Assembly: GCF_000708675.1 (NCBI RefSeq)
Contig: NZ_JELR01000001.1
Span: 558,001 to 622,000 of the forward strand
DNA: 64,000 nucleotides
Direction of reading: 5' to 3'
Origin: Microbulbifer sp. HZ11
GTDB taxonomy: Bacteria > Pseudomonadota > Gammaproteobacteria > Pseudomonadales > Cellvibrionaceae
Under the pieces are notes generated by a model. That model saw only the letters and a program-made list of their open reading frames with translations. It ran no database searches and was not told where the DNA came from. Both the position numbers and the translations under genes were made by a program. Positions 1 through 64,000 of the stretch are shown here, in pieces; position 1 is the first letter of the stretch, and the number at the start of each line of letters is the position of its first letter.

Positions 1-320
1 TGCCAACCCAGAACTATGATTGACATTCCAAGCAATGCAACGCCGGCGCCTATCCAGTCGAAGGCGGACAGCTTTACTCCATCTATGACCCGAAGCCAGA
101 CCAGCGCTGTAGCCACATAAACGCCACCGTAAGCTGCATAGACGCGACCACTCGCGGCTGGGTGTAATGTGAGCAACCAAACGAAGATCGCCAGGCTCAT
201 CGCTGCCGGAATCAGCAGCCATATCGGCCCGCCTTTCCGCAGCCAAAGGTAGGGCAGAAAGCAGCCGGTGATCTCAGCGAGGGCTGTTACCACATAAAGT
301 CCCGTTGTTTTCAGAATCAA
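1..320 (-). CDS. ynfA: YnfA/UPF0060 family small membrane protein (3' end cut by window edge)
   Basis: The minus-strand frame encodes a four-helix inner-membrane protein of the UPF0060 (YnfA) family. Recognisable stretches are [12 protein letters not shown] near the N-terminus, then [19 protein letters not shown] and [13 protein letters not shown]. The family is about 108 residues; 106 codons are visible, so only the last few residues and the stop lie beyond base 1. The likely start is TTG at 318-320 ([11 protein letters not shown]...), preceded by a GAGG sequence; no ATG fits. The family is related to small multidrug transporters, but the substrate is not established. Its place beside mer and cus genes suggests an accessory resistance role, which is inference. 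Confidence 0.88.
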
Positions 321-662
321 GATCGATAGTTCCTCGGTTGATTGACCTCAAAAAGACGTTGGCAGCGGCGTCTGCCCGGAGCGTTTATTATGCTGACATA
401 TATAGCCTTGGGTCTAATCAATGTATTCCCAGCCGAACGGCGAGAGAGGGGTACTCTACGGAGTTTTCTGCCAAAACCGCGAAAGCGGTTGGCTCATCCT
501 TTCCAGAGAAAGAGCGTCCAACTGGATTGTGCGGCCACAGATGCTTTCAACCGCAGTGCGTTACTTCCTGGCCCGGCTGATTGCGCGGGGAAATCTGCAA
601 CTGGTGGACGGACGTCACGGTTTTGCCATAGTGCAGAAGAAGAATGAGGAGCATGTGGAACC
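321..662. other. Intergenic region upstream of ynfA and merR
   Basis: This stretch separates the divergent ynfA and merR. Several overlapping short open frames run through it, but none has a convincing start or a family I recognise. One plus-strand frame near 541-650 reads like the lipid-binding start of a cyclopropane-fatty-acid synthase-type protein (FLARLIARGNLQLVDG), which could be a gene remnant. I see no clear terminator. The merR promoter must lie here. Confidence 0.35.
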
Positions 663-1067
663 ATGTCTGGCAACGAAGCGCTGACCATTGGCCGCTTGGC
701 GCGGGCCGCCGGCGTGCATGTGGAGACGGTGCGCTACTACGAACGGCGAGGCCTGATCGAGCAGCCTGCAAAGCCCGCACAGGGCCACAGAGCTTACTCG
801 CGGGCGACCCTCGAGCGACTGCTGTTTATCAAACGCGCCCAGGAGCTGGGGTTCACGCTCCAGGAGATCGCGGGTCTGCTGGCGCTGGGCGGCAGGCAAT
901 GCGCCGAGGTGCAGGCCATGGCCGCGGAAAAGTTGGCGGCAGTGGAAGCCAAGATTGCCGACCTCCAGCGCCTTCAGGCGGTCCTTGACAGGCTGGTGCG
1001 CAGCTGTAAGGCCAATCGCAGCCATGGGCCTTGCCCCATCGTCGAAACGCTGTTGCCGGACGCTTGA
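663..1067 (+). CDS. merR: MerR, mercury-responsive transcription regulator
   Basis: A 134-residue MerR-family regulator. The N-terminal winged helix-turn-helix (about residues 8-75) has the family motif TVRYYERRGLI, followed by the dimerisation helix. The three Hg(II)-binding cysteines of true MerR are present: one in GGRQCAEV after the HTH and two in RSCKANRSHGPCP near the C-terminus. This supports mercury rather than copper or zinc sensing. Unlike Tn501 or Tn21, where merR diverges from merTPA, here merR is upstream of and co-directional with merT. Its stop codon lies inside the merT promoter. It is expected to bind the operator at 1070-1085 and switch the long-spacer promoter on when Hg(II) binds. 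Confidence 0.93.
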   Translation: MSGNEALTIGRLARAAGVHVETVRYYERRGLIEQPAKPAQGHRAYSRATLERLLFIKRAQELGFTLQEIAGLLALGGRQCAEVQAMAAEKLAAVEAKIADLQRLQAVLDRLVRSCKANRSHGPCPIVETLLPDA

Positions 1068-1095
1068 CTCCGTACGGTGGTACGGCCTCTAAAAT
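1064..1095 (+). promoter_or_regulatory. MerR-dependent mer promoter and operator
   Basis: A -35 hexamer TTGACT (1064-1069) overlaps the merR stop codon. It is followed by the perfect dyad CCGTAC-GGTG-GTACGG (1070-1085). The -10 is CTAAAA at 1089-1094 with a 19-bp spacer, or TAAAAT at 1090-1095 with a 20-bp spacer. The layout copies the Tn501/Tn21 mer promoter, where MerR untwists an over-long spacer. The match is strong by eye; the transcription start is not known. Confidence 0.88.
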
Positions 1096-1127
1096 CTGCC
1101 TATGAGTTACTGGAAGAGGGAGAGGCC

Positions 1128-1466
1128 GTGCCCACCGACAACACCCGATTACCCCTGATCGGCGGTATCGCCGCCGCCATCGGCGCCGGACTTTGTTGCG
1201 CCGGCCCCTTCGTTCTGCTGTCCCTGGGGATCAGCGGTGCCTGGATCGGCAACCTGACCCTGCTGGAGCCCTACCGCCCGCTGTTTATCCTGGCGGTACT
1301 GACACTGTTCGGCTGGGCCGGCTGGAAGGTGTTCGGGCCCTGCGCGCCGGACAGCGCCTGTACCGCGCCATGGGTACGCCGTCGTCGCCAGATCCTATTC
1401 GTGCTGGCGGCACTGGCCGCGGCCCTGCTGGTGACAAGTAACTACTGGATTCCGTGGATCGCCTGA
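1128..1466 (+). CDS. merT: MerT mercuric transport protein
   Basis: A 112-residue, three-helix inner-membrane protein that takes Hg(II) from MerP into the cytoplasm. The first helix carries the vicinal cysteine pair (GAGLCCAGPF) and the cytoplasmic loop carries the second pair (FGPCAPDSAC), both diagnostic for MerT. The start is GTG at 1128 behind a purine-rich GGGAGAGG ribosome-binding site; the longer frame from 1077 would start inside the operator and is rejected. It lies 40 bases before merP in the same operon. No merA follows, which leaves the fate of imported mercury open. Confidence 0.93.
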   Translation: MPTDNTRLPLIGGIAAAIGAGLCCAGPFVLLSLGISGAWIGNLTLLEPYRPLFILAVLTLFGWAGWKVFGPCAPDSACTAPWVRRRRQILFVLAALAAALLVTSNYWIPWIA

Positions 1467-1505
1467 TCTACCCATCGCTTCAGACAACACCGAGGAGAAA
1501 GCACC

Positions 1506-1793
1506 GTGAAAAACATCCTGATTGCCATGACCCTGCTTACCGCCAGCCTGTCCGCCCAGGCCGCAACGCGCACCGTGACCCTGGATTTGCCGACCATGAA
1601 CTGTGCCATGTGCCCCATCACTGTAAAAAAGGCACTGGACAAGGTCGAGGGCGTGCGCAAGGCGGAAGTCAGCTTCGACGATAAGCGCGCAGTGGTGACC
1701 TTCGACGAAAGTGCCACTAGCACTGAGGCGCTGGTCAAGGCCACCACCAATGCCGGTTTTCCGTCGACACTCGCCGCGAAGACCGCGCAGTGA
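1506..1793 (+). CDS. merP: MerP periplasmic mercury-binding protein
   Basis: A 95-residue protein with a cleavable signal peptide (hydrophobic core followed by SAQAA) and one heavy-metal-associated (HMA) domain. The metal site is MNCAMC, about residues 33-38, matching the MerP consensus. It binds Hg(II) in the periplasm and passes it to MerT. The 3' end overlaps the next gene: the TGA stop at 1791-1793 shares bases with a GTG start at 1790, implying translational coupling. The length is usual for MerP. Confidence 0.94.
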   Translation: MKNILIAMTLLTASLSAQAATRTVTLDLPTMNCAMCPITVKKALDKVEGVRKAEVSFDDKRAVVTFDESATSTEALVKATTNAGFPSTLAAKTAQ

Positions 1794-2023
1794 GCCAAGT
1801 GCAATTGCAATCGCAAATCACCTGCCCCCACTGCGGCCACCAGAAGACAGAAACTATGCCCACCGACGCCTGCCAGTGGTTCTACGAGTGCGAGCAGTGC
1901 CGCTTGCTGCTGAAACCGCTGCCCGGCGACTGCTGTGTCTACTGCTCCTACGGCACCATGCCGTGTCCGCCGGTGCAATTGCAGAGTGGTTGCTGCGGCG
2001 CCGCGGGAAACAATAAAAAATGA
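1790..2023 (+). CDS. GDCCVxC-domain protein at the end of the mer operon
   Basis: A 77-residue Cys-rich protein with two CxxC/CxxH-like knuckles (CPHCGH and CEQC) and the signature GDCCVYCSYG, then a CCG C-terminus. I recognise this as the GDCCVxC domain family, some members of which are selenoproteins; this copy uses Cys throughout. It starts at GTG 1790, overlapping the merP stop. Family members often sit next to merRTP genes. A role in thiol-based mercury binding or reduction is inference; no biochemical function is known to me. Confidence 0.8.
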   Translation: MSQVQLQSQITCPHCGHQKTETMPTDACQWFYECEQCRLLLKPLPGDCCVYCSYGTMPCPPVQLQSGCCGAAGNNKK

Positions 2024-2150
2024 AAAAGCGGCATTCCGTCAGGTGACGGAGTGTAGCGAAATTCAGTAACCGACGGCGGTGGGCACGGCGATCCAGTAGG
2101 AGATAGTAATCGCCGCTGCCGCCATCAGTCCGCCCATTCCACCCGCCACT

Positions 2151-2362
2151 TCACTGGCTGCGCCCGAGCAGGTACTTCAGCAGCGCCAGTATCCCCAGCA
2201 CCATCGGCGCGATCAGCAATATCACCAGCAGGCCGCAGGCGAACATCATCCAGCCGCTCATCATCATGCCGTGGTTTTCCATCATCCCCTGCGCCAGTAC
2301 CAGCGCTGGGAAAGCGCCATCAGTGCCATTAGCAGGACGGCTTTCAGAGTATGCTGTTCCAT
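2151..2362 (-). pseudogene. Small Met-rich membrane protein downstream of cusA, apparently frameshifted
   Basis: ATG at 2362 has a good AAGGTG ribosome-binding site and opens MEQHTLKAVLLMALMAL, a signal-peptide-like start, but this frame stops after 26 codons. One missing base around 2301-2312 would join it to a second frame: LVLAQG, then the Met-rich MMENHGMMMSGWMM and one transmembrane helix ending LLGRSQ. The repaired product would be 70 residues. The internal ATG at 2285 could also give a 44-residue protein by itself. Methionine clusters and the place directly after cusA suggest a copper-related role (inference). The rest of 2024-2150 holds no convincing gene. Confidence 0.5.
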
Positions 2363-2393
2363 GGTGTTCACCTTTCTCTCGATTGGGTTGTGA

Positions 2394-5300
2394 TTACTGC
2401 CTTTCCTCATTGTTGCCGGTTTCCTGCTTCTGTGGCCCCGTTACCAGGGCCGGCAGTCCCCGGCCGCGCCAGAATGAAAAGATGGCCGGGAAGACCATTA
2501 GCACCAGAATCAGGGCTGAGCCCACACCGCCGAGCATGGGTGCAGCGATGCGCTTCATCACGTCGGCGCCGCTGCCGTTCGAATACATGATCGGCACCAG
2601 GCCCATGAACAGCGCCAAGCCGGTCATCAGCATGGGGCGAATGCGGTGGCTGGCGCCGGTCACTATGGCCGCGGTCAGGTCCGCGCGGCTCTTGAGCAGC
2701 CCCTGGCCGCGGTAGTCACGCCAGGCAATATCCAGGTACAGCATCATCAAGAGCCCCAGCTCCACCGCCAGGCCGGCCACCGCGATCATGCCCACGGCCA
2801 CCGCCACGGAGAGGTTGTAGCCCAGCGCCGAGAGCAACCAGATGCTGCCGATCAGCGAAAACGGCAGTGCGGTCATCACCACAAGGGTCTCGATCATCGA
2901 TTTGCGGTGCATGAACAGCATGAAGAAGATCACGAACACGGTAAGCGGCACCAGCACCTTGAGACGCGCCTTGGCACGCTCGAAGTAGGTGAACTGTCCG
3001 GCCCACTCTAGGCGATATCCGGGTGCCAGCTGCACCTTTTCCCCCACCACCTGTTTCGCCAGTTGGACATAGTCGGCGATGCCGATCTCGTCGCTGACGT
3101 CCGCGAACACGAAACTGACCAACTGCCCGTCCTCGTTGCGCAGCGCTGGTGGGCCGGTGCGGAATCTGATATCCGCTACCTGGGTGATGGGGATCTGCGC
3201 ACCGGTGGCGGTGGTGACGAAGACCCGTTTCAGGGCCTCCAGGTTGTCGCGGTATTCGCGCGCATAGCGCACCAGTATTCCGTAGCGTTCGCGGCCCTCG
3301 ACCGTCTCGCTGACGCGGGCGCCGCCCATGGCGGCTTCAATCACCGCCTGTACATCGTCCACGTTGAGACCGAAGCGCGCCGCCGCCTGGCGGTCGATAT
3401 CGAAATCCAGGAAGTAGCCGCCGGTGGCGCGCTCGGCGAAGGCGCTGCGGGTGTAGGGTGCGGTACGCGGGTCCTCGAGCAGCGCGCGCTCAATATCCAC
3501 GCCGGTCTGCTCGATAGTGATCAGCTCGGGGCCAAATATCTTGATTCCCAGCGCCGAGCGGATACCGGTGGCCAGCATTTCGGTGCGCGTCTGGATCGGC
3601 ATCCACCAGATGTTGGGCATGCCGGGAAAACGCATGGCGGCGTCCATCTCGCCGATCAACTTGTCCCAGGTCATGCCCTCGCGCCACTCACTTTGCGGCT
3701 TGAGCATGATATTGGTTTCCACCATTGACAGCGGCGCCGGGTCCGTGGGGCTGGTGCTGCGACCGACCTTGCCAAAGACCCGCTCCACCTCGGGGAATTT
3801 CTTCAGTTCCCGGTCCATGGTCTGCATAACCCGCGTAGCCTCCTCGATGGAAATACCGGGCAGTGCGGTGGGCATGTAGAGGATGCTGCCCTCGTTGAGC
3901 GGCGGCATGAATTCGCTGCCGAGGCTGCGGTAGATGGGCACCGTGGCCACGAGAGCCAGCAGTGCGCCGATCACCACGGGCCAGCGCCAGTGCACCGCGA
4001 ATCTCACCACCGGTGCATAGGCCGATTTCAGCCACTGGTTCAAACGACTGCGATCGCCGCGGATGCGCCCCTTGATCAGCAGCACAGCCAACGCCGGGAT
4101 CAGGGTCACTGACAGCAGCGCGGCGAAGAACATGGAGTAGGTCTTGGTGTAGGCGAGCGGTTTGAATAACCGGCCCTCGGTCCCCTCCAGCGCAAACACA
4201 GGGACGAAGGACACAGTAATGATCAGCAGCGAAAAGAAAATGCTCGGGCCCACCTCCTGCATCGCTGAAATAATGGCGCGGGTTCTGGGCTCACCACTTA
4301 GCTTCTCGTCCTGCAGCCGCTTGTGGACGTTATCGATAATGACAATAGCTGCATCCACCATCGCACCTATGGCCACGGCGATACCACCGAGAGACATGAT
4401 GTTGGCGGTCAATCCCTGGTAGTACATGGGGATGAACGACAGCAGAATGGCGATCGGCAGGGTGATGATGGCGACGAAGGCCGAGCGCGCATGCATCAGG
4501 AAGAGGCCGATCACCAGGGACACGATCAGTATCTCTTCGATCAGTGTGTGACTCAGGGTGTCGATGGCGCGCTGGATCAGGCTGGAGCGGTCGTACACCG
4601 GTACTATCTCCACGCCATCGGGCAGACTGCTTCTCAGCACTTCGATGCGCTGCTTGACCCGCTCAATCACGTCCAGGGCGTTCTGACCGTAGCGCATGAC
4701 CACTATGCCGCCCACGGTGATGCCCTCACCATCGAGGTCAGCCTGGCCCCGTGCCATGGCCGGGCCGAGGCTGACATTGGCGACATCTGCCACGCGGATA
4801 GGTACGCCGCCGTCGCCGAGGCCAATTACCACTTCCTTCAAGTCTTCGATGGATTTCACGTAGCCGCGGCCCCGAATAAACTGCTCGTGGCCGGCGATTT
4901 CCAGCACACGCCCACCCACATCCCGGTTGGAATCGCGCACGGCCATGGTGACCTTGTGCAGGGGGATGCCGTAGGAGGCGAGTTTATTGGGGTCGACGTT
5001 GATCTGGTATTCCTTGACGAAACCGCCCACCGACGCCACTTCCGCAACTCCCGACACAGACTCGAGGGCGTAGCGCAGGTTGAAATCCTGCAGGCTGCGC
5101 AGGTCCGCCAGACTCTGATTGCCGCTCTTATCCACCAGCGCATACTGGTACACCCACCCGACACCGGTAGCATCCGGCCCTAAGGTCGGGCGCACGCCGT
5201 CCGGCAGCCTGGGCGCGGCCGAATTCAGATACTCCAGCACCCGCGAGCGCGCCCAGTACATATCGGTGCCGTCTTCGAAGATGACGTAGACGAAAGACAG

Positions 5301-5600
5301 GCCGAACATGCTTTGGCCGCGCACGAAGCGTACGTTGGGTGCCGCGAGCAGCGTGGTGGTGAGGGGATAGGTGATCTGATCCTCCACCAGATCCGGGCTC
5401 CGCCCAGGCCAGTCGGTGAAGACGATCACCTGCACATCGGACAGGTCCGGAATCGCGTCCAGCGGCGCCTTGATCAGCGATCGGTAGCCCCAGAGCGCGG
5501 CTATCGCCACCAGCATCAGCGTCATCAGCCAGTTGCGCGCGGACCAGCCGATCAGTTTTTCCAGCGGGCCGTGATTCAGCCTTTGATCGTTCGTCACCAT
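2394..5600 (-). CDS. cusA: CusA-type copper/silver RND efflux pump
   Basis: A 1068-residue inner-membrane RND transporter of the heavy-metal efflux class. It has the usual twelve-helix layout with two large periplasmic loops. The metal-relay methionines of E. coli CusA all have counterparts: LYMPTALPGIS, PLSMVETN and TEMLATGIRS, which points to Cu(I)/Ag(I) rather than Zn/Co/Cd (CzcA). An acidic transmembrane segment (MVDAAIVIIDNVHK) fits proton coupling. It overlaps cusB by 7 bases (ATG at 5600, cusB stop at 5594), so the two are co-translated. It exports metal through CusB and CusC. The length is usual (about 1047 in E. coli). Confidence 0.95.
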   Translation of the reverse strand: MVTNDQRLNHGPLEKLIGWSARNWLMTLMLVAIAALWGYRSLIKAPLDAIPDLSDVQVIVFTDWPGRSPDLVEDQITYPLTTTLLAAPNVRFVRGQSMFGLSFVYVIFEDGTDMYWARSRVLEYLNSAAPRLPDGVRPTLGPDATGVGWVYQYALVDKSGNQSLADLRSLQDFNLRYALESVSGVAEVASVGGFVKEYQINVDPNKLASYGIPLHKVTMAVRDSNRDVGGRVLEIAGHEQFIRGRGYVKSIEDLKEVVIGLGDGGVPIRVADVANVSLGPAMARGQADLDGEGITVGGIVVMRYGQNALDVIERVKQRIEVLRSSLPDGVEIVPVYDRSSLIQRAIDTLSHTLIEEILIVSLVIGLFLMHARSAFVAIITLPIAILLSFIPMYYQGLTANIMSLGGIAVAIGAMVDAAIVIIDNVHKRLQDEKLSGEPRTRAIISAMQEVGPSIFFSLLIITVSFVPVFALEGTEGRLFKPLAYTKTYSMFFAALLSVTLIPALAVLLIKGRIRGDRSRLNQWLKSAYAPVVRFAVHWRWPVVIGALLALVATVPIYRSLGSEFMPPLNEGSILYMPTALPGISIEEATRVMQTMDRELKKFPEVERVFGKVGRSTSPTDPAPLSMVETNIMLKPQSEWREGMTWDKLIGEMDAAMRFPGMPNIWWMPIQTRTEMLATGIRSALGIKIFGPELITIEQTGVDIERALLEDPRTAPYTRSAFAERATGGYFLDFDIDRQAAARFGLNVDDVQAVIEAAMGGARVSETVEGRERYGILVRYAREYRDNLEALKRVFVTTATGAQIPITQVADIRFRTGPPALRNEDGQLVSFVFADVSDEIGIADYVQLAKQVVGEKVQLAPGYRLEWAGQFTYFERAKARLKVLVPLTVFVIFFMLFMHRKSMIETLVVMTALPFSLIGSIWLLSALGYNLSVAVAVGMIAVAGLAVELGLLMMLYLDIAWRDYRGQGLLKSRADLTAAIVTGASHRIRPMLMTGLALFMGLVPIMYSNGSGADVMKRIAAPMLGGVGSALILVLMVFPAIFSFWRGRGLPALVTGPQKQETGNNEERQ

Positions 5601-7494
5601 TGCTGCACCCCCGTCTTCAGGCGTGTCTCGGCGGCGATCAGGAAGTTGCCCGAGGTCACCACCCTGTCGCCGGCTTTGAGTCCCGCAAGCACCTCGACAT
5701 AGTCGCCGGCGCTGCGGCCTGTCTCGATGCGTGTGGGCCGCAAGCGGCCGCCGCCCAGGTCGACGAACACCACGCGGCTGTCACCGGCGACGATGATCGC
5801 CTGCTCGGGCACGCTCAGGCGCTGGCCCAGATCCGACTGCAGCGAAACCTCGGCGTACATCTCGGGCTTCAGTTCCCCCTTTGGGTTGTCCAGGGTCAGG
5901 CGGATGCGCCCGGTGCGGCTCTTGCCTTCCAGATAGGGGTAGACGTATTCCACCTGCGCCTCGTACTCGCGCCCGGGAAGGTAGGGCAGTGTAATATCGG
6001 CAGGAGTGCCGGCGGATACCAGATCCAGGTCCGCTTCGAACACCTCGGCCTCCACCCACACCCTCGACAGGTCCGCTACCACCAGCAGTGTCTGGCCGGC
6101 GCGCGCGGCGCTGCCGTCGGCGATATTGAGTTTGATCAGGGTGCCGGAACGCGGCGCGTAGATGGGGATATATTCCTGGGGCCAGCCGCGCTCCTCCAGC
6201 GCCCTGATTTCCTGCGGCATCATGTCCCAGAGCGCCAGTCGCTGGCGCGCGGCACGTAGCAGGTCATCTCGAGTTTCTGTGCCGCGGCCGCGGGCGCGTT
6301 TGAGGGAATCCAGGTATTCCTGCTGCGCCGCCAACAGCTCAGGGCTGTAGATGGTGAACAGCACCTGGCCTTTCTCCACCTGCGTGCCCACATAGTCGGC
6401 CTTCAGGTCGCCGACAAAGGCGTCGTATTTCAGCACCACCTTGGAAAGCAGCCGCTCGTCGAAGGTCACCCGGCCCACGGTGCGGATGGGCTTGACCAGG
6501 TGGCGTTTCTCAACCTCGCCTGTCTGCACGCCGATCATCTGTCGGCGGCGGTTGTCGATGGTGATGACATCGGCGCCGCCCTCCGCCATCTGCGCGCCGG
6601 CAGCGTCGACCGGCGCCGCGCCCGCGGCTATGGCGAGGCCCTCGCGGTCGGTGGCCAGATCGAACTGCAGGCGTTTCTCGCCGTACTGCGGGTGGCTGAT
6701 GGTGACCGTCAGCGGCCATTCGCCGCGCATGGACAGGTTGAAGTCGCCGCGGAACTGGCCCGGCGACGTCTCCGCCAGGTCCACCGGCGCGCGCATCGCG
6801 GGCATGGCGCCCATGGCCGGCATCTCCGCGTGGGCCTGCACCTGGGCGCCGGCGAGCAGTTGGCCGTCTGTGCCGCGCAGTTCCAGCAACAGCGTGTTGT
6901 CGCCGACGCGCGCGGTGCCCGGGTCTATGTCGATGGCAACCTCCAGCTCGCCGGCGCGGTAGCGCGGCATACCGCTTTCCATTTTCCCAGGTCCTGCGGC
7001 CCCCCCGGCGGGCTCGCCGCCGGCGGCGATGGGCATCTCCGCGCGGTCGGTGGCCAGATCGAACTGCAGGCGTACGGCTTTCCCACCGGGTGCGTCGAAG
7101 CGGATGGTCAGCGGCCATTCGCCGCGCATGGAGAGGTTGAACTTGCCGCGGTATTGGCCGGGGGAGGTTTCTTGTAGCTCCACCGGCGCGCGCATGGCCG
7201 GCATTGCCCCATGGCCGGCATTTCCGCGAATGCCTCGATGGCCACACCGGTTACCGGCTCACCGCCGGGTTGGCGCAGTTCCAGGATCAATGTGTTGTCG
7301 CCCACCTGCGGCGCGGTGGGCTCGGTGCCCACGCCTATCTCGAGGCCGCCGGCGCTGTAGCGCGGCAGCTGGCTTTTGGCGGCGGCCGGCGCTTCGCTGT
7401 CGCCGCCGGAGAACAGCCAGTAGTTGGCAGCCGCGAGCAGTGCCAGGACCGCGGTCGCGGCAAGCCAGAATTGGTGTTTTTTGAGCACAATCAT
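5594..7494 (-). CDS. cusB: CusB-type periplasmic adaptor with two tandem YtkA/FixH-like domains; frameshifted
   Basis: This is the membrane-fusion subunit of the Cus pump. The true start is ATG at 7494, overlapping the cusC stop as ATGA and followed by a membrane anchor (FWLAATAVLALLAA). The frame breaks at the GGGG run (minus strand) at 7207-7210 within EMPAMG; one extra G restores AMPAMRAP and gives about 633 residues. Two similar domains follow the anchor (about 45-150 and 155-270), each with VGDNTL, EMPAMGAMPAMRAP, NLSMRGEWPLT and LQFDLATDR, resembling YtkA/FixH domains. The adaptor core (barrel-sandwich and beta-barrel, from TIDNRRRQMIGVQ) fills the rest. As read, the longest uninterrupted frame starts at 7204 without a signal anchor. 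Confidence 0.88.
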
Positions 7495-8816
7495 TTTTCC
7501 ACTCCCATGGACGGCGCCGCTATGGATGACACCTGGGCGGCATTGCCGCTCCAGCGCTCCAGTTCCGCCAGGCGCCTGGTGTAGTCGGCGCGCGCGCGCG
7601 CCGCGGAAAGTTCGGTGGCGAGCAGCCGCTGCTCGGCAGTAATCACATTGAGGAAGGCGCCGCTGCCGGCGCGGTAGTCGGCCAGCGCTGCGGCGAGATA
7701 ATCCTCTGCCAGCGGCAGCAGCTCGCGCTGGTGCAGCGCCACTGAGGACTGCGCCTCGACCACCTCCGCGTGGGCCCGGCTCAGGTCCGCGAGCAGCGCC
7801 GCGCGCCTGTCGGCCAGGGACCACTCGGCGCTCTGCAGCTCCGCGCGGGTGCGGCCCAGCTCCGCGCGGCGCTTGGATCTGTCCAGCGGCAAGTTGATGG
7901 AAATGCCGACCACGGCGCGCTTGTCGGCGGCGTCCCAGAGTTCGTTGTAGCCGGCGCCCAGTTGGAAGTCCGGGTAGAAAGCCTTCTCGGCCAGGGTGAT
8001 GCGGCTCTCCGCGGCGGCGATCTGCGCGTCCAGGCGCGCCAGCTCCGGATGTTGTGCCAGTGCCTGCTCGCTCAGGGTCGCGAGGGGCAGCGGTGGTGCC
8101 GGAGGGGAAAAGGGCGCCGCCGGTGGCAAGGGTGCGTCCGCGGCGCGGTTGAGCAACGCGTTGATGCGCGCGCGCACGCTGGTCCGCAACTGCTGCAAGC
8201 GCAGCAGCTGGTTGTCCAGATCTGCGCGTTCCACCTTCGCCTGCAGCACATCCTGTTTCAGTGCGCGGCCGGCGGCGTAGCGGGTCTGCGCGGCGGAAAT
8301 CAGCTCATCCAGCAGGGACTGGGTGCGGTGGTGAATGGTGAGGGCCCGGTCGATATAGCGCCACTCGGCGTAGGCGGCCTTGGCCTGGGCGATCACCTGC
8401 AGGCGCAGCGCGTCCAGGTCGCGCTCCGCCGCCAGCGCCTGGTGGCGCGCGGCCGCCTCGCGCGCGGCCAGGGTACCGGGCCAGGGAATCTTCTGGCTGA
8501 AATCCAGCTTCTGCTGCAGGCCGCGGGGCGAATCGGCGGTGTTGGGTGCGGCGGCATAGCCGAGCATGGGGTCGTCCAGCGAGCCGGCCGGATCGATGCG
8601 GAAGGCGGCCGCCTCGGCCCTGGCGGCGGCGGAGGCCAAACCGGGGTTGGCCTCCAGCGCCCAGGCCGCGAGCGCCGATGGGGTCAGTGGGTGGTTGGCT
8701 GCGTCATCGGTTGCCGATGCTTGGCTCAGCGCAAGACCAGGCGCCGATGCCAGGACCATGCCCAGCAGCGCGCCCCGCAGCTTGCACATGGAGAAATTGA
8801 GAGAGTTGGCAGGCAC
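7491..8816 (-). CDS. cusC: CusC-type TolC-family outer-membrane channel
   Basis: A 441-residue outer-membrane efflux protein with a signal peptide (GALLGMVLASAPGLALS) and two repeats of the OEP coiled-coil family (about residues 50-230 and 250-430), rich in Ala, Leu and Arg as expected of periplasmic helices. It forms the outer channel for CusBA. A shorter start (MCKLRGALLG) in the same frame would give a more standard signal sequence than the annotated MPANSLNF. It is the second gene of the minus-strand operon, and its TGA overlaps the cusB ATG. No cysteine follows the signal peptide at a lipobox position, so it is probably not lipidated. Confidence 0.92.
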   Translation of the reverse strand: MPANSLNFSMCKLRGALLGMVLASAPGLALSQASATDDAANHPLTPSALAAWALEANPGLASAAARAEAAAFRIDPAGSLDDPMLGYAAAPNTADSPRGLQQKLDFSQKIPWPGTLAAREAAARHQALAAERDLDALRLQVIAQAKAAYAEWRYIDRALTIHHRTQSLLDELISAAQTRYAAGRALKQDVLQAKVERADLDNQLLRLQQLRTSVRARINALLNRAADAPLPPAAPFSPPAPPLPLATLSEQALAQHPELARLDAQIAAAESRITLAEKAFYPDFQLGAGYNELWDAADKRAVVGISINLPLDRSKRRAELGRTRAELQSAEWSLADRRAALLADLSRAHAEVVEAQSSVALHQRELLPLAEDYLAAALADYRAGSGAFLNVITAEQRLLATELSAARARADYTRRLAELERWSGNAAQVSSIAAPSMGVEK

Positions 8817-8908
8817 TGCCCGTCTCCTTCTGTTGGTTACAAGTTAACAATGCAACGCGCCCGAACTCCGAAGGTGGCCGGAATTCGGGTTTTTCTAGAA
8901 GGAGGGTT

Positions 8909-9346
8909 TTAAATGCGCAAGCGCTGGGTGACTAGATAAGTGCGGGATCCCGATAGGGAAGCCGGAGGCGGGGGTGTATAGGCCGCGAGTTGTGGCCTTT
9001 GTGTCAACAGAGCAAAGTCAACGGGTGGTATAGCGCTGGTCTGCGGGGGATCTACATCGGATCTTACTTCCGCTGGTTTCGCTATCGGGTTGTCCTCTTT
9101 CGAATCCTCGTCGACACTCACTTGAATGGTGCGTTCACAGCAGGGATTCTTACTCGGCATCAGGTTTGAATCGCCGTCTGAACCACCACATGCGTCATCC
9201 GCACGGTGGTCGTCGCAGCAACAGCTCTGGTGCACCGGCATATCCATCATGGCACATGCGAATACCGCCTGCGCTTGCAGAGGCCCTACGGCCAGCAAAA
9301 GCAGGAACATGAAAGTTCGCAGAGTGTAGGTGTTCCGGTGGTTCAT
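8909..9346 (-). CDS. Cys/His-rich secreted small protein leading the cus operon
   Basis: A 145-residue protein with a signal peptide (FMFLLLLAVGPLQAQAVFAC) and a dense metal-ligand patch: CAMMDMPVHQSCCCDDH, then DACGG and NPCCERT. The C-terminal half is acidic then proline-rich without recognisable fold. It is 92 bases upstream of cusC on the same strand and is probably the first gene of the operon. Similar small cysteine-rich proteins often precede cusCBA-type genes in gammaproteobacteria, as far as I recall. A periplasmic copper-binding or metal-sensing role is inference from composition and place. Confidence 0.7.
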   Translation of the reverse strand: MNHRNTYTLRTFMFLLLLAVGPLQAQAVFACAMMDMPVHQSCCCDDHRADDACGGSDGDSNLMPSKNPCCERTIQVSVDEDSKEDNPIAKPAEVRSDVDPPQTSAIPPVDFALLTQRPQLAAYTPPPPASLSGSRTYLVTQRLRI

Positions 9347-9388
9347 GAATTGATTATGAATTTGGTTCCCGAGTATTTCAACTGGAGA

Positions 9389-9673
9389 CTACCCGCGGTT
9401 ACATGAGATACCACTTGCATCAATTCCCATCGAATAGATAACGTCATTGCTTGGGCTGACGGCGCATTTATCATCAACGCTGGCAACACCTTGGAAGTAG
9501 AAAAAGATATTGATCCATTTGCGAGCAGTCATACCTTTCTTGAAATTTAACGACTCGGAGCGAATGAAAGCTTCCAGGGGCATTCCGTTATTAACGGGGT
9601 CAGCGGCCCAACTACTGGAATCAACGGGTGGGATACTTTCGAATTGGGCAACTATCGCTGCGGTAGCAGGCAA
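9389..9673 (-). pseudogene. DUF1254-like gene fragment (second of two)
   Basis: This 94-codon frame reads like the N-terminal part of a DUF1254/DUF1214 protein. The block FYFQGVASVDDKCAVSPSND, continuing IYSMGIDASG, resembles the conserved TPNSDTxYSM segment of that family, whose members are about 450 residues. The frame ends right after this block and nothing downstream continues it, so it is a truncated remnant. It has no clear ribosome-binding site. The neighbouring frame at 9686-9889 carries an equivalent motif, so two related genes, or a duplicated one, decayed here. Family assignment is by eye and moderately secure. Confidence 0.5.
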
Positions 9674-9685
9674 CTGATAGTCATT

Positions 9686-9889
9686 TTACTTTTTCAAAAT
9701 CGCCTGGAACCCAATTGCAGTTGCGTAAGAGAGCGCGTAGATGACATCTGAATTGGGTTTCGTGATCAGCTTCTTGGCATTGAGCCGCCTCTTGAACACA
9801 GGTAGCACGTTGTAACCGGCACCAAACCGGGTCTCTGATCCCTCCTTCATGCCGCAAGTGTTGGGTGGTCTGGGCGGTTGGACGATCAT
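9686..9889 (-). pseudogene. DUF1254-like gene fragment (first of two)
   Basis: A 67-codon frame with GYNVLPVFKRRLNAKKLITK followed by PNSDVIYALSYA, again the conserved N-terminal motif of DUF1254 proteins. The frame ends within 15 codons of the motif (AILKK), far short of the usual 450 residues. It lies 12 bases upstream of a second fragment of the same kind on the same strand. Most probably this is a decayed gene in a transfer scar; no function is expected. Confidence 0.5.
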
Positions 9890-9907
9890 TAACGAATGGG
9901 CTGTTAG

Positions 9908-10339
9908 TTAGCGCCTGGAAACGATCCTGCTGAGACGAGTTTCAAACAGGTGAAACAATGTGGTGCCAGCGAGAAGCAGAAAGGCCAGGAGACCTTAGCT
10001 TCCATCTTCACTGGGATTATTGCTTTCTATAAGTATTTGATGAACGAGGAGCATCTATATCGCAATCCTGCACAAATTGCTAAGCCAGATTGTCGCCATT
10101 TCATTAAAGATGCCCAAGTGAAAGAAGCTCGTAGGCTTACCGAAGTACAGTGGCAATATGTGTTTGATGTAGCACTGGCCATGGCCGCCGAAGACCCTAT
10201 CTATGAGCGCAGCCTGTTTGTTATTTGTGCGCTGAAAACCTTGTTTCTGCGAATTTCAGAACTCTCTGAACGTTCTCAGTGGACACCTATCATGAGTCAC
10301 TTTTGGCAAGATTCGGATGGGAACTGGTGGCTAAATTGA
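9908..10339 (+). pseudogene. Truncated tyrosine recombinase (integrase) remnant
   Basis: The frame is open from 9908; a GTG at 9950 could start it. It encodes part of a phage-type integrase: a SAM-like core-binding segment (LASIFTGIIAFYKYLMNEEH, then NPAQIAKP) and the beginning of the catalytic domain (ALKTLFLRISELSER), where the RISEL arginine is the first catalytic residue of tyrosine recombinases. The frame stops just after DGNWWLN, where intact relatives continue with a GKG-type turn and the HxxR and Tyr motifs. All later catalytic residues are missing, so the gene is dead. It marks past integration. Confidence 0.7.
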
Positions 10340-10361
10340 GTGCTCAGGTGACGAAGCCAAG

Positions 10362-11309
10362 CTATTTAATCTGAAACCTAAGGTCAAAAAGTTCATCCTG
10401 GACACGCATACATTCCCGCACAACGCTGGCCAGCTGCTCCACCTTCGCCCCCCTTAGCAGGTCAAACCGTTTAAAGTCTCTACATGTCGCGCTTCTCTGC
10501 TCTGGATATGGTGATCCACCACGCTGCCAATATGGTGAGTACAAGACAAGGGCCTCGGTGATCTCCAAATCCCCACGGTGATACCCTTCATCGAACGGCA
10601 TCCAGCCGTAAACAATTTGGTACCTCCCTGATAAATCCGAATCGTCAATGGGACACGGCTGCAAATAGTGGGCAACTATGGGGGAAACGACGGTTTTCGC
10701 AAGCTCGCAAGCTGTAAGGCGCAGATGGGTAAGCTTATCAATCAGGTCCGAGTGACGCAGCCGGAGTTTGTTGATTCTGCTCGTCCCGGTCGCCTTCCAG
10801 TCATGCCGATTCCATATAGATCGAGTCGGATGCGGAAGATACTGGGTTTGAGCTTCTAGCACCTTCAGCCGCTCTTGCTGCCAGTTCAGGTTTCTGATTT
10901 CCTCCTGTCTTTCAGCCTCCATCTGCAGTGCAAACTTTTCCGATCTTCCGGCGTCACGTGTCTCCCTGTGGGCTTTCAAAAAGGAACTGACCCGATAGGA
11001 TTGATAGCCTGCCTTATTTGCCACTCGCCTTGCGGCCTGAATACCCCTAATCGTGCGGTATTCACTTCGTTCAGAGCCCAGGGAGTGCTGAACGGTGGCA
11101 ATCAAAAGGTCTGACTCAATATCGGCACAGTAGTACGTCGATTTTCTAGAAACCAGCTTCATACTGTTTTCTGATTCAAGCGTTCTAAGGCGCATAAAGA
11201 GGTTATCAGTTCGTCCGATTTTCCCTTTGGTTTCGCCACTAGCAGGACACTCAAGAACAACGGTGTATGTATATTTTTTGCAAGACATAACAGTATTTTG
11301 TCTAAGCAT
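10362..11309 (-). CDS. Orphan protein with GIY-YIG-like N-terminus
   Basis: A 315-residue protein with no family I can name firmly. The first 90 residues (KYTYTVVLE...GKIGRTDNLFMRLRTLES, then an ESDLLIA and SERSEY stretch) follow the pattern of GIY-YIG/T5orf172-type domains: a YxY strand, KIGRT, a following Arg and a later Glu. The middle (about 115-165) is a charged helix likely to form a coiled coil (EAERQEEIRNLNWQQERLKV). The C-terminal half has no recognised motif. A second start at 11288 (MSCKKYTY) is possible. It lies between an integrase remnant and a umuC remnant and has an intact 948-base frame, unlike its neighbours. Nuclease activity is speculation. Confidence 0.5.
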   Translation of the reverse strand: MLRQNTVMSCKKYTYTVVLECPASGETKGKIGRTDNLFMRLRTLESENSMKLVSRKSTYYCADIESDLLIATVQHSLGSERSEYRTIRGIQAARRVANKAGYQSYRVSSFLKAHRETRDAGRSEKFALQMEAERQEEIRNLNWQQERLKVLEAQTQYLPHPTRSIWNRHDWKATGTSRINKLRLRHSDLIDKLTHLRLTACELAKTVVSPIVAHYLQPCPIDDSDLSGRYQIVYGWMPFDEGYHRGDLEITEALVLYSPYWQRGGSPYPEQRSATCRDFKRFDLLRGAKVEQLASVVRECMRVQDELFDLRFQIK

Positions 11310-11338
11310 TCCAAAAACCCCGCCTACGCTCTCGCAAT

Positions 11339-11987
11339 TTAACAGATCCGAGCAACGGGCAGATCTCTATAATCCGTTGTGTAAGCAGGCGAAAGAGGTT
11401 CCCGTTTCATCATCCAGTCTGTAGACAACTTTGCTGTAGCAAAAGAAACAGATCCCCGACCAAAGCACTCATTGATGGCCGACAGGCACTCATTCACCGC
11501 TACCACCCTCAGTGCATCTTCAGCGCCGAAAAGGTCAGTTTGAGCGCTCTGCGTGCATTCAAGATCGGTCAGCATGACCGACGCGCACCGTCCGCTCCAT
11601 GGTTACTCAAAACGCCTTCCGCAGCGTCGGCTCAAGGGCCGTCGTCAGATCGCAAGCGGTCATGGTTCCCATCGCTCCCAGTCGGTTCGTCAGCCGGGGG
11701 CCTACCCCCCAAATTTCTTCCACCGGCAGCTGCTGACGGTGATAGTCCGTAATGATCTGCAGTACACCACCAGAAACACCCAGTGTTTTGGCCAAGTGGT
11801 TGGCGGCCTTCGCCAAGGTGCGAGTGGGAGCGATACCCGCGCAACAGGGCAGACTGGTCCACCGCCGCACGGCAGCGACCAGTGCCTGGCACTGGGCATT
11901 GAGGCCCGCCCCAAACCCCTCAAAATTCGAAAAGGACTCATCAATACTGTACCGCTATACCTCTGGCCAATGCTGCATTAGGCTCTT
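11339..11987 (-). pseudogene. umuC: umuC (DNA polymerase V subunit) pseudogene with internal deletion
   Basis: A Y-family polymerase remnant read on the minus strand. The first part has SLMQHWPEV, an in-frame TAG, then RYSIDESFSNFEGF (the catalytic SIDE motif), GIAPTRTLAKAANHLAK and the helix-hairpin-helix region EIWGVGPRLTNRLG. The frame reads LRKAF, an in-frame TGA, then ERTVR fused directly to VMLTDLECTQS. In intact UmuC about 100 residues of little-finger domain separate these, so they are deleted. The tail (DLFGAEDALR, FGRGSV, REPLSPAYTTDYRDLPV) is a typical UmuC C-terminus. The N-terminal 100 residues or so are absent, and no umuD is nearby. Confidence 0.85.
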
Positions 11988-12084
11988 ATGTTTGATTTTT
12001 TAGGCTAGTAACCTGACAAAGCGACTTCGCGCTAATACCTATGCTACTAAGCATCGTAGAAGTGTCAGGTGTTTTGTCGCAAAC

Positions 12085-12465
12085 GTGCAATATCTATCCG
12101 CAGTGAAGTTAGGCATTGATTCAAGCTATCAAAAACCGTATTCCGTACCACGGCATTTGTGGCGCTTTATAGGCAGAGTTAATCGTATGTTCATTTCCGT
12201 ATGTGGAAGCCCCATTTTTTTGGGGAAAATAAGCGTAAAATACAGAGGTTTTCACTCACTCACTCACTCGATCATACGAAAAACATCACCGCATAACCAG
12301 CTCCGCCAGGACTACGGCTACAAAGACGGCAGCTACGTAAAAACCTGGGAAGGTCGGGAAGACAATGAGCATCTAGCAGAGATTGTTCAATCTTTGGACG
12401 CAACAGCAGAAAATTTCAGTGATCAGCTGTATGAAGCGTTAAAACGTCGCTACCCGAGCGCCTGA
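12085..12465 (+). CDS. Unrecognised ORF, possible gene remnant
   Basis: A 126-codon frame between the umuC remnant and mdh. The first 70 residues look unlike a structured protein; the last 55 (from RQDYGYKDGSYVKTWEGRED to ALKRRYPSA) have plausible helical, charged character and could be the true 3' end of a decayed gene. I recognise no domain. There is no good ribosome-binding site before the ATG. It lies in a region full of pseudogenes, so it is listed mainly to account for the space. Confidence 0.25.
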   Translation: MQYLSAVKLGIDSSYQKPYSVPRHLWRFIGRVNRMFISVCGSPIFLGKISVKYRGFHSLTHSIIRKTSPHNQLRQDYGYKDGSYVKTWEGREDNEHLAEIVQSLDATAENFSDQLYEALKRRYPSA

Positions 12466-12544
12466 CGGAGTTTGGTCTGACAGATTCGGTTGAATTCTTC
12501 GCGAGGATCAGACCAAAGGATAATGCATTTAATTTGCAAAGCCC

Positions 12545-12550
12545 TATAAT
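12545..12550 (+). promoter_or_regulatory. Probable -10 element of the mdh promoter
   Basis: A perfect TATAAT lies 31 bases before the mdh start codon. No good -35 is visible at the normal distance, so the promoter may need an activator or be only approximately placed. Confidence 0.45.
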
Positions 12551-12580
12551 GCGGGCGCCTGAAAACAACGGAGATACATC

Positions 12581-13561
12581 GTGAAAGCACCTGTTCGTGT
12601 TGCAGTTACCGGCGCCGCCGGTCAGATCAGCTACTCGCTGCTGTTTCGCATCGCTTCCGGCGAAATGCTGGGTAAAGATCAGCCAGTTATTCTTCAGCTG
12701 CTGGAAATCACTCCCGCACTGGAAGCGCTGAAAGGCGTTGCCATGGAGCTCGAAGACTGTGCCTTCCCGCTACTGGCCGGTATTGTGCAGTCCGACGATG
12801 CGACCGTTGCCTTCAAAGATGCAGACTACGCACTGCTGGTTGGCGCCCGTCCGCGCGGTCCTGGTATGGAACGTAAGGATCTGCTGGAAGCCAACGCGGC
12901 TATCTTCTCCGCGCAGGGTAAGGCCCTGAACGAAGTCGCTTCCCGCAATGTTAAAGTGCTGGTTGTCGGTAATCCGGCGAACACCAATGCACTGATTGCC
13001 CAGCGCAACGCGCCGGATCTGGATCCGCGCAACTTTACTGCCATGACCCGTCTGGACCACAACCGTGCCCTGACTCAGCTGGCGAACAAGACCGATTCCA
13101 GCGTGAATGACATCACCCACATGACCATCTGGGGCAACCACTCTGCCACCCAGTACCCGGACCTGCACCAGGCCAAGGTCAACGGCGAAGACGCCATGGG
13201 CAAAGTCGAGCAGGAGTGGTACGAAACCGACTTCATCCCGACGGTACAGCAACGCGGTGCCGCCATCATCAAGGCCCGTGGCGCTTCCTCCGCAGCTTCT
13301 GCGGCCAACGCCGCCATCGACCACATGCGCGATTGGGCGCTGGGTTCCGCCGAAGGCGACTGGACCAGCATGGGTGTATACAGCGATGGTTCTTATGGTA
13401 TTCAGGAAGGTCTGATCTACTCCTTCCCGGTTGTATGCAAGAACGGTGACTGGGAAATTGTTCAGGGCGTAGAAATCAATGACTTCTCCCGCGAGAAAAT
13501 GACTGCGACCGAGACCGAGCTGGCTGAAGAGCGTGACGCTGTTGCGCACCTGCTGCCGTAA
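12581..13561 (+). CDS. mdh: Malate dehydrogenase
   Basis: A 326-residue NAD-dependent malate dehydrogenase of the cytosolic-like class (type 2, as in many proteobacteria without E. coli-type Mdh). The N-terminal Rossmann motif is [14 protein letters not shown], the coenzyme loop GNPANTNA, the substrate segment MTRLDHNRA, and the catalytic histidine region is [13 protein letters not shown]. It interconverts malate and oxaloacetate in the TCA cycle and glyoxylate route. The start is GTG at 12581 after ACGGAG. It is monocistronic with a strong terminator at 13591-13625. It supplies the oxaloacetate step for the glyoxylate genes later in the window. Confidence 0.96.
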
Positions 13562-13590
13562 GCTTTTTACTTTTTAATAAGTTAGAAGCC

Positions 13591-13625
13591 AAAAAACCCG
13601 CACCTGGTTTCAGGTGCGGGTTTTT
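13591..13625 (+). terminator. Rho-independent terminator of mdh
   Basis: A 10-bp GC-rich stem (CCCGCACCTG / CAGGTGCGGG) with a four-base loop, flanked by an A-run on the left and TTTTT on the right. It can act on either strand. Confidence 0.92.
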
Positions 13626-13645
13626 GCGTTTTTGGCCGGAGTTAT

Positions 13646-13732
13646 CTGGTAGATGCGCCTTCGGCTTATCTACCCTACGGGTGTGTGATTGCCCGTAGCG
13701 CGTAGGGTGGATAAGCGCAGCGCATCCACCAG
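13646..13732. repeat. Large imperfect inverted repeat, REP/BIME-like
   Basis: Outer arms CTGGTAGATGCGC (13646-13658) and GCGCATCCACCAG (13720-13732) pair with one mismatch. An inner segment GCTTATCTACCCTACGGG pairs with a later GTAGGGTGGATAAGC. The sequence type (GTAGGGTGGATAAGCGCAGC) is a widespread intergenic repeat in gammaproteobacteria. It sits between the convergent mdh and asnS, where such elements are often found. Confidence 0.75.
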
Positions 13733-13741
13733 GTCAAAACC

Positions 13742-15142
13742 TCAGAACTTCACATTGCGGGGTGTGCGCGGGAAGGGGATCACATCGCGGATGTTACCCA
13801 TTCCGGTCACGTAGGACACGATGCGATCGAAGCCCAGACCAAAGCCGCCGTGGGGCACGGTGCCGTAGCGACGCAGGTCGCGGTACCAGTCCAGGTGCTC
13901 CTTGGGAATATCCATCTCGTCCATGCGTGCGTCGAGCTTGTCCAGGCGCTCTTCGCGCTGGGAGCCACCGATGATTTCACCGATACCCGGTGCCAGCACG
14001 TCCATCGCCGCCACCGTCTTGCCGTCGTCATTCATGCGCATATAGAAGGCTTTGATGTCCTTCGGATAGTTCAGCACGATCACCGGCTTCTTGAAGTGTT
14101 TTTCGGCCAGATAGCGCTCGTGCTCAGACGCCAGGTCGATTCCCCAGGAAACCGGGAATTCGAACTTCTCTTTGCAGTTCTCAAGGATCTCGATGGCTTC
14201 GCAGTAATTGATACGCGCGAAGTCGTTATCGATGATGTTTTCCAGGCGGGTGATGGCTTCCTTGTCGATGCGCTGGGCGAAGAAGGCCATATCGTCGGCG
14301 CGCTCCGTTAGCACCGCCTTGAACACATACTTCAGCATTTCCTCCGCCAGATTGGCGCAGTCCGCCAGGTCCGCAAAGGCAATTTCCGGCTCCACCATCC
14401 AGAACTCCGCCAGGTGGCGGGTGGTGTTGGAGTTTTCAGCGCGGAAAGTCGGCCCGAAGGTATACACCTTGGACAGGGCCAGGCAGTAGCTCTCTACATT
14501 GAGCTGACCAGATACCGTGAGGAAAGTCTCTTCGCCGAAGAAGTCCTCGCTGTAATCCACATCTCCCTTATCGGTGAGGGGCAGGTTGGTCTGATCCAGA
14601 GTGCTGACCCGGAACATCTCACCGGCGCCTTCGCAATCAGATGCGGTGATGATGGGGGTATGTACATAATTGAAGCTGCGCTCATGGAAGAAGCGGTGTA
14701 CCGCCTGGGCGATACAATTACGCACCCGCGCTACAGCGCCGCTGACGTTGGTGCGCGGTCGTAAATGGGCGTGTTCACGCAGGTGTTCCATGGTGTGACG
14801 TTTGGGCGACATGGGGTAGGTGTCCGGGTCTTCGACCCAGCCAACAACGGTCACGCTGGTTGCCAGCAACTCGATGGCCTGACCCTTGCCCTCGGAGGCC
14901 TTGATAGTGCCTTCAATATCCACGGCGCAGCCGGTGGTAAGGCGCAGCACTTCAGACTGGTAGTTGTTGATGTCCGCTTCCACGACCACCTGGATCGGAT
15001 CGAAGCAGCTGCCATCGTGTACGGCGAGGAAAGACAGGCCCGCCTTGGAATCCCGGCGGGTGCGGATCCAGCCCTGGATTCGGGCGGTCTCACCTTCCCG
15101 CTGGCTGGATTTTAAAAGCTGTTCAATGGATTCAACTTGCAT
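13742..15142 (-). CDS. asnS: Asparaginyl-tRNA synthetase
   Basis: A 466-residue class IIb aminoacyl-tRNA synthetase, the same length as E. coli AsnS. The N-terminal OB-fold anticodon-binding domain starts [20 protein letters not shown]. The catalytic domain carries motif 2 ([21 protein letters not shown]) and motif 3 ([10 protein letters not shown]). I chose ATG at 15142 (MQVESIEQ); the frame stays open to 15289, but the extra 49 residues are low-complexity and not part of the family. It charges tRNA-Asn in the cytoplasm and stands alone with its own upstream region. Confidence 0.96.
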
Positions 15143-15472
15143 GATGGTGCTCTTGTTGTCGTTCGCGCCTGCCGATGGGGCATTGCTGTCGGTATAAGAA
15201 CCACAGGCTGCGCGGTTGTTACACGCGTCTTTTGGTCGCGCAATCCGGCGGCATCTTGCCCCCTGCGTGCCGGAAAATCCACCCCTCAAACCTCAGAAGT
15301 GCAAGTGCGGCGGCCACGGGTCAGGTGGTGAATATGCGATGGCCGGAGAGTCGCTGTGGTCTGCAGTGCGGCTTTAGTATAGAAGGCAGAGCCCGCCGCC
15401 GTGACTCTTGGTTCAATTTTGCGCTGTCCTACACTGAAAGTATCACAGTGATGGATGTTGGAAGTTGTACCC

Positions 15473-15994
15473 ATGGTCAAAGAAGTTGGCGGCGCGCGTG
15501 GGCGCCGGGCCTGTATTCTCCTCGCGCCCAATCAATCCCTGTCATTTGCCGGAAACCTGTGGGTGTTCATCTCGTTGGTTGCGGTGTCGCTCGGAATCAG
15601 TATTGCATTCGCTTTCGCCGGTGCCTGGATGGTAATTCCTTTTGCCGGGCTGGAAATTCTCCTGCTGGGCGCGCTATTCGGGTATGTATATATGGAAGGT
15701 ACCCGCAGAGAGGTGATCCGAATCAGTGATGATCGCGTAGTACTGGATAGCAGTCGCGGGAATCTTGAGCGACCGGTGTATCACACGGAATTTGATCGCC
15801 ACAGCCTTGCGGTGCTGGTGAGAATGGGAACAACCCCGGCGGAGCCGTCCTGTGTCACTTTCACCGGTCCGGAAGGTTGTCTGGAAATAGGAGACTTCCT
15901 GACGGACGCTGAAAAAGCCGCACTGGTTGAAAAGCTGGGGGATTGTGGCTTGCGAGCGCGCAAAGAACAGAGCTTTCGTTTGCAGGACTTTTAG
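15473..15994 (+). CDS. DUF2244 family membrane protein
   Basis: A 173-residue protein with the DUF2244 layout: a short N-terminus ending ILLAPNQSLS, two adjacent transmembrane helices (about residues 28-75), then a soluble C-terminal domain beginning RREVIRISDDRVVLD. ATG at 15473 is preferred over 15455 because the family begins just before the LxPNxSL motif. Members usually neighbour cytochrome oxidase genes; that is not so here. Function is unknown. Confidence 0.75.
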   Translation: MVKEVGGARGRRACILLAPNQSLSFAGNLWVFISLVAVSLGISIAFAFAGAWMVIPFAGLEILLLGALFGYVYMEGTRREVIRISDDRVVLDSSRGNLERPVYHTEFDRHSLAVLVRMGTTPAEPSCVTFTGPEGCLEIGDFLTDAEKAALVEKLGDCGLRARKEQSFRLQDF

Positions 15995-16116
15995 GTAATC
16001 TCTGATCAGACTCCCTGCTGCCTAAGGATTTCCGAGCGACTAATAACCGATGTGTAACTTCGATCATCGGTTTCCTCACACGGATGCAGCGGGATATGAG
16101 TTCTATATAATGCCGG

Positions 16117-16144
16117 GCCCGAGGCGGAAACCTCGGGCCTTTTT
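16117..16144 (+). terminator. Rho-independent terminator after the DUF2244 gene
   Basis: Stem GCCCGAGG / CCTCGGGC with a six-base loop CGGAAA, followed by CTTTTT. A TATAAT-like hexamer at 16106-16111 lies immediately before it, so a transcript starting there would be terminated at once. Confidence 0.85.
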
Positions 16145-16191
16145 ACCTTGAGAAACAGTCCTAATAGTGAATTTAATCAGAGGGGCGGCAT

Positions 16192-16668
16192 ATGGCACAT
16201 CCTAAGATCGGTAATCTCGCACCGGTATTTACGCTGAATAACCAGAATGGCGAAAAGGTCGCGTTGAAAGACTTTCGCGGCGAAAAAAATGTGGTGCTGT
16301 ATTTCTACCCCAAGGCACTGACACCAGGCTGTACCACCCAGGCGTGTGGAATCCGTGATAGTGCCAAAGAGTTTGCCAAGCGAGACACTGTGGTTTTCGG
16401 TCTGAGCCCAGACCCTGAATCCAAGCTTCAGAAGTTTATTGATAAACATGAGCTCAATTTTGATCTGCTTGCAGATGAAGACCACAAGGTCGCCGACAAG
16501 TACGGTTGCTGGGGTCTGAAGAAATTTATGGGTAAAGAGTACATGGGCCTGATCCGTACCACCTTTATTATCGACAAGGCGGGTCGCTTACAGCACATCA
16601 TGGATAAGGTGAAAACTAAGTCCCACCACGATGATGTGCTGAGCTGGATCGACGAGAACCTGGAATAA
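16192..16668 (+). CDS. bcp: Thioredoxin-dependent thiol peroxidase Bcp
   Basis: A 158-residue peroxiredoxin of the Bcp/PrxQ class that reduces hydrogen peroxide and organic hydroperoxides with thioredoxin. The peroxidatic cysteine is in TPGCTTQACGIRD, and the second cysteine five residues later is the resolving Cys of this class. The rest of the thioredoxin fold is intact (YFYPKALTPG, TTFIIDKAGRL). It starts with ATG at 16192 after GAGGGG. It is monocistronic. In many relatives it follows dapA or gcvR; that context is absent. Confidence 0.94.
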   Translation: MAHPKIGNLAPVFTLNNQNGEKVALKDFRGEKNVVLYFYPKALTPGCTTQACGIRDSAKEFAKRDTVVFGLSPDPESKLQKFIDKHELNFDLLADEDHKVADKYGCWGLKKFMGKEYMGLIRTTFIIDKAGRLQHIMDKVKTKSHHDDVLSWIDENLE

Positions 16669-17111
16669 GCGAGTAGGGGCTTCTTCCAGTACTTGGTCTG
16701 GACGATTTTTAGCCCTTAGAGATCCCTGGGTAGCCCTTATTGGTTAGGTCCGGGGGTCTTCTCTGCGGTGGCGGCACGGCCGTTTTGTGCGTCGTTTAAA
16801 AAAAATTGCCTGTCGTCCCTTGCATTATCCTTATATGGTCTATACTGGCTTGTGTAAAGGAGCGCCGCTCAACCGTTTGGCCCAGAGCGATTGGGTGTGG
16901 TGCGAGGAAGTAGTACAAAAAGTGTTCACTCTGGGTAGGCTTCGATCGCCTGTTTTCAGGTGCGCCCCGCACCCAGGTAGTAGTCAGTCATTGTTGAATT
17001 TGTAACCGCAATTCAAGTCGGCAATGTCGCTGGCGGTGGTATATAGGGACTCGCAGGAAGCGGGCGTAGAACAATAACCGCGGCTCAAGGAACCCATCAA
17101 GGAGCAGCTCC
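16669..17111. other. 443-base intergenic region before the AraC-type gene
   Basis: No convincing gene. The 72-codon frame at 16787-17005 has no ribosome-binding site and an unlikely composition. A possible promoter, TTGCAT (16820-16825) and TATACT (16841-16846), has only a 15-base spacer. A small hairpin lies near 16949-16964. Confidence 0.4.
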
Positions 17112-17558
17112 ATGAATCATATTCAGCCAGACCAGGCTTCGCTCTCGGAAGATAAACCTCTGCAACAGGCCAGACTGTCCGGAGATCCGAACATTCTCGA
17201 CCAGTTGCTGGCACCGCCGGAGGCGACCAGCTTCGGTATTGCTGCAAGAGTTATCGATGTGCTGGAACAACGGATTGGAAAGGCATCTCTGGCAATTCGC
17301 CCGGTGGCATCTGACCTCAGTATGTCTACCCGGACGCTGCAGCGCCGTTTGCAGGAACACAACCTGAGTTTTGCCTCTCTGCGTGATCATGTTCGTTTCC
17401 GCCATGCAGTGCACTTCCTTAAAGACACTGCACTCAGCGTCGACGGCATTTCCCGTATTCTCGACTTTTCTGACAGAACCAGCTTTACCAGTGCATTCAA
17501 GCGTTGGACGGGTATGTCACCAACCGGTTATCGCCGCCAGGTAAGACAGCGCTTCTAA
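17112..17558 (+). CDS. Short AraC-family regulator (DNA-binding domain only)
   Basis: A 148-residue protein whose C-terminal 95 residues form the double helix-turn-helix AraC/XylS domain. The first HTH region is VASDLSMSTRTLQRRL, the second VDGISRILDFSDRTSF, ending in the family signature FTSAFKRWTGMSPTGYRR. The first 50 residues have no effector-domain features. Usual AraC regulators are about 300 residues, so this is either a SoxS/MarA-like stand-alone activator or a truncated protein. It starts with ATG behind AAGGAG. The target is unknown. Confidence 0.85.
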   Translation: MNHIQPDQASLSEDKPLQQARLSGDPNILDQLLAPPEATSFGIAARVIDVLEQRIGKASLAIRPVASDLSMSTRTLQRRLQEHNLSFASLRDHVRFRHAVHFLKDTALSVDGISRILDFSDRTSFTSAFKRWTGMSPTGYRRQVRQRF

Positions 17559-17596
17559 GTCGTCCCTGTCCGACTTTTACCTCGCATCACGTGGTT

Positions 17597-17624
17597 CAGG
17601 GCACCGGTAAACTCCGGTGCTCTG
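17597..17624. terminator. Hairpin after the AraC-type gene
   Basis: An 11-bp stem containing GCACCGG / CCGGTGC with a TAAACT loop lies 38 bases after the AraC stop. There is no T-run directly after it, so termination is probable but unproven. Confidence 0.45.
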
Positions 17625-17695
17625 GATTGCCTCATTTTGTCAAAGCCGTTAGAGTTGGCCCCAGAATTTTGACTGACTCTATTGAGGTTTAGACC

Positions 17696-18028
17696 ATGGA
17701 TTTCTTTATTCCTGCCGCAATGGCACAAGAGGCCGCTCCGGCTCCTCAGGGCAACCCGCTGATCACTCTGCTGATGTTCGGTGGCCTGTTTGTGTTTATG
17801 TGGCTGTTTATCATTCGCCCGCAGCGCAAGCGCCAGAAAGAGCACCAGGAATTGGTGGGTGCCCTGAAGAAGGGGGATGAAGTGGTAATGACCAGTGGAA
17901 TGCTGGGCCGGGTTGAAAAGGTGGACGACGATTACCTGATTCTGGAAGTCGCTGAGAATATGCAGCTCAAATTCCAGAAAGTCGCGGTACACGCGGTACT
18001 GCCCAAGGGCACCATCAAGAATATCTGA
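17696..18028 (+). CDS. yajC: YajC, Sec translocon accessory subunit
   Basis: A 110-residue single-pass inner-membrane protein. A short periplasmic start is followed by a hydrophobic helix (ITLLMFGGLFVFMWLFIIRP) and the family signature QRKRQKEHQELVGALKKGD, then a small cytoplasmic domain (VMTSGMLGRVEKVDDD). YajC associates with SecDF and the AcrB-type pumps. In most gammaproteobacteria it sits between tgt and secD; here it stands alone between an AraC gene and a PLP enzyme gene. The start is ATG at 17696. Confidence 0.94.
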   Translation: MDFFIPAAMAQEAAPAPQGNPLITLLMFGGLFVFMWLFIIRPQRKRQKEHQELVGALKKGDEVVMTSGMLGRVEKVDDDYLILEVAENMQLKFQKVAVHAVLPKGTIKNI

Positions 18029-18087
18029 AGCTGTCCAGCCGACTGAAGGTGTTTATCACACTCTGTCGACTGGGCTTCATCTCGATC

Positions 18088-18114
18088 AAAACCCGGCTAG
18101 GCCGGGTTTTTTTG
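18088..18114 (+). terminator. Rho-independent terminator of yajC
   Basis: Stem AACCCGGC / GCCGGGTT with a three-base loop TAG, followed by a run of seven T. Confidence 0.92.
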
Positions 18115-18182
18115 GTTTTGGCTTACCCTGATATGCCGTGAGACTGGCTGGCGACCTGCAATTTGCCCTGAGGAGGTCAATA

Positions 18183-19229
18183 GTGAAGATTAAATACCCC
18201 GCCAGAGAGACACTGGCGAATTTGCCGACGCCGTTACAACCTCTCGATCGCATCAGCGAAACCTTCTCTTATCCCTTCGAAGGTCCCAGGATCTGGGTGA
18301 AGCGGGACGATCTTACCGAGAGCGCAATGTCTGGTAATAAGTTACGCAAACTGGAGTTCATTATCGCGGAAGCCAAGGCGCAGGGGTGCGATACACTGAT
18401 CACCTGCGGTGGAGAGCAATCAAATCACTGCCGGGCGACAGCTTTGGCTGCGGCCAAAGCCGGTTTGCGGGCGCATGTCCTGCTGCGAGCCGGTCGCAGT
18501 ACAGACCTTGAGGCGTCGGCTCCCGACGGAAACCTTCTGGTGGATTTTCTCGCAGGGGCCCGTGTATCCCTATACCCATTAAAGGAATATCTCGCGCGAC
18601 TCCCCGACCTGTTTGAAGAGTGGAGCGCACATTATTTGCAGCGAGGGCGCCGCGCCCTCTGTATTCCCACCGGTGGTAGCGATGGGTTGGGGATCTGGGG
18701 ATATATCGCCGGTGCAGAAGAGATTATTTCCGATTGTCGCGCCTCAGGGTTTGAGCCTGAGCACCTGATATGTGCAACCGGTAGTGGTGGCACTCAATCC
18801 GGGTTGACTCTCGGTTGTCAGTTACTCGGTGTTGCTACCCAGGTCACGGGGTACGCGGTGTGCGACGATGAAGCGTATTTTTTGCGCAAAGTCGTGCAGG
18901 ATATTGCGGACTGGAAGGTTCGCTACCCCGGAGCGGGCGGTGCCGGATTTGTATTGGACGAAGATCGAATACACGTGATTGATGATTACATTGGTCCGGG
19001 ATATGCACTGGCCACTGAATCGGTTTACCAATCCATTGCGCTACTGGCTCAGCAAGAGGGGCTGTTACTGGATCCCGTTTATACCGGCAAAGCGTTTCAT
19101 GGATTATTGGCTGAGATTAAGCGCGGGCGGTATCGAGGCAGCAAAAATCTCGTGTTCGTTCACACTGGCGGGCAGTTCGGAATATTCCCTCAGCGAGATG
19201 GTTTTAAAAGCAGTTGGGCTGAAAATTAG
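18183..19229 (+). CDS. D-cysteine desulfhydrase / ACC deaminase family PLP enzyme
   Basis: A 348-residue fold-type II PLP enzyme. The PLP lysine is in SGNKLRKLEFI, the cofactor-phosphate region is TGSGGTQSGL, and the substrate loop is GGEQSNHCRATALAA. The family includes D-cysteine desulfhydrase (DcyD) and ACC deaminase; the overall pattern is closer to DcyD, but I cannot separate the two from motifs alone. GTG at 18183 is preferred because a perfect AGGAGG lies at 18171-18176; the frame upstream to 18138 is not preceded by one. It stands alone, so genome context does not help with the substrate. Confidence 0.82.
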   Translation: MKIKYPARETLANLPTPLQPLDRISETFSYPFEGPRIWVKRDDLTESAMSGNKLRKLEFIIAEAKAQGCDTLITCGGEQSNHCRATALAAAKAGLRAHVLLRAGRSTDLEASAPDGNLLVDFLAGARVSLYPLKEYLARLPDLFEEWSAHYLQRGRRALCIPTGGSDGLGIWGYIAGAEEIISDCRASGFEPEHLICATGSGGTQSGLTLGCQLLGVATQVTGYAVCDDEAYFLRKVVQDIADWKVRYPGAGGAGFVLDEDRIHVIDDYIGPGYALATESVYQSIALLAQQEGLLLDPVYTGKAFHGLLAEIKRGRYRGSKNLVFVHTGGQFGIFPQRDGFKSSWAEN

Positions 19230-19564
19230 TCAGTAACCTGGCACTGAGTAAACACGGCCAATTGTTCGATGCCCAATCAAGGCCTGGCGTGGGTTCTGTT
19301 TCGCGACAGAATTCTCTGTTTTAGCGAAAAATTTGGTGATAAATCGAATTTTTGGCAGAAAACAGGACTATGCTGCTGATGATTGGCGGATTACTGTTCT
19401 CATTTTGGCGAAACTGCTACCCTCAGCGTCATTGTCGGGGCGGTCGAGTAATAAAAATCGGTGTTCTCACCGAGAGAACGATATCGAAAAACTGCCCGAA
19501 TCTGTCTCGGCGGATCCTGCGTCGAGCATATTGCTGACTGTTTTTCAATCAAAAAATAAGAGCT
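19230..19564. other. Long leader region before the alanine symporter gene
   Basis: 335 bases without a credible gene. It contains an AT-rich dyad (AAAAATT near 19328 with AATTTTT near 19349) and a hairpin GTTCTC-ACCGA-GAGAAC near 19463. I looked for a glycine riboswitch, common before this symporter family, and did not see its conserved core. Confidence 0.4.
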
Positions 19565-21235
19565 GTGGGGGTTGATTTGGAATCATTCAATCAGTTGTTG
19601 CTAACCCTGGATGGGTTGCTGGGTTCAGCGGCCTGGTTTCCCTGGGTACTGTTAGGGGTCGGTTTTTTCTTCACGCTGTATCTGGGCTTCCCTCAGATCC
19701 GCTACTTCGGCCACGCGATCAAGATCGTGCGGGGTAAATACGATAAACCAGGTGACCCGGGGGATACCTCCCACTTCCAGGCGCTATCCACCGCACTGTC
19801 GGGTACCGTAGGTACCGGTAATATTGGTGGAGTGGGGCTCGCGATCTTCCTTGGCGGGCCGGCCGCGTTGTTCTGGATGTGGGTCACTGCATTTCTCGGT
19901 ATGACGACAAAGTTCGTTGAGGTAACCCTATCTCATAAATATCGAATTAAGGCAGCGGACGGTTACTATGCCGGCGGCCCCATGTTCTACATGGAGCGAC
20001 GGTTAAACATGAAGTGGCTGGCAGTCATATTTGCCATCGCGACGGTAATCAGCTCATTTGGTACCGGCAGTTTGCCGCAGGTCAATAATATTGCCCAGGC
20101 CATGTATGATACCTTTGGTCTGAGCAAGATGCTGACCGGCGGTGTGCTGGCGATTCTTCTCGGTCTGGTGATTATCGGCGGCATTACGCGTATCGCCAAA
20201 GTGACCTCAACCATTGTGCCGGTGATGGCTGTGCTGTACATCGTGGGCGCGCTGGCAGTTATCCTGTACAACTACCAGAACATCATCCCCTCCTTTTCTG
20301 CCGTTTTTGCCGGTGCCTTCAATGGCAGTGCGGCCATGGGCGGTTTCCTCGGCGCCAGCTTCGCCTACGCCTTTAACCGCGGCGTAAACCGCGGCCTCTT
20401 CTCCAACGAAGCCGGGCAGGGCTCAGCGCCCATTGCCCACGCCGCTGCACGCGCGGATGAGCCTGTATCTGAGGGTATGGTGTCACTGCTTGAGCCATTC
20501 ATTGATACCCTGATCATCTGTACCCTGACCGGTCTGGTGATTCTGTCGTCGGGGGTCTGGACCGAGAAGCATATGAATCGCTTTGAACGCGCAGATATGA
20601 TGGTGGTTGCCGGTACCTATACCGACAAAGATGAGGCAGATGTAAAACAGCTGTTTGGTTTCCTGAGCAATCAGAGCAGCGATGTTAAGCCATACACCGG
20701 GACTATTGTGGTCGCCGACGGCCTACCTCTGAATAAAGATGAGTTCACTGTGCTCAACTCTCGCTCCGTTGCCGAAGACGTGGAATTCCGAGTGGGCGGG
20801 GACAACTTCTCCGGTGTGCTCAACGTCAATAGCGGCCGCCTGGTAAATCCGAATGTCGATGTCTGGGGTAATTCGTTGTTGCACTCGGTGGCATTGACTA
20901 ACCGGGCCTTCCAGAAAGGGTTCTTCGGAGAGTACGGAAGCTACATTGTTACCCTCGGGATTCTGCTGTTTGCCTTCTCGACGGCAATCGCCTGGTCCTA
21001 TTATGGTGACCGCTCCATGATCTATCTGTTTGGTCCCAAAGCAGTAATGCCGTACCGGTTGGTCTACGTGGTGGCTTTCTTCTGGGCAGCGATCGAGGAT
21101 ACGACGATTATCTGGAACCTGTCCGCAGTGGCGATTGTGCTAATGACACTGCCAAACCTGTTTGGTATTTCTATCCTCGCAAGGGAAATGAAAGATACGG
21201 TCAAGGACTACTGGAAAGATCCCAGCCACAAATAA
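19565..21235 (+). CDS. Sodium:alanine/glycine symporter (AGCS family)
   Basis: A 556-residue inner-membrane symporter. Signature segments are [20 protein letters not shown] (residues about 79-98) and [20 protein letters not shown]-type sequence in the middle, both typical of AGCS carriers of alanine or glycine with sodium. About 100 soluble residues (roughly 340-445, rich in Asp, Val and Asn) interrupt the transmembrane core, making the protein longer than the usual 450-480. The start may be GTG at 19565 or TTG at 19577; the latter is better placed after GGGGG. It ends at a strong terminator shared with puuA. Confidence 0.92.
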
Positions 21236-21254
21236 TTGCTCGAATTACCAGGGC

Positions 21255-21288
21255 ACAAAAAACCCGGCAAATGCCGGGTTTTTTGTAT
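21255..21288. terminator. Bidirectional terminator between the symporter and puuA
   Basis: Stem AACCCGGCA / TGCCGGGTT with a two-base core, flanked by an A-run on the left and TTTT on the right. It serves the convergent symporter (+) and puuA (-) genes. Confidence 0.92.
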
Positions 21289-21306
21289 TTTAGGGGTGCC
21301 AATGAA

Positions 21307-22641
21307 TCAGACATTGAGCAGCAGGTACTCGCGCTCCCAGGAGCTGATTACGCGGTTAAATTCCTCGTACTCATCCCGTTTGATCGCAGCCCAGGCGCGA
21401 ACGAAGGTATCGCCAAACATTTCGACGGCTTCCGGACATTCTGCCAACAGGCTGAGCGCATGCTCCTGAGTGCGGGGTAGGGTGATGGGCTCTGATGAGC
21501 AATCGCCGGTGTACGGTTTGCTTGGTGTGACTTTGTTCATCATGCCGAGATAACCGCAGGCGAGCGAAGTCGCAATCGCCAGGTAGGGGTTGCAGTCGGC
21601 ACCGGGGAAGCGGTTCTCCAGGCGTTTTGCCTGAGGTGAGCTGTCTGGTACTCGCAGCCCGGTGGTCCGATTGTCATAGCCCCAGTGCAGGCTGGTGGGC
21701 GCAGCCATTTCCGGTGTGAAACGGCGATAAGAATTTACGTTCGGAGCAAAAAACGTGATAAACCCCGGGGTGTATTTTTGCATGCCACCGATGAAGTGCA
21801 TAAAACGCTCATTCTCAGAGCCGTCCTCATTTACAAAAATGTTTTTCCCGGTCTTGCTGTCAACGATACTCTGGTGGAGGTGCAGGGCACTGCCAGGCTC
21901 ATCTTCCATGGGCTTCGCCATAAAAGTGGCATAGATGCCATGGCGCAGGGCGGTTTCACGTACCGTACGTTTGAAGGTGAATACCTGATCGGCAAGCCGG
22001 AGTGGATCGCCGTGCAGAAAGTTGATTTCCATCTGTGCGGTGCCGGATTCGTGGATCAGGGTGTCCACGTCTAGTCCCTGAGCTTCGCAGAAATCGTACA
22101 TGTCTTCGATGATTGGCTCGTACTCATTGGCCGCATCAATACTGTAAGACTGGCGGGTTTTTTCCGTGCGCCCGGAGCGTCCTACGGGGGCGGAGAGTTT
22201 TTCATCGGGGTCGAGATTGCGTTTGACGAGGTAGAACTCAACTTCTGGAGCGACCACTGGCTGCCAGCCCTGTTCCGCATACTTGTCCAGTACGAACTTG
22301 AGAATATTGCGGGTGCTGATGGGGTGCGGTTTACCATCGCGGGTGTAGCAGTCGTGGATAATCTGCGCGGTAGGCTCGTTCGCCCAGGGGTTCAGGCGAA
22401 TTGAGTCCGGGTCGGGTACCAGCAGCATGTCAGTATCTGCTGGGTCTACCAGTTCATTATGCTCGTCTACATAGTCGCCGGTCACCGTCTGAACCAGGAT
22501 GCTCTCCGGCAGGCGGCTGTCTTCGGTCAGGAATTTGTCCGTCGGGGTGAATTTACCCCGCGCATTGCCGGACATATCCGGTACCAGGCACTCGACTTCG
22601 GAGATCGAATGTTCCGCGAGCCACTGGGTTATCTTGTCCAT
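21307..22641 (-). CDS. puuA: Glutamine-synthetase-like gamma-glutamylputrescine synthetase
   Basis: A 444-residue member of the glutamine synthetase superfamily. Metal-binding and catalytic signatures are APEVEFYL, the histidine motif SALHLHQSI, NSYRRFTPEMAAPT, and the arginine/glutamate motif RLENRFPGADCNPYLA. The length and sequence style match PuuA and related polyamine ligases rather than GlnA (468 residues), and the adenylylation tyrosine loop of GlnA is not evident. It ligates glutamate to putrescine (or another amine) with ATP. It diverges from a PuuB-type oxidase, the next enzyme in that pathway, which supports the call. The exact amine is not known. Confidence 0.87.
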   Translation of the reverse strand: MDKITQWLAEHSISEVECLVPDMSGNARGKFTPTDKFLTEDSRLPESILVQTVTGDYVDEHNELVDPADTDMLLVPDPDSIRLNPWANEPTAQIIHDCYTRDGKPHPISTRNILKFVLDKYAEQGWQPVVAPEVEFYLVKRNLDPDEKLSAPVGRSGRTEKTRQSYSIDAANEYEPIIEDMYDFCEAQGLDVDTLIHESGTAQMEINFLHGDPLRLADQVFTFKRTVRETALRHGIYATFMAKPMEDEPGSALHLHQSIVDSKTGKNIFVNEDGSENERFMHFIGGMQKYTPGFITFFAPNVNSYRRFTPEMAAPTSLHWGYDNRTTGLRVPDSSPQAKRLENRFPGADCNPYLAIATSLACGYLGMMNKVTPSKPYTGDCSSEPITLPRTQEHALSLLAECPEAVEMFGDTFVRAWAAIKRDEYEEFNRVISSWEREYLLLNV

Positions 22642-22778
22642 GTTACACCTTGTGATTGGAAGGCTTGTATTTGATTATCGTGCCAACTTCGCCAAACAGT
22701 AGCTTAAACCTCTGTGGGTGGCGAAGGATGATTTCCGGCGTACCGCAAATTTTTCATCCGGACTTTGATTATGGCAAG

Positions 22779-22822
22779 AAACCGAATTATTATTCAACAA
22801 ATACCGAATAATGATTCGGTTT
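22779..22822. promoter_or_regulatory. Paired 17-bp inverted motif in the puuA-puuB intergenic region (candidate operator)
   Basis: Left arm at 22779-22795 and right arm at 22806-22822 (GAATAATGATTCGGTTT) are inverted copies with one mismatch, separated by 10 bases. The right half also contains CCGAAT-AATG-ATTCGG (22804-22819). It lies 28 bases before the puuB start. A third copy precedes the TonB receptor gene at 24259. Confidence 0.65.
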
Positions 22823-22849
22823 TAGCGAGGATGATTTTGGAGATACTCG

Positions 22850-24157
22850 ATGTCCGCTAGCGGAAGCATTACCAGATTGCACGGCCATACCGATTCCTAT
22901 TATGCGGCCAGTGCAAACCCCACTCCGGAATACCCGTGCCTGGAGGGCGAGGTGACAGCGGATGTGTGCATTATTGGTGCGGGGTATACCGGCCTTTCGT
23001 CCGCGCTCCACCTTGCCGAGCGCGGATACAAGGTGGTTGTCCTCGAAGCGGAGCGCGTGGGCTGGGGGGCTTCCGGGCGCAACGGCGGCCACGTGGGTGT
23101 TGGTCAGCGCAAAGGTCAGGAAGAGCTCGAAAAAATGCTGGGCAGGGATACCGCCAGAGCACTGTGGGATATGGGCCTGGAAGCGGTGCAACTCGTGGAG
23201 CACCTGATAAACCGGCACGGTATCCAGTGCGACCTGAAGCGCGGCATTATGCATTTGGCGGCCAAAAAGAGTCACGAGGCCGAGCTCCGCCAAGAGGTCG
23301 AATTGCTCAACCAGCGTTATGGCTATGAGGACATGCGATACGCCAACCGGGACGAAGTGGCTGATCTCGTCGGTTCGGATCGCTTTTTCGGCGGGCAGAT
23401 AGATTCCGGTTCGTTGCACCTGCATCCACTTAATTATGCGCTCGGCCTTGCCGATGCCGCGCGGGCCGCAGGTGTCCTGTTTTTTGAACACAGTCGGGTC
23501 ACAGGGTACGTCAGCGGCAGCCCCTGCGTAGTGTCCACAGAGCATGGGCGGGTGAGTGCGGCGAATATCGTCCTTGCCTGTAATGGGTACCTGGGCAAAC
23601 TGGAGCCGCGTATGGCCGGGCGTATTATGCCCATCAACAACTTTGTGCTGGCCACAGAGCCTCTGGAGGAGAAGCTGGCACGAGAATTGATAGCGAACGA
23701 CTACGCGCTGCAAGACACGCTGTTCGTGATCAATTATTGGAAATTGTCCGGAGACAACCGTCTGATTTTCGGCGGCGGCGAAAATTATTCATCGCGCTTT
23801 CCTCGAGATATTCGCGGGTTTGTACGGAAGTACATGCTGGAGGTCTACCCACAGTTGGCCGGTACGCAGATTGACTACGGTTGGGGCGGTACTCTGGCGA
23901 TCACTATGAATCGAATGCCGAGTATTGGCAGGCTGGAACCGAACGTCTACTACAGCCAGGGGTACTCTGGGCACGGTGTGCCGACAGCGACGTTTGCCGG
24001 AAAAATTCTTGCGGAAGTGATTGCCGGTACCGAAGAGAGGTTTGATATATTGTCGCGCATTCCAACGCCAAGTTTCCCGGGGGGGACACTGCTGCGTTGG
24101 CCAGGACTGGTAGCAGGAATGCTCTATTACAGCTTATTGGACAAGTTGGGGCGATAG
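22850..24157 (+). CDS. puuB: PuuB-type FAD-dependent gamma-glutamylputrescine oxidase
   Basis: A 435-residue FAD-dependent oxidoreductase of the DAO superfamily. The dinucleotide-binding motif is DVCIIGAGYTGLSSALHLAE (about residues 38-57), followed by the GWGASGRNGGHV flavin segment characteristic of PuuB and related amine oxidases. The C-terminal flavin motif includes YSQGYSGHGVPTATFAGK. It would oxidise gamma-glutamylputrescine, the product of the divergent PuuA, in putrescine breakdown. The start is ATG at 22850. The intergenic region carries a candidate operator. Confidence 0.9.
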   Translation: MSASGSITRLHGHTDSYYAASANPTPEYPCLEGEVTADVCIIGAGYTGLSSALHLAERGYKVVVLEAERVGWGASGRNGGHVGVGQRKGQEELEKMLGRDTARALWDMGLEAVQLVEHLINRHGIQCDLKRGIMHLAAKKSHEAELRQEVELLNQRYGYEDMRYANRDEVADLVGSDRFFGGQIDSGSLHLHPLNYALGLADAARAAGVLFFEHSRVTGYVSGSPCVVSTEHGRVSAANIVLACNGYLGKLEPRMAGRIMPINNFVLATEPLEEKLARELIANDYALQDTLFVINYWKLSGDNRLIFGGGENYSSRFPRDIRGFVRKYMLEVYPQLAGTQIDYGWGGTLAITMNRMPSIGRLEPNVYYSQGYSGHGVPTATFAGKILAEVIAGTEERFDILSRIPTPSFPGGTLLRWPGLVAGMLYYSLLDKLGR

Positions 24158-24258
24158 GGATCCTGGAAGTCTACAGTTCGCGGCTTCATCGACAGCGCCG
24201 GTGTCCCGGTGTTGCGGCACCGTGTTTCCAGTGGTTTTCGGGGTCAAAAAATAAAGTT

Positions 24259-24275
24259 GAATAATTGTTCGGTTT
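24259..24275 (+). promoter_or_regulatory. Third copy of the puu-locus 17-bp motif, before the TonB receptor gene
   Basis: GAATAATTGTTCGGTTT differs at two positions from the right arm at 22806-22822. It lies 94 bases before the receptor ATG. Recurrence at both intergenic regions of this locus supports a shared regulator. Confidence 0.6.
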
Positions 24276-24369
24276 GTGGAATAACAGACCGAGCAGTTTG
24301 ATTACTGGGGCCGTCCTAAGCGGTATCACTGGACACAAACCCGATAAAAATAACCCACGGGGAGTTACG

Positions 24370-26739
24370 ATGACGCTATCAGACCGGTCGTTCATGGCCA
24401 AAAAAAACCTGCTGGCTACCACTATCGGCGCAATGATTTTCACTGTTAGCAGTGGCGCCACGGCAGCCGAGATCGAAGAAGTAACCGTCACCGCGCAAAT
24501 GCGCGCCGAATCGCTGAAAGACGTCCCAATGTCGGTCAGCGCTTTTACCGGCGATACCATCAAGAGTGCGAACCTCAGTGACTTTAAAGATCTATTTGCC
24601 ATAACACCGGGAATCTCTGGTGAAACTACGGATGGCTTTTTCGACTCTGTTTCCGTTCGCGGTGTGAACAATAACGGCTTTGGCTCGGGTAGTGATCCGG
24701 CCCTGGGGATATTTCTGGAAGGCGTTTACCAAAGTCGCTCCGGTGCGGCGCCCACCATGTACGATCTCGAACGGGTCGAGGTGGTGAAGGGGCCACAGGG
24801 TACGCTGTTTGGTCGGAATACGGCTTCTGGCGCTATTTCCATGACGACGCAAAAGCCCGGAGAGGCCTTTGCAGGGGAGGTGTCAGTCAGCGCCGGTCAA
24901 TATGGCCGCCTGGACTTCGAAGGCGCCCTGGACATGCCGGTCAGCGAAGATTTTGCTGTGCGTATTGCCGGAGTTCATCAGGAAGAAGAAGGGCATGTGA
25001 AAAACCTGTCCGGTGGCCGCAAGCTAGGCGCCAGTGAAGTGGATGCCATGCGCTTTACTGCGGTGTACGACGGAATCGAGAACACCACCGTAACCTTTCT
25101 TGGTCAGTATGAAGATCGAATCAGTGACGGCACTATCTACCGGGCACTGGGTACCGACAGCGACTTCGATGAAGTCTACAACGACCAGCAAGGCGTAGAC
25201 CAATCGGAAATCGGTGATGCAATCCTCACCATTGAGCACCAGATGGACGCTCTCACGTTTACCTCCATCACTGGCTACAAAACACATAATTACACTTATA
25301 TCGAAGACTTTGACGGTACTGCGGATACCATCGACACCTTCGTGCGCGATCAGACTGGAGATTTTTTCAGTCAGGAATTTCGTCTGACCTCGGATAACAA
25401 CGGTCCGTTTAATTGGGTCTTGGGTGCGAGCTATTACCAGGAAGACCTGGATGCCTACTTCGCCGGCGTCGATGCAGAGGACTTTATCTGCGCTGGTGCC
25501 ATGGAAGTGGATTACGAGCTGGATGTAGACTCCTCCATGACCTGTGCGGAGCTGGCGCTGGCTTACCCAGAAGAAATGGATGATGCATTCTGGACCGGTG
25601 GTGACCCCTGGGAATACGCACCGACAGCGGGCATGGTCATTCCCGGTGGTGTCTCCGTGGGCGATGGCATGTCCATCGAGGAGTCCTATACCCGCGGCGA
25701 GTACAGCGGGTGGGGGGTGTTCGCGAACACCACCTTTGATCTGAGCGATGTCACGAGCCTTGGGTTGGGCGTTCGATACACCCAGGACCGCAAAATATAT
25801 ACCGTGGATTCTCCGTGGCCAGACACCTGGACCGGCGGCTGGAACTATCAGGCCATGTTCACCGACGGACCAATCACTGGCGACGATACCTGGAGCAACG
25901 TATCCGGCCGTGCCACCCTGAACCACGACTTCTCGGATAACATCACCGCTTATGCGAGCGTTGCTACCGGTTATAAATCCGGTGGCTTTGACTACCTGAC
26001 CTATCGGGTCACAGACCCGGCGTTTGCACAAGACGAAGACGCCTGGCTGGAGGAATATGAGTGGACTGTCGATAGCAGCAATGCAGAGCCCAACAGTTTC
26101 GATGAAGAGCAGGTACTTTCCTATGAGTTGGGCGTGAAGGCGCGCTTGCTGGACAATCGCCTGCACCTGAATGCGGCTGCATTTCAGTACACCTACGAAG
26201 ACCTGCAGCAGGCCTTCTTTATCGGCGCGGCTGCTGTGACCCGCAACGTCGGTGAGAGTGAGGGGCAAGGGCTGGAAGTCGACGCGCGCTGGCTGATTAC
26301 CGATAACCTCGATCTCTATATGGGTGTTGCCTGGATGAACACCGATTTCACTGGCGCACCAGAAGAGCTGTGCGAAGATTGTGATGGTAATCAGATGGCC
26401 TTTGCGCCTGAATTTTCCTCGGCTACCGCACTGACCTATACCACGGATCTGGGCTTTGGTTCCCTGGCGCTGACCGGTGAATACAACTTCACTGGCGAAC
26501 AGTTTGCCGACCTGGCAAATACCGAGGAAGTAAAACTCGACAGCCGTGGCGTGGTTAATCTTCGCGCTTCCATTACCGCGCCGAGCGAGAATCTCACTGC
26601 CGGTATCTACGTGGAAAACCTGACCGGGGAGGAGTACTACCACTGGGGCTATGCGGCGGCAGATTACAACCTGCCCGCCACCCAGACCGACCCTTCTCGC
26701 GGTCGAGTGGCTGGCGTCAGTGTAGATTACCGGTTCTGA
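24370..26739 (+). CDS. TonB-dependent outer-membrane receptor
   Basis: A 789-residue receptor: signal peptide (ATTIGAMIFTVSSGATAA), a TonB-box-like IEEVTVTAQ segment, a plug domain (about residues 45-160, including DLERVEVVKGPQGTLFGRN) and a 22-strand barrel ending in the aromatic VSVDYRF. The plug family resembles receptors of the FyuA/FecA-like group in marine bacteria. Loops are acidic and Cys-containing (CAGAMEVDY, CEDCDGN). ATG at 24370 follows GGGGAG; 24394 is an alternative. It lies between puuB and a tetR gene and shares the 17-bp motif, so a nitrogen compound or polyamine-containing ligand is possible; that is inference. Confidence 0.92.
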   Translation: MTLSDRSFMAKKNLLATTIGAMIFTVSSGATAAEIEEVTVTAQMRAESLKDVPMSVSAFTGDTIKSANLSDFKDLFAITPGISGETTDGFFDSVSVRGVNNNGFGSGSDPALGIFLEGVYQSRSGAAPTMYDLERVEVVKGPQGTLFGRNTASGAISMTTQKPGEAFAGEVSVSAGQYGRLDFEGALDMPVSEDFAVRIAGVHQEEEGHVKNLSGGRKLGASEVDAMRFTAVYDGIENTTVTFLGQYEDRISDGTIYRALGTDSDFDEVYNDQQGVDQSEIGDAILTIEHQMDALTFTSITGYKTHNYTYIEDFDGTADTIDTFVRDQTGDFFSQEFRLTSDNNGPFNWVLGASYYQEDLDAYFAGVDAEDFICAGAMEVDYELDVDSSMTCAELALAYPEEMDDAFWTGGDPWEYAPTAGMVIPGGVSVGDGMSIEESYTRGEYSGWGVFANTTFDLSDVTSLGLGVRYTQDRKIYTVDSPWPDTWTGGWNYQAMFTDGPITGDDTWSNVSGRATLNHDFSDNITAYASVATGYKSGGFDYLTYRVTDPAFAQDEDAWLEEYEWTVDSSNAEPNSFDEEQVLSYELGVKARLLDNRLHLNAAAFQYTYEDLQQAFFIGAAAVTRNVGESEGQGLEVDARWLITDNLDLYMGVAWMNTDFTGAPEELCEDCDGNQMAFAPEFSSATALTYTTDLGFGSLALTGEYNFTGEQFADLANTEEVKLDSRGVVNLRASITAPSENLTAGIYVENLTGEEYYHWGYAAADYNLPATQTDPSRGRVAGVSVDYRF

Positions 26740-26770
26740 TACCAAAACTCATCTCACAGGATGGGCGAAA

Positions 26771-26796
26771 GGTCGGCAGCGATGCCGGCCTTTTTT
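26771..26796 (+). terminator. Rho-independent terminator of the TonB receptor gene
   Basis: Stem GGTCGGCA / TGCCGGCC with a GCGA loop, followed by six T, 32 bases after the stop codon. Confidence 0.9.
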
Positions 26797-26853
26797 AGTG
26801 AGCCACTGCCCCAATTGTGTTAAAAAGGACTGTCACAAGTAGGGAATTCGGAA

Positions 26854-27534
26854 GTGTCGAGCGCAGAACAGAATCGCCGCAGAAACCAGTTGTCGCCACG
26901 AAGAGAGCCGGTACAGGCCCGGGCCCGCGAGCGTGCCCGTCAGATCCTGGATACCACTGGCCAGCTTCTAGAGCGGGTGGGTCTGAATGATCTCACTACC
27001 ATCCTGATCGCCAAAGAGCTCGGTGTCTCGGTTGGGTCGGTCTATCACTATTTCCCCAACAAACATGCCATTCTGTATGCCATGGGCGAGCAGTGGCTGG
27101 CGAGCCTTACCGAGCGCCTGAACGAGCTTGCGGCCAGTGATCTGGAGCAGCTCAGCCTGCGGGAATTTCTCGATGACCTGCTTACACGCTGGGTATCTGT
27201 CTACCGCGAGCAGCGGGGCCTGCTTCCTCTCGTTCAGGCGATGTGGGGGGTACCGGAACTGCACGAGTTGGACGAGCGCCACGATGAGCTTGTCATCAAC
27301 CATCTGATGGATATGTTCCGCCGCCTGGGCTTTACCTGCCCTGCCAATGAAACCAATCGCCTGGCGCGCGCCACCCTGGAGACCTGCCACGCCATGTTAC
27401 TGGTGGTGGTCAATCAGGTTGGTGTGCGCTCTGAACGGACGCGGGAAGATCTGCTCAATATGCTGATGGTGCTGCTTGAGCCGCATCGCAATGATGAATT
27501 CCCCTCTGGTCTGGACGATGTAGAAGCACCTTGA
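26854..27534 (+). CDS. TetR-family transcription regulator
   Basis: A 226-residue regulator with an N-terminal TetR helix-turn-helix (about residues 24-75: ILDTTGQLLERVG, IAKELGVSVGSVYHYFPNKHA) and a helical ligand-binding C-terminal domain. It starts with GTG at 26854. Its stop is 9 bases from the start of the 5'-nucleotidase gene, so the two are likely co-transcribed. It is the only local regulator near puuA, puuB and the receptor, and is therefore the best candidate to bind the 17-bp motif, although no copy of that motif precedes tetR itself. Confidence 0.9.
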   Translation: MSSAEQNRRRNQLSPRREPVQARARERARQILDTTGQLLERVGLNDLTTILIAKELGVSVGSVYHYFPNKHAILYAMGEQWLASLTERLNELAASDLEQLSLREFLDDLLTRWVSVYREQRGLLPLVQAMWGVPELHELDERHDELVINHLMDMFRRLGFTCPANETNRLARATLETCHAMLLVVVNQVGVRSERTREDLLNMLMVLLEPHRNDEFPSGLDDVEAP

Positions 27535-27543
27535 GGTGGCTTT

Positions 27544-28449
27544 GTGAATAGTACGAAACCCAACAAGCTGATCATTGCCATTTCCTCGCGGGCGTTATTT
27601 GACCTGCGGGAAAGTCACCAGATATTTGAAGAGCAGGGCGTCGATGCGTTTTCTGCGTATCAGATTGAGCGTGAAAATGACATTCTGCCCAAGGGCGAAG
27701 CCTTTTCCCTGGTGGAAAAGTTTTTGCAGATCAATGAACGGCTTTCCGGTGAACCCCGCGTCGAGGTGATTCTATTATCACGCAACAGCGCTGATACCGG
27801 CCTTCGGGTCTTCAACTCTATCGAACATTACGGCCTGAGCATCAGTCGCGCGGCCTTTTGTAATGGTGGCAGCCCCTATCGGTATATTGCTCCCTTTGGG
27901 TGTCATCTGTTCCTCTCCACCGACGGTGAGGATGTGCGGCGGGCGCTGGAGCAGGGGATTGCCGCGGCGACACTGATCCCGGGTGGTGCCCGACAGCGGG
28001 GCGATGAAGTACTGCGTTTTGCATTTGATGGTGATGCCGTCCTGTTTTCCGACGAGGCGGAGCAGATTTTCAAGCGCGATGGCTTGGCCGCTTTTGCCAA
28101 CGCCGAGCGCGCATCTGCGAAAAAGCCGCTGCAGGGAGGCCCGTTCAAAGGGTTTCTCGAGGCGCTGCAACATCTTCAGGGGGAGTTCTCACCGGAGAAC
28201 TGTCCCATCCGTACCGCTCTGGTCACCGCGCGTTCCGCGCCCGCGCACGAGCGGGTGATTCGCACCCTGCGTGCATGGAATATCCGCATCGATGAATCCA
28301 TGTTTCTCGGCGGACTACCCAAAGGTGAGTTCCTCCGTGCATTCGGGGCAGACGTGTTTTTTGATGATCAGCCGACCCACTGTGCATCCGCCGCCGCCCA
28401 TGTCGCTACCGGGCACGTGCCCCACGGCATAGCCAATCAGGGCAACTAA
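27544..28449 (+). CDS. Cytosolic 5'-nucleotidase (NT5C1-like)
   Basis: A 301-residue protein of the 5'-nucleotidase family that also includes animal cytosolic 5'-nucleotidase I. Signatures are an N-terminal LIIAISSRALFDL, the central LLSRNSADTGLRVFNSIEHY and the acidic loop FDGDAVLFSDEAE, with a HAD-type DDQ (FFDDQPTHC) near the C-terminus. It would remove phosphate from nucleoside monophosphates in the cytoplasm. GTG at 27544 gives a 9-base gap to tetR. Substrate preference is not visible from sequence. Confidence 0.82.
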   Translation: MNSTKPNKLIIAISSRALFDLRESHQIFEEQGVDAFSAYQIERENDILPKGEAFSLVEKFLQINERLSGEPRVEVILLSRNSADTGLRVFNSIEHYGLSISRAAFCNGGSPYRYIAPFGCHLFLSTDGEDVRRALEQGIAAATLIPGGARQRGDEVLRFAFDGDAVLFSDEAEQIFKRDGLAAFANAERASAKKPLQGGPFKGFLEALQHLQGEFSPENCPIRTALVTARSAPAHERVIRTLRAWNIRIDESMFLGGLPKGEFLRAFGADVFFDDQPTHCASAAAHVATGHVPHGIANQGN

Positions 28450-28607
28450 CCGCCTTTGACTAGAATATATTCCCGCCAAATTTCCATAAGCGGCACATAT
28501 CTCACCACTGCGGGTCACTTTTCGTAACTATTTGCTCGCATTTCTGATGTGCATATCACGTTCTGTTGGCCCGCTGTAACTTTCGCTGCTATGCTTTTCC
28601 CGCATAA

Positions 28608-29672
<1,065 letters not shown>

Positions 29673-29748
29673 TTGAAATCTGCCGGCTCCGAGTCGGTTC
29701 TCTAACGCTTCAATCGCCGTAAATCCATTTCACCGCACCTTGCGCTCC

Positions 29749-29770
29749 GCACCGCCATTTATGGCGGTGC
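29749..29770. terminator. Perfect 10-bp hairpin between convergent cysB and the thioredoxin-like gene
   Basis: GCACCGCCAT-TT-ATGGCGGTGC is a perfect palindrome around two T. It has no T-run on either side, so if it terminates transcription it is not a classical intrinsic terminator. Confidence 0.5.
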
Positions 29771-29891
29771 CAAAACGGTATTTGGGAGATCGCAGTTGCC
29801 TTGCAGGGTGCGGGCGCAGTCCGAATCAACCTCGGGCAAACCGGCACCCATCATTTCCGCCCCGGCTTTGCGCGTTATCGCGCTGAATACA

Positions 29892-30167
29892 TTACAGGTT
29901 CTTGAGTACTTCCTTGGCAAATTTGAAATACACGGTATAAACCTCCGGTTCTCTGCCTTCTTCCTCTACGACAAAAAATGGCGCGCGCTGGACGTTCAGG
30001 CGTTGTGCCAGCTGCATACCTGGACTCTCCGGGTCGCGCTCGTCGGCAATCAACGTCTCATCCAGATATTTTTCCTGATCGTTTTCCTTCAGCTTTTCCT
30101 CCACGTCTCGGCATTTACCACAAGGGGAGCCGTCAGCGAGGATTTTCTTTACCAGGGTAATTCGCAT
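29892..30167 (-). CDS. Small thioredoxin-fold protein with CGKC motif
   Basis: A 91-residue protein that opens with a beta strand (MRITLVKKIL) and a redox-type SPCGKCRDVEEKL motif at residues 15-27, followed by a thioredoxin/glutaredoxin-like pattern with a cis-Pro-like RAPFFVVEEEG. It is probably a cytoplasmic thiol-disulfide or metal-handling protein; the substrate is unknown. Start ATG at 30167. It is convergent with cysB and upstream of nothing obvious on the same strand. Confidence 0.75.
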   Translation of the reverse strand: MRITLVKKILADGSPCGKCRDVEEKLKENDQEKYLDETLIADERDPESPGMQLAQRLNVQRAPFFVVEEEGREPEVYTVYFKFAKEVLKNL

Positions 30168-30338
30168 TGCACATAACCTTATACTGTAAGCCGGATCCGG
30201 ACTGGCAGTCTTGGGCCGGACCGAGTCGCTTTTATGGTATTACCAGTGAATGGCGCGGAATCTAGCAAGGAAACAGGTATCAGGGAAATACCGAAGGGCG
30301 ATAGCGATATAACTGCGATTTCACCTTAAGCAAGAAAG

Positions 30339-31685
30339 TCAATGAAATCGCGATTCGAGTGTTTCAAGCAGGATGCGCACCTTATCCAGGCACTCCTGGT
30401 GTTCCGCTTCGGGAATGGAGTCCGCCACAATGCCACCGCCTGCCGCGCAGCTTATTTCACCATTGCTGGCGGTGAGGGTGCGAATGGCAATATTGGTATC
30501 GGCTCGGCCGCAGCTGCTCAGATAACCGATACTCCCGCAATACACCCCGCGCGGGCTCAATTCAAGTTCACGAATGATTTCCATGGCGCGGCGCTTGGGG
30601 GCACCGGTAATTGAACCACCGGGAAAGCATGCGTGGATTACGTCTGCGAACTCCAGTGTGTCGGGAACCTGACCGGTAATGGTGCTTACCAGGTGATGCA
30701 CATTCGCAAAACTCTGTAGTTCAAACAGGTTAGGGACACGCACGCTGCCACGCTGGCAGACTTTCCCGAAATCATTGCGCAGTAAGTCCACGATCATCAG
30801 GTTTTCCGCCCGATCCTTTACACTTTCCTGCAAGCGTCTAGCGAATGCCGCGTCTTCTACCGCATCAATGGCCCGAGGAAGGGTGCCCTTGATCGGTTCG
30901 GTTTGTAGGAAGCGTCCATCCTGCAGGATAAATCGCTCCGGTGATAGGCTGAGGATCGCCCCTCCGGGGACCGTCAGAAATGCGGAAAACGGCCCAGCAG
31001 CGACTTCCCGTAATGCCATATATGCGGTTAGTGGGTTCCCTTCGAATTCTGCGAGAAACCGCTGGGTAAAGTTGGCCTGGTAAATGTCGCCGGCCTGTAT
31101 GTATTCCAGAATACGGGCAATGCGTCTGGCATATTCCTTTGCGGTGAACTCATGCTGAAACCGGCTTGTCAGATGAAACGAGTCGTTGTGTGCTGCCGGT
31201 GCATCCCAAGCGACTGTTTCAAAGCGTTGGCGCAGATCCCGTTTCTGGCTATCGGTACAGGCCGGGTGGAACACCAGATGCGCACTGCCCAGTTGATGGT
31301 CGGCGATCACTGCCCAGCTGTACAGGCCGAAGAAGCCGGCGGGTAGCGGTGAGGGACGCTCATCTGCGGACAGGAAGTTCCCCCTGGCTCCTAGCTCGTA
31401 TCCGGCGTAGCCGATAGCACCACCGCAGAAGGGTATCTGCTGGTCAGCCTCCTGTGGCGCCAGCTCGCACACAAGGTCATCAAGATCCGCGAATGGTGCT
31501 GAATCACTGGAGGAAAGTGTCAGGGTAGCGATTGGATCTGCGCTTATGATGTCGAAACGCCCCCCGCGCGCGGTCGCGAGGCCGGAATCCAGCCAGACCG
31601 GGTATGGGAGGTCGGCCAGCACGGCTAGTGCCGCGCCGATATTGCGGGAATAGGGCAGGGAAATGATCTGCAAAACGTCAACCAA
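30339..31685 (-). CDS. pabB: Aminodeoxychorismate synthase component I
   Basis: A 448-residue chorismate-using enzyme. It converts chorismate to 4-amino-4-deoxychorismate with ammonia from PabA, in folate synthesis. The TrpE/PabB core is in the C-terminal half: DIYQANFTQRF, the lysine-bearing EPIKGTLPRA that marks PabB over TrpE, ENLMIVDLLRND, and GSITGAPKRRAMEIIRELE. The C-terminus ECLDKVRILLETL is standard. It lies alone on the minus strand, 160 bases from ppsR. Confidence 0.93.
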   Translation of the reverse strand: MVDVLQIISLPYSRNIGAALAVLADLPYPVWLDSGLATARGGRFDIISADPIATLTLSSSDSAPFADLDDLVCELAPQEADQQIPFCGGAIGYAGYELGARGNFLSADERPSPLPAGFFGLYSWAVIADHQLGSAHLVFHPACTDSQKRDLRQRFETVAWDAPAAHNDSFHLTSRFQHEFTAKEYARRIARILEYIQAGDIYQANFTQRFLAEFEGNPLTAYMALREVAAGPFSAFLTVPGGAILSLSPERFILQDGRFLQTEPIKGTLPRAIDAVEDAAFARRLQESVKDRAENLMIVDLLRNDFGKVCQRGSVRVPNLFELQSFANVHHLVSTITGQVPDTLEFADVIHACFPGGSITGAPKRRAMEIIRELELSPRGVYCGSIGYLSSCGRADTNIAIRTLTASNGEISCAAGGGIVADSIPEAEHQECLDKVRILLETLESRFH

Positions 31686-31845
31686 ACTTCACGCGGAATG
31701 AACACCCCGGACGCAAGGATCTGTCCGGGGCGGCCCCTTGGGTGGCGCTACTTTACTCCAATTTGCCTGTTTAGCCCAACGAACGGGAATGGCAGCGGTC
31801 AAGCGGGTGCGCAATCGGAGTATTTTTTGTCGCCATTGACAAAAG

Positions 31846-32715
31846 TTAGCTGATTCTGCGCTCAATTCCTGCCTGAGACATCAGGCGTGTGGCGAGCTCC
31901 TCGACGGAGAGCTCGGTGGCGTCCAAGAAAGGGATCTGTGCTCGGCGCAGCATCTGTTCAACCTGACGCACCTCAAACTCACACTGTTCCGGTGAGGCAT
32001 AGCGGCTATTCGCACGTCGCTCCTGACGAATGCTCATCAGGCGCCGGGGGTCAATTGTGAGGCCGAACAATTTGTGCTGAAAGGGGCGCAGGATTTTTGG
32101 TAGGGATGTACTGTCCATGTCTTCTTCTGTGATGGGGTAGTTGGCTGCGCGCAGGCCGAATTGCAGGGCCAGATAGAGACAAGTTGGTGTTTTACCCGAG
32201 CGTGATACCCCGACAAGAATAATATCGGCACTTTCGAATTCGCGGGTGCGACGGCCATCGTCATTGTCCATGGCATAGTGCACGGCATCGATACGGGCCG
32301 TATAGCGGCTGTTGTCTGCTATACCGTGTGAAACCCCGACGGATCGATTGGGCGCGGACCCAAACAGATTCGCCAGAGGTGCGAGATAGCTTTCAAAAAC
32401 ATCCAGCATCAGCGCCGAGCTCTGGTGCAGTTGCCCGCGGATATGATCCGAAACAATACTGGTGATGATAATGGGTTGTAGCCCGGACTCTTCGGCGGCC
32501 TGTTCGATTCTTTGCAGTACCTGTTTGACCCGGGCTTCAGAATCTACGTAGGGGACAGTCACCTGTTCCACCTGGTGGTCGGGAAATTGCGCCAATAGGC
32601 TGTGCCCGATTCCCTCTACCGTGAGGCCCGTCCCATCGGAAATAAAAAAGGCAGTGCGCTTTGGCGGGTGGGTATCAAATGTGGAGCAGGTACCGAAACG
32701 GGTAGGTTGATTCAT
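31846..32715 (-). CDS. ppsR: PpsR, PEP synthase regulatory kinase/pyrophosphorylase
   Basis: A 289-residue DUF299 protein with the P-loop GVSRSGKTPTCLYLA near residue 170 and the N-terminal FFISDGTGLTVEGIGHSLL. It switches PEP synthase off by ADP-dependent phosphorylation of a threonine next to the catalytic histidine, and on by pyrophosphorolysis. ATG at 32715 (MNQPTRFG) is preferred over the upstream start at 32778. It diverges from its substrate gene ppsA, the usual arrangement in gammaproteobacteria. Confidence 0.95.
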   Translation of the reverse strand: MNQPTRFGTCSTFDTHPPKRTAFFISDGTGLTVEGIGHSLLAQFPDHQVEQVTVPYVDSEARVKQVLQRIEQAAEESGLQPIIITSIVSDHIRGQLHQSSALMLDVFESYLAPLANLFGSAPNRSVGVSHGIADNSRYTARIDAVHYAMDNDDGRRTREFESADIILVGVSRSGKTPTCLYLALQFGLRAANYPITEEDMDSTSLPKILRPFQHKLFGLTIDPRRLMSIRQERRANSRYASPEQCEFEVRQVEQMLRRAQIPFLDATELSVEELATRLMSQAGIERRIS

Positions 32716-32952
32716 GGGCAGGTCGCTTGATGGTTGTATAGAGAGTAATCGTGAAATCGCCAAGTTCAACAATACCAAAAAACTCGTAGGGTGATTTACG
32801 AATCCAAGACAAAGCGGTTGAAGTTACCAAAGACTCAATGTTCGCGAATCGTCTGGGGGCGGTCATCCAGAAAGTGCGTTTGTAGAAAAATTACAACAGA
32901 AAAGCGACCATTTCACCGACGTTTGCGGGGTATTATTTACAAAACCCTTCCT

Positions 32953-32958
32953 TATAAT
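32953..32958 (+). promoter_or_regulatory. Probable -10 element of the ppsA promoter
   Basis: A TATAAT hexamer lies 35 bases before the ppsA start codon. No consensus -35 is seen at 16-18 bases, so activation may be needed. Confidence 0.45.
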
Positions 32959-32993
32959 CTGCCGCCAATACAGAAGTTGCAGAGGGCAATCCA

Positions 32994-35372
32994 TTGACCA
33001 CTTACACTATCGAGTTCGCGAAGCTGGGCATGGCGGACGTCGACAAGGTCGGCGGTAAGAACGCATCCCTGGGTGAGATGATTTCCTCCCTGTCAGGTGC
33101 CGGCGTCAGCGTACCGGGCGGGTTTGCCACTACTGCCGAAGCTTTTCGTGAATTCCTGTCCTCTGCAGGACTGGATACCCGCATCGCCGAGCGCTTGCAG
33201 GAACTGGATGTCGACGATGTAACCGCACTGGCTGCCGCCGGTGAAGAAATTCGTCAGTGGCTGCTGGACACGCCATTTCCGGCGGGGCTGGAGAAAGAGA
33301 TACGCGCAGGGTATGAGGCCCTGGGGGGCGGTGAGACCGCCGTTGCCGTACGCTCTTCCGCCACCGCGGAAGATCTGCCGGATGCTTCCTTTGCTGGACA
33401 GCAGGAAACTTTCCTGAATATTCGCGGGATCGACGCGGTTCTCCAGGCCGTTCGGGAAGTTTTTGCATCCCTGTACAACGATCGCGCTATTGCCTATCGC
33501 GTACACACGGGATACGCGGATGTAGGTGTTTACCTGTCGGCTGGCATCCAACATATGGTTCGCAGTGAAACAGGCGCCTCTGGGGTCATGTTTACACTGG
33601 ATACCGAGAGCGGCTTCCGCGACGTGATTTTTGTAACCGCCGCGTACGGTCTCGGAGAGACCGTAGTGCAGGGTGCGGTGAACCCTGACGAGTTTTATCT
33701 GTACAAGCCTGCGCTCGAGGCCAAACGCCCTGCAATACTGCGCCGTAATCGCGGCAGTAAAGCCATCAAAATGATATACGACGCGAGTGGCGAATGCGGC
33801 CGCTCGGTCAAAACCGTACAGGTACCGGAAGTGGATCGCCTGCGTTTTGCCCTGACCGATGAGGAGCTCACCGAGCTAGCCAATCAGGCGCGCAAGATCG
33901 AGGCGCACTACCAGCGCCCGATGGATATCGAATGGGCGAAAGATGGCGATTCCGGCAAGCTGTTTATCGTGCAGGCACGCCCGGAAACCGTACGCTCGCG
34001 AGATACCGGTACCAGTATCGAGCGCTATAAGCTGCAGGAGCGTGGCGACATCCTTTGCGAGGGCCGTGCCATTGGCCAGCGTATCGGAGCCGGCCCTGTG
34101 CGCGTACTCGACTCGGTAGAGGACATGGCCAAGATGCAGGACGGCGACGTCCTGGTAACCGATATGACTGACCCGGATTGGGAGCCAGTACTGAAAAAGG
34201 CCAGTGCGATCGTTACCAACCGCGGCGGCCGCACCTGTCACGCGGCGATTATCGCCCGGGAACTCGGTATTCCCGCGGTCGTTGGCTGTGGTGACGCCAC
34301 CGAGAAACTGTCGACCGGGACCCCGGTCACCGTAACTTGTGCAGAAGGTGATACCGGCTTCGTAATGTCCGGTCAGCTGGATTTCGAGCGTTCCCTCACC
34401 GAAGTGACCGATATGCCCGATCTGCCTTTCAAGATTATGCTGAACGTGGGGAATCCGGACCGTGCCTTTGCTTTCAGCAATTTGCCGAATCAGGGTGTCG
34501 GACTGGCGCGTCTGGAATTCATTCTTAACCGTATGATCGGAATTCACCCGAAGGCACTGCTGGAGCTGGACCGGCTGCCACAGGACCTGCAACAGAATAT
34601 CCGCAACCGCATTGGCGGTTACGCCTCGCCGGAAGATTTTATTGTCGAAAAGCTGGTCGAGGGTATTTCCACCTTGGCCGCCGCGTTTGCGCCGAATCGC
34701 ACTATTGTGCGGCTGTCGGACTTCAAGTCCAATGAGTACGCTCACCTGTTGGGCGGCCAGATGTACGAGCCTAGCGAGGAAAACCCGATGCTCGGTTTTC
34801 GCGGTGCTGCGCGCTATCGCTCCAAAGACTTCCGTCACTGCTTTGCCCTGGAATGCAAGGCGCTGAAAAAAGTTCGAGACGAAATGGGACTCACCAATGT
34901 GGAGATCATGGTGCCTTTCGTGCGCACGCCAGATGAAGCCCGCCAGGTTGTGGCGTTATTGGAAGAAAATGGGCTGAAGCGCGGAGAGAATGGCCTCAAG
35001 ATCATCATGATGTGTGAGCTCCCGTCCAATGCCCTGCTGGCAGAAGATTTCCTGCAGTATTTTGATGGATTCTCCATCGGCTCCAACGATCTGACTCAGC
35101 TTACTCTGGGGCTGGATCGGGATTCCGGACTGGTGGCAGAACTGTTCGATGAGCGTGACCCGGCGGTGAAAATGCTCCTGTCTCGTGCGATTCAGGCCTG
35201 TAAAAAAGCTGGAAAGTATGTGGGGATATGCGGGCAGGGTCCCTCGGACCACAAAGATTTCGCTCAGTGGCTGATGGACGAAGGAATTGACAGTGTTTCC
35301 TTGAATCCGGATACCGCAGTGGATACCTGGCTGTATCTCGCCAATCAGCGAAGCGCGGATGAGTCGAAGTAG
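32994..35372 (+). CDS. ppsA: Phosphoenolpyruvate synthase
   Basis: A 792-residue cytoplasmic enzyme that makes PEP from pyruvate and ATP, giving PEP, AMP and phosphate. The N-terminal nucleotide-binding domain begins [20 protein letters not shown] and has [20 protein letters not shown]. The phosphohistidine domain is [20 protein letters not shown] with the His near residue 416. The C-terminal PEP/pyruvate barrel includes [17 protein letters not shown] and [10 protein letters not shown]. The start is TTG at 32994 after AGAGGG; no ATG is available at the N-terminus. It is regulated by the divergent PpsR and is needed for growth on C2 and C3 compounds. Confidence 0.96.
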
Positions 35373-35470
35373 GAGGGTTATGCCCCTGACTAACCTTATT
35401 TGCACGCAAAGAATGCGCGCAATGGCGAGATAAGTACTTATCAGACCCGGTTTTCGCGGCCTGAGCACGA

Positions 35471-35500
35471 TAAAGCGACCGAATTGGTCGCTTTTTTTTT
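35471..35500 (+). terminator. Rho-independent terminator of ppsA
   Basis: Stem AAGCGACC / GGTCGCTT with a five-base loop, followed by nine or ten T. The 290 bases from here to the next gene show nothing further; the short frame across 35400-35654 spans the terminator and is not a gene. Confidence 0.92.
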
Positions 35501-35789
35501 GCCTGTAATTAGGAAATATTTCCACGTTGACGCCACATCGGACGAAATGGACTTCGGCGAAACCGACCCCACGGGCTTGTGGCGACGTTTATCGCAGTCT
35601 AAGTGCATTGCCAAATTCCATAAAACCGGCAAAAGCTCTATTAAATCAATCTAAGCACGGCAAGTACGATCAATAAAATCGAACAAGCTTCCGTACAAAG
35701 CAGCGCAGTAATGCGGTGATCTGCGGAGGCTTCGATTGCTGTTATTCACCGAGAAAACCTTCTATTGAAGTACTGACCGAGGTGCCATC

Positions 35790-36479
35790 ATGCTTAGACG
35801 TTTCCTGTTCTCTCCCAATGAAGAGCCTTTCACCCGCGCGCAAGACGGGCAATACACGCTAGAACATTCCGGGGGGGGTGTGGCCGTTGAAGCAGGGGCA
35901 ACCGAGCGAATTTCAGCGGGCGTCTCGCGCCGCTTTGTAGCTGCCGCGTTGCTGTTCGCCGCGACACTGCTAGGGAGCCTCTGGCCGACACTCGCCGAGG
36001 CGCACAACGGAGGAAACTGGTTTGACGATCAGGCTGCGGCGAGTTCTTCCGGTGCACCGTCCATTCGTATCAATCTCAGTGAACAGAAGGCGTACTTCTA
36101 CAAAGGCGGCAAGTTGGTCGGCGTATCACTGATTTCTTCCGGTAAACAGGGTTTCCGTACCAGTCCCGGGAAATTTCGTGTATTAGCCAAGCGTCCCAAT
36201 CACCGCTCAAGTATTTATGGTAGCTATGTGGACCGGAGCACGGGCCGTGTCGTCAAGGCAGATGTTGATACGCGCAAGCATCGCCGCCCGGCGGGAACCT
36301 ATTATCGTGGAGCGAAAATGAACCACTATATCCGCTTCAATGGCGGGGTAGGTCTGCATGCTTCCGGCCATGTTCCCCGCTATCCGGCGTCACACGGTTG
36401 TGTGCGTATGCCGCCGCACATGGCGCGTAAGTTTTATCAGTATTCACGTGTCGGTATGCCTGTAACGGTCAGTTACTGA
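35790..36479 (+). CDS. L,D-transpeptidase (YkuD domain)
   Basis: A 229-residue protein with a membrane anchor at about residues 48-70 (FVAAALLFAATLLGSLWPT) and a periplasmic YkuD domain (about 92-229). The catalytic motif HASGHVPRYPASHGCVRMPP contains the active-site Cys and His. Family members cross-link peptidoglycan or attach lipoproteins to it. The 47 residues before the helix are predicted cytoplasmic and polar, longer than usual; a later start would remove them, but no better ribosome-binding site is evident. The gene is monocistronic, ending before a strong terminator at 36561. Confidence 0.9.
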   Translation: MLRRFLFSPNEEPFTRAQDGQYTLEHSGGGVAVEAGATERISAGVSRRFVAAALLFAATLLGSLWPTLAEAHNGGNWFDDQAAASSSGAPSIRINLSEQKAYFYKGGKLVGVSLISSGKQGFRTSPGKFRVLAKRPNHRSSIYGSYVDRSTGRVVKADVDTRKHRRPAGTYYRGAKMNHYIRFNGGVGLHASGHVPRYPASHGCVRMPPHMARKFYQYSRVGMPVTVSY

Positions 36480-36560
36480 GTTGCATTCCCTATTGGCAAT
36501 CCGCACCGGGAAATGTGTATCCATGGGATAGAAATTCCCGGAAGCCTGCGGGACCTGTTT

Positions 36561-36598
36561 GCCGGGTATTATCCATAGAGGTAATACCCGGCATTTTT
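36561..36598 (+). terminator. Rho-independent terminator after the L,D-transpeptidase gene
   Basis: An 11-bp perfect stem GCCGGGTATTA / TAATACCCGGC with a ten-base loop, followed by ATTTTTG. Confidence 0.88.
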
Positions 36599-36714
36599 GT
36601 TGCCGCGCTGTAGCCGGAAGGGAGAATCGCTATGATGAGGTGCTGGCCGAATATGTATGATCGGCACCACATAGAATGACCTTCAGGAACGATGATTGGA
36701 CTCAGGAGCCTGCC

Positions 36715-37203
36715 ATGAACCAAAAAATGATATCTACCCCAGACCTGTGTGATGAATTTCCCGATCTGGTTCAGGTGGTAGAGCCCATGTTTATCAACTA
36801 TGGGGGCAGGGAAGCATTCGGCGGGGAAATTGTCACGATCAAATGCTTTGAAGACAACTCACTGGTGCGTGAGCGGGTGGCGGAAGATGGTACTGGCAAA
36901 GTACTGGTGGTGGATGCTGGAGGGTCGATGCGTAGGGCCTGTCTCGGTGACATACTGGCCGAAAAGGCGTGTCGGAACCGATGGGCCGGGATTCTGATGT
37001 ACGGTTGTATACGCGATGTGGATGCGATTTCTGGTCTAGAGTTAGGAGTACAGGCGCTGGGAAGCCACCCAATGAAGACCGATAAAAAGGGTATCGGGGA
37101 ACGGGATATTGCGGTGACTTTTGGCGGCGTCTCCTTTAAACCTGGAGAGTATTTGTACGCCGATAATAACGGTGTGATAGTTTCTCCCCAACCGCTTATG
37201 TAA
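36715..37203 (+). CDS. rraA: RraA family protein (RNase E regulator / oxaloacetate decarboxylase-like)
   Basis: A 162-residue protein of the RraA family. It begins [17 protein letters not shown], contains [17 protein letters not shown], and has the binding motif GDILAEKA followed by GCIRDVDAI. RraA inhibits RNase E in E. coli; some members instead have 4-hydroxy-4-methyl-2-oxoglutarate aldolase or oxaloacetate decarboxylase activity. I chose ATG at 36715, which follows CAGGAG. The stop is next to the TTG start of the exporter gene, so the two are co-transcribed. Confidence 0.9.
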
Positions 37204-37204
37204 T

Positions 37205-38047
37205 TTGGAAATATCAGAATCTGCTTTATTTGCGCTGGTCCTGCTGTCTGCGCTTGCTCATGCCGTATGGAATGCGGTGGTCAAACACAGTGAAGAAGGT
37301 TTCCTGCAGCTGGCGATGATCCGCAGTGTCGGCCTTCTGGTAGGCGCTGCACTTGCCACACAACTACCCCTTCCCGGGCACAACGCATTGGGTTACCTGC
37401 TCGGCGGAGCGTTTTTTCAGTATCTGTATTTCTTCCTGTTATCCCGGTCCTATCGCGCACTGGACTACGGTACCGCATACCCTATTGCCCGGGGCGTGAC
37501 CCCGCTTATGGTGGCGACTGCCGCGTTGCTATTTCTTGATGAATCGTTACAGCCACTGCAACTGACCGGCATCTTACTGGTGACCTGCGGTATCTTCGCA
37601 CTCATCATGAAGGAGCTGCGGGTGAGCAGAATGGGCATCCTGTACTCCGTTGGCACCGGAATCGCCATTACTGGCTATACAACTCTCGGCGCAGCGGGCG
37701 TACGCAGTGTCGAAAACCCACTCAGTTACGTGGCCTGGCTAGAAATTCTCTCCGGAGGCGGAATCATTCTGGCGGTCCTCCTGACACGTCCTCTGAAAGG
37801 GCTCGCCTTTGCCCGAGCACACTTCCTGCGAAGTTCACTTTCCGGTGTTCTTGCCACGAGTGGCTTCGGTATCGCGTTGTGGGCAACATCAATGATGCCT
37901 GTGGCGGCGGTTGCCGCAACCCGAGAGGTGAGTATCCTATTTGCTTCTCTCATTTCCGTATTCCTGCTTAACGAGCGTTTTTCTCTACAGCGTGTCTTCG
38001 CAGCATTGATTATTTTCTGCGGCATTGGCACTCTGGCACTTGCCTGA
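37205..38047 (+). CDS. EamA-type drug/metabolite exporter
   Basis: A 280-residue protein of about ten transmembrane helices in two EamA repeats (roughly residues 5-135 and 145-280). Typical features are SALAHAVWNAVVKHS at the start and the basic residues between helices. It starts with TTG at 37205, one base after the rraA stop codon. Substrates of this family are amino acids, nucleosides or toxins; the substrate here cannot be told from the sequence. Confidence 0.85.
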   Translation: MEISESALFALVLLSALAHAVWNAVVKHSEEGFLQLAMIRSVGLLVGAALATQLPLPGHNALGYLLGGAFFQYLYFFLLSRSYRALDYGTAYPIARGVTPLMVATAALLFLDESLQPLQLTGILLVTCGIFALIMKELRVSRMGILYSVGTGIAITGYTTLGAAGVRSVENPLSYVAWLEILSGGGIILAVLLTRPLKGLAFARAHFLRSSLSGVLATSGFGIALWATSMMPVAAVAATREVSILFASLISVFLLNERFSLQRVFAALIIFCGIGTLALA

Positions 38048-38198
38048 TATTCACCATACCCGTAATTGATTGCCTATAGTTGCAAGCAAGCGCGGCACAT
38101 AGCGGCAGCGGTCAACTTATGCGCCGCAGCGGTTAAATCAGTTGCTGTCTGTTGTCATTCCGTTGGCACTGCAATCAATACTTCAACAAGGATAAGTA

Positions 38199-40430
38199 AT
38201 GAGTACCCTGCGTCAGAAGTGGATCACAGCCCCATTATTGAAGTGGATCAAAAAGGTTCTTCCGCCCATATCCGACACAGAGCGTGCGGCGATGGAAGCG
38301 GGGGAGGTATGGTGGGATGCCCAGTTGCTCTCGGGTAAGCCGGACTGGAATCAATTGCTCGAAATGGGGCCGCCGACTCTGACAGATGCAGAGCAGGCTT
38401 TTATTGAGGGGCCGGTGGAAGAACTCTGCAAGATGATCGACGATTGGCAAATCTCCTATGAAGATCACGACATCTCCGAAGAGATCTGGGAGTTTCTCAA
38501 GAAAAATCGATTCTTCGGGATCATCATTCCGGAGGAGTTCGGCGGTCTCGGCTTTTCCCCGACGGCACATGCGCAGATCGTAACGAAAATCTCTACCCGC
38601 AGTACCAGTGTGGGTGTCACAGTGATGGTGCCCAACTCTCTTGGACCCGGGGAGTTACTGATGGCCCACGGCACCGACGCGCAGAAGCAGCACTACCTGC
38701 CACGCCTGGCGGACGGGCGTGATATCCCCTGTTTTGGCCTGACAAGCCCGGAGGCTGGCTCCGATGCAGCTTCAATGGTCGATCACGGTGTGGTCTGCTA
38801 CGGCGACTACAAGGGTGAAAAGACACTGGGGATGCGCGTGAACTGGCACAAGCGCTATATCACCCTTGGCCCGGTAGCCACCGTACTTGGCCTCGCATTC
38901 AAGCTATATGACCCGGACCATATTCTGGGGGAAGAAGAAGAACTTGGTATTACTGTTGCCCTGGTACCCACGGATACAGAAGGTGTAACCATCGGTCAGC
39001 GCCACTTACCCGCAATGCAGGCGTTTATGAATGGTCCGAATTGGGGGAAAGATGTCTTTATTCCGATGGAATGGATTATTGGCGGGCAAGAAAATATCGG
39101 TCACGGTTGGCACATGCTGATGAGTGCGTTGGCCGCCGGACGAGGCATCTCGCTACCGTCCCTGTCCACCGGCGGTGCGCAACTGGCGGCCCGTACGACC
39201 GGTGCCTACGCCCATATTCGCGAGCAGTTTGGTATATCGATCGGGAAATTCGAGGGTGTACAGCGTCGTCTCGCGGAAATTGCCGGTATCGCCTATGTAC
39301 TGGATTCCGCGCACAAAACCACTACCCGCGCACTGGACCAGGGTCGTAAACCCGCCGTAGTGTCGGCAATCATGAAGGCCCACGCGACCAACGGTTTACG
39401 ACAGGCCATAAATGATGCCATGGACATCCATGCAGGTAAGGCCATCATTGACGGCCCGTCGAATTACCTGGGCAATGTCTATCGGGCAGTACCGGTCGCC
39501 ATCACCGTCGAGGGCGCAAATATTTTAACCCGCAGCCTGATGATCTTTGGCCAAGGAGCCATTCGTTGTCACCCATATCTGCTGCAGGAAATGGAGGCTG
39601 CCACCAACCCTGACAATGATGCGGGTGTGAAGGAACTGGATGCTCTGCTGCCGAAACACTTCCTGTTTCAATTGAAGACCCTCGGCCGTGCCATGTTTCA
39701 TGGCTGGACCGGCGGCCTGTTCGCAAGCAGCCCCAAGGGGGTTGGCGATGCCGCCAAATATTATCGGCAAATGAATCGTTATTCTGCGGTCCTTACCCTG
39801 GTCACCGAGATTTCACTGATGTCACTTGGCGGCGAACTTAAACGGAAAGAAATGATATCGGCCCGACTGGGGGATGTATTGAGTGAGCTCTATCTGATGA
39901 GTTGCACACTCAAGCGTTTTCACGATGACGGTAGTCCGAAAGAAGACCGGCCATTACTGGAATTTGCCATGCGCTCAGGCTTTCACAATATCGAAGTCAG
40001 CCTGATTGAAGTCTTTCATAACTTCCCTGTACGTTTTGTCGGGCAATTCATGCACTTCCTTACCATGCCCTGGGGGCACAGTATTCGTGCCGCATCGGAC
40101 CGCCAGGCGCGAGCCTGTGCCAACCTGATTATGGAACCGTCTGATACCCGCGACCGCCTGACCCAGGGGGTATTCCTGGGAAATCCTGGCGATGGTATTG
40201 ATGTGGTCGAACAGGCATTCCTGAAAAGTCATGAGACCGCCCCAATCCGTGAAAAAATGAAAAAGGCCGGTATCCGCTCGCTCAGCGTGGACGCTGTGGA
40301 ACAAGCACGGACGAAGGGTGTCATCAATGATGAAGAGTCGGCGCAAATAAAATCGACGGCAGAGGCCGTGGACAAGGCAATTCAGGTTGACCATTTCGGT
40401 TCCCTCGGCGAGCAAACCGCCAAGGGTTGA
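38199..40430 (+). CDS. fadE: FadE-type acyl-CoA dehydrogenase
   Basis: A 743-residue FAD-dependent enzyme for the first step of fatty acid beta-oxidation. The N-terminal acyl-CoA dehydrogenase part includes FFGIIIPEEFGGLGFSPTAH and CFGLTSPEAGSDAASM, and the central part GKFEGVQRRLAEIAG. A C-terminal DUF1974-type extension (after residue 480, GWTGGLFASSPKG...) is characteristic of FadE and explains the length (E. coli 814). The gene continues into an acetyl-CoA hydrolase gene 16 bases later, a plausible link between beta-oxidation and its product. Confidence 0.94.
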   Translation: MSTLRQKWITAPLLKWIKKVLPPISDTERAAMEAGEVWWDAQLLSGKPDWNQLLEMGPPTLTDAEQAFIEGPVEELCKMIDDWQISYEDHDISEEIWEFLKKNRFFGIIIPEEFGGLGFSPTAHAQIVTKISTRSTSVGVTVMVPNSLGPGELLMAHGTDAQKQHYLPRLADGRDIPCFGLTSPEAGSDAASMVDHGVVCYGDYKGEKTLGMRVNWHKRYITLGPVATVLGLAFKLYDPDHILGEEEELGITVALVPTDTEGVTIGQRHLPAMQAFMNGPNWGKDVFIPMEWIIGGQENIGHGWHMLMSALAAGRGISLPSLSTGGAQLAARTTGAYAHIREQFGISIGKFEGVQRRLAEIAGIAYVLDSAHKTTTRALDQGRKPAVVSAIMKAHATNGLRQAINDAMDIHAGKAIIDGPSNYLGNVYRAVPVAITVEGANILTRSLMIFGQGAIRCHPYLLQEMEAATNPDNDAGVKELDALLPKHFLFQLKTLGRAMFHGWTGGLFASSPKGVGDAAKYYRQMNRYSAVLTLVTEISLMSLGGELKRKEMISARLGDVLSELYLMSCTLKRFHDDGSPKEDRPLLEFAMRSGFHNIEVSLIEVFHNFPVRFVGQFMHFLTMPWGHSIRAASDRQARACANLIMEPSDTRDRLTQGVFLGNPGDGIDVVEQAFLKSHETAPIREKMKKAGIRSLSVDAVEQARTKGVINDEESAQIKSTAEAVDKAIQVDHFGSLGEQTAKG

Positions 40431-40446
40431 CCAGTACGAGGCGCTC

Positions 40447-42678
40447 ATGGCATCTAATGTTTCAGCCCCGGATTGCTTTGACAGGGCAGAGGCCTGTGTT
40501 GATGCGGTTTTGGAAAAAGTTGGCAAACGCATCGTTCTGGGGCTACCGCTGGGCATTGGCAAGGCGAATCATTTTGCTAATGCCCTGTACGCACGGGCCG
40601 AAGTGGATCCCGAAATTTCCCTGACGATTTTTACTGCGCTGACACTGGAGCGACCATCCGGCCATAGCGAGCTGGAACGGCGATTTGTACAGCCACTGCT
40701 GGACCGACTTTATTCCGACTATCAGGACCTTGCCTACAATCAGGCGCGTCGACGTGGGCTGTTACCGAAAAATGTCGAAGTATGTGAATTCTTCATGCAA
40801 CCTGGGAGTTTCCTTAACTCACCCAACGCCCAACAGAGTTATGTGAGCTCAAACTACACCCATGTACCCCGAGACCTTCTCGACCGGGGTGTCAATGTGG
40901 TTGCGCAAATGGTGACTCCGGCACCGGACGATTCTGGTGATCTGAGTTTGAGCTCCAACCCAGATCTCACTCTGCCGTTGCTTGCGCTCGCCGAGGAGCG
41001 CCGTTATGGCCATATCACAATGGTTGGTGAGATTAACCCTCAGCTTCCATTTGTCGGAGGCGATGCACGTGTTCCGGCGAGTAAGTTCGATTTTTTGCTC
41101 GCTGGCGACGTTTTTGACCAGGAAATCTTTCCTGCGCCCAATGCACCGGTTCGTCTGACGGAGTATGCATTGGCATTTCATATTGCCGCACTGGTGAAAG
41201 ATGGCGGCACATTGCAGGTCGGTATCGGCGCATTGGGTGATGCGGTATGCCATGTTCTGGCGCTGCGCCAACGTAAAAACACCGACTTTATCGATATTCT
41301 CGAGGCGCTACAGGCCGAGTCTCCTTCAACCATCTGTCATCTACCTCTGGAGACCGGTCGATTCCAGCGAGGCTTGTACGGTGCCAGTGAAATGGTTCCG
41401 GAAGGCTTCTTTCATCTGCGCGATGCCGGAGTACTGGTGCGCAATGTCTATCCTGATACCGCGCTTCAAAAACTCCTGAATGAGGGGCGGGTGTCAGAGA
41501 CCGTTGATGAGGCACTGCTATTGGCACTACGTGATGTCGGTAGAATCAAGAGCCCACTGAGTGAAGGGGATACACGATTTCTACAAGAGGTGGGTATTGT
41601 CGATCCATCCTACAGTTGGCGCGGACACCGCTTCCTCGATGAGGGGGGCGAAATGGAGGAATGTGATCTCCATTCGTCCAGCGGCCGAAAGCGGTTGCTT
41701 GGTACCTGTGAAGGGAACGCCATAAAAGGCGGCACCTGGTTGCACGGTGGTTTTTACCTGGGGTCTACCCGGCTTTACGAGCGCCTGCGGACGATGCCGA
41801 CTGGTGATATGGCGGGAATCAATATGACCGCCATCGACTATATCAATGACATGCTTAAGAGCTCCGAGCTCAAGATTGCCCAGCGACAGCATGCTCGCTT
41901 CGTCAATTCTGCAATGATGGTGACGCTAAATGGAGCGGTCATCTCCGATGGCCTTGAAGATGGCAAGGTCGTCAGTGGAGTGGGGGGGCAGTATAACTTC
42001 GTCGCACAGGCGCACGGACTACCCGGGGGGCGCTCCATCATTGCCGTACCCAGTACACGCCACTCTGGCGGTCGTGTTTGCAGCAACATCGTGTGGGAGT
42101 ATCCCCACTGCACAATTCCCCGGCATTTGCGAGATATTGTGGTAACCGAATACGGCGTGGCGGATCTTCGGGGCAAGACCGATCGCGATGTGATTGTAGC
42201 GATGCTGTGCATCACCGATTCCCGTTTTCAACAGGAGTTACTGGGCAAGGCCCGGGATGCGGGAAAGGTAGAAGCCGACTGCTGTATTCCCAAACCCTTT
42301 ACCAATAATACACCGGAAAAACTACACGCCGTGTTTGGACAGGGGCACCGGCTCAGCCTGCTGCCGTATTACCCACTGGGCACCGATTTGACTGAAGAAG
42401 AGGCGCGACTCGCCGTGGCTCTGAAAGCAGTCAAAGAAGAAGGGCGTAAGCTCTGGGAGCTGTGGCCCATTCTTCGCAAAGGGTTGAAAGCCTGTAAGAG
42501 TGAGGCCTCAGAATTTCAATCAATCCACGCTTGTCTGAAACGTATGGGCTTCAACCGTACCGATACCTTTGAGCATCGCCTTGAGGCCTATGTCGTGGCT
42601 GGCGCACTGGTCCGGTTCTACGACGAGCGGCGTCCTCTGGGGGAGACTGCTGTGAGTGTTGACACTGTGAGCGCGTGA
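40447..42678 (+). CDS. Acetyl-CoA hydrolase/transferase family protein, long form
   Basis: A 743-residue protein of the acetyl-CoA hydrolase/CoA-transferase family. The C-terminal third holds the family motifs: VVSGVGGQYNFVAQA and VVTEYGVADLRGKTDRDVI. Usual members are about 500 residues; here a longer N-terminal region (up to LQVGIGALGDAV near 255) and a middle segment between 330 and 430 are expanded. It may hydrolyse acetyl-CoA or move CoA between acids. ATG at 40447 behind GAGG is preferred over TTG at 40387, which would overlap fadE by 44 bases. It follows fadE in the same operon. Confidence 0.83.
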   Translation: MASNVSAPDCFDRAEACVDAVLEKVGKRIVLGLPLGIGKANHFANALYARAEVDPEISLTIFTALTLERPSGHSELERRFVQPLLDRLYSDYQDLAYNQARRRGLLPKNVEVCEFFMQPGSFLNSPNAQQSYVSSNYTHVPRDLLDRGVNVVAQMVTPAPDDSGDLSLSSNPDLTLPLLALAEERRYGHITMVGEINPQLPFVGGDARVPASKFDFLLAGDVFDQEIFPAPNAPVRLTEYALAFHIAALVKDGGTLQVGIGALGDAVCHVLALRQRKNTDFIDILEALQAESPSTICHLPLETGRFQRGLYGASEMVPEGFFHLRDAGVLVRNVYPDTALQKLLNEGRVSETVDEALLLALRDVGRIKSPLSEGDTRFLQEVGIVDPSYSWRGHRFLDEGGEMEECDLHSSSGRKRLLGTCEGNAIKGGTWLHGGFYLGSTRLYERLRTMPTGDMAGINMTAIDYINDMLKSSELKIAQRQHARFVNSAMMVTLNGAVISDGLEDGKVVSGVGGQYNFVAQAHGLPGGRSIIAVPSTRHSGGRVCSNIVWEYPHCTIPRHLRDIVVTEYGVADLRGKTDRDVIVAMLCITDSRFQQELLGKARDAGKVEADCCIPKPFTNNTPEKLHAVFGQGHRLSLLPYYPLGTDLTEEEARLAVALKAVKEEGRKLWELWPILRKGLKACKSEASEFQSIHACLKRMGFNRTDTFEHRLEAYVVAGALVRFYDERRPLGETAVSVDTVSA

Positions 42679-42705
42679 TGTGTACCAGGGTATCCTCCGC
42701 CGAAG

Positions 42706-44847
42706 TCAGGCATTTTGCTGGCTCGCCTGAATAGCGGTTAGTGCAATGGTATATACAATGTCATCGACGAGGGCTCCGCGGGACAGGTCGTTGACGGGCT
42801 TGCGCATTCCCTGAAGCATAGGACCGATACTAATAAGATCCGCACTGCGCTGTACCGCCTTGTAAGTTGTATTGCCGGTGTTCAGATCCGGAAAAATAAA
42901 TACCGTCGCACGGCCAGCCACCGGGCTATCTGGCGCTTTCTTTTTGGCGACATTTTCCATAATGGCGGCGTCGTATTGCAGTGGACCATCAATGACAAGG
43001 TCCGGTCTTTTATTCTGAGCCAATCGGGTTGCTTCTCGCACTTTATCGACGTCACTACCGGACCCTGACGTACCGGTGGAATAGCTGATCATGGCTACCC
43101 GGGGCTCGATTCCGAACGCCTCGGCGGAATCCGCAGACTGAATGGCGATATCTGCGAGCTCCTCTGCATCTGGGTCCGGGTTGATCGCGCAGTCTCCGTA
43201 GACAAGCACCTGATCCGGCAGAAGCATAAAGAACACGGATGAGACCAGGGACGCACCAGGTGCGGTTTTAATCAGTTGTAACGCAGGGCGAATGGTGTTC
43301 GCGGTGGTATGCACGGCACCGGAAACCAGTCCGTCAACCTCACCCTCGGCCAGCATCATAGTACCGAGTACCACGTTGTCCTGCAGTTGCTCTTTGGCGA
43401 CGATTTCGGTGAGTCCTTTGTTTTTGCGGAGCTCAACCATCGCGTCCACATATTTGTTGCGGGCGCTCTCTGGGTCAATGATTTCGACCTTGTCGGCGAG
43501 GGCAATTCCCTGTTGCTCCGCCACACGGTGAATCTCCTTTGGGTCACCGAGCAGCACCGGGCGCGCTATGCCGCGCTCGGCGCAAACAAGTGCCGCTTTC
43601 ACTGTACGCGGCTCATCGCCCTCCGGCAGCACAATCCGCTTGTTGGCACGTCTCGCCAGCTCTGTCAGGTAGTAACGAAACGCGGGGGGAGAAAGACGCC
43701 GCGGTCGATTGGAATCTTTGCCCAGTGACTCCAGCCAGTGATTGTCGAGATGACCAGCGATGAAATCCTGTACTTTTTCTATGCGCTCTATGTCGTCGGT
43801 GGGTGTTTCAGTGTTGAAGGATTGCAGCTGCAGCGCAGTCTGCCAGGTATTGCTCTGTACCAGTATCACAGGTAAGCCGGTTTCCATCGCCGGTGCGCAC
43901 AGCTTACGGACCTGTGACTCAATGTGGTAACCACCGGTCAGCAATAGACAGCCAATCTTGATGCCGTTCATTGCCGCAAGGCAGGCTGCGACTATGACAT
44001 CGGGCCTATCCCCCGAGGACACCAGCATGGAACCCGGCTCAAATCGGTAGATCATATTACCCAAGGAGCGGGAACAGAAGGTCACACTGTGCAGTCGTCG
44101 ACTCTCCAGTTCACCGTAGTTAATGATTTCTGCCTGGAAGTGGTCCGCGAGGTCTTTCGCTCTTGGTGCGACCAGCTCGGCATTCCAGGGAATGCACCCG
44201 ATAATCGGCAGTGGACTCTTGCCAAACAGAGACAGAATTTCGAGGCTCCCACGACGTACTCGTGGGCCCTCGAATACCCCGGTAATATCTGCCCCCGGCG
44301 CGTCCGGGACCTGAGAGGGAGCTCCTACCTTGTTTACGATACAGCCCACCACCCGCCCGGAGCTGGCGCCATCAAATGTGGTCAAGGCAACTTCCAGTCG
44401 ATCTTTCAACTGCTGGATTGAATCCAGTTCGGGGCATACCACAAGAACGATTTCTGCATCCAGGGTCTTTGCTATCTGCAGATTCAGCAGGCTGGCAAAT
44501 TGGTTCTCGGCATTGGGCACCAGGCCCTCGACAATCGCAACATCGGCCTTATGCGCGTGATCGTTATAACGGGACAGCACTTCTTCCAGCAGGTCTGCCA
44601 GGTCGTCATGACCAATCATCGACTCCGCGTGTTGCATACTGAAAGATTCGGGCACTTTCAGATTTGATGCCCTTCGAAGGATCTCATTGCTTCGGTCTCG
44701 ATTGCGCTCATGTTTTACCGCTTCGGAAATCGGCTTATAAAAGCTTACGCTGATGCCATCCCGCTCTAACGCGCGCAGAATTCCGAGGCTGACCGAGGTA
44801 ATACCGACACCGGCACTTATCGGCACCAGCATTATCGTACGGGGCAT
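42706..44847 (-). CDS. pta: Phosphate acetyltransferase
   Basis: A 713-residue long-form Pta (714 in E. coli) that converts acetyl-CoA and phosphate to acetyl phosphate. It has the N-terminal P-loop-like DRTGG domain ([20 protein letters not shown]), a regulatory middle part, and a C-terminal catalytic domain from [16 protein letters not shown], with [17 protein letters not shown] and [19 protein letters not shown] at 44847 is chosen; it lies 2 bases after the ackA stop, so the genes are co-transcribed as ackA-pta. Together they interconvert acetyl-CoA and acetate. Confidence 0.95.
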
Positions 44848-44849
44848 TC

Positions 44850-46088
44850 TCAGGGCCCCTCGATGTGTGCTATCAACCGCGCGGCATCTTGTGCGATGAC
44901 CCACTCTTCATTGGTGGGAATCACCATCACAGGCCTATCGGGCTGCAGGCCACTTTCTTTGTGAATTGTTCCCTCGGCACCAAACCGCATCTTTTCATTC
45001 GCGGTGTGGTTCACACAATATCCAAGCCCGCTGAGCTGTTGCAGAACTTTCTCCCGAATCAGGGAAGAGTTCTCACCGATACCGCCGGTGAAGACTACAG
45101 CATGAACGCTTGGTAGCACGCCATGATACGCAGCAATATATTTACTGAGACGATAACAGAAGATATCCAGCGCAAGCTGCGCTCCCTCGTGTCCATCGGC
45201 CGCCGCCCGCTCCAGGGTGCGACAGTCGTTGCTGAGCTCAGAAATACCCAGCAGTCCGCTTTGCTTGTTTAGCAGGTCATTGATCTCTTTCAGGCAATAG
45301 TCCATCCGAGCGCCGAGGTGCATAAGTAGCCCCGGATCCACGTCACCACTACGGGTGCCCATCACCAAGCCTTCCAGTGGCGTAAGCCCCATGCTGGTGT
45401 CCACGCTTTTTCCACTCGCGATGGCAGTTATGGAAGCACCGTTACCCAGGTGAGCAGAGATAAGATTGATTTTTTCGATGGGTATCGCAAGAAGTTTTGC
45501 CGCGCGGTCGGTGACAAAACGGTGGCTGGTACCATGCATGCCGTAGCGCCGGATTCCGTGGTCGCGATACAGGGCGTAGGGCAGGGCGTAGATGTAAGCA
45601 TACCGAGGCATGGATTGGTGAAAGGCGGTATCAAAAACTGCAACCTGGGGTAAATCGGGAAAGGCCTTGGTCGCCGCTTCAATTCCGAGTAAATGCGCTG
45701 GATTATGCAACGGTGCCAGGGCAACGCAGTCCCGTATTGCACGGATTACCGAGTCATCAATCAGCACGGAACCGGAAAATGTTTCACCGCCGTGTACCAC
45801 ACGATGACCAATAGCGATAATACGCTGAAGCAGATTACTCGCAGAGTGCAGTATCTCGTCCACAAGATACTGGATGGCTTCTGTGTTGCGGGCACCTGCC
45901 GAAAGGGGATGTGACTGCCGTTCCCCGTGCACTTCCCAGCTGACCACCGGTTCTTCCTGCCCCAGAGCATCGCCGATACCACTGAGGGTGACATCACCAT
46001 TGGAGGGATCAATCAGTGCAAATTTGAGTGATGAACTCCCACAATTGAGGACGAGGACATAACCATTGACAGGAGACTCAATAGACAT
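44850..46088 (-). CDS. ackA: Acetate kinase
   Basis: A 412-residue acetate kinase. The N-terminal motif [17 protein letters not shown] is the classic ASKHA start, and the acetokinase signature region [16 protein letters not shown] and [14 protein letters not shown] follow. It makes acetate and ATP from acetyl phosphate. It precedes pta with a 2-base gap, the reverse context of the large acetyl-CoA cluster around it. ATG at 46088. Confidence 0.95.
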
Positions 46089-46234
46089 AAGCGCCGCGAA
46101 CAGATTGCGTGATCAGACTAAAAGCCTAGTTCATTTTTCCGCCAATGTTCGATGACCGTATCTGAACAGTGGGGTCCAGCGTGCGACTTGACCGGGAAAG
46201 CGGTGACTGAAGCAGAAACAGGTTTTTAAGGCAC

Positions 46235-46257
46235 AAAAAAGGGCCGCTATGCGGCCC
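46235..46257 (-). terminator. Rho-independent terminator of aceA
   Basis: Stem GGGCCGC / GCGGCCC (46241-46257) with a TAT loop region, followed on the minus strand by a T-run (A-run 46235-46240 on the plus strand). Confidence 0.85.
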
Positions 46258-46299
46258 GGAAGTGAATGAAACGATTCTCAGGGATAGAGGTGAATCGGC

Positions 46300-47898
46300 T
46301 CAGCCAAATTGATTCATCGTATTGTCCTTACCGGCCGCTTTCAGCGCTGCTTCACCGGCAAAGTACTCTTTATGGTCATCGCCCATATCCGAGCCGGCCA
46401 TGTTCTGGTGCTTCACGCAGGCGATGCCCTGGCGAATTTCCTTGCGCTGTACGCCTTCAACGTAACCAAGCATGCCCTTTTCACCGAAGTACTCTTTGGC
46501 CAGGTTGTCGGTAGACAATGCCGCAGTGTGGTAGGTGGGCAGAGTGATGAGGTGGTGGAAGATACCCGCCTCGCGAGACGCGTCCGCCTGGAAAGTGCGG
46601 ATTTTCTCGTCCGCGGCTTTGGACAGTTCGGAGTCGTCGTACTCTGCACTCATCAGATTGTCACGATCGTACGCAGAAACGTCTTTGCCTTCTTCTTTCC
46701 AGGCATCGAACACCTGCTGGCGGAAGTTCAGTGTCCAGTTGAACGAAGGGCTGTTGTTGTACACCAGTTTCGCGTTTGGTACCTGCTTGCGAATCTCGTC
46801 CATCATGGCGCCAATCTGGCGAACGTGCGGCTTTTCGGTTTCGATCCAGATCAGATCGGCACCGTTTTGCAGGGAAGTCACACTGTCGAGAATGCAGCGC
46901 GCTTCACCGGTGCCCTTGCGGAACTGGAAGAGGTTGGAAGCCAGGCGCTTCGGACGCAGCAGTTTACCTTCCCGGTTGATAACCACATCGCCATTTTTCA
47001 GGTCCGACGGCGCAATTTCTTCACAATCCAGGAAGCTGTTGTACTGATCACCCAGGTCGCCCGGTTCTTTGGTAACCGCGATCTGCTTGGTCAGACCCGC
47101 CCCCAGAGAATCCGTACGGGCAACGATAACACCATTATCGACGCCCAATTCTAAGAAGGCATAACGCACTGCGCGAATCTTCGCCAGGAAGTCTTCATGC
47201 GGCACGGTAACCTTACCGTCCTGGTGGCCACATTGTTTCTCGTCGGAAACCTGGTTCTCGATCTGAATACAGCAGGCGCCCGCCTCGATCATTTTCTTGG
47301 CCAACAGGTAGGTCGCTTCAGCATTACCAAAGCCCGCATCAATGTCCGCGATAATCGGTACCACATGGGTCACGTGATTGTCGATCTGGTTCTGGATGGC
47401 CTTGGCCTTCAACTGATCTCCTGCTTCACGGGCCGCATCCAGTTCACGGAACAAACCGCCCAGTTCGCGAGCATCCGCCTGACGCAGAAAGGTATAGAGC
47501 TCTTCGATCAGCGCGGCTACCGAGGTTTTCTCGTGCATGGACTGGTCGGGCAGGGGGCCGAATTCACTGCGCAGGGCAGCAACCATCCATCCGGACAGGT
47601 ACAGGTAGCGCCGATCGGTATTCCCTTCAAAATGTTTTTTGATGGAAATCATTTTTTGCTGGCCGATAAATCCGTGCCAGCATCCCAGAGACTGGGTGTA
47701 TTTGGAGGTGTCCTGATCGTAAGCCTCCATGTCCTTGCGCATGATGTCTGCGGTGTAACGCGCGATATCCAGGCCGGTTTTGAACTTGTTTTGCAAGCGC
47801 ATGCGGGCAACAGATTCCGGGCTGATGGCATCCCAGGTGCTGCCGTTGGCGTCACACAGCTTGGCGGCTGTTTCGATCTCTTTCGCGTAGCTAGACAT
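46300..47898 (-). CDS. aceA: Isocitrate lyase, long form
   Basis: A 532-residue isocitrate lyase that cleaves isocitrate to succinate and glyoxylate. The catalytic cysteine is in SDEKQCGHQDGKV and the metal/substrate residues in PIIADIDAGFGNAEATY. E. coli AceA has 434 residues; this longer class, also seen in Pseudomonas aeruginosa, has an insertion in the middle of the barrel (about residues 260-370). It competes with isocitrate dehydrogenase (58098) for isocitrate. A LysR gene diverges from it, then malate synthase G follows, completing the glyoxylate bypass. Confidence 0.94.
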   Translation of the reverse strand: MSSYAKEIETAAKLCDANGSTWDAISPESVARMRLQNKFKTGLDIARYTADIMRKDMEAYDQDTSKYTQSLGCWHGFIGQQKMISIKKHFEGNTDRRYLYLSGWMVAALRSEFGPLPDQSMHEKTSVAALIEELYTFLRQADARELGGLFRELDAAREAGDQLKAKAIQNQIDNHVTHVVPIIADIDAGFGNAEATYLLAKKMIEAGACCIQIENQVSDEKQCGHQDGKVTVPHEDFLAKIRAVRYAFLELGVDNGVIVARTDSLGAGLTKQIAVTKEPGDLGDQYNSFLDCEEIAPSDLKNGDVVINREGKLLRPKRLASNLFQFRKGTGEARCILDSVTSLQNGADLIWIETEKPHVRQIGAMMDEIRKQVPNAKLVYNNSPSFNWTLNFRQQVFDAWKEEGKDVSAYDRDNLMSAEYDDSELSKAADEKIRTFQADASREAGIFHHLITLPTYHTAALSTDNLAKEYFGEKGMLGYVEGVQRKEIRQGIACVKHQNMAGSDMGDDHKEYFAGEAALKAAGKDNTMNQFG

Positions 47899-48008
47899 GG
47901 CAATTTTCCCTTGAACGGTGACTGCGAATAGGTTGTGCGTATCCTAGGAGTGCTGGCATAATTTGGCTAATTTATTGTCATTATTCTCACTATACAAAGC
48001 GTGAATAG

Positions 48009-49010
48009 ATGACCGGAGCGCCCAAAAAACCACAACAAACCACCGGGAAAAGAAGCCCGGTAGAGAGTGTGCCGATGAATCTGGAAAGAGCCGATCTCAA
48101 CCTCCTGGTATACCTGGACGTACTGTTACGGGAACGCAACGTGACCCGTGCGGCGAGTCATCTGGGGTTATCGCAGCCCGCCATGAGCAATGGATTGAAG
48201 CGCCTGCGCGAACTGTTTGGAGACCCACTGCTGGTGCGTACCCGCGAGGGCATGATGCCCACCGAACGGGCCATGGAACTGCAACCCATGGTGCGAGAGG
48301 CGCTCGCCGCCATTGATCAGGTTATCCAGCCCAATCGGGATTTCACACCTTCGGATGCTCGCCGCACCTTCCGGATCATGGCGAGCGACTACGCTGAATC
48401 CACATTGATCCCTCCCTTACTTAAACAGTTGCGGGTAGGGGCTCCCGGTATCAGTCTAGACATCATGACCCCGTCGGACGTGAGTTTCGTGGATGTTGAG
48501 CAGGGCAAGGTGGATATGGTGATCAACCGATTTGACTCCATGCCCCAGAGCTTTCACCAGGCCACCATCTGGAGCGATAGCTTTTCCTGCGTGATGCGTG
48601 CAGATAACCCGATATTGCAGGACTACAATCTTGAGAGTTATCTGGGGGCCCAGCACATCTGGGTCAGTAAAACCGGTATGGGCGTTGGCGTGGGAGTTAA
48701 TCCCGAAGATGTGCAACGCCTGGGCTGGGTAGATGAGGCCATCGGCCGACTCGGGCGCAAGCGCGACATTTCTGTATTTACGCGCCACTATCAGGTTGCC
48801 ATGTTGCTCGCGGAGCAGAGTGACCTGATCGTCACTGTACCGACACGAATGGCCCAGTTGGCGTCGAGTAATCCACGGGTAGTTCTGCGCGAGCCCCCTC
48901 TGAAAATACCGCCCCTGGAGCTGAAAATGGCCTGGAGCCCATTGCTTCAGCAGAGCGCCCCCCACCGCTGGATGCGCCGATTGATTCTGGATGTGGGCCG
49001 ACAGCTATAG
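48009..49010 (+). CDS. LysR-family regulator between aceA and glcB
   Basis: A 333-residue LysR regulator. The HTH region (LNLLVYLDVLLRERNVTRAA, SHLGLSQPAMSNGLKRLREL) belongs to the NodD-like branch, where the residues after the HTH read GDPLLVRTREGMMPTERA. The effector domain follows. ATG at 48009 gives a 22-residue leader; a start at 48075 (MNLERADLN) fits better with the family. It diverges from aceA with about 110 bases between, and precedes malate synthase, so it is a candidate regulator of the glyoxylate genes (inference). Confidence 0.9.
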   Translation: MTGAPKKPQQTTGKRSPVESVPMNLERADLNLLVYLDVLLRERNVTRAASHLGLSQPAMSNGLKRLRELFGDPLLVRTREGMMPTERAMELQPMVREALAAIDQVIQPNRDFTPSDARRTFRIMASDYAESTLIPPLLKQLRVGAPGISLDIMTPSDVSFVDVEQGKVDMVINRFDSMPQSFHQATIWSDSFSCVMRADNPILQDYNLESYLGAQHIWVSKTGMGVGVGVNPEDVQRLGWVDEAIGRLGRKRDISVFTRHYQVAMLLAEQSDLIVTVPTRMAQLASSNPRVVLREPPLKIPPLELKMAWSPLLQQSAPHRWMRRLILDVGRQL

Positions 49011-49126
49011 GCTGCCTAGAGTAAAATTCATTTCCCGAATAGTGAAGATTCCAGCGATAAATTAGTGATATGAGTGTTGCCATGTTTAGAATGCCGCAGC
49101 ACTCCACCAGTACCAAGAGGTCAACC

Positions 49127-51301
49127 ATGACGGAAAGAGTCCGTATCGGCGGTCTGCAGATCGCCACAGAACTGCACGCATTGATCGCGAATGAAGTGAT
49201 TCCGGGTACCGGTGTCAAAGAGGAAGCGTTCTGGGCGGAATTCGAGAAAATCGTCAACGACCTGGCACCGGTCAATCGTGAATTGCTGGCTAAACGCGAT
49301 CAGATTCAGGCGCAGATGGACCAGTGGTACGCTGACAACCCGAGAGGGTATCGTGACCTCGATCATTACAAATCCTTTCTGAAAGAAATTGGCTACCTGG
49401 TAGACGAACCGGCCGACTTCAGTGCAAAAACTGAAAACGTGGATACGGAAATCGCTTCAATGGCTGGTCCACAACTGGTAGTGCCGGTCATGAATGCGCG
49501 CTATGCGCTGAACGCGGCCAATGCGCGCTGGGGAAGCCTTTACGATGCGCTATATGGCACTGACGTAATCGGTGAGGCTGATGGCGCGGAGAAATCCGCA
49601 GAATACAACCCGGTACGCGGCGGTAAAGTAATAGAGTTCGGACGGGATTTTCTCGATGAGGCGGCACCGCTGAATGGCGCCAGCCACAGGAACGTGTCGG
49701 CGTACCGGATCAACGGGTCTCTGCTGGAAGCCGAGTTGCAAAACGGCAAAGTATCAACCCTGCAAAACAGTCGCCAGTATCGCGGCTATCGCGGTGCCCA
49801 AGATACACCGGAAGCCATCCTGCTGGAGCACAACGGTCTACATTTCGAGATCCAGATCGATCGCGACAGCCCCATTGGGAAAACAGATAGCGCCGGGATA
49901 AAAGACATCCTTATGGAAGCGGCGCTGACCACCATTATGGATTGCGAAGATTCGGTTGCCGCAGTGGACGCGGAAGACAAGGTCATCGTTTACCGCAATT
50001 GGCTGGGCTTGATGAAAGGTGACCTGCGGGAAACACTGAAAAAGGGTGGCCGCGACGTGGTGCGCACCCTGAACCCCGACCGGGATTACAAGGGCGCTGA
50101 AGGTGGCGAGTTCACTCTGCCGGGGCGCAGCCTGATGTTCGTGCGTAATGTGGGCCACCTCATGACCAATGACGCAGTCCTCGACACGGACGGCAACGAG
50201 GTGCCAGAGGGCATCCTCGACGCGATGATTACCAGCCTCATTGCGATGCACGATTTACGCAGCGAAGGTCCAATACGTAATTCCCGCACCGGCAGTGTCT
50301 ACATCGTGAAGCCCAAAATGCACGGCCCCGAAGAAGTTGCGTTTGCAAATACTCTGTTTAATCGGGTTGAAGACGCCCTCGGACTTGCGCGCAATACGCT
50401 CAAAATGGGCATAATGGATGAGGAGCGGCGTACCACGGTGAACCTCAAGGCCTGTATCGCCGCAGCGCAGGAGCGGGTGGTCTTCATCAATACCGGATTC
50501 CTCGACCGTACGGGCGACGAAATCCATACCTCGATGCTGGCTGGCCCGATGATCCGCAAGGGCGAAATGAAACAGTCGAAATGGATAGCCGCTTACGAAG
50601 ACTCGAACGTTGATATCGGGCTCGCCACAGGTCTGAAGGGGCGCGCGCAGATAGGAAAAGGCATGTGGCCGATTCCCGATCAGATGGCGGCGATGATGGA
50701 AGCCAAGATCGGACACCCCAAAGCGGGTGCCAATACAGCCTGGGTTCCTTCCCCGACAGCCGCTACCCTGCATGCGCTTCACTATCACCAGGTCAAGGTG
50801 GCAGACGTTCAGGACCAGTTGGCAAGCCGCCAGCGTGCGAGTCTTGACGACATCCTCACGGTGCCTGTCGCAGAGAGCCCCGGTTGGAGTGATGCTGAAA
50901 TACAGCGCGAATTGGATAATAACGCACAGGGTATCCTCGGGTACGTGGTGCGCTGGATCGACCAGGGGGTTGGCTGCTCGAAGGTGCCGGACATCAACGA
51001 TGTCGGACTGATGGAGGATCGCGCGACATTACGGATTTCATCGCAACATATCGCCAACTGGCTGAAGCAGGGCATATGTACAGAGGCGCAAGTTCGGGAA
51101 ACCATGGAGCGCATGGCAGCCGTGGTGGATCGTCAGAATGCATCGGACCCAGCATATCGTCCGATGGCGCCTGAGTTTGATCGTAGCATTGCATTCCAGG
51201 CCGCTTGTGAACTGGTGTTTGATGGCTGCGCTCAGCCCAACGGCTACACCGAGCCGGTATTACATCGCCGCCGTCGCGAGTTCAAAGCAAGCCAGCGATA
51301 G
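49127..51301 (+). CDS. glcB: Malate synthase G
   Basis: A 724-residue malate synthase G (723 in E. coli GlcB), condensing glyoxylate with acetyl-CoA to malate. The TIM-barrel core carries [18 protein letters not shown], a Mg-binding region, and [15 protein letters not shown] near the C-terminus. ATG at 49127 follows AAGAGG; the frame begins 57 bases earlier at 49070 but without a ribosome-binding site. Glycolate genes are absent; its partner is isocitrate lyase next door, so it serves the glyoxylate bypass. Confidence 0.95.
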
Positions 51302-51340
51302 GCGCCTGTCTGTCACGGCACATGCTTGTTGAAAATACAT

Positions 51341-51360
51341 AGCCCCGTTACCGCGGGGCT
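51341..51360 (+). terminator. Hairpin after malate synthase G
   Basis: Stem AGCCCCG / CGGGGCT with a short loop, followed by TCTACTT. The T-run is weak, so termination is probable rather than sure. Confidence 0.6.
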
Positions 51361-51415
51361 TCTACTTGAGTAGGTTGATGGAACCGTAGATCCCTGTCGT
51401 TCCAAGTGGGGTGCG

Positions 51416-51949
51416 CTAGAGCACGAAGCGTCGAAAGGCGGGGTCTGGGCGCGCATTCAGCCAGCTCTGCTCAAATACATCCTGCAGCTTGCGGTTTCTC
51501 ACCGGGTCGTCGGCGCGGTGCTGGCCAATCCACTGATGCGCGTCGACGATCATCAGGCTTTGGCGGTCGTCGGCAATCGCAAATTCCCAATCGCTGGGCT
51601 CACTACTGTTCTGTATTTTCCGCAAACTGATACGGCTATCGAGTCGCTGTATCAAAGGGACAAGCAGATGCGGCTGGCGCAGCAGCGGATCACTGTCAGT
51701 AATCAGAATTTCTACGCGTGCGTGACGGCTGCGACGGGCGAACTGAGACAGCGCTTCGACGCAATCTTTTTGATGGTAGAGGGGACGTGCAAGGTGTTGC
51801 GAAAATATTCGCACACGGCGGCGACTCTCAGATAGCAGCTGGACGAGCGCCTGTGCACAGGCACTGCTGTTGTCCAGCTCAACTGCGGCGGTGCAATTCG
51901 GCGAGGCACCTGCCTGAAGCTGTTTGCGTCGGTCAGCGGTTCCAGTCAT
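51416..51949 (-). CDS. DUF7931-like protein
   Basis: A 177-residue protein with the layout of DUF7931 domain proteins, which often follow this GNAT gene in Pseudomonas and relatives. It resembles a phospholipase D-like fold without the catalytic HKD motif: LLSESRRRVRIFSQHLA, VEILITDSDPLLR, FAIADDRQSLMIVDA. The tail EQSWLNARPDPAFRRFVL is typical. I chose ATG at 51949 (MTGTADRR); the frame upstream to 52084 runs through the GNAT gene. It overlaps that gene by 17 bases. Function is unknown. Confidence 0.68.
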   Translation of the reverse strand: MTGTADRRKQLQAGASPNCTAAVELDNSSACAQALVQLLSESRRRVRIFSQHLARPLYHQKDCVEALSQFARRSRHARVEILITDSDPLLRQPHLLVPLIQRLDSRISLRKIQNSSEPSDWEFAIADDRQSLMIVDAHQWIGQHRADDPVRNRKLQDVFEQSWLNARPDPAFRRFVL

Positions 51950-52394
51950 CGAGGTTTGCGCAAGGTTCTTTCTCGTTGAGGGTGCGCTCCATGCGCAAGT
52001 GTGGAATACCCGCCTCCATAAACTCTTCCCCGGCAGCGACAAAGCCAGCGCGTTCGTAGAAGGGGATGGCCTGTACCTGGGCATTCAGGTACACATTTTT
52101 TTGCCCGGAAAGAGCGGCAAATTTGCAGATTCGACGCAATAGCTCAAGGCCCGCACCGAGACCCCGGGCATCCTTCAGAATCGCCATACGACCAATCTTG
52201 CCCCCATCCGTCAGGCGGCCTGTGCCGATGGGCTTGTTTTCGTGATACACGAGAAAGTGCTGGGCAGATTCCTCCAGTTCATCCCACTCCAGTTCGGGTG
52301 GCACCTGCTGCTCTTCCACAAAGACCTTCTGGCGGATACTGCGAATGGCATCCCGGTCCGTCTGCCAATCAGCGAGGCGTACAAACAGACTCAT
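51933..52394 (-). CDS. GNAT family N-acetyltransferase
   Basis: A 153-residue GNAT enzyme of the ElaA/YjdJ-like group. The acetyl-CoA loop is around MAILKDARGLGAGLELLRRI (the R/QxxGxG/A motif is RGLGAG) and the N-terminal part reads RQKVFVEEQQVPPELEWDEL, a sequence common in this subfamily. The acceptor is unknown. It lies 11 bases downstream of roxA and overlaps the DUF7931-like gene, in an order also known from Pseudomonas. Confidence 0.87.
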   Translation of the reverse strand: MSLFVRLADWQTDRDAIRSIRQKVFVEEQQVPPELEWDELEESAQHFLVYHENKPIGTGRLTDGGKIGRMAILKDARGLGAGLELLRRICKFAALSGQKNVYLNAQVQAIPFYERAGFVAAGEEFMEAGIPHLRMERTLNEKEPCANLDDWNR

Positions 52395-52405
52395 GAAGCG
52401 AACTC

Positions 52406-53605
52406 CTACTCATCATCCTGATCGTCGTATTCGAGTTGCTCAGGGTAAATGAGACTGCCCTGAGAAACCAGTTGGTCGATCAAGCCATTTTCCATGGCCA
52501 GTTGCGGATATGCTGAGATATCGAGACTGGCGATAGTGCGGCAATCGCAAAAGGCTTCCGCAAATAGTAACGGGGCAGGGAAGGGCTCACCGTCAACGAA
52601 CAGTAGTTCCGGATGGCGGGAGAAAGCGCTGCGGGACCCCGGATTCAAAATCAGGGTGCCACCTTCCTCCAGTTGCTCGCGCCAGTCTTCCGCGCTGCCG
52701 GCATCCAGGGCGACCGTTTCCGGGTATTTGGATTCCGTCATGATGGCGCCAAACCAACGGGCGATGGTTTCCGGCTGCTTCAGCCATTCACTGAGTTGTC
52801 CCTGGACTCGGGCGACCGTGGCCGGGTCTATTTCTGCAGGGTTCGCGGGCAGGGCGAGATCCTGGTCACTGTAGCGAATATGCTCGGGCAGATGCGCGGC
52901 CAGTTCGCCGCCCAGGTCTTCCAGCAAGGTGCGCGCTGACGGGGCGCGGAAGCCAATAGAGATGGTGGTGCAGCCACCCTCGGCTACACCCCAGTGGCTG
53001 AACTGCGGCGGCAGATAGAGCATATCGCCGGGCTCCAGCTCCCAGCTGGCTTCGGCCTCAAAGTCGCGCAGGATATTCAGCGGTGTGCCATCTACCCGCG
53101 GGCTGCTGGCATCCGCCTTGGGGCCCAGTTGCCAGCGTCGCACGCCTTCTGCCTGCAGCAGGAACACGTCGTAGAAATCGTAATGGGGACCGACGCTGCC
53201 CTGATCGGCGGCGTAACTGATCATCACGTCATCGAGACGCCAGTCCGGGATAAAGCGAAAGTGATCTTTGAGTTCCGCCACTTCCGGAATCCACTGATCC
53301 ACCGCCTGCACCAGCAGCGTCCAGTGGGATTTCGGCAGTCCGAAAAAGTCTTCTTCGGTGAAGGGGCCACTGCGCAGTTGCCAGGGGCCATCTGCACCGC
53401 GCTCTTCGATCAGACGGGATTCAATCTGTTCTTCCAGCGCCATACCAGCGAGTTCTTCGCCGGTAATGGGGGTTTCGAACCCGGGAAACGCATTGCGAAT
53501 GAGCAGAGGTTTTTTTTGCCAGTAATCCCGCAAAAAAGTCTCCACCGGCATATCGCCCAGGTGGGTCAGAGGTTGTACTGCTGTATTCTGGCCCGACGCT
53601 GACAT
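52406..53605 (-). CDS. roxA: RoxA/YcfD-type ribosomal protein L16 arginine 3-hydroxylase
   Basis: A 399-residue JmjC/cupin-type Fe(II)/2-oxoglutarate oxygenase. The iron-binding HxD motif is GPHYDFYDVF (about residue 140) and the distal histidine in PPQFSHWGVAEGG. Members hydroxylate arginine 81 of ribosomal protein L16. The C-terminal winged-helix region is present, giving the usual length (373 in E. coli). ATG at 53605 is preceded by a purine-rich GGGAGCG. It lies between purB and a GNAT gene. Confidence 0.92.
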   Translation of the reverse strand: MSASGQNTAVQPLTHLGDMPVETFLRDYWQKKPLLIRNAFPGFETPITGEELAGMALEEQIESRLIEERGADGPWQLRSGPFTEEDFFGLPKSHWTLLVQAVDQWIPEVAELKDHFRFIPDWRLDDVMISYAADQGSVGPHYDFYDVFLLQAEGVRRWQLGPKADASSPRVDGTPLNILRDFEAEASWELEPGDMLYLPPQFSHWGVAEGGCTTISIGFRAPSARTLLEDLGGELAAHLPEHIRYSDQDLALPANPAEIDPATVARVQGQLSEWLKQPETIARWFGAIMTESKYPETVALDAGSAEDWREQLEEGGTLILNPGSRSAFSRHPELLFVDGEPFPAPLLFAEAFCDCRTIASLDISAYPQLAMENGLIDQLVSQGSLIYPEQLEYDDQDDE

Positions 53606-53632
53606 GCTACGCTCCCGGTCGTTTTCTGGAAT

Positions 53633-55696
<2,064 letters not shown>

Positions 55697-55700
<4 letters not shown>

Positions 55701-56899
55701 AAGTCGCTCCCTGCAGATTGATTGGCTATCGGCTTACGTCTCGGTCTCGGAGCGTGTTCGGGGCCATCACTCTCTACATCGCCAACGCCGGTGGCCGAGT
55801 CGATGACGGCGCCGCCAAGACAGATCTCCCCCTGGTAAATCACCACCGACTGGCCCGGTGTTACGGCACGCTGGGGTTGATCGAAGGCAATGCTAAGTTG
55901 ACCATTTTCACCCAGGCTCACTTCGCAGTCCTGGTCATCCTGCCGATAACGGGTTTTTGCCGTTGCCCGGAATTTTTGCGCCGGCGGAGCCCCATTAATC
56001 CAGTGTGCCTGGGTGGCTTCCAGGCCTGTAGCATAGAGAAGCGGGTGATGCTTTCCCTGGGCAACCAGTAGTACATTTCGGGTCAAATCTTTACCAACCA
56101 CATACCAGGGCTGATCGCCGGCACCTTTGACGCCGCCAATTCCCAATCCCTGGCGCTGACCGATAGTGTGGTACATCAACCCCGCGTGCTGACCCATGAC
56201 TTCGCCGTCTGGCGTCTGCATCTCACCGGGCTGCGCCGGCAGGTACTGTTCAAGAAAATCCTTGAAGCGACGTTCACCGATAAAGCAGATTCCGGTGCTG
56301 TCTTTCTTGCTGTGGGTGATAAAACCGTTCTCTTCCGCAATGCGACGGACTTCTGGCTTCTCAAGCTCACCCAGGGGAAACAGCGACTTTGCAAACTCCG
56401 CTTCGCCCACGGCGTGCAGGAAATAACTCTGATCCTTGTTTGGGTCCAGCCCCTTGGCAAGAAAGGTGTGACCGTCGCGATCAATCCGACGAGTGTAGTG
56501 CCCTGTAGCGATCGCGTCGGCGCCAAGCATTTCTGCGTATTCGAGAAACACTTTGAATTTGATTTCCCGGTTACACAGAATGTCAGGATTGGGGGTCCGC
56601 CCAGCCTTGTACTCGGCCAGGAAATACTCGAATACGTTGTCCCAGTATTCGGCAGCAAAGTTCGCCGTGTGCAGCTTGATGCCGAGCCGCGCGCAAACGG
56701 ATTCTGCATCTGCCAGGTCCTGTTTGGCAGTACAGTACTCAGTCCCGTCGTCTTCATCCCAGTTTTTCATAAACAGACCTTCCACCTGGTAGCCCTGCTG
56801 GAGCAGCAATAGGGCGGCCACGGAAGAGTCGACCCCGCCGGACATGCCGACGATGACGCGTTTACCCGCAGGTAGAGGTGATTTAGGCGTTAAAGACAC
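55697..56899 (-). CDS. mnmA: MnmA, tRNA-specific 2-thiouridylase
   Basis: A 400-residue enzyme (368 in E. coli) that thiolates U34 of tRNA Lys, Glu and Gln. The PP-loop ATPase motif is [19 protein letters not shown], the catalytic cysteines are in [12 protein letters not shown] and [13 protein letters not shown], and the C-terminal domain ends in [11 protein letters not shown]. The start is unsure. GTG at 56899 leaves 18 residues before the PP-loop, close to the family; ATG at 56983 would add 28 residues of unlikely composition. The 3' end overlaps hflD. Confidence 0.92.
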
Positions 56900-57174
56900 T
56901 ACTGATACCGAATCTGAATGAAATACCGGGTCTTTCAGTGAGGGGGGAGGGCGGGATTTCAACCCGCACCCCCGCAAAACCACACTGGGACGGGAAAATG
57001 GGGGCGCATTTTACCTGCGATTGGGTTCAGTGACCAATTTCCCCTGGGCAGCGTGCGATTGATGCTCCAACACTACCGCCTGTACGCGCAGCCCAGACCG
57101 CCGGGTCCGATTCTAGCTCCTACTAGCTCCTATCTTATAACCAGCCTATAGCAGCCTAGCTCTTCATAGGATTG

Positions 57175-57843
57175 TTACCGGCGTGGCTTGCCGTTGCGCG
57201 GCGCAGGGCTGGCCCCTGGTGCGCGGCGCGGATTCCGCTTGCCGCGTGCGGCTGCCGGTGGTCCGCGGTGGGATTTCCGGGGCTTGGTCGGGGTGGCAGG
57301 CATTTTTACCTGTTCCGTACGGTATTCGCCGGGTGCCAGACCATCGAGGTGCCAGCTTCCAATCGAGCACCGCACCAGGCGCAGAGTAGGGAAGCCTACC
57401 GCGGCGGTCATGCGCCGCACCTGGCGATTTCGCCCCTCGCTGATGGTCAACTCGACCCACGAGGTAGGAATGGATTTGCGCTCTCGGATCGGGGGATGGC
57501 GCTGCCAAAGGTCGGGAGCCGGGATTCTTCGGGCCTGGGCCGGCGCGGTATCGCCATCTTTCAGCGAAACCCCATGACACAGTCGCAGCAGGGCGTCGTC
57601 GGTGATCTCACCTTCTACTTGCGCCCAGTAGGTTTTCGGTAATTTGTTGCTTGGGTGCGCAATGCGGTGTTGCAGCTGCCCGTCGGCGGTCAGTAACAGC
57701 AGTCCCTCTGAGTCGAAATCCAGGCGGCCCGCCGCATACACACCGGGCTCGGACACAAAGTCGGCCAGGGTCGGGCGGCCTTGCGGGTCGGTAAACTGGC
57801 AGAGTACCCCGTAGGGCTTGTTCAGCAGGATCAGTTTGCTCAT
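57175..57843 (-). CDS. rluE: RluE-type 23S rRNA pseudouridine synthase
   Basis: A 222-residue pseudouridine synthase of the RsuA/RluB/E/F branch without an S4 domain, as in RluE, which modifies U2457 of 23S rRNA. The catalytic aspartate is in [16 protein letters not shown], and the second signature is [20 protein letters not shown]. The C-terminus is a basic, repeat-poor tail ([20 protein letters not shown]), probably disordered and RNA-binding. It diverges from icd, with the icd promoter between. Confidence 0.92.
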
Positions 57844-57943
57844 CTCAGTCCTATGTTCGCGCCTTGGTTATGCCCGCTGTGGTGGCCCTGATTCTGAGTC
57901 ATCCTGCACCGGATGTAATGAAACTACAAAAGTAGGCGGATGT

Positions 57944-57952
57944 TGGTATAAT
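57944..57952 (+). promoter_or_regulatory. Extended -10 promoter of icd
   Basis: TGG followed by TATAAT (57947-57952) forms an extended -10 element. A weak -35 (CTACAA, 57924-57929) sits 17 bases upstream. The leader to the ATG at 58098 is about 140 bases. Confidence 0.6.
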
Positions 57953-58097
57953 CCCGCCGATTTTTAGCCAGCTCGGCGTGTGCAACGGCGCAAACAATGG
58001 GCGGCAACCATGACCGGCCGCGGAATTCTGGTGCATTATGCCGAGATTTCCCCGAAAAAGCCGGACGTTTAGTCAAAGAGTTACGGGAGTCAACTTA

Positions 58098-59348
58098 ATG
58101 GGTCATATCCAAGTGCCGGCCAACGGCGAAAAAGTCACAGTCAACGCAGATGGTTCTCTGAACGTACCGAACACCCCGATCATTCCGTTTATCGAAGGTG
58201 ACGGCATCGGCGTGGATATCACCCCGGTAATGCGCAAAGTGATCGACGCTGCCGTAAGCAAGGCCTACAGCGACGAAAAAGCCATCGCATGGATGGAAAT
58301 CTTCTGCGGTGAAAAAGCGGCTGAAACCTACAGCGGCGACTGGTTCCCGGCAGAAACCCTGGAAGCCATCAAGGAATACGTTGTCAGCATCAAAGGCCCG
58401 CTGACCACCCCAGTAGGCGGCGGCTTCCGCTCCCTGAACGTTGCTCTGCGCCAGGAGCTGGACCTGTACGTATGTCAGCGTCCGGTACGCTGGTTCAGCG
58501 GTGTACCTTCTCCGGTAAAAGAGCCGAACAAAGTTGACATGGTGATCTTCCGTGAGAACTCCGAAGACATCTACGCCGGTATCGAGTGGAAAGCAGGTAC
58601 CGACGAAGCCAAGAAAGTGGTTAAGTTCCTGCAGGAAGAAATGGGGGTTAAGAAAATCCGCTTCCCGCAAGAAGTGGGTATCGGTGTCAAGCCAGTTTCC
58701 GAAGAAGGCACCAAGCGCCTGGTGCGCAAAGCCCTGCAGTACACCATTGATCAGGACCGCGACTCCCTGACCCTGGTGCACAAAGGCAACATCATGAAGT
58801 TCACCGAAGGTGCCTTCGCCGATTGGGGCTACGAGCTGGCCCGTGAAGAGTTCGGCGCTCAGCCGATCGATGGCGGCCCCTGGTGCAGCTTCAAGAACCC
58901 GAACACCGGTAAGGAAATCGTGGTTAAGGACGTAATCGCCGACGCCATGCTGCAGCAGATTCTGCTGCGTCCGGCCGAGTACGACGTAATCGCCACCCTG
59001 AACCTGAACGGCGACTACCTGTCCGACGCACTGGCTGCGCAGGTAGGCGGTATCGGTATCGCGCCAGGTGCCAACCTGTCTGACGAAGTTGCCCTGTTCG
59101 AAGCGACCCACGGTACTGCACCGAAGTACGCTGGTCAGGACAAGGTAAACCCGGGGTCCCTGATCCTGTCAGCAGAAATGATGCTGCGTCACCTGGGCTG
59201 GAACGAAGCGGCCGAGCTGGTCGTTAAAGGTATGGAAGGCGCTATCGAAGCCAAGACCGTTACCTATGACTTCGAGCGTTTGATGGACGGCGCTGAGCTG
59301 AAATCCTGCTCTGAGTTCGGCGACGAAGTAATCAAGCACATGGCCTGA
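58098..59348 (+). CDS. icd: NADP-dependent isocitrate dehydrogenase
   Basis: A 416-residue TCA-cycle enzyme. It has [19 protein letters not shown], which contains the serine that AceK phosphorylates in E. coli (Ser113), and [17 protein letters not shown]. The NADP-specificity Lys-Tyr pair is present in [20 protein letters not shown] at 58098 follows ACGGGAG; the open frame upstream to 58038 is not needed. It competes with AceA for isocitrate; an aceK gene is not in the window. Confidence 0.96.
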
Positions 59349-59365
59349 TTGTCGAGCTGAAATGA

Positions 59366-59401
59366 AAAAGGCCCCGCATCGAAAGGTGCGGGGCCTTTTT
59401 T
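59366..59401 (+). terminator. Rho-independent terminator of icd
   Basis: A long stem AAGGCCCCGCA / TGCGGGGCCTT with a short loop TCGAAAGG, flanked by A and T runs. Confidence 0.95.
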
Positions 59402-59584
59402 ATGTCTAATTCTTGTGTCGGGAAATATAAGTCCGCTTCACTCATTCACTGTGGAACGAGTGTGCCACTGTATGGGCGTCAGGGAACTTGGCTCTGAACG
59501 AGCCGGAAGGGGCTCTGGTCAACACCAGAGTGATCGTTCGGGAGGCGCGGAAGCTGACGACAGCCGCCGCACTGCAGTAAGCCG

Positions 59585-59872
59585 TTAGTCCAGAACTTCT
59601 TCGGCTTCCTGCTCCCTGACCGCTTCAGTCTGCGGAGCAGGCGCTGGGCTGGGTGCCGCGCGGGATGCATCTACGGCGCTGATATTCGCCGCATGGTAAC
59701 CCTTGTCACCCTGAATGATGTCGAACTGCACTTGCTGGCCAGCCTTCAGGGTGCGATACCCATCCATCTGGATCGCTGAATAGTGCGCAAACAGGTCTTC
59801 TCCACCTTCGTCAGCAAGAATAAATCCATATCCCTTGGCGTTATTGAACCACTTAACGGTACCGGTAGGCAT
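59585..59872 (-). CDS. cspD: CspD-like cold-shock domain protein
   Basis: A 95-residue protein whose first 68 residues are a cold-shock domain (GTVKWFNNAKGYGFILADEG with RNP1 KGYGFI, and DLFAHYSAI as RNP2-like). The C-terminal 25 residues are acidic and Pro/Ala-rich. CspD in E. coli is a stationary-phase inhibitor of DNA replication. The position beside clpS-clpA, divergently, is the classic cspD context. ATG at 59872. The 180 bases between the icd terminator and this gene hold nothing I recognise. Confidence 0.92.
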   Translation of the reverse strand: MPTGTVKWFNNAKGYGFILADEGGEDLFAHYSAIQMDGYRTLKAGQQVQFDIIQGDKGYHAANISAVDASRAAPSPAPAPQTEAVREQEAEEVLD

Positions 59873-60223
59873 GGCGAAATCCCTCTAATATTGCCGGGGC
59901 GACTGCAGGCCGCCTATACATGTTGTCATTATTGTTATCGCGCTTCATGCGCTGATTGGTTCGTGCAAAATCATTTGTACGATTATTTATGTACCTTCGC
60001 TAACCACATGGCGTGGTTACTATCTCTTGTAGCCAACAGTCCAGAGCTTGTCAAGTGAATACCATTCGACGCAATGTGCGGCACACCATTTGCGGTTACA
60101 ATGCCCGCTTGCCATGTTGAACGCAGTGACTGATACCGAGCTGCTGGTATCGCTCGCGTTGAGCGAGAGAAAACTCGGTGACAGCACTGTGAACTGATTC
60201 CTGAAGATTGATTGATTAGCGCT
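59873..60223. other. Divergent cspD-clpS regulatory region
   Basis: 351 bases without a gene. Three dyads lie close to clpS: GATACC/GGTATC (60132-60151), CGCTC/GAGCG (60151-60165) and CCGAG with CTCGG (60136-60140 and 60074-60078 region), suggesting a folded leader. The AT-rich half nearer cspD holds probable promoters, including a TTTGTACGATTATTTATGTA stretch near 59970. Confidence 0.4.
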
Positions 60224-60619
60224 ATGGGAAATTCACAAATCATTAAACTACACTCGAATCAAGGTCCTGATAATGACGACTTTGATTTTCATGAGGGGAG
60301 CGGGGGCACTGCACTTGCGGAAGCCAGGCCACAACTCAAGCGCCCCCCGATGTACAAGGTCGTTATGCTCAACGACGATTACACACCGATGGAGTTTGTC
60401 GTCGAAGCACTGGAACTCTTTTTCTACGTGAATCGTGAGCGCGCCACTCAGCTGATGTTGCAGGTGCACACTAAGGGAAAAGCGATCTGCGGTGTCTATA
60501 CTCGAGATATAGCGGAGACCAAGGCCGCGCAGGTCAATCAATTTGCGCGGGACAATGAACATCCATTGCTGTGCGAGATCGAAGCAGATGAAGGCGACGA
60601 GCGCGGCGAGGAGGGTTGA
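60224..60619 (+). CDS. clpS: ClpS, ClpA adaptor for the N-degron pathway
   Basis: A 131-residue adaptor that delivers proteins with destabilising N-terminal residues to ClpAP. The core [20 protein letters not shown] is the family hallmark, and the N-terminal 40 residues form the flexible extension (E. coli has 106 residues in total, so this extension is somewhat longer). ATG at 60224 is preferred; TTG at 60212 is possible. clpA follows after 133 bases. The ate/bpt gene downstream adds leucine to acceptor proteins in the same pathway. Confidence 0.95.
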
Positions 60620-60752
60620 AGAGGCTTTCGAGATCGCTGGCGGGTATGCCGGTGACATCAAACCCGCCGGGAAACCGGCAACACTTCAGGAATGCCGGGT
60701 GTACTCAGCGACAATCCGGACGACATTGGCCAGTAAGGTTTTTGAGGTTTAG

Positions 60753-63038
60753 ATGCTCAGCAAGGATTTAGAGGTAACGCTCAATCTAGCGTTTAAAGGT
60801 GCACGGGCGAAACGCCACGAGTTTATGACCGTTGAGCACCTGTTGCTGGCGCTGCTGGACAACGAATCTGCGGCAGATGTCCTGCATGCCTGTGGAGCAG
60901 ACCTGAGCGCACTTCGCCGGGAGCTGCTCGAATTCGTCGATTCAACCACGCCGCTTATTCCTGAAAATGATTCCGAGCGTGAAACTCAACCCACCCTGGG
61001 GTTCCAGCGAGTGCTTCAGCGCGCGGTGTTTCACGTACAGTCGTCTGGCAAAAAAGAGGTTACCGGGGCCAATGTGCTGGTAGCCATCTTTTGTGAGCAG
61101 GAAAGTCAGGCAGTTTATTACCTGAAGCAGCAGAGCGTCGCCCGCATTGACGTGGTGAACTATATCACCCACGGTATTTCTCGCGTAAGCTCGGGTGGCA
61201 ATAACACGCACAATAACCCCGATCCTTCTCCGGAGCAGGTGGATGAGGATCTCGGCAGCGCCGCGGAGTCGGGCGGTTCAGATCCGCTTGAGAGCTACGC
61301 CACCAACCTCAACCAAGAAGCGATACTGGGGCGCATTGATCCGCTGGTCGGGCGCGCACCGGAAGTGGAGCGGGTAACCCAGGTTCTGGCGCGTCGGCGT
61401 AAAAACAACCCATTGCTGGTTGGTGAATCCGGGGTGGGTAAGACCGCAATCGCCGAAGGCCTCGCGCGTCGAATCGTAGATGGCGAAGTACCCGAGCCAC
61501 TAAAAGAAAGCACCATTTACTCGCTGGATCTGGGTTCGTTACTTGCGGGCACCAAGTATCGCGGGGATTTTGAAAAGCGGTTTAAGGCGCTGCTCGCGGA
61601 GCTGAAAAAACGCGAGCACGCGGTTCTGTTTATCGATGAGATTCACACCATAATCGGTGCTGGCGCCGCATCTGGCGGCGTAATGGATGCGTCCAACCTG
61701 CTGAAGCCACTGCTGTCCAGCGGTCAGATGCGCTGTATCGGTTCAACCACCTTCAATGAATACCGCGGCATCTTCGAGAAAGACCGCGCGCTTTCCCGTC
61801 GCTTTCAGAAAATTGACGTACACGAACCGTCAGTCGAAGAAACCGTACAAATTCTGCAGGGCCTGAAATCCTGTTTCGAAGATCACCATAAGGTGCGCTT
61901 TACCGACTCGGCGCTTGAGGCTGCCGCGCAGCTCGCCAACCGTCATATTACTGAACGGTTTCTACCGGATAAGGCAATCGACGTAATTGATGAGGCGGGT
62001 GCTTATCAGGCGCTGCTGCCCGCCGACCAACGAACCGACACCATTACTGTCACGGAAATTGAAAACGTGGTCGCGAAAATGGCCCGCATCCCGGCCAAGA
62101 GCGTCTCTGCGTCGGATAAGGCAGCACTCGCCAAGCTGGACGAAAACCTGAAAATGGTTGTTTTCGGACAGGATCAGGCAATCGAGGCACTCAGCACCTC
62201 AATCAAATTGGCGCGCGCCGGGCTTGGTGCAGAAGAGAAGCCCATTGGCTCCTTCCTGTTTGCCGGCCCTACCGGTGTAGGTAAAACCGAATTGTGCCGC
62301 CAGCTAGCGCAGGTTATGGGTATTGAGCTGATTCGCTTCGATATGTCTGAGTATATGGAGCGCCATACCGTTTCCCGTCTGATTGGTGCCCCTCCAGGCT
62401 ACGTTGGTTTTGATCAGGGTGGCCTGCTTACTGACGCGGTCACCAAGCACCCCCACAGTGTTGTGCTGTTGGATGAGATCGAGAAGGCACACCCGGAAGT
62501 GTTCAACCTGCTACTGCAGGTAATGGATCACGGTACGCTGACCGATAACAACGGGCGCAAAGCAGATTTCCGCAACGTTATTCTGATCATGACCACCAAT
62601 GCCGGCGCGGAAGTCATGAGTCGCCGCTCCATTGGCTTTGCCAATCAGGATCACAGCAGTGACGGCATGGAGGAGATCAAGAAAATGTTCACTCCGGAGT
62701 TCCGCAACCGCCTCGACAGCATCATCCAGTTCGGTGCGCTTGATATCGGCGTAGTGAAAACAGTGGTCGATAAGTTTGTGGTCGAGCTACAAGCCCAGCT
62801 CGACGAGTCCCGCGTGACACTGGAAGTGGACGACGAAGCCCGCGAGTGGCTGGCAGTGAACGGCTACGACGAGAAGATGGGGGCGCGGCCAATGGCCCGC
62901 CTGATTCGCGAGAAGCTGCGCAAGCCGCTGGCGGAAGCCGTTCTCTTTGGTGAGCTTTCGGAAGACGGTGGCAAGGTTGAAGTTACCGTCGAAGATGATC
63001 AGCTGAAGATCAGGACTGCAGTTCCGGCACTCCACTGA
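60753..63038 (+). CDS. clpA: ClpA, ATPase subunit of the ClpAP protease
   Basis: A 761-residue AAA+ unfoldase (758 in E. coli). The N-domain (residues 1-145) binds ClpS; the two AAA modules carry Walker A motifs GESGVGKTA and GPTGVGKTE, and Walker [10 protein letters not shown]. The ClpP-binding loop reads [11 protein letters not shown], with IGF instead of the IGL of E. coli ClpA. It works with ClpP, not encoded in the window. ATG at 60753. It ends at a strong terminator before infA. Confidence 0.96.
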
Positions 63039-63063
63039 CCTTCGGTCAGCCACCCAGAAACGC

Positions 63064-63092
63064 AAAAAGCCACCTCATGAGGTGGCTTTTTT
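63064..63092. terminator. Bidirectional terminator between clpA and infA
   Basis: Perfect palindrome AAAAGCCACCTCA / TGAGGTGGCTTTT with flanking A and T runs. It serves clpA (+) and infA (-). Confidence 0.93.
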
Positions 63093-63131
63093 ATTGCAGC
63101 TGCAATTCCGCGAGAAATTGCTATCTGACAA

Positions 63132-63350
63132 TCAGCGGGCGCGGTAGGTGATGCGGCCCTTGCTCAGGTCGTAAGGGGTCAGCTCTACCTTGACCTTGTC
63201 ACCCGTCAGAATACGGATGTAATTTTTGCGCATCTTGCCTGAGATATGCGCGATCACCACGTGTCCGTTTTCCAGTTTTACGCGGAATGTGGTGTTGGGC
63301 AGGGTGTCGATCACCTCGCCTTCCATTTCAATGTAATCGTCTTTTGCCAT
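63132..63350 (-). CDS. infA: Translation initiation factor IF-1
   Basis: A 72-residue S1-type OB-fold protein, the same length as E. coli IF-1, with [19 protein letters not shown] and [15 protein letters not shown]. It binds the A site of the 30S subunit during initiation. ATG at 63350. It is convergent with clpA and downstream of the ate/bpt gene, the usual order. Confidence 0.98.
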
Positions 63351-63484
63351 GCGGCAGCAACCTTTGATTGATGTGTACTAGCTATTCCGCCAAAGCCGGC
63401 GGTGCGACGGGCGTGCATTTTGCACGAAAAGCGCCCGCAGGCCAAGTGAATCCGGGATTTGCTGGATAAATGGGGGAGAGGGCG

Positions 63485-64000
63485 TTAGTCCGCCTGATCT
63501 GACTTGAGAGTCCAGCGGTTGTCCACCAGGTATTCCAGCGGCTGAAACTGATTTTTGTAAGCCATTTTTTCACACTGCCGTATCCAGTAACCCAGATACA
63601 GGCTTGGCAATCCGAGACGACGGGTCCATTCGATCTGATAGAGGATCGCATATGTACCCAGGCTGCGCTTGACCTCGTCGGGGTCAAAATAGGTATAAAT
63701 CGCGGATACGCCGCCGTTGAGCACATCCGTTACCGCAACCCCCACCAGGCGGTCACGGGCTCGAAACTCAAGGTACCGTGTACTACCCCATGCGTTATTC
63801 AGAAAACTGCGGAATTGTTCGCGACTGGGCGGGTACATCTCCCCATCACGATGGCGCTGCTCGATATAGTGCGCGTAGAGTGCGTAGTGCTCGTCAGTAT
63901 CTATATCCTGCCGATGGAACACGTCCAGGTCCCGGTTGCGACGCCAGCAGCGTCGCTGATTTCGATTCGGAACAAACAGCTCCACCGGCACCCGCGCGGG
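63485..64000 (-). CDS. bpt: Aspartate/glutamate leucyltransferase (Bpt), N-terminus beyond the window
   Basis: The C-terminal 171 residues of a family that moves leucine or arginine from tRNA to proteins with N-terminal acidic residues. Visible motifs are NRNQRRCWRRN, QFRSFLNNAWGSTRYLEF, YFDPDEVKRSLGTYAI and LYLGYWIRQCEKMAYKNQF. Bacterial members act as leucyltransferases (Bpt), targeting proteins to ClpS-ClpAP, encoded nearby. The start lies past base 64000. Whether it is Bpt or Ate by specificity cannot be told; both names are in use. Confidence 0.93.
   Translation of the reverse strand, partial: PARVPVELFVPNRNQRRCWRRNRDLDVFHRQDIDTDEHYALYAHYIEQRHRDGEMYPPSREQFRSFLNNAWGSTRYLEFRARDRLVGVAVTDVLNGGVSAIYTYFDPDEVKRSLGTYAILYQIEWTRRLGLPSLYLGYWIRQCEKMAYKNQFQPLEYLVDNRWTLKSDQAD

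Follow-up and report, generated by a model that had tools for sequence, protein, structure and literature searches.

Two described regulators of gamma-glutamylation, PuuR and PauR, are of the XRE-cupin type (PMC7901475, PMC9397018). PuuR of Escherichia coli represses the puu gamma-glutamylation genes and is released from its site by putrescine (PMC9397018, PMC7901475); PauR of Pseudomonas aeruginosa is likewise a repressor, with palindromic sites, and acts on scattered gamma-glutamylation genes and divergent operons (PMC7901475). In Streptomyces coelicolor the gene of the negative regulator EpuRI adjoins that of an amine ligase resembling glutamine synthetase, and the protein binds the promoter of an aldehyde dehydrogenase gene as well (PMC6529630, PMC8998196). 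Polyamines are regarded as an important component of marine dissolved organic matter (PMC8437039). In the open-licence literature of PubMed Central we found neither a TetR regulon for gamma-glutamyl-amine catabolism nor the operator reported below. Here we describe a locus of Microbulbifer sp. HZ11 in which three palindromic sites are very probably the operators of a TetR-family protein, which would co-repress a ligase, an oxidase, a TonB-dependent receptor and, elsewhere in the genome, a PuuC-like gene and a membrane protein gene until induction by an amine.

The window, by which we mean the whole stretch of 64,000 nucleotides that was analysed (C1 558001-622000 of a 4.2-Mb genome), carries the gene order GlnS (-), DAO (+), receptor (+), TetR (+), and the TetR gene lies directly 3' of the receptor gene, where the first-pass annotation had placed it, its reading frame starting 114 bp past the receptor stop (Table 1). 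The names puuA and puuB given there to the first two genes are approximate: these are indeed a glutamine-synthetase-like and an FAD oxidase gene, but GlnS lies below the PuuA equivalog cut-off, scoring 202.2 bits against 650 for the NCBIfam gamma-glutamylputrescine synthetase model NF045547. The top NCBIfam model for DAO is L-pipecolate oxidase, at 212 bits with a cut-off of 600. The linked regulator is of the TetR_N/TetR_C_15 type and not of the PuuR/PauR XRE-cupin type, its N-terminal TetR_N helix-turn-helix (PF00440) scoring 44.5 bits against a cut-off of 24. Searches of PDB sequences returned general relatives of the ligase, TetR and the receptor; scans of the window and of locus L088 with Rfam gave nothing at gathering scores, and a plasmid search with the intergenic region gave two weak, irrelevant matches (E 0.6).

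Table 1. Genes, predicted promoters and predicted operators of the locus, in window coordinates
Feature	Position	Strand	Remarks
GlnS, glutamine-synthetase-like, presumed gamma-glutamyl-amine ligase (puuA of the first-pass annotation), 444 aa	21307..22641	-	Pfam Gln-synt_C 350.9 bits
DAO, FAD-dependent oxidoreductase (puuB of the first-pass annotation), 435 aa	22850..24157	+	Pfam DAO 245 bits
TonB-dependent outer-membrane receptor, 789 aa	24370..26739	+	Plug and beta-barrel domains exceed cut-offs
TetR-family regulator, predicted regulon repressor, 226 aa	26854..27534	+	TetR_N and TetR_C_15 exceed cut-offs
Predicted DAO promoter, TTGATT-17-TATTAT	22765..22793	+	TTGATT-17-TATYAT in 36/36 full-class loci
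Predicted GlnS promoter, TTGAAT-18-CATAAT	22768..22797	-	Pattern in 35/36 full-class loci
Predicted receptor promoter, TTGAAT-17-AATAAC	24257..24285	+	TTGAAN-17-RATAAS in 34/36 full-class loci
Predicted operator 1, ACCGAATTATTATTCAAC	22781..22798		23.8 bits; overlaps DAO -10 and GlnS -35/spacer
Predicted operator 2, ACCGAATAATGATTCGGT, perfect palindrome	22803..22820		26.6 bits; near predicted DAO transcript start
Predicted operator 3, GTTGAATAATTGTTCGGT	24256..24273		22.7 bits; upstream of TonB receptor, over its -35 and spacer

Three copies of a 17-bp motif had been noted in the window, and all fit GAATAATNNTTCGGTTT with 0 mismatches, at 22779-22795 (-), 22806-22822 (+) and 24259-24275 (+); the one and two mismatches counted among them are correct and fall at N positions. 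The motif makes up most of an imperfect palindrome of 18 bp with two-fold symmetry, AYYGAAT-N4-ATTCRRT, and operators 1 and 2 are 22 bp apart from centre to centre, or about two helical turns. When the window was scanned with a position matrix trained on 38 distinct congeneric sites of GlnS/DAO and receptor promoters, the window's own included, the three sites were the only positions above 8 bits. The 4.2-Mb genome holds four exact copies, three in the window and the fourth on another contig, and at up to 2 mismatches it holds 11 matches against 4 for a reversed control pattern. The count within the window at up to 3 mismatches is indecisive and forms no part of the support, since the 4 matches found, against 1.16 expected, are unremarkable (at least 4 in 6 of 100 shuffles).

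Forty-eight congeneric genomes were divided into 36 with TetR and receptor ('full'), 5 with TetR and no receptor, and 7 without a TetR ortholog, receptor presence being scored at the DAO locus; a TetR ortholog (at least 68% identity) is found in 41 of the 48. The motif pattern with at most one mismatch occurs in 37 genomes, and the reversed control gives two matches in all 48 together. All 36 full-class genomes have a site of at least 10 bits before DAO and 33 of them a second such site, and a receptor site of at least 10 bits lies 88-101 bp before the start in 35; because the GlnS/DAO and receptor promoters supplied the training sites, these counts are a description and not a test. Site 2 is absent in G005, G023 and G033 and site 3 in G005, all of the full class, and the scoring upstream of DAO left out G007, in which GlnS and DAO lie on one strand and have diverged. 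Alignment of the GlnS/DAO gap (the first such alignment excluded four receptor-less rows and L085) reveals a conserved block of about 60 bp amid diverged DNA, with mean column conservation over 28 congeneric rows of 0.96 at site 1 and 0.85 at site 2, and of 0.48 and 0.55 in the 40 bp to the left and right; throughout the full class the conservation resembles a footprint and the geometry of the sites hardly varies. Two further observations concern the loci compared. A second TetR paralog, 40-43% identical, is present in L086 (G024), L087 (G034) and at G068:C78:302187-302822, and in L086 and L087 the same stretch holds a TonB receptor gene distinct from the present one (about 30% identity). On the GlnS strand of L074 (G016), beyond the GlnS 3' end, an 837-aa frame at 1128-3641 resembles, by eye, a fusion of carrier protein, thioesterase and cytochrome P450, and the other loci compared contain nothing similar to it at E<=1e-20.

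The neighbourhoods of further pattern matches yielded three unlinked genes, outside the training set, that have the operator before them. As the genes were picked because the motif had been seen before some of them, their counts test its generality and not its discovery, and their informative part is the absence of the site in the 12 genomes that are not of the full class. A gene for a PuuC-like aldehyde dehydrogenase is present in all 48 genomes and carries the operator in 34 of the 36 full ones (all except G023 and G033, with G032 scored separately), in none of the 5 receptor-less ones and in none of the 7 that lack TetR; in the genome of the window the site is at C2:957914-957931. The best NCBIfam match of the enzyme (G035 protein) is the PuuC family PRK09847, at 670.5 bits and thus below the equivalog cut-off of 850. 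The second gene, detected at E<=1e-20 in 37 genomes, codes for a 279-aa membrane protein; 35 of the 37 have the operator (it is absent in G005 and G007), or 35 of the 36 full-class genomes; the site is at C2:153191-153208 in the genome of the window and stands 171-172 bp upstream in G011, G019 and G030. The third, for an AptA-type omega-aminotransferase, is found at E<=1e-180 in 12 of the 48 genomes, with no match at that threshold in the genome of the window; its operator reaches at least 15 bits in 10 of the 12 and 7-8 bits in the other two, and the G028 protein belongs to the AptA family by its score of 706 bits against NF052567 (cut-off 500). The regulon predicted here is wider than the one first proposed, to which it adds the aldehyde dehydrogenase, the membrane protein and the aminotransferase.

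Several other palindromes were met in these genomes. The promoter of the aldehyde dehydrogenase gene (C2:956358-957851; L164) contains a near-invariant TTGATTTGTGATCACA, which 47 of the 48 genomes have ahead of PuuC; the TGTGATCACA palindrome within it lies in the -35/-10 spacer, persists where TetR and the operator have been lost, and is possibly the site of a second regulator. At C2:1796629 (L088 7506-7647, C2 about 1796505-1796646), a palindrome AACCGAA..TTCGGTT about 320 bp before an arginine-decarboxylase-like gene has beside it a GC hairpin, whose T-run faces that gene, and a weaker second site. The arrangement occurs in five genomes (counterparts L346, L347, L348 and L354); the centre of the palindrome differs from that of the operator, and the element is possibly another TetR operator or else a leader/attenuator. 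A palindrome of 21-23 bits at C2:1083494 (L089 6495-6512), with a counterpart in the near relative G021 (L345 3771), lies about 270 bp before a 563-aa gene whose link to the pathway is not evident. The candidates L349-L353, each from one genome, lack a shared context and were set aside, as were the other 2-mismatch sites followed in the genome of the window and eight relatives, which lie in coding sequence or by genes without an evident link to the pathway.

What the regulon serves is a separate question. Neither GlnS nor the aldehyde dehydrogenase attains the curated cut-off of gamma-glutamylputrescine synthetase or PuuC, respectively, so that the gene names are approximate and putrescine is a putative substrate, and TonB receptors are normally devoted to ligands that are too large or too scarce for porins. 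Both points favour a bulky monoamine or amine-containing ligand over putrescine or free polyamines, an alternative that is compatible with control by TetR and that we regard as quite possible, if somewhat short of probable. It is opposed by the top NCBIfam family of the aldehyde dehydrogenase, which is PuuC, and by a PuuD-like hydrolase, as in the Puu route, in locus L269 (179 bits against the PuuD cut-off of 266). That locus unites the membrane protein, GlnS, the hydrolase, DAO, PuuC, TetR and a receptor in one cluster, with sites of 16.2 bits in the GlnS/DAO gap and 20.6 bits before the receptor. Elsewhere too the genes of the membrane protein and GlnS occur together: they share one stretch in L250, L254 and L308 and lie near each other in G007, and in L305 the partner is a more distant relative of GlnS. 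Within the genus, the receptor (scored at the DAO locus) and the membrane protein, though unlinked, occur together in 36 genomes and are missing together from 11, the 47 compared being those other than G007. For the membrane protein, searches of Pfam and NCBIfam at E<=0.001 and of PDB chains at E<=1 gave no match; its homolog in Dasania (L308), when modelled (5 sequences, mean pLDDT 72), shows six long helices and a small strand-containing part, and the model gave no structural match at E<=0.001. A role of this protein in uptake is a hypothesis, and we propose tentatively that it and the receptor may together bring an amine ligand across both membranes by a route dedicated to it, before the ligand is gamma-glutamylated, under a TetR regulon spread among marine Gammaproteobacteria. 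If this is true, a TonB-dependent receptor and a new family of membrane proteins act in amine or polyamine nutrition.

Beyond the genus, a TetR profile search was followed through its best 80 of 490 relatives, 69 of them outside Microbulbifer, and 53 of these 69 loci have a divergent GlnS/DAO pair that passes our filters (a divergent synthetase/oxidase pair, identity cut-offs and a gap of 25-1100 bp), which the other 16 fail. Within this sample of the best 80 of 490, every one of the 53 gaps contains a site that scores 16 bits or more, 52 beat all 60 shuffles, and none of 53 control pieces of equal length inside DAO reaches 10 bits; the 1.2 Mb of the 69 loci contain 112 positions of at least 15 bits, of which 94 fall in the gaps and 18 outside them, 14 of the latter upstream of TetR or of a relative of DAO, PuuC, GlnS or the receptor and 4 not. 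Oceanospirillum, Neptuniibacter, Amphritea, Marinomonas and SAR92/Porticoccaceae are represented besides Microbulbifer among the matches listed, and the predicted switch is found in many further marine bacteria. The first-pass annotation had held that its proposal would fall if the motif occurred at random frequency across the genome and were not conserved upstream of orthologous genes; neither is the case, as judged by the genome counts and by the congeneric and distant orthologous promoters. In four loci without an adjacent GlnS (L294, L301, L302 and L304) TetR is itself preceded, at 65-117 bp, by two sites with a spacing of 22-23 bp, and a strong site is absent from 5 of the 8 loci in which TetR is present and no other pathway gene was detected (L246, L249, L251, L311 and L312). 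One of the four loci with the pair, L294 (8225-14716), has a distant DAO (-), TetR (+) and a TonB receptor (+), with the operator pair before TetR, an arrangement that suggests a repeated pairing of this TetR type with receptors.

Genomes that lack TetR retain GlnS or DAO orthologs, and in none of the 6 that were scored does a site before DAO reach 10 bits. A tree of DAO groups the 11 genomes that lack receptor or TetR (G007 apart) in a single clade (100/99), within which TetR is absent at three places (G004/G010/G064, G006/G067 and G029), read here as three losses; as 11 of the 12 non-full genomes belong to one clade in a one-gene tree, the Fisher values calculated here exaggerate independence and do not count as independent evidence. 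In G029 (L093 5711-5973) a TetR remnant persists between DAO and a 5'-nucleotidase gene, as two stretches of about 41% identity covering residues 137-226, and a decayed operator lies upstream of DAO; G006 has two degenerate sites in the old positions, 22 bp apart. Among the TetR-positive genomes without receptor the DAO site reaches 10 bits in 3 of 5, barely so in G009 and G014 (10.3 and 10.6), and is below 10 bits in G003 and G036; together with the absence of the PuuC site from all five, these weak sites indicate that TetR can persist with weakened or changed operators.

The sites, their positions and their conservation, the co-occurrence with TetR and the co-decay are observed in the sequences. 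TetR is linked to the operators by this co-occurrence, by their decay where it is missing, by the 53 shared clusters outside the genus and by the operators before lone TetR genes, and the earlier suggestion of one regulator common to the receptor and the gamma-glutamyl-amine genes gains support from the conserved operators and from the co-occurrence and co-decay of TetR. It is improbable that the palindromes are bound by another regulator (the AraC-type protein encoded at 17112, the LysR/CysB-type protein encoded at 28698, or a PuuR-like XRE-cupin protein encoded elsewhere) and that TetR is a bystander. AraC-like and CysB-like genes are neighbours in many Microbulbifer loci too, but outside the genus the operator-bearing GlnS/DAO pair accompanies TetR (in loci found through TetR, from the best 80 of 490 relatives), the operator pair precedes some TetR genes that stand apart, and in L090, L091 and L093 TetR is lost and the operators have decayed while CysB is still nearby.

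Promoter patterns were sought across whole loci, and their positions in the window are those of Table 1. The TTGAAT half of sites 1 and 3 serves also as a -35 box, which is what the motif would offer if it were a promoter-associated or structural element, such as a conserved -35 region, and not an operator. This is very unlikely, as the placement of the palindrome varies with the predicted promoter, being past the -10 for PuuC, in the spacer for the membrane protein and over the -35 for the receptor, and as in 6 of the 7 TetR-less genomes (not G007) the TTGATTTGTGATCAC element of the aldehyde dehydrogenase promoter is kept while the palindrome past the -10 is lost. A position over the -10, spacer or -35, or just past the -10, favours repression, as expected for a TetR protein; the aminotransferase site, just upstream of the apparent -35, is in a less typical position for a repressor. 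Since TetR follows the receptor and the gap between them has no matrix match, site 3 probably controls tetR as well. Chance repeats kept by common descent among close relatives would accord with the unremarkable window count at up to 3 mismatches, but the sites stay while their flanks diverge, and a chance origin is contradicted by the whole-genome counts, the matrix scan, and the presence of the site in non-training promoters and in 53 of 53 distant gaps (best 80 of 490 relatives).

Under control by TetR, a TetR dimer would bind each 18-bp palindrome, so that operators 1 and 2 would block both divergent promoters between GlnS and DAO, and operator 3 that of the receptor and probably tetR. Accumulation of an amine or its gamma-glutamyl derivative would release TetR from the DNA, upon which the ligase, the oxidase and the receptor would be made, along with the unlinked PuuC-like aldehyde dehydrogenase and the membrane protein. 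In this scheme we infer the binding by TetR, its action as a repressor and not as an activator, and the nature of inducer and substrate. The operator and its predicted regulator now mark genes of gamma-glutamyl amine breakdown in many marine Gammaproteobacteria, and the operator provides a criterion for finding members of the pathway; two candidates for the uptake step are named here.

Repressors of the TetR and QacR type have a TetR_N domain and two-fold operators that overlap promoters, with paired sites and divergent targets; the locus described here differs from them in that its predicted targets are amine catabolism and outer-membrane uptake, over unlinked promoters. TetR would fill the role of PuuR and PauR without being homologous to them. 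PauR has a site before its own gene, as do some of the TetR genes studied here, but it is an XRE-cupin protein, and its regulon, as given in the available part of the account, includes a transporter with no mention of a TonB receptor (PMC7901475). PuuR is an XRE-cupin homolog of PauR, and the puu genes lie in one cluster, for which the available parts of the accounts mention no outer-membrane receptor (PMC9397018, PMC7901475). EpuRI and EpuRII belong to the Actinobacteria, and the available parts of those reports give no operator sequence (PMC6529630, PMC8998196). Relative to these systems, the locus presents an unusually well-supported predicted regulon in which TetR control would take the place of XRE-cupin control and would also take in a receptor of the outer membrane and a new membrane protein.
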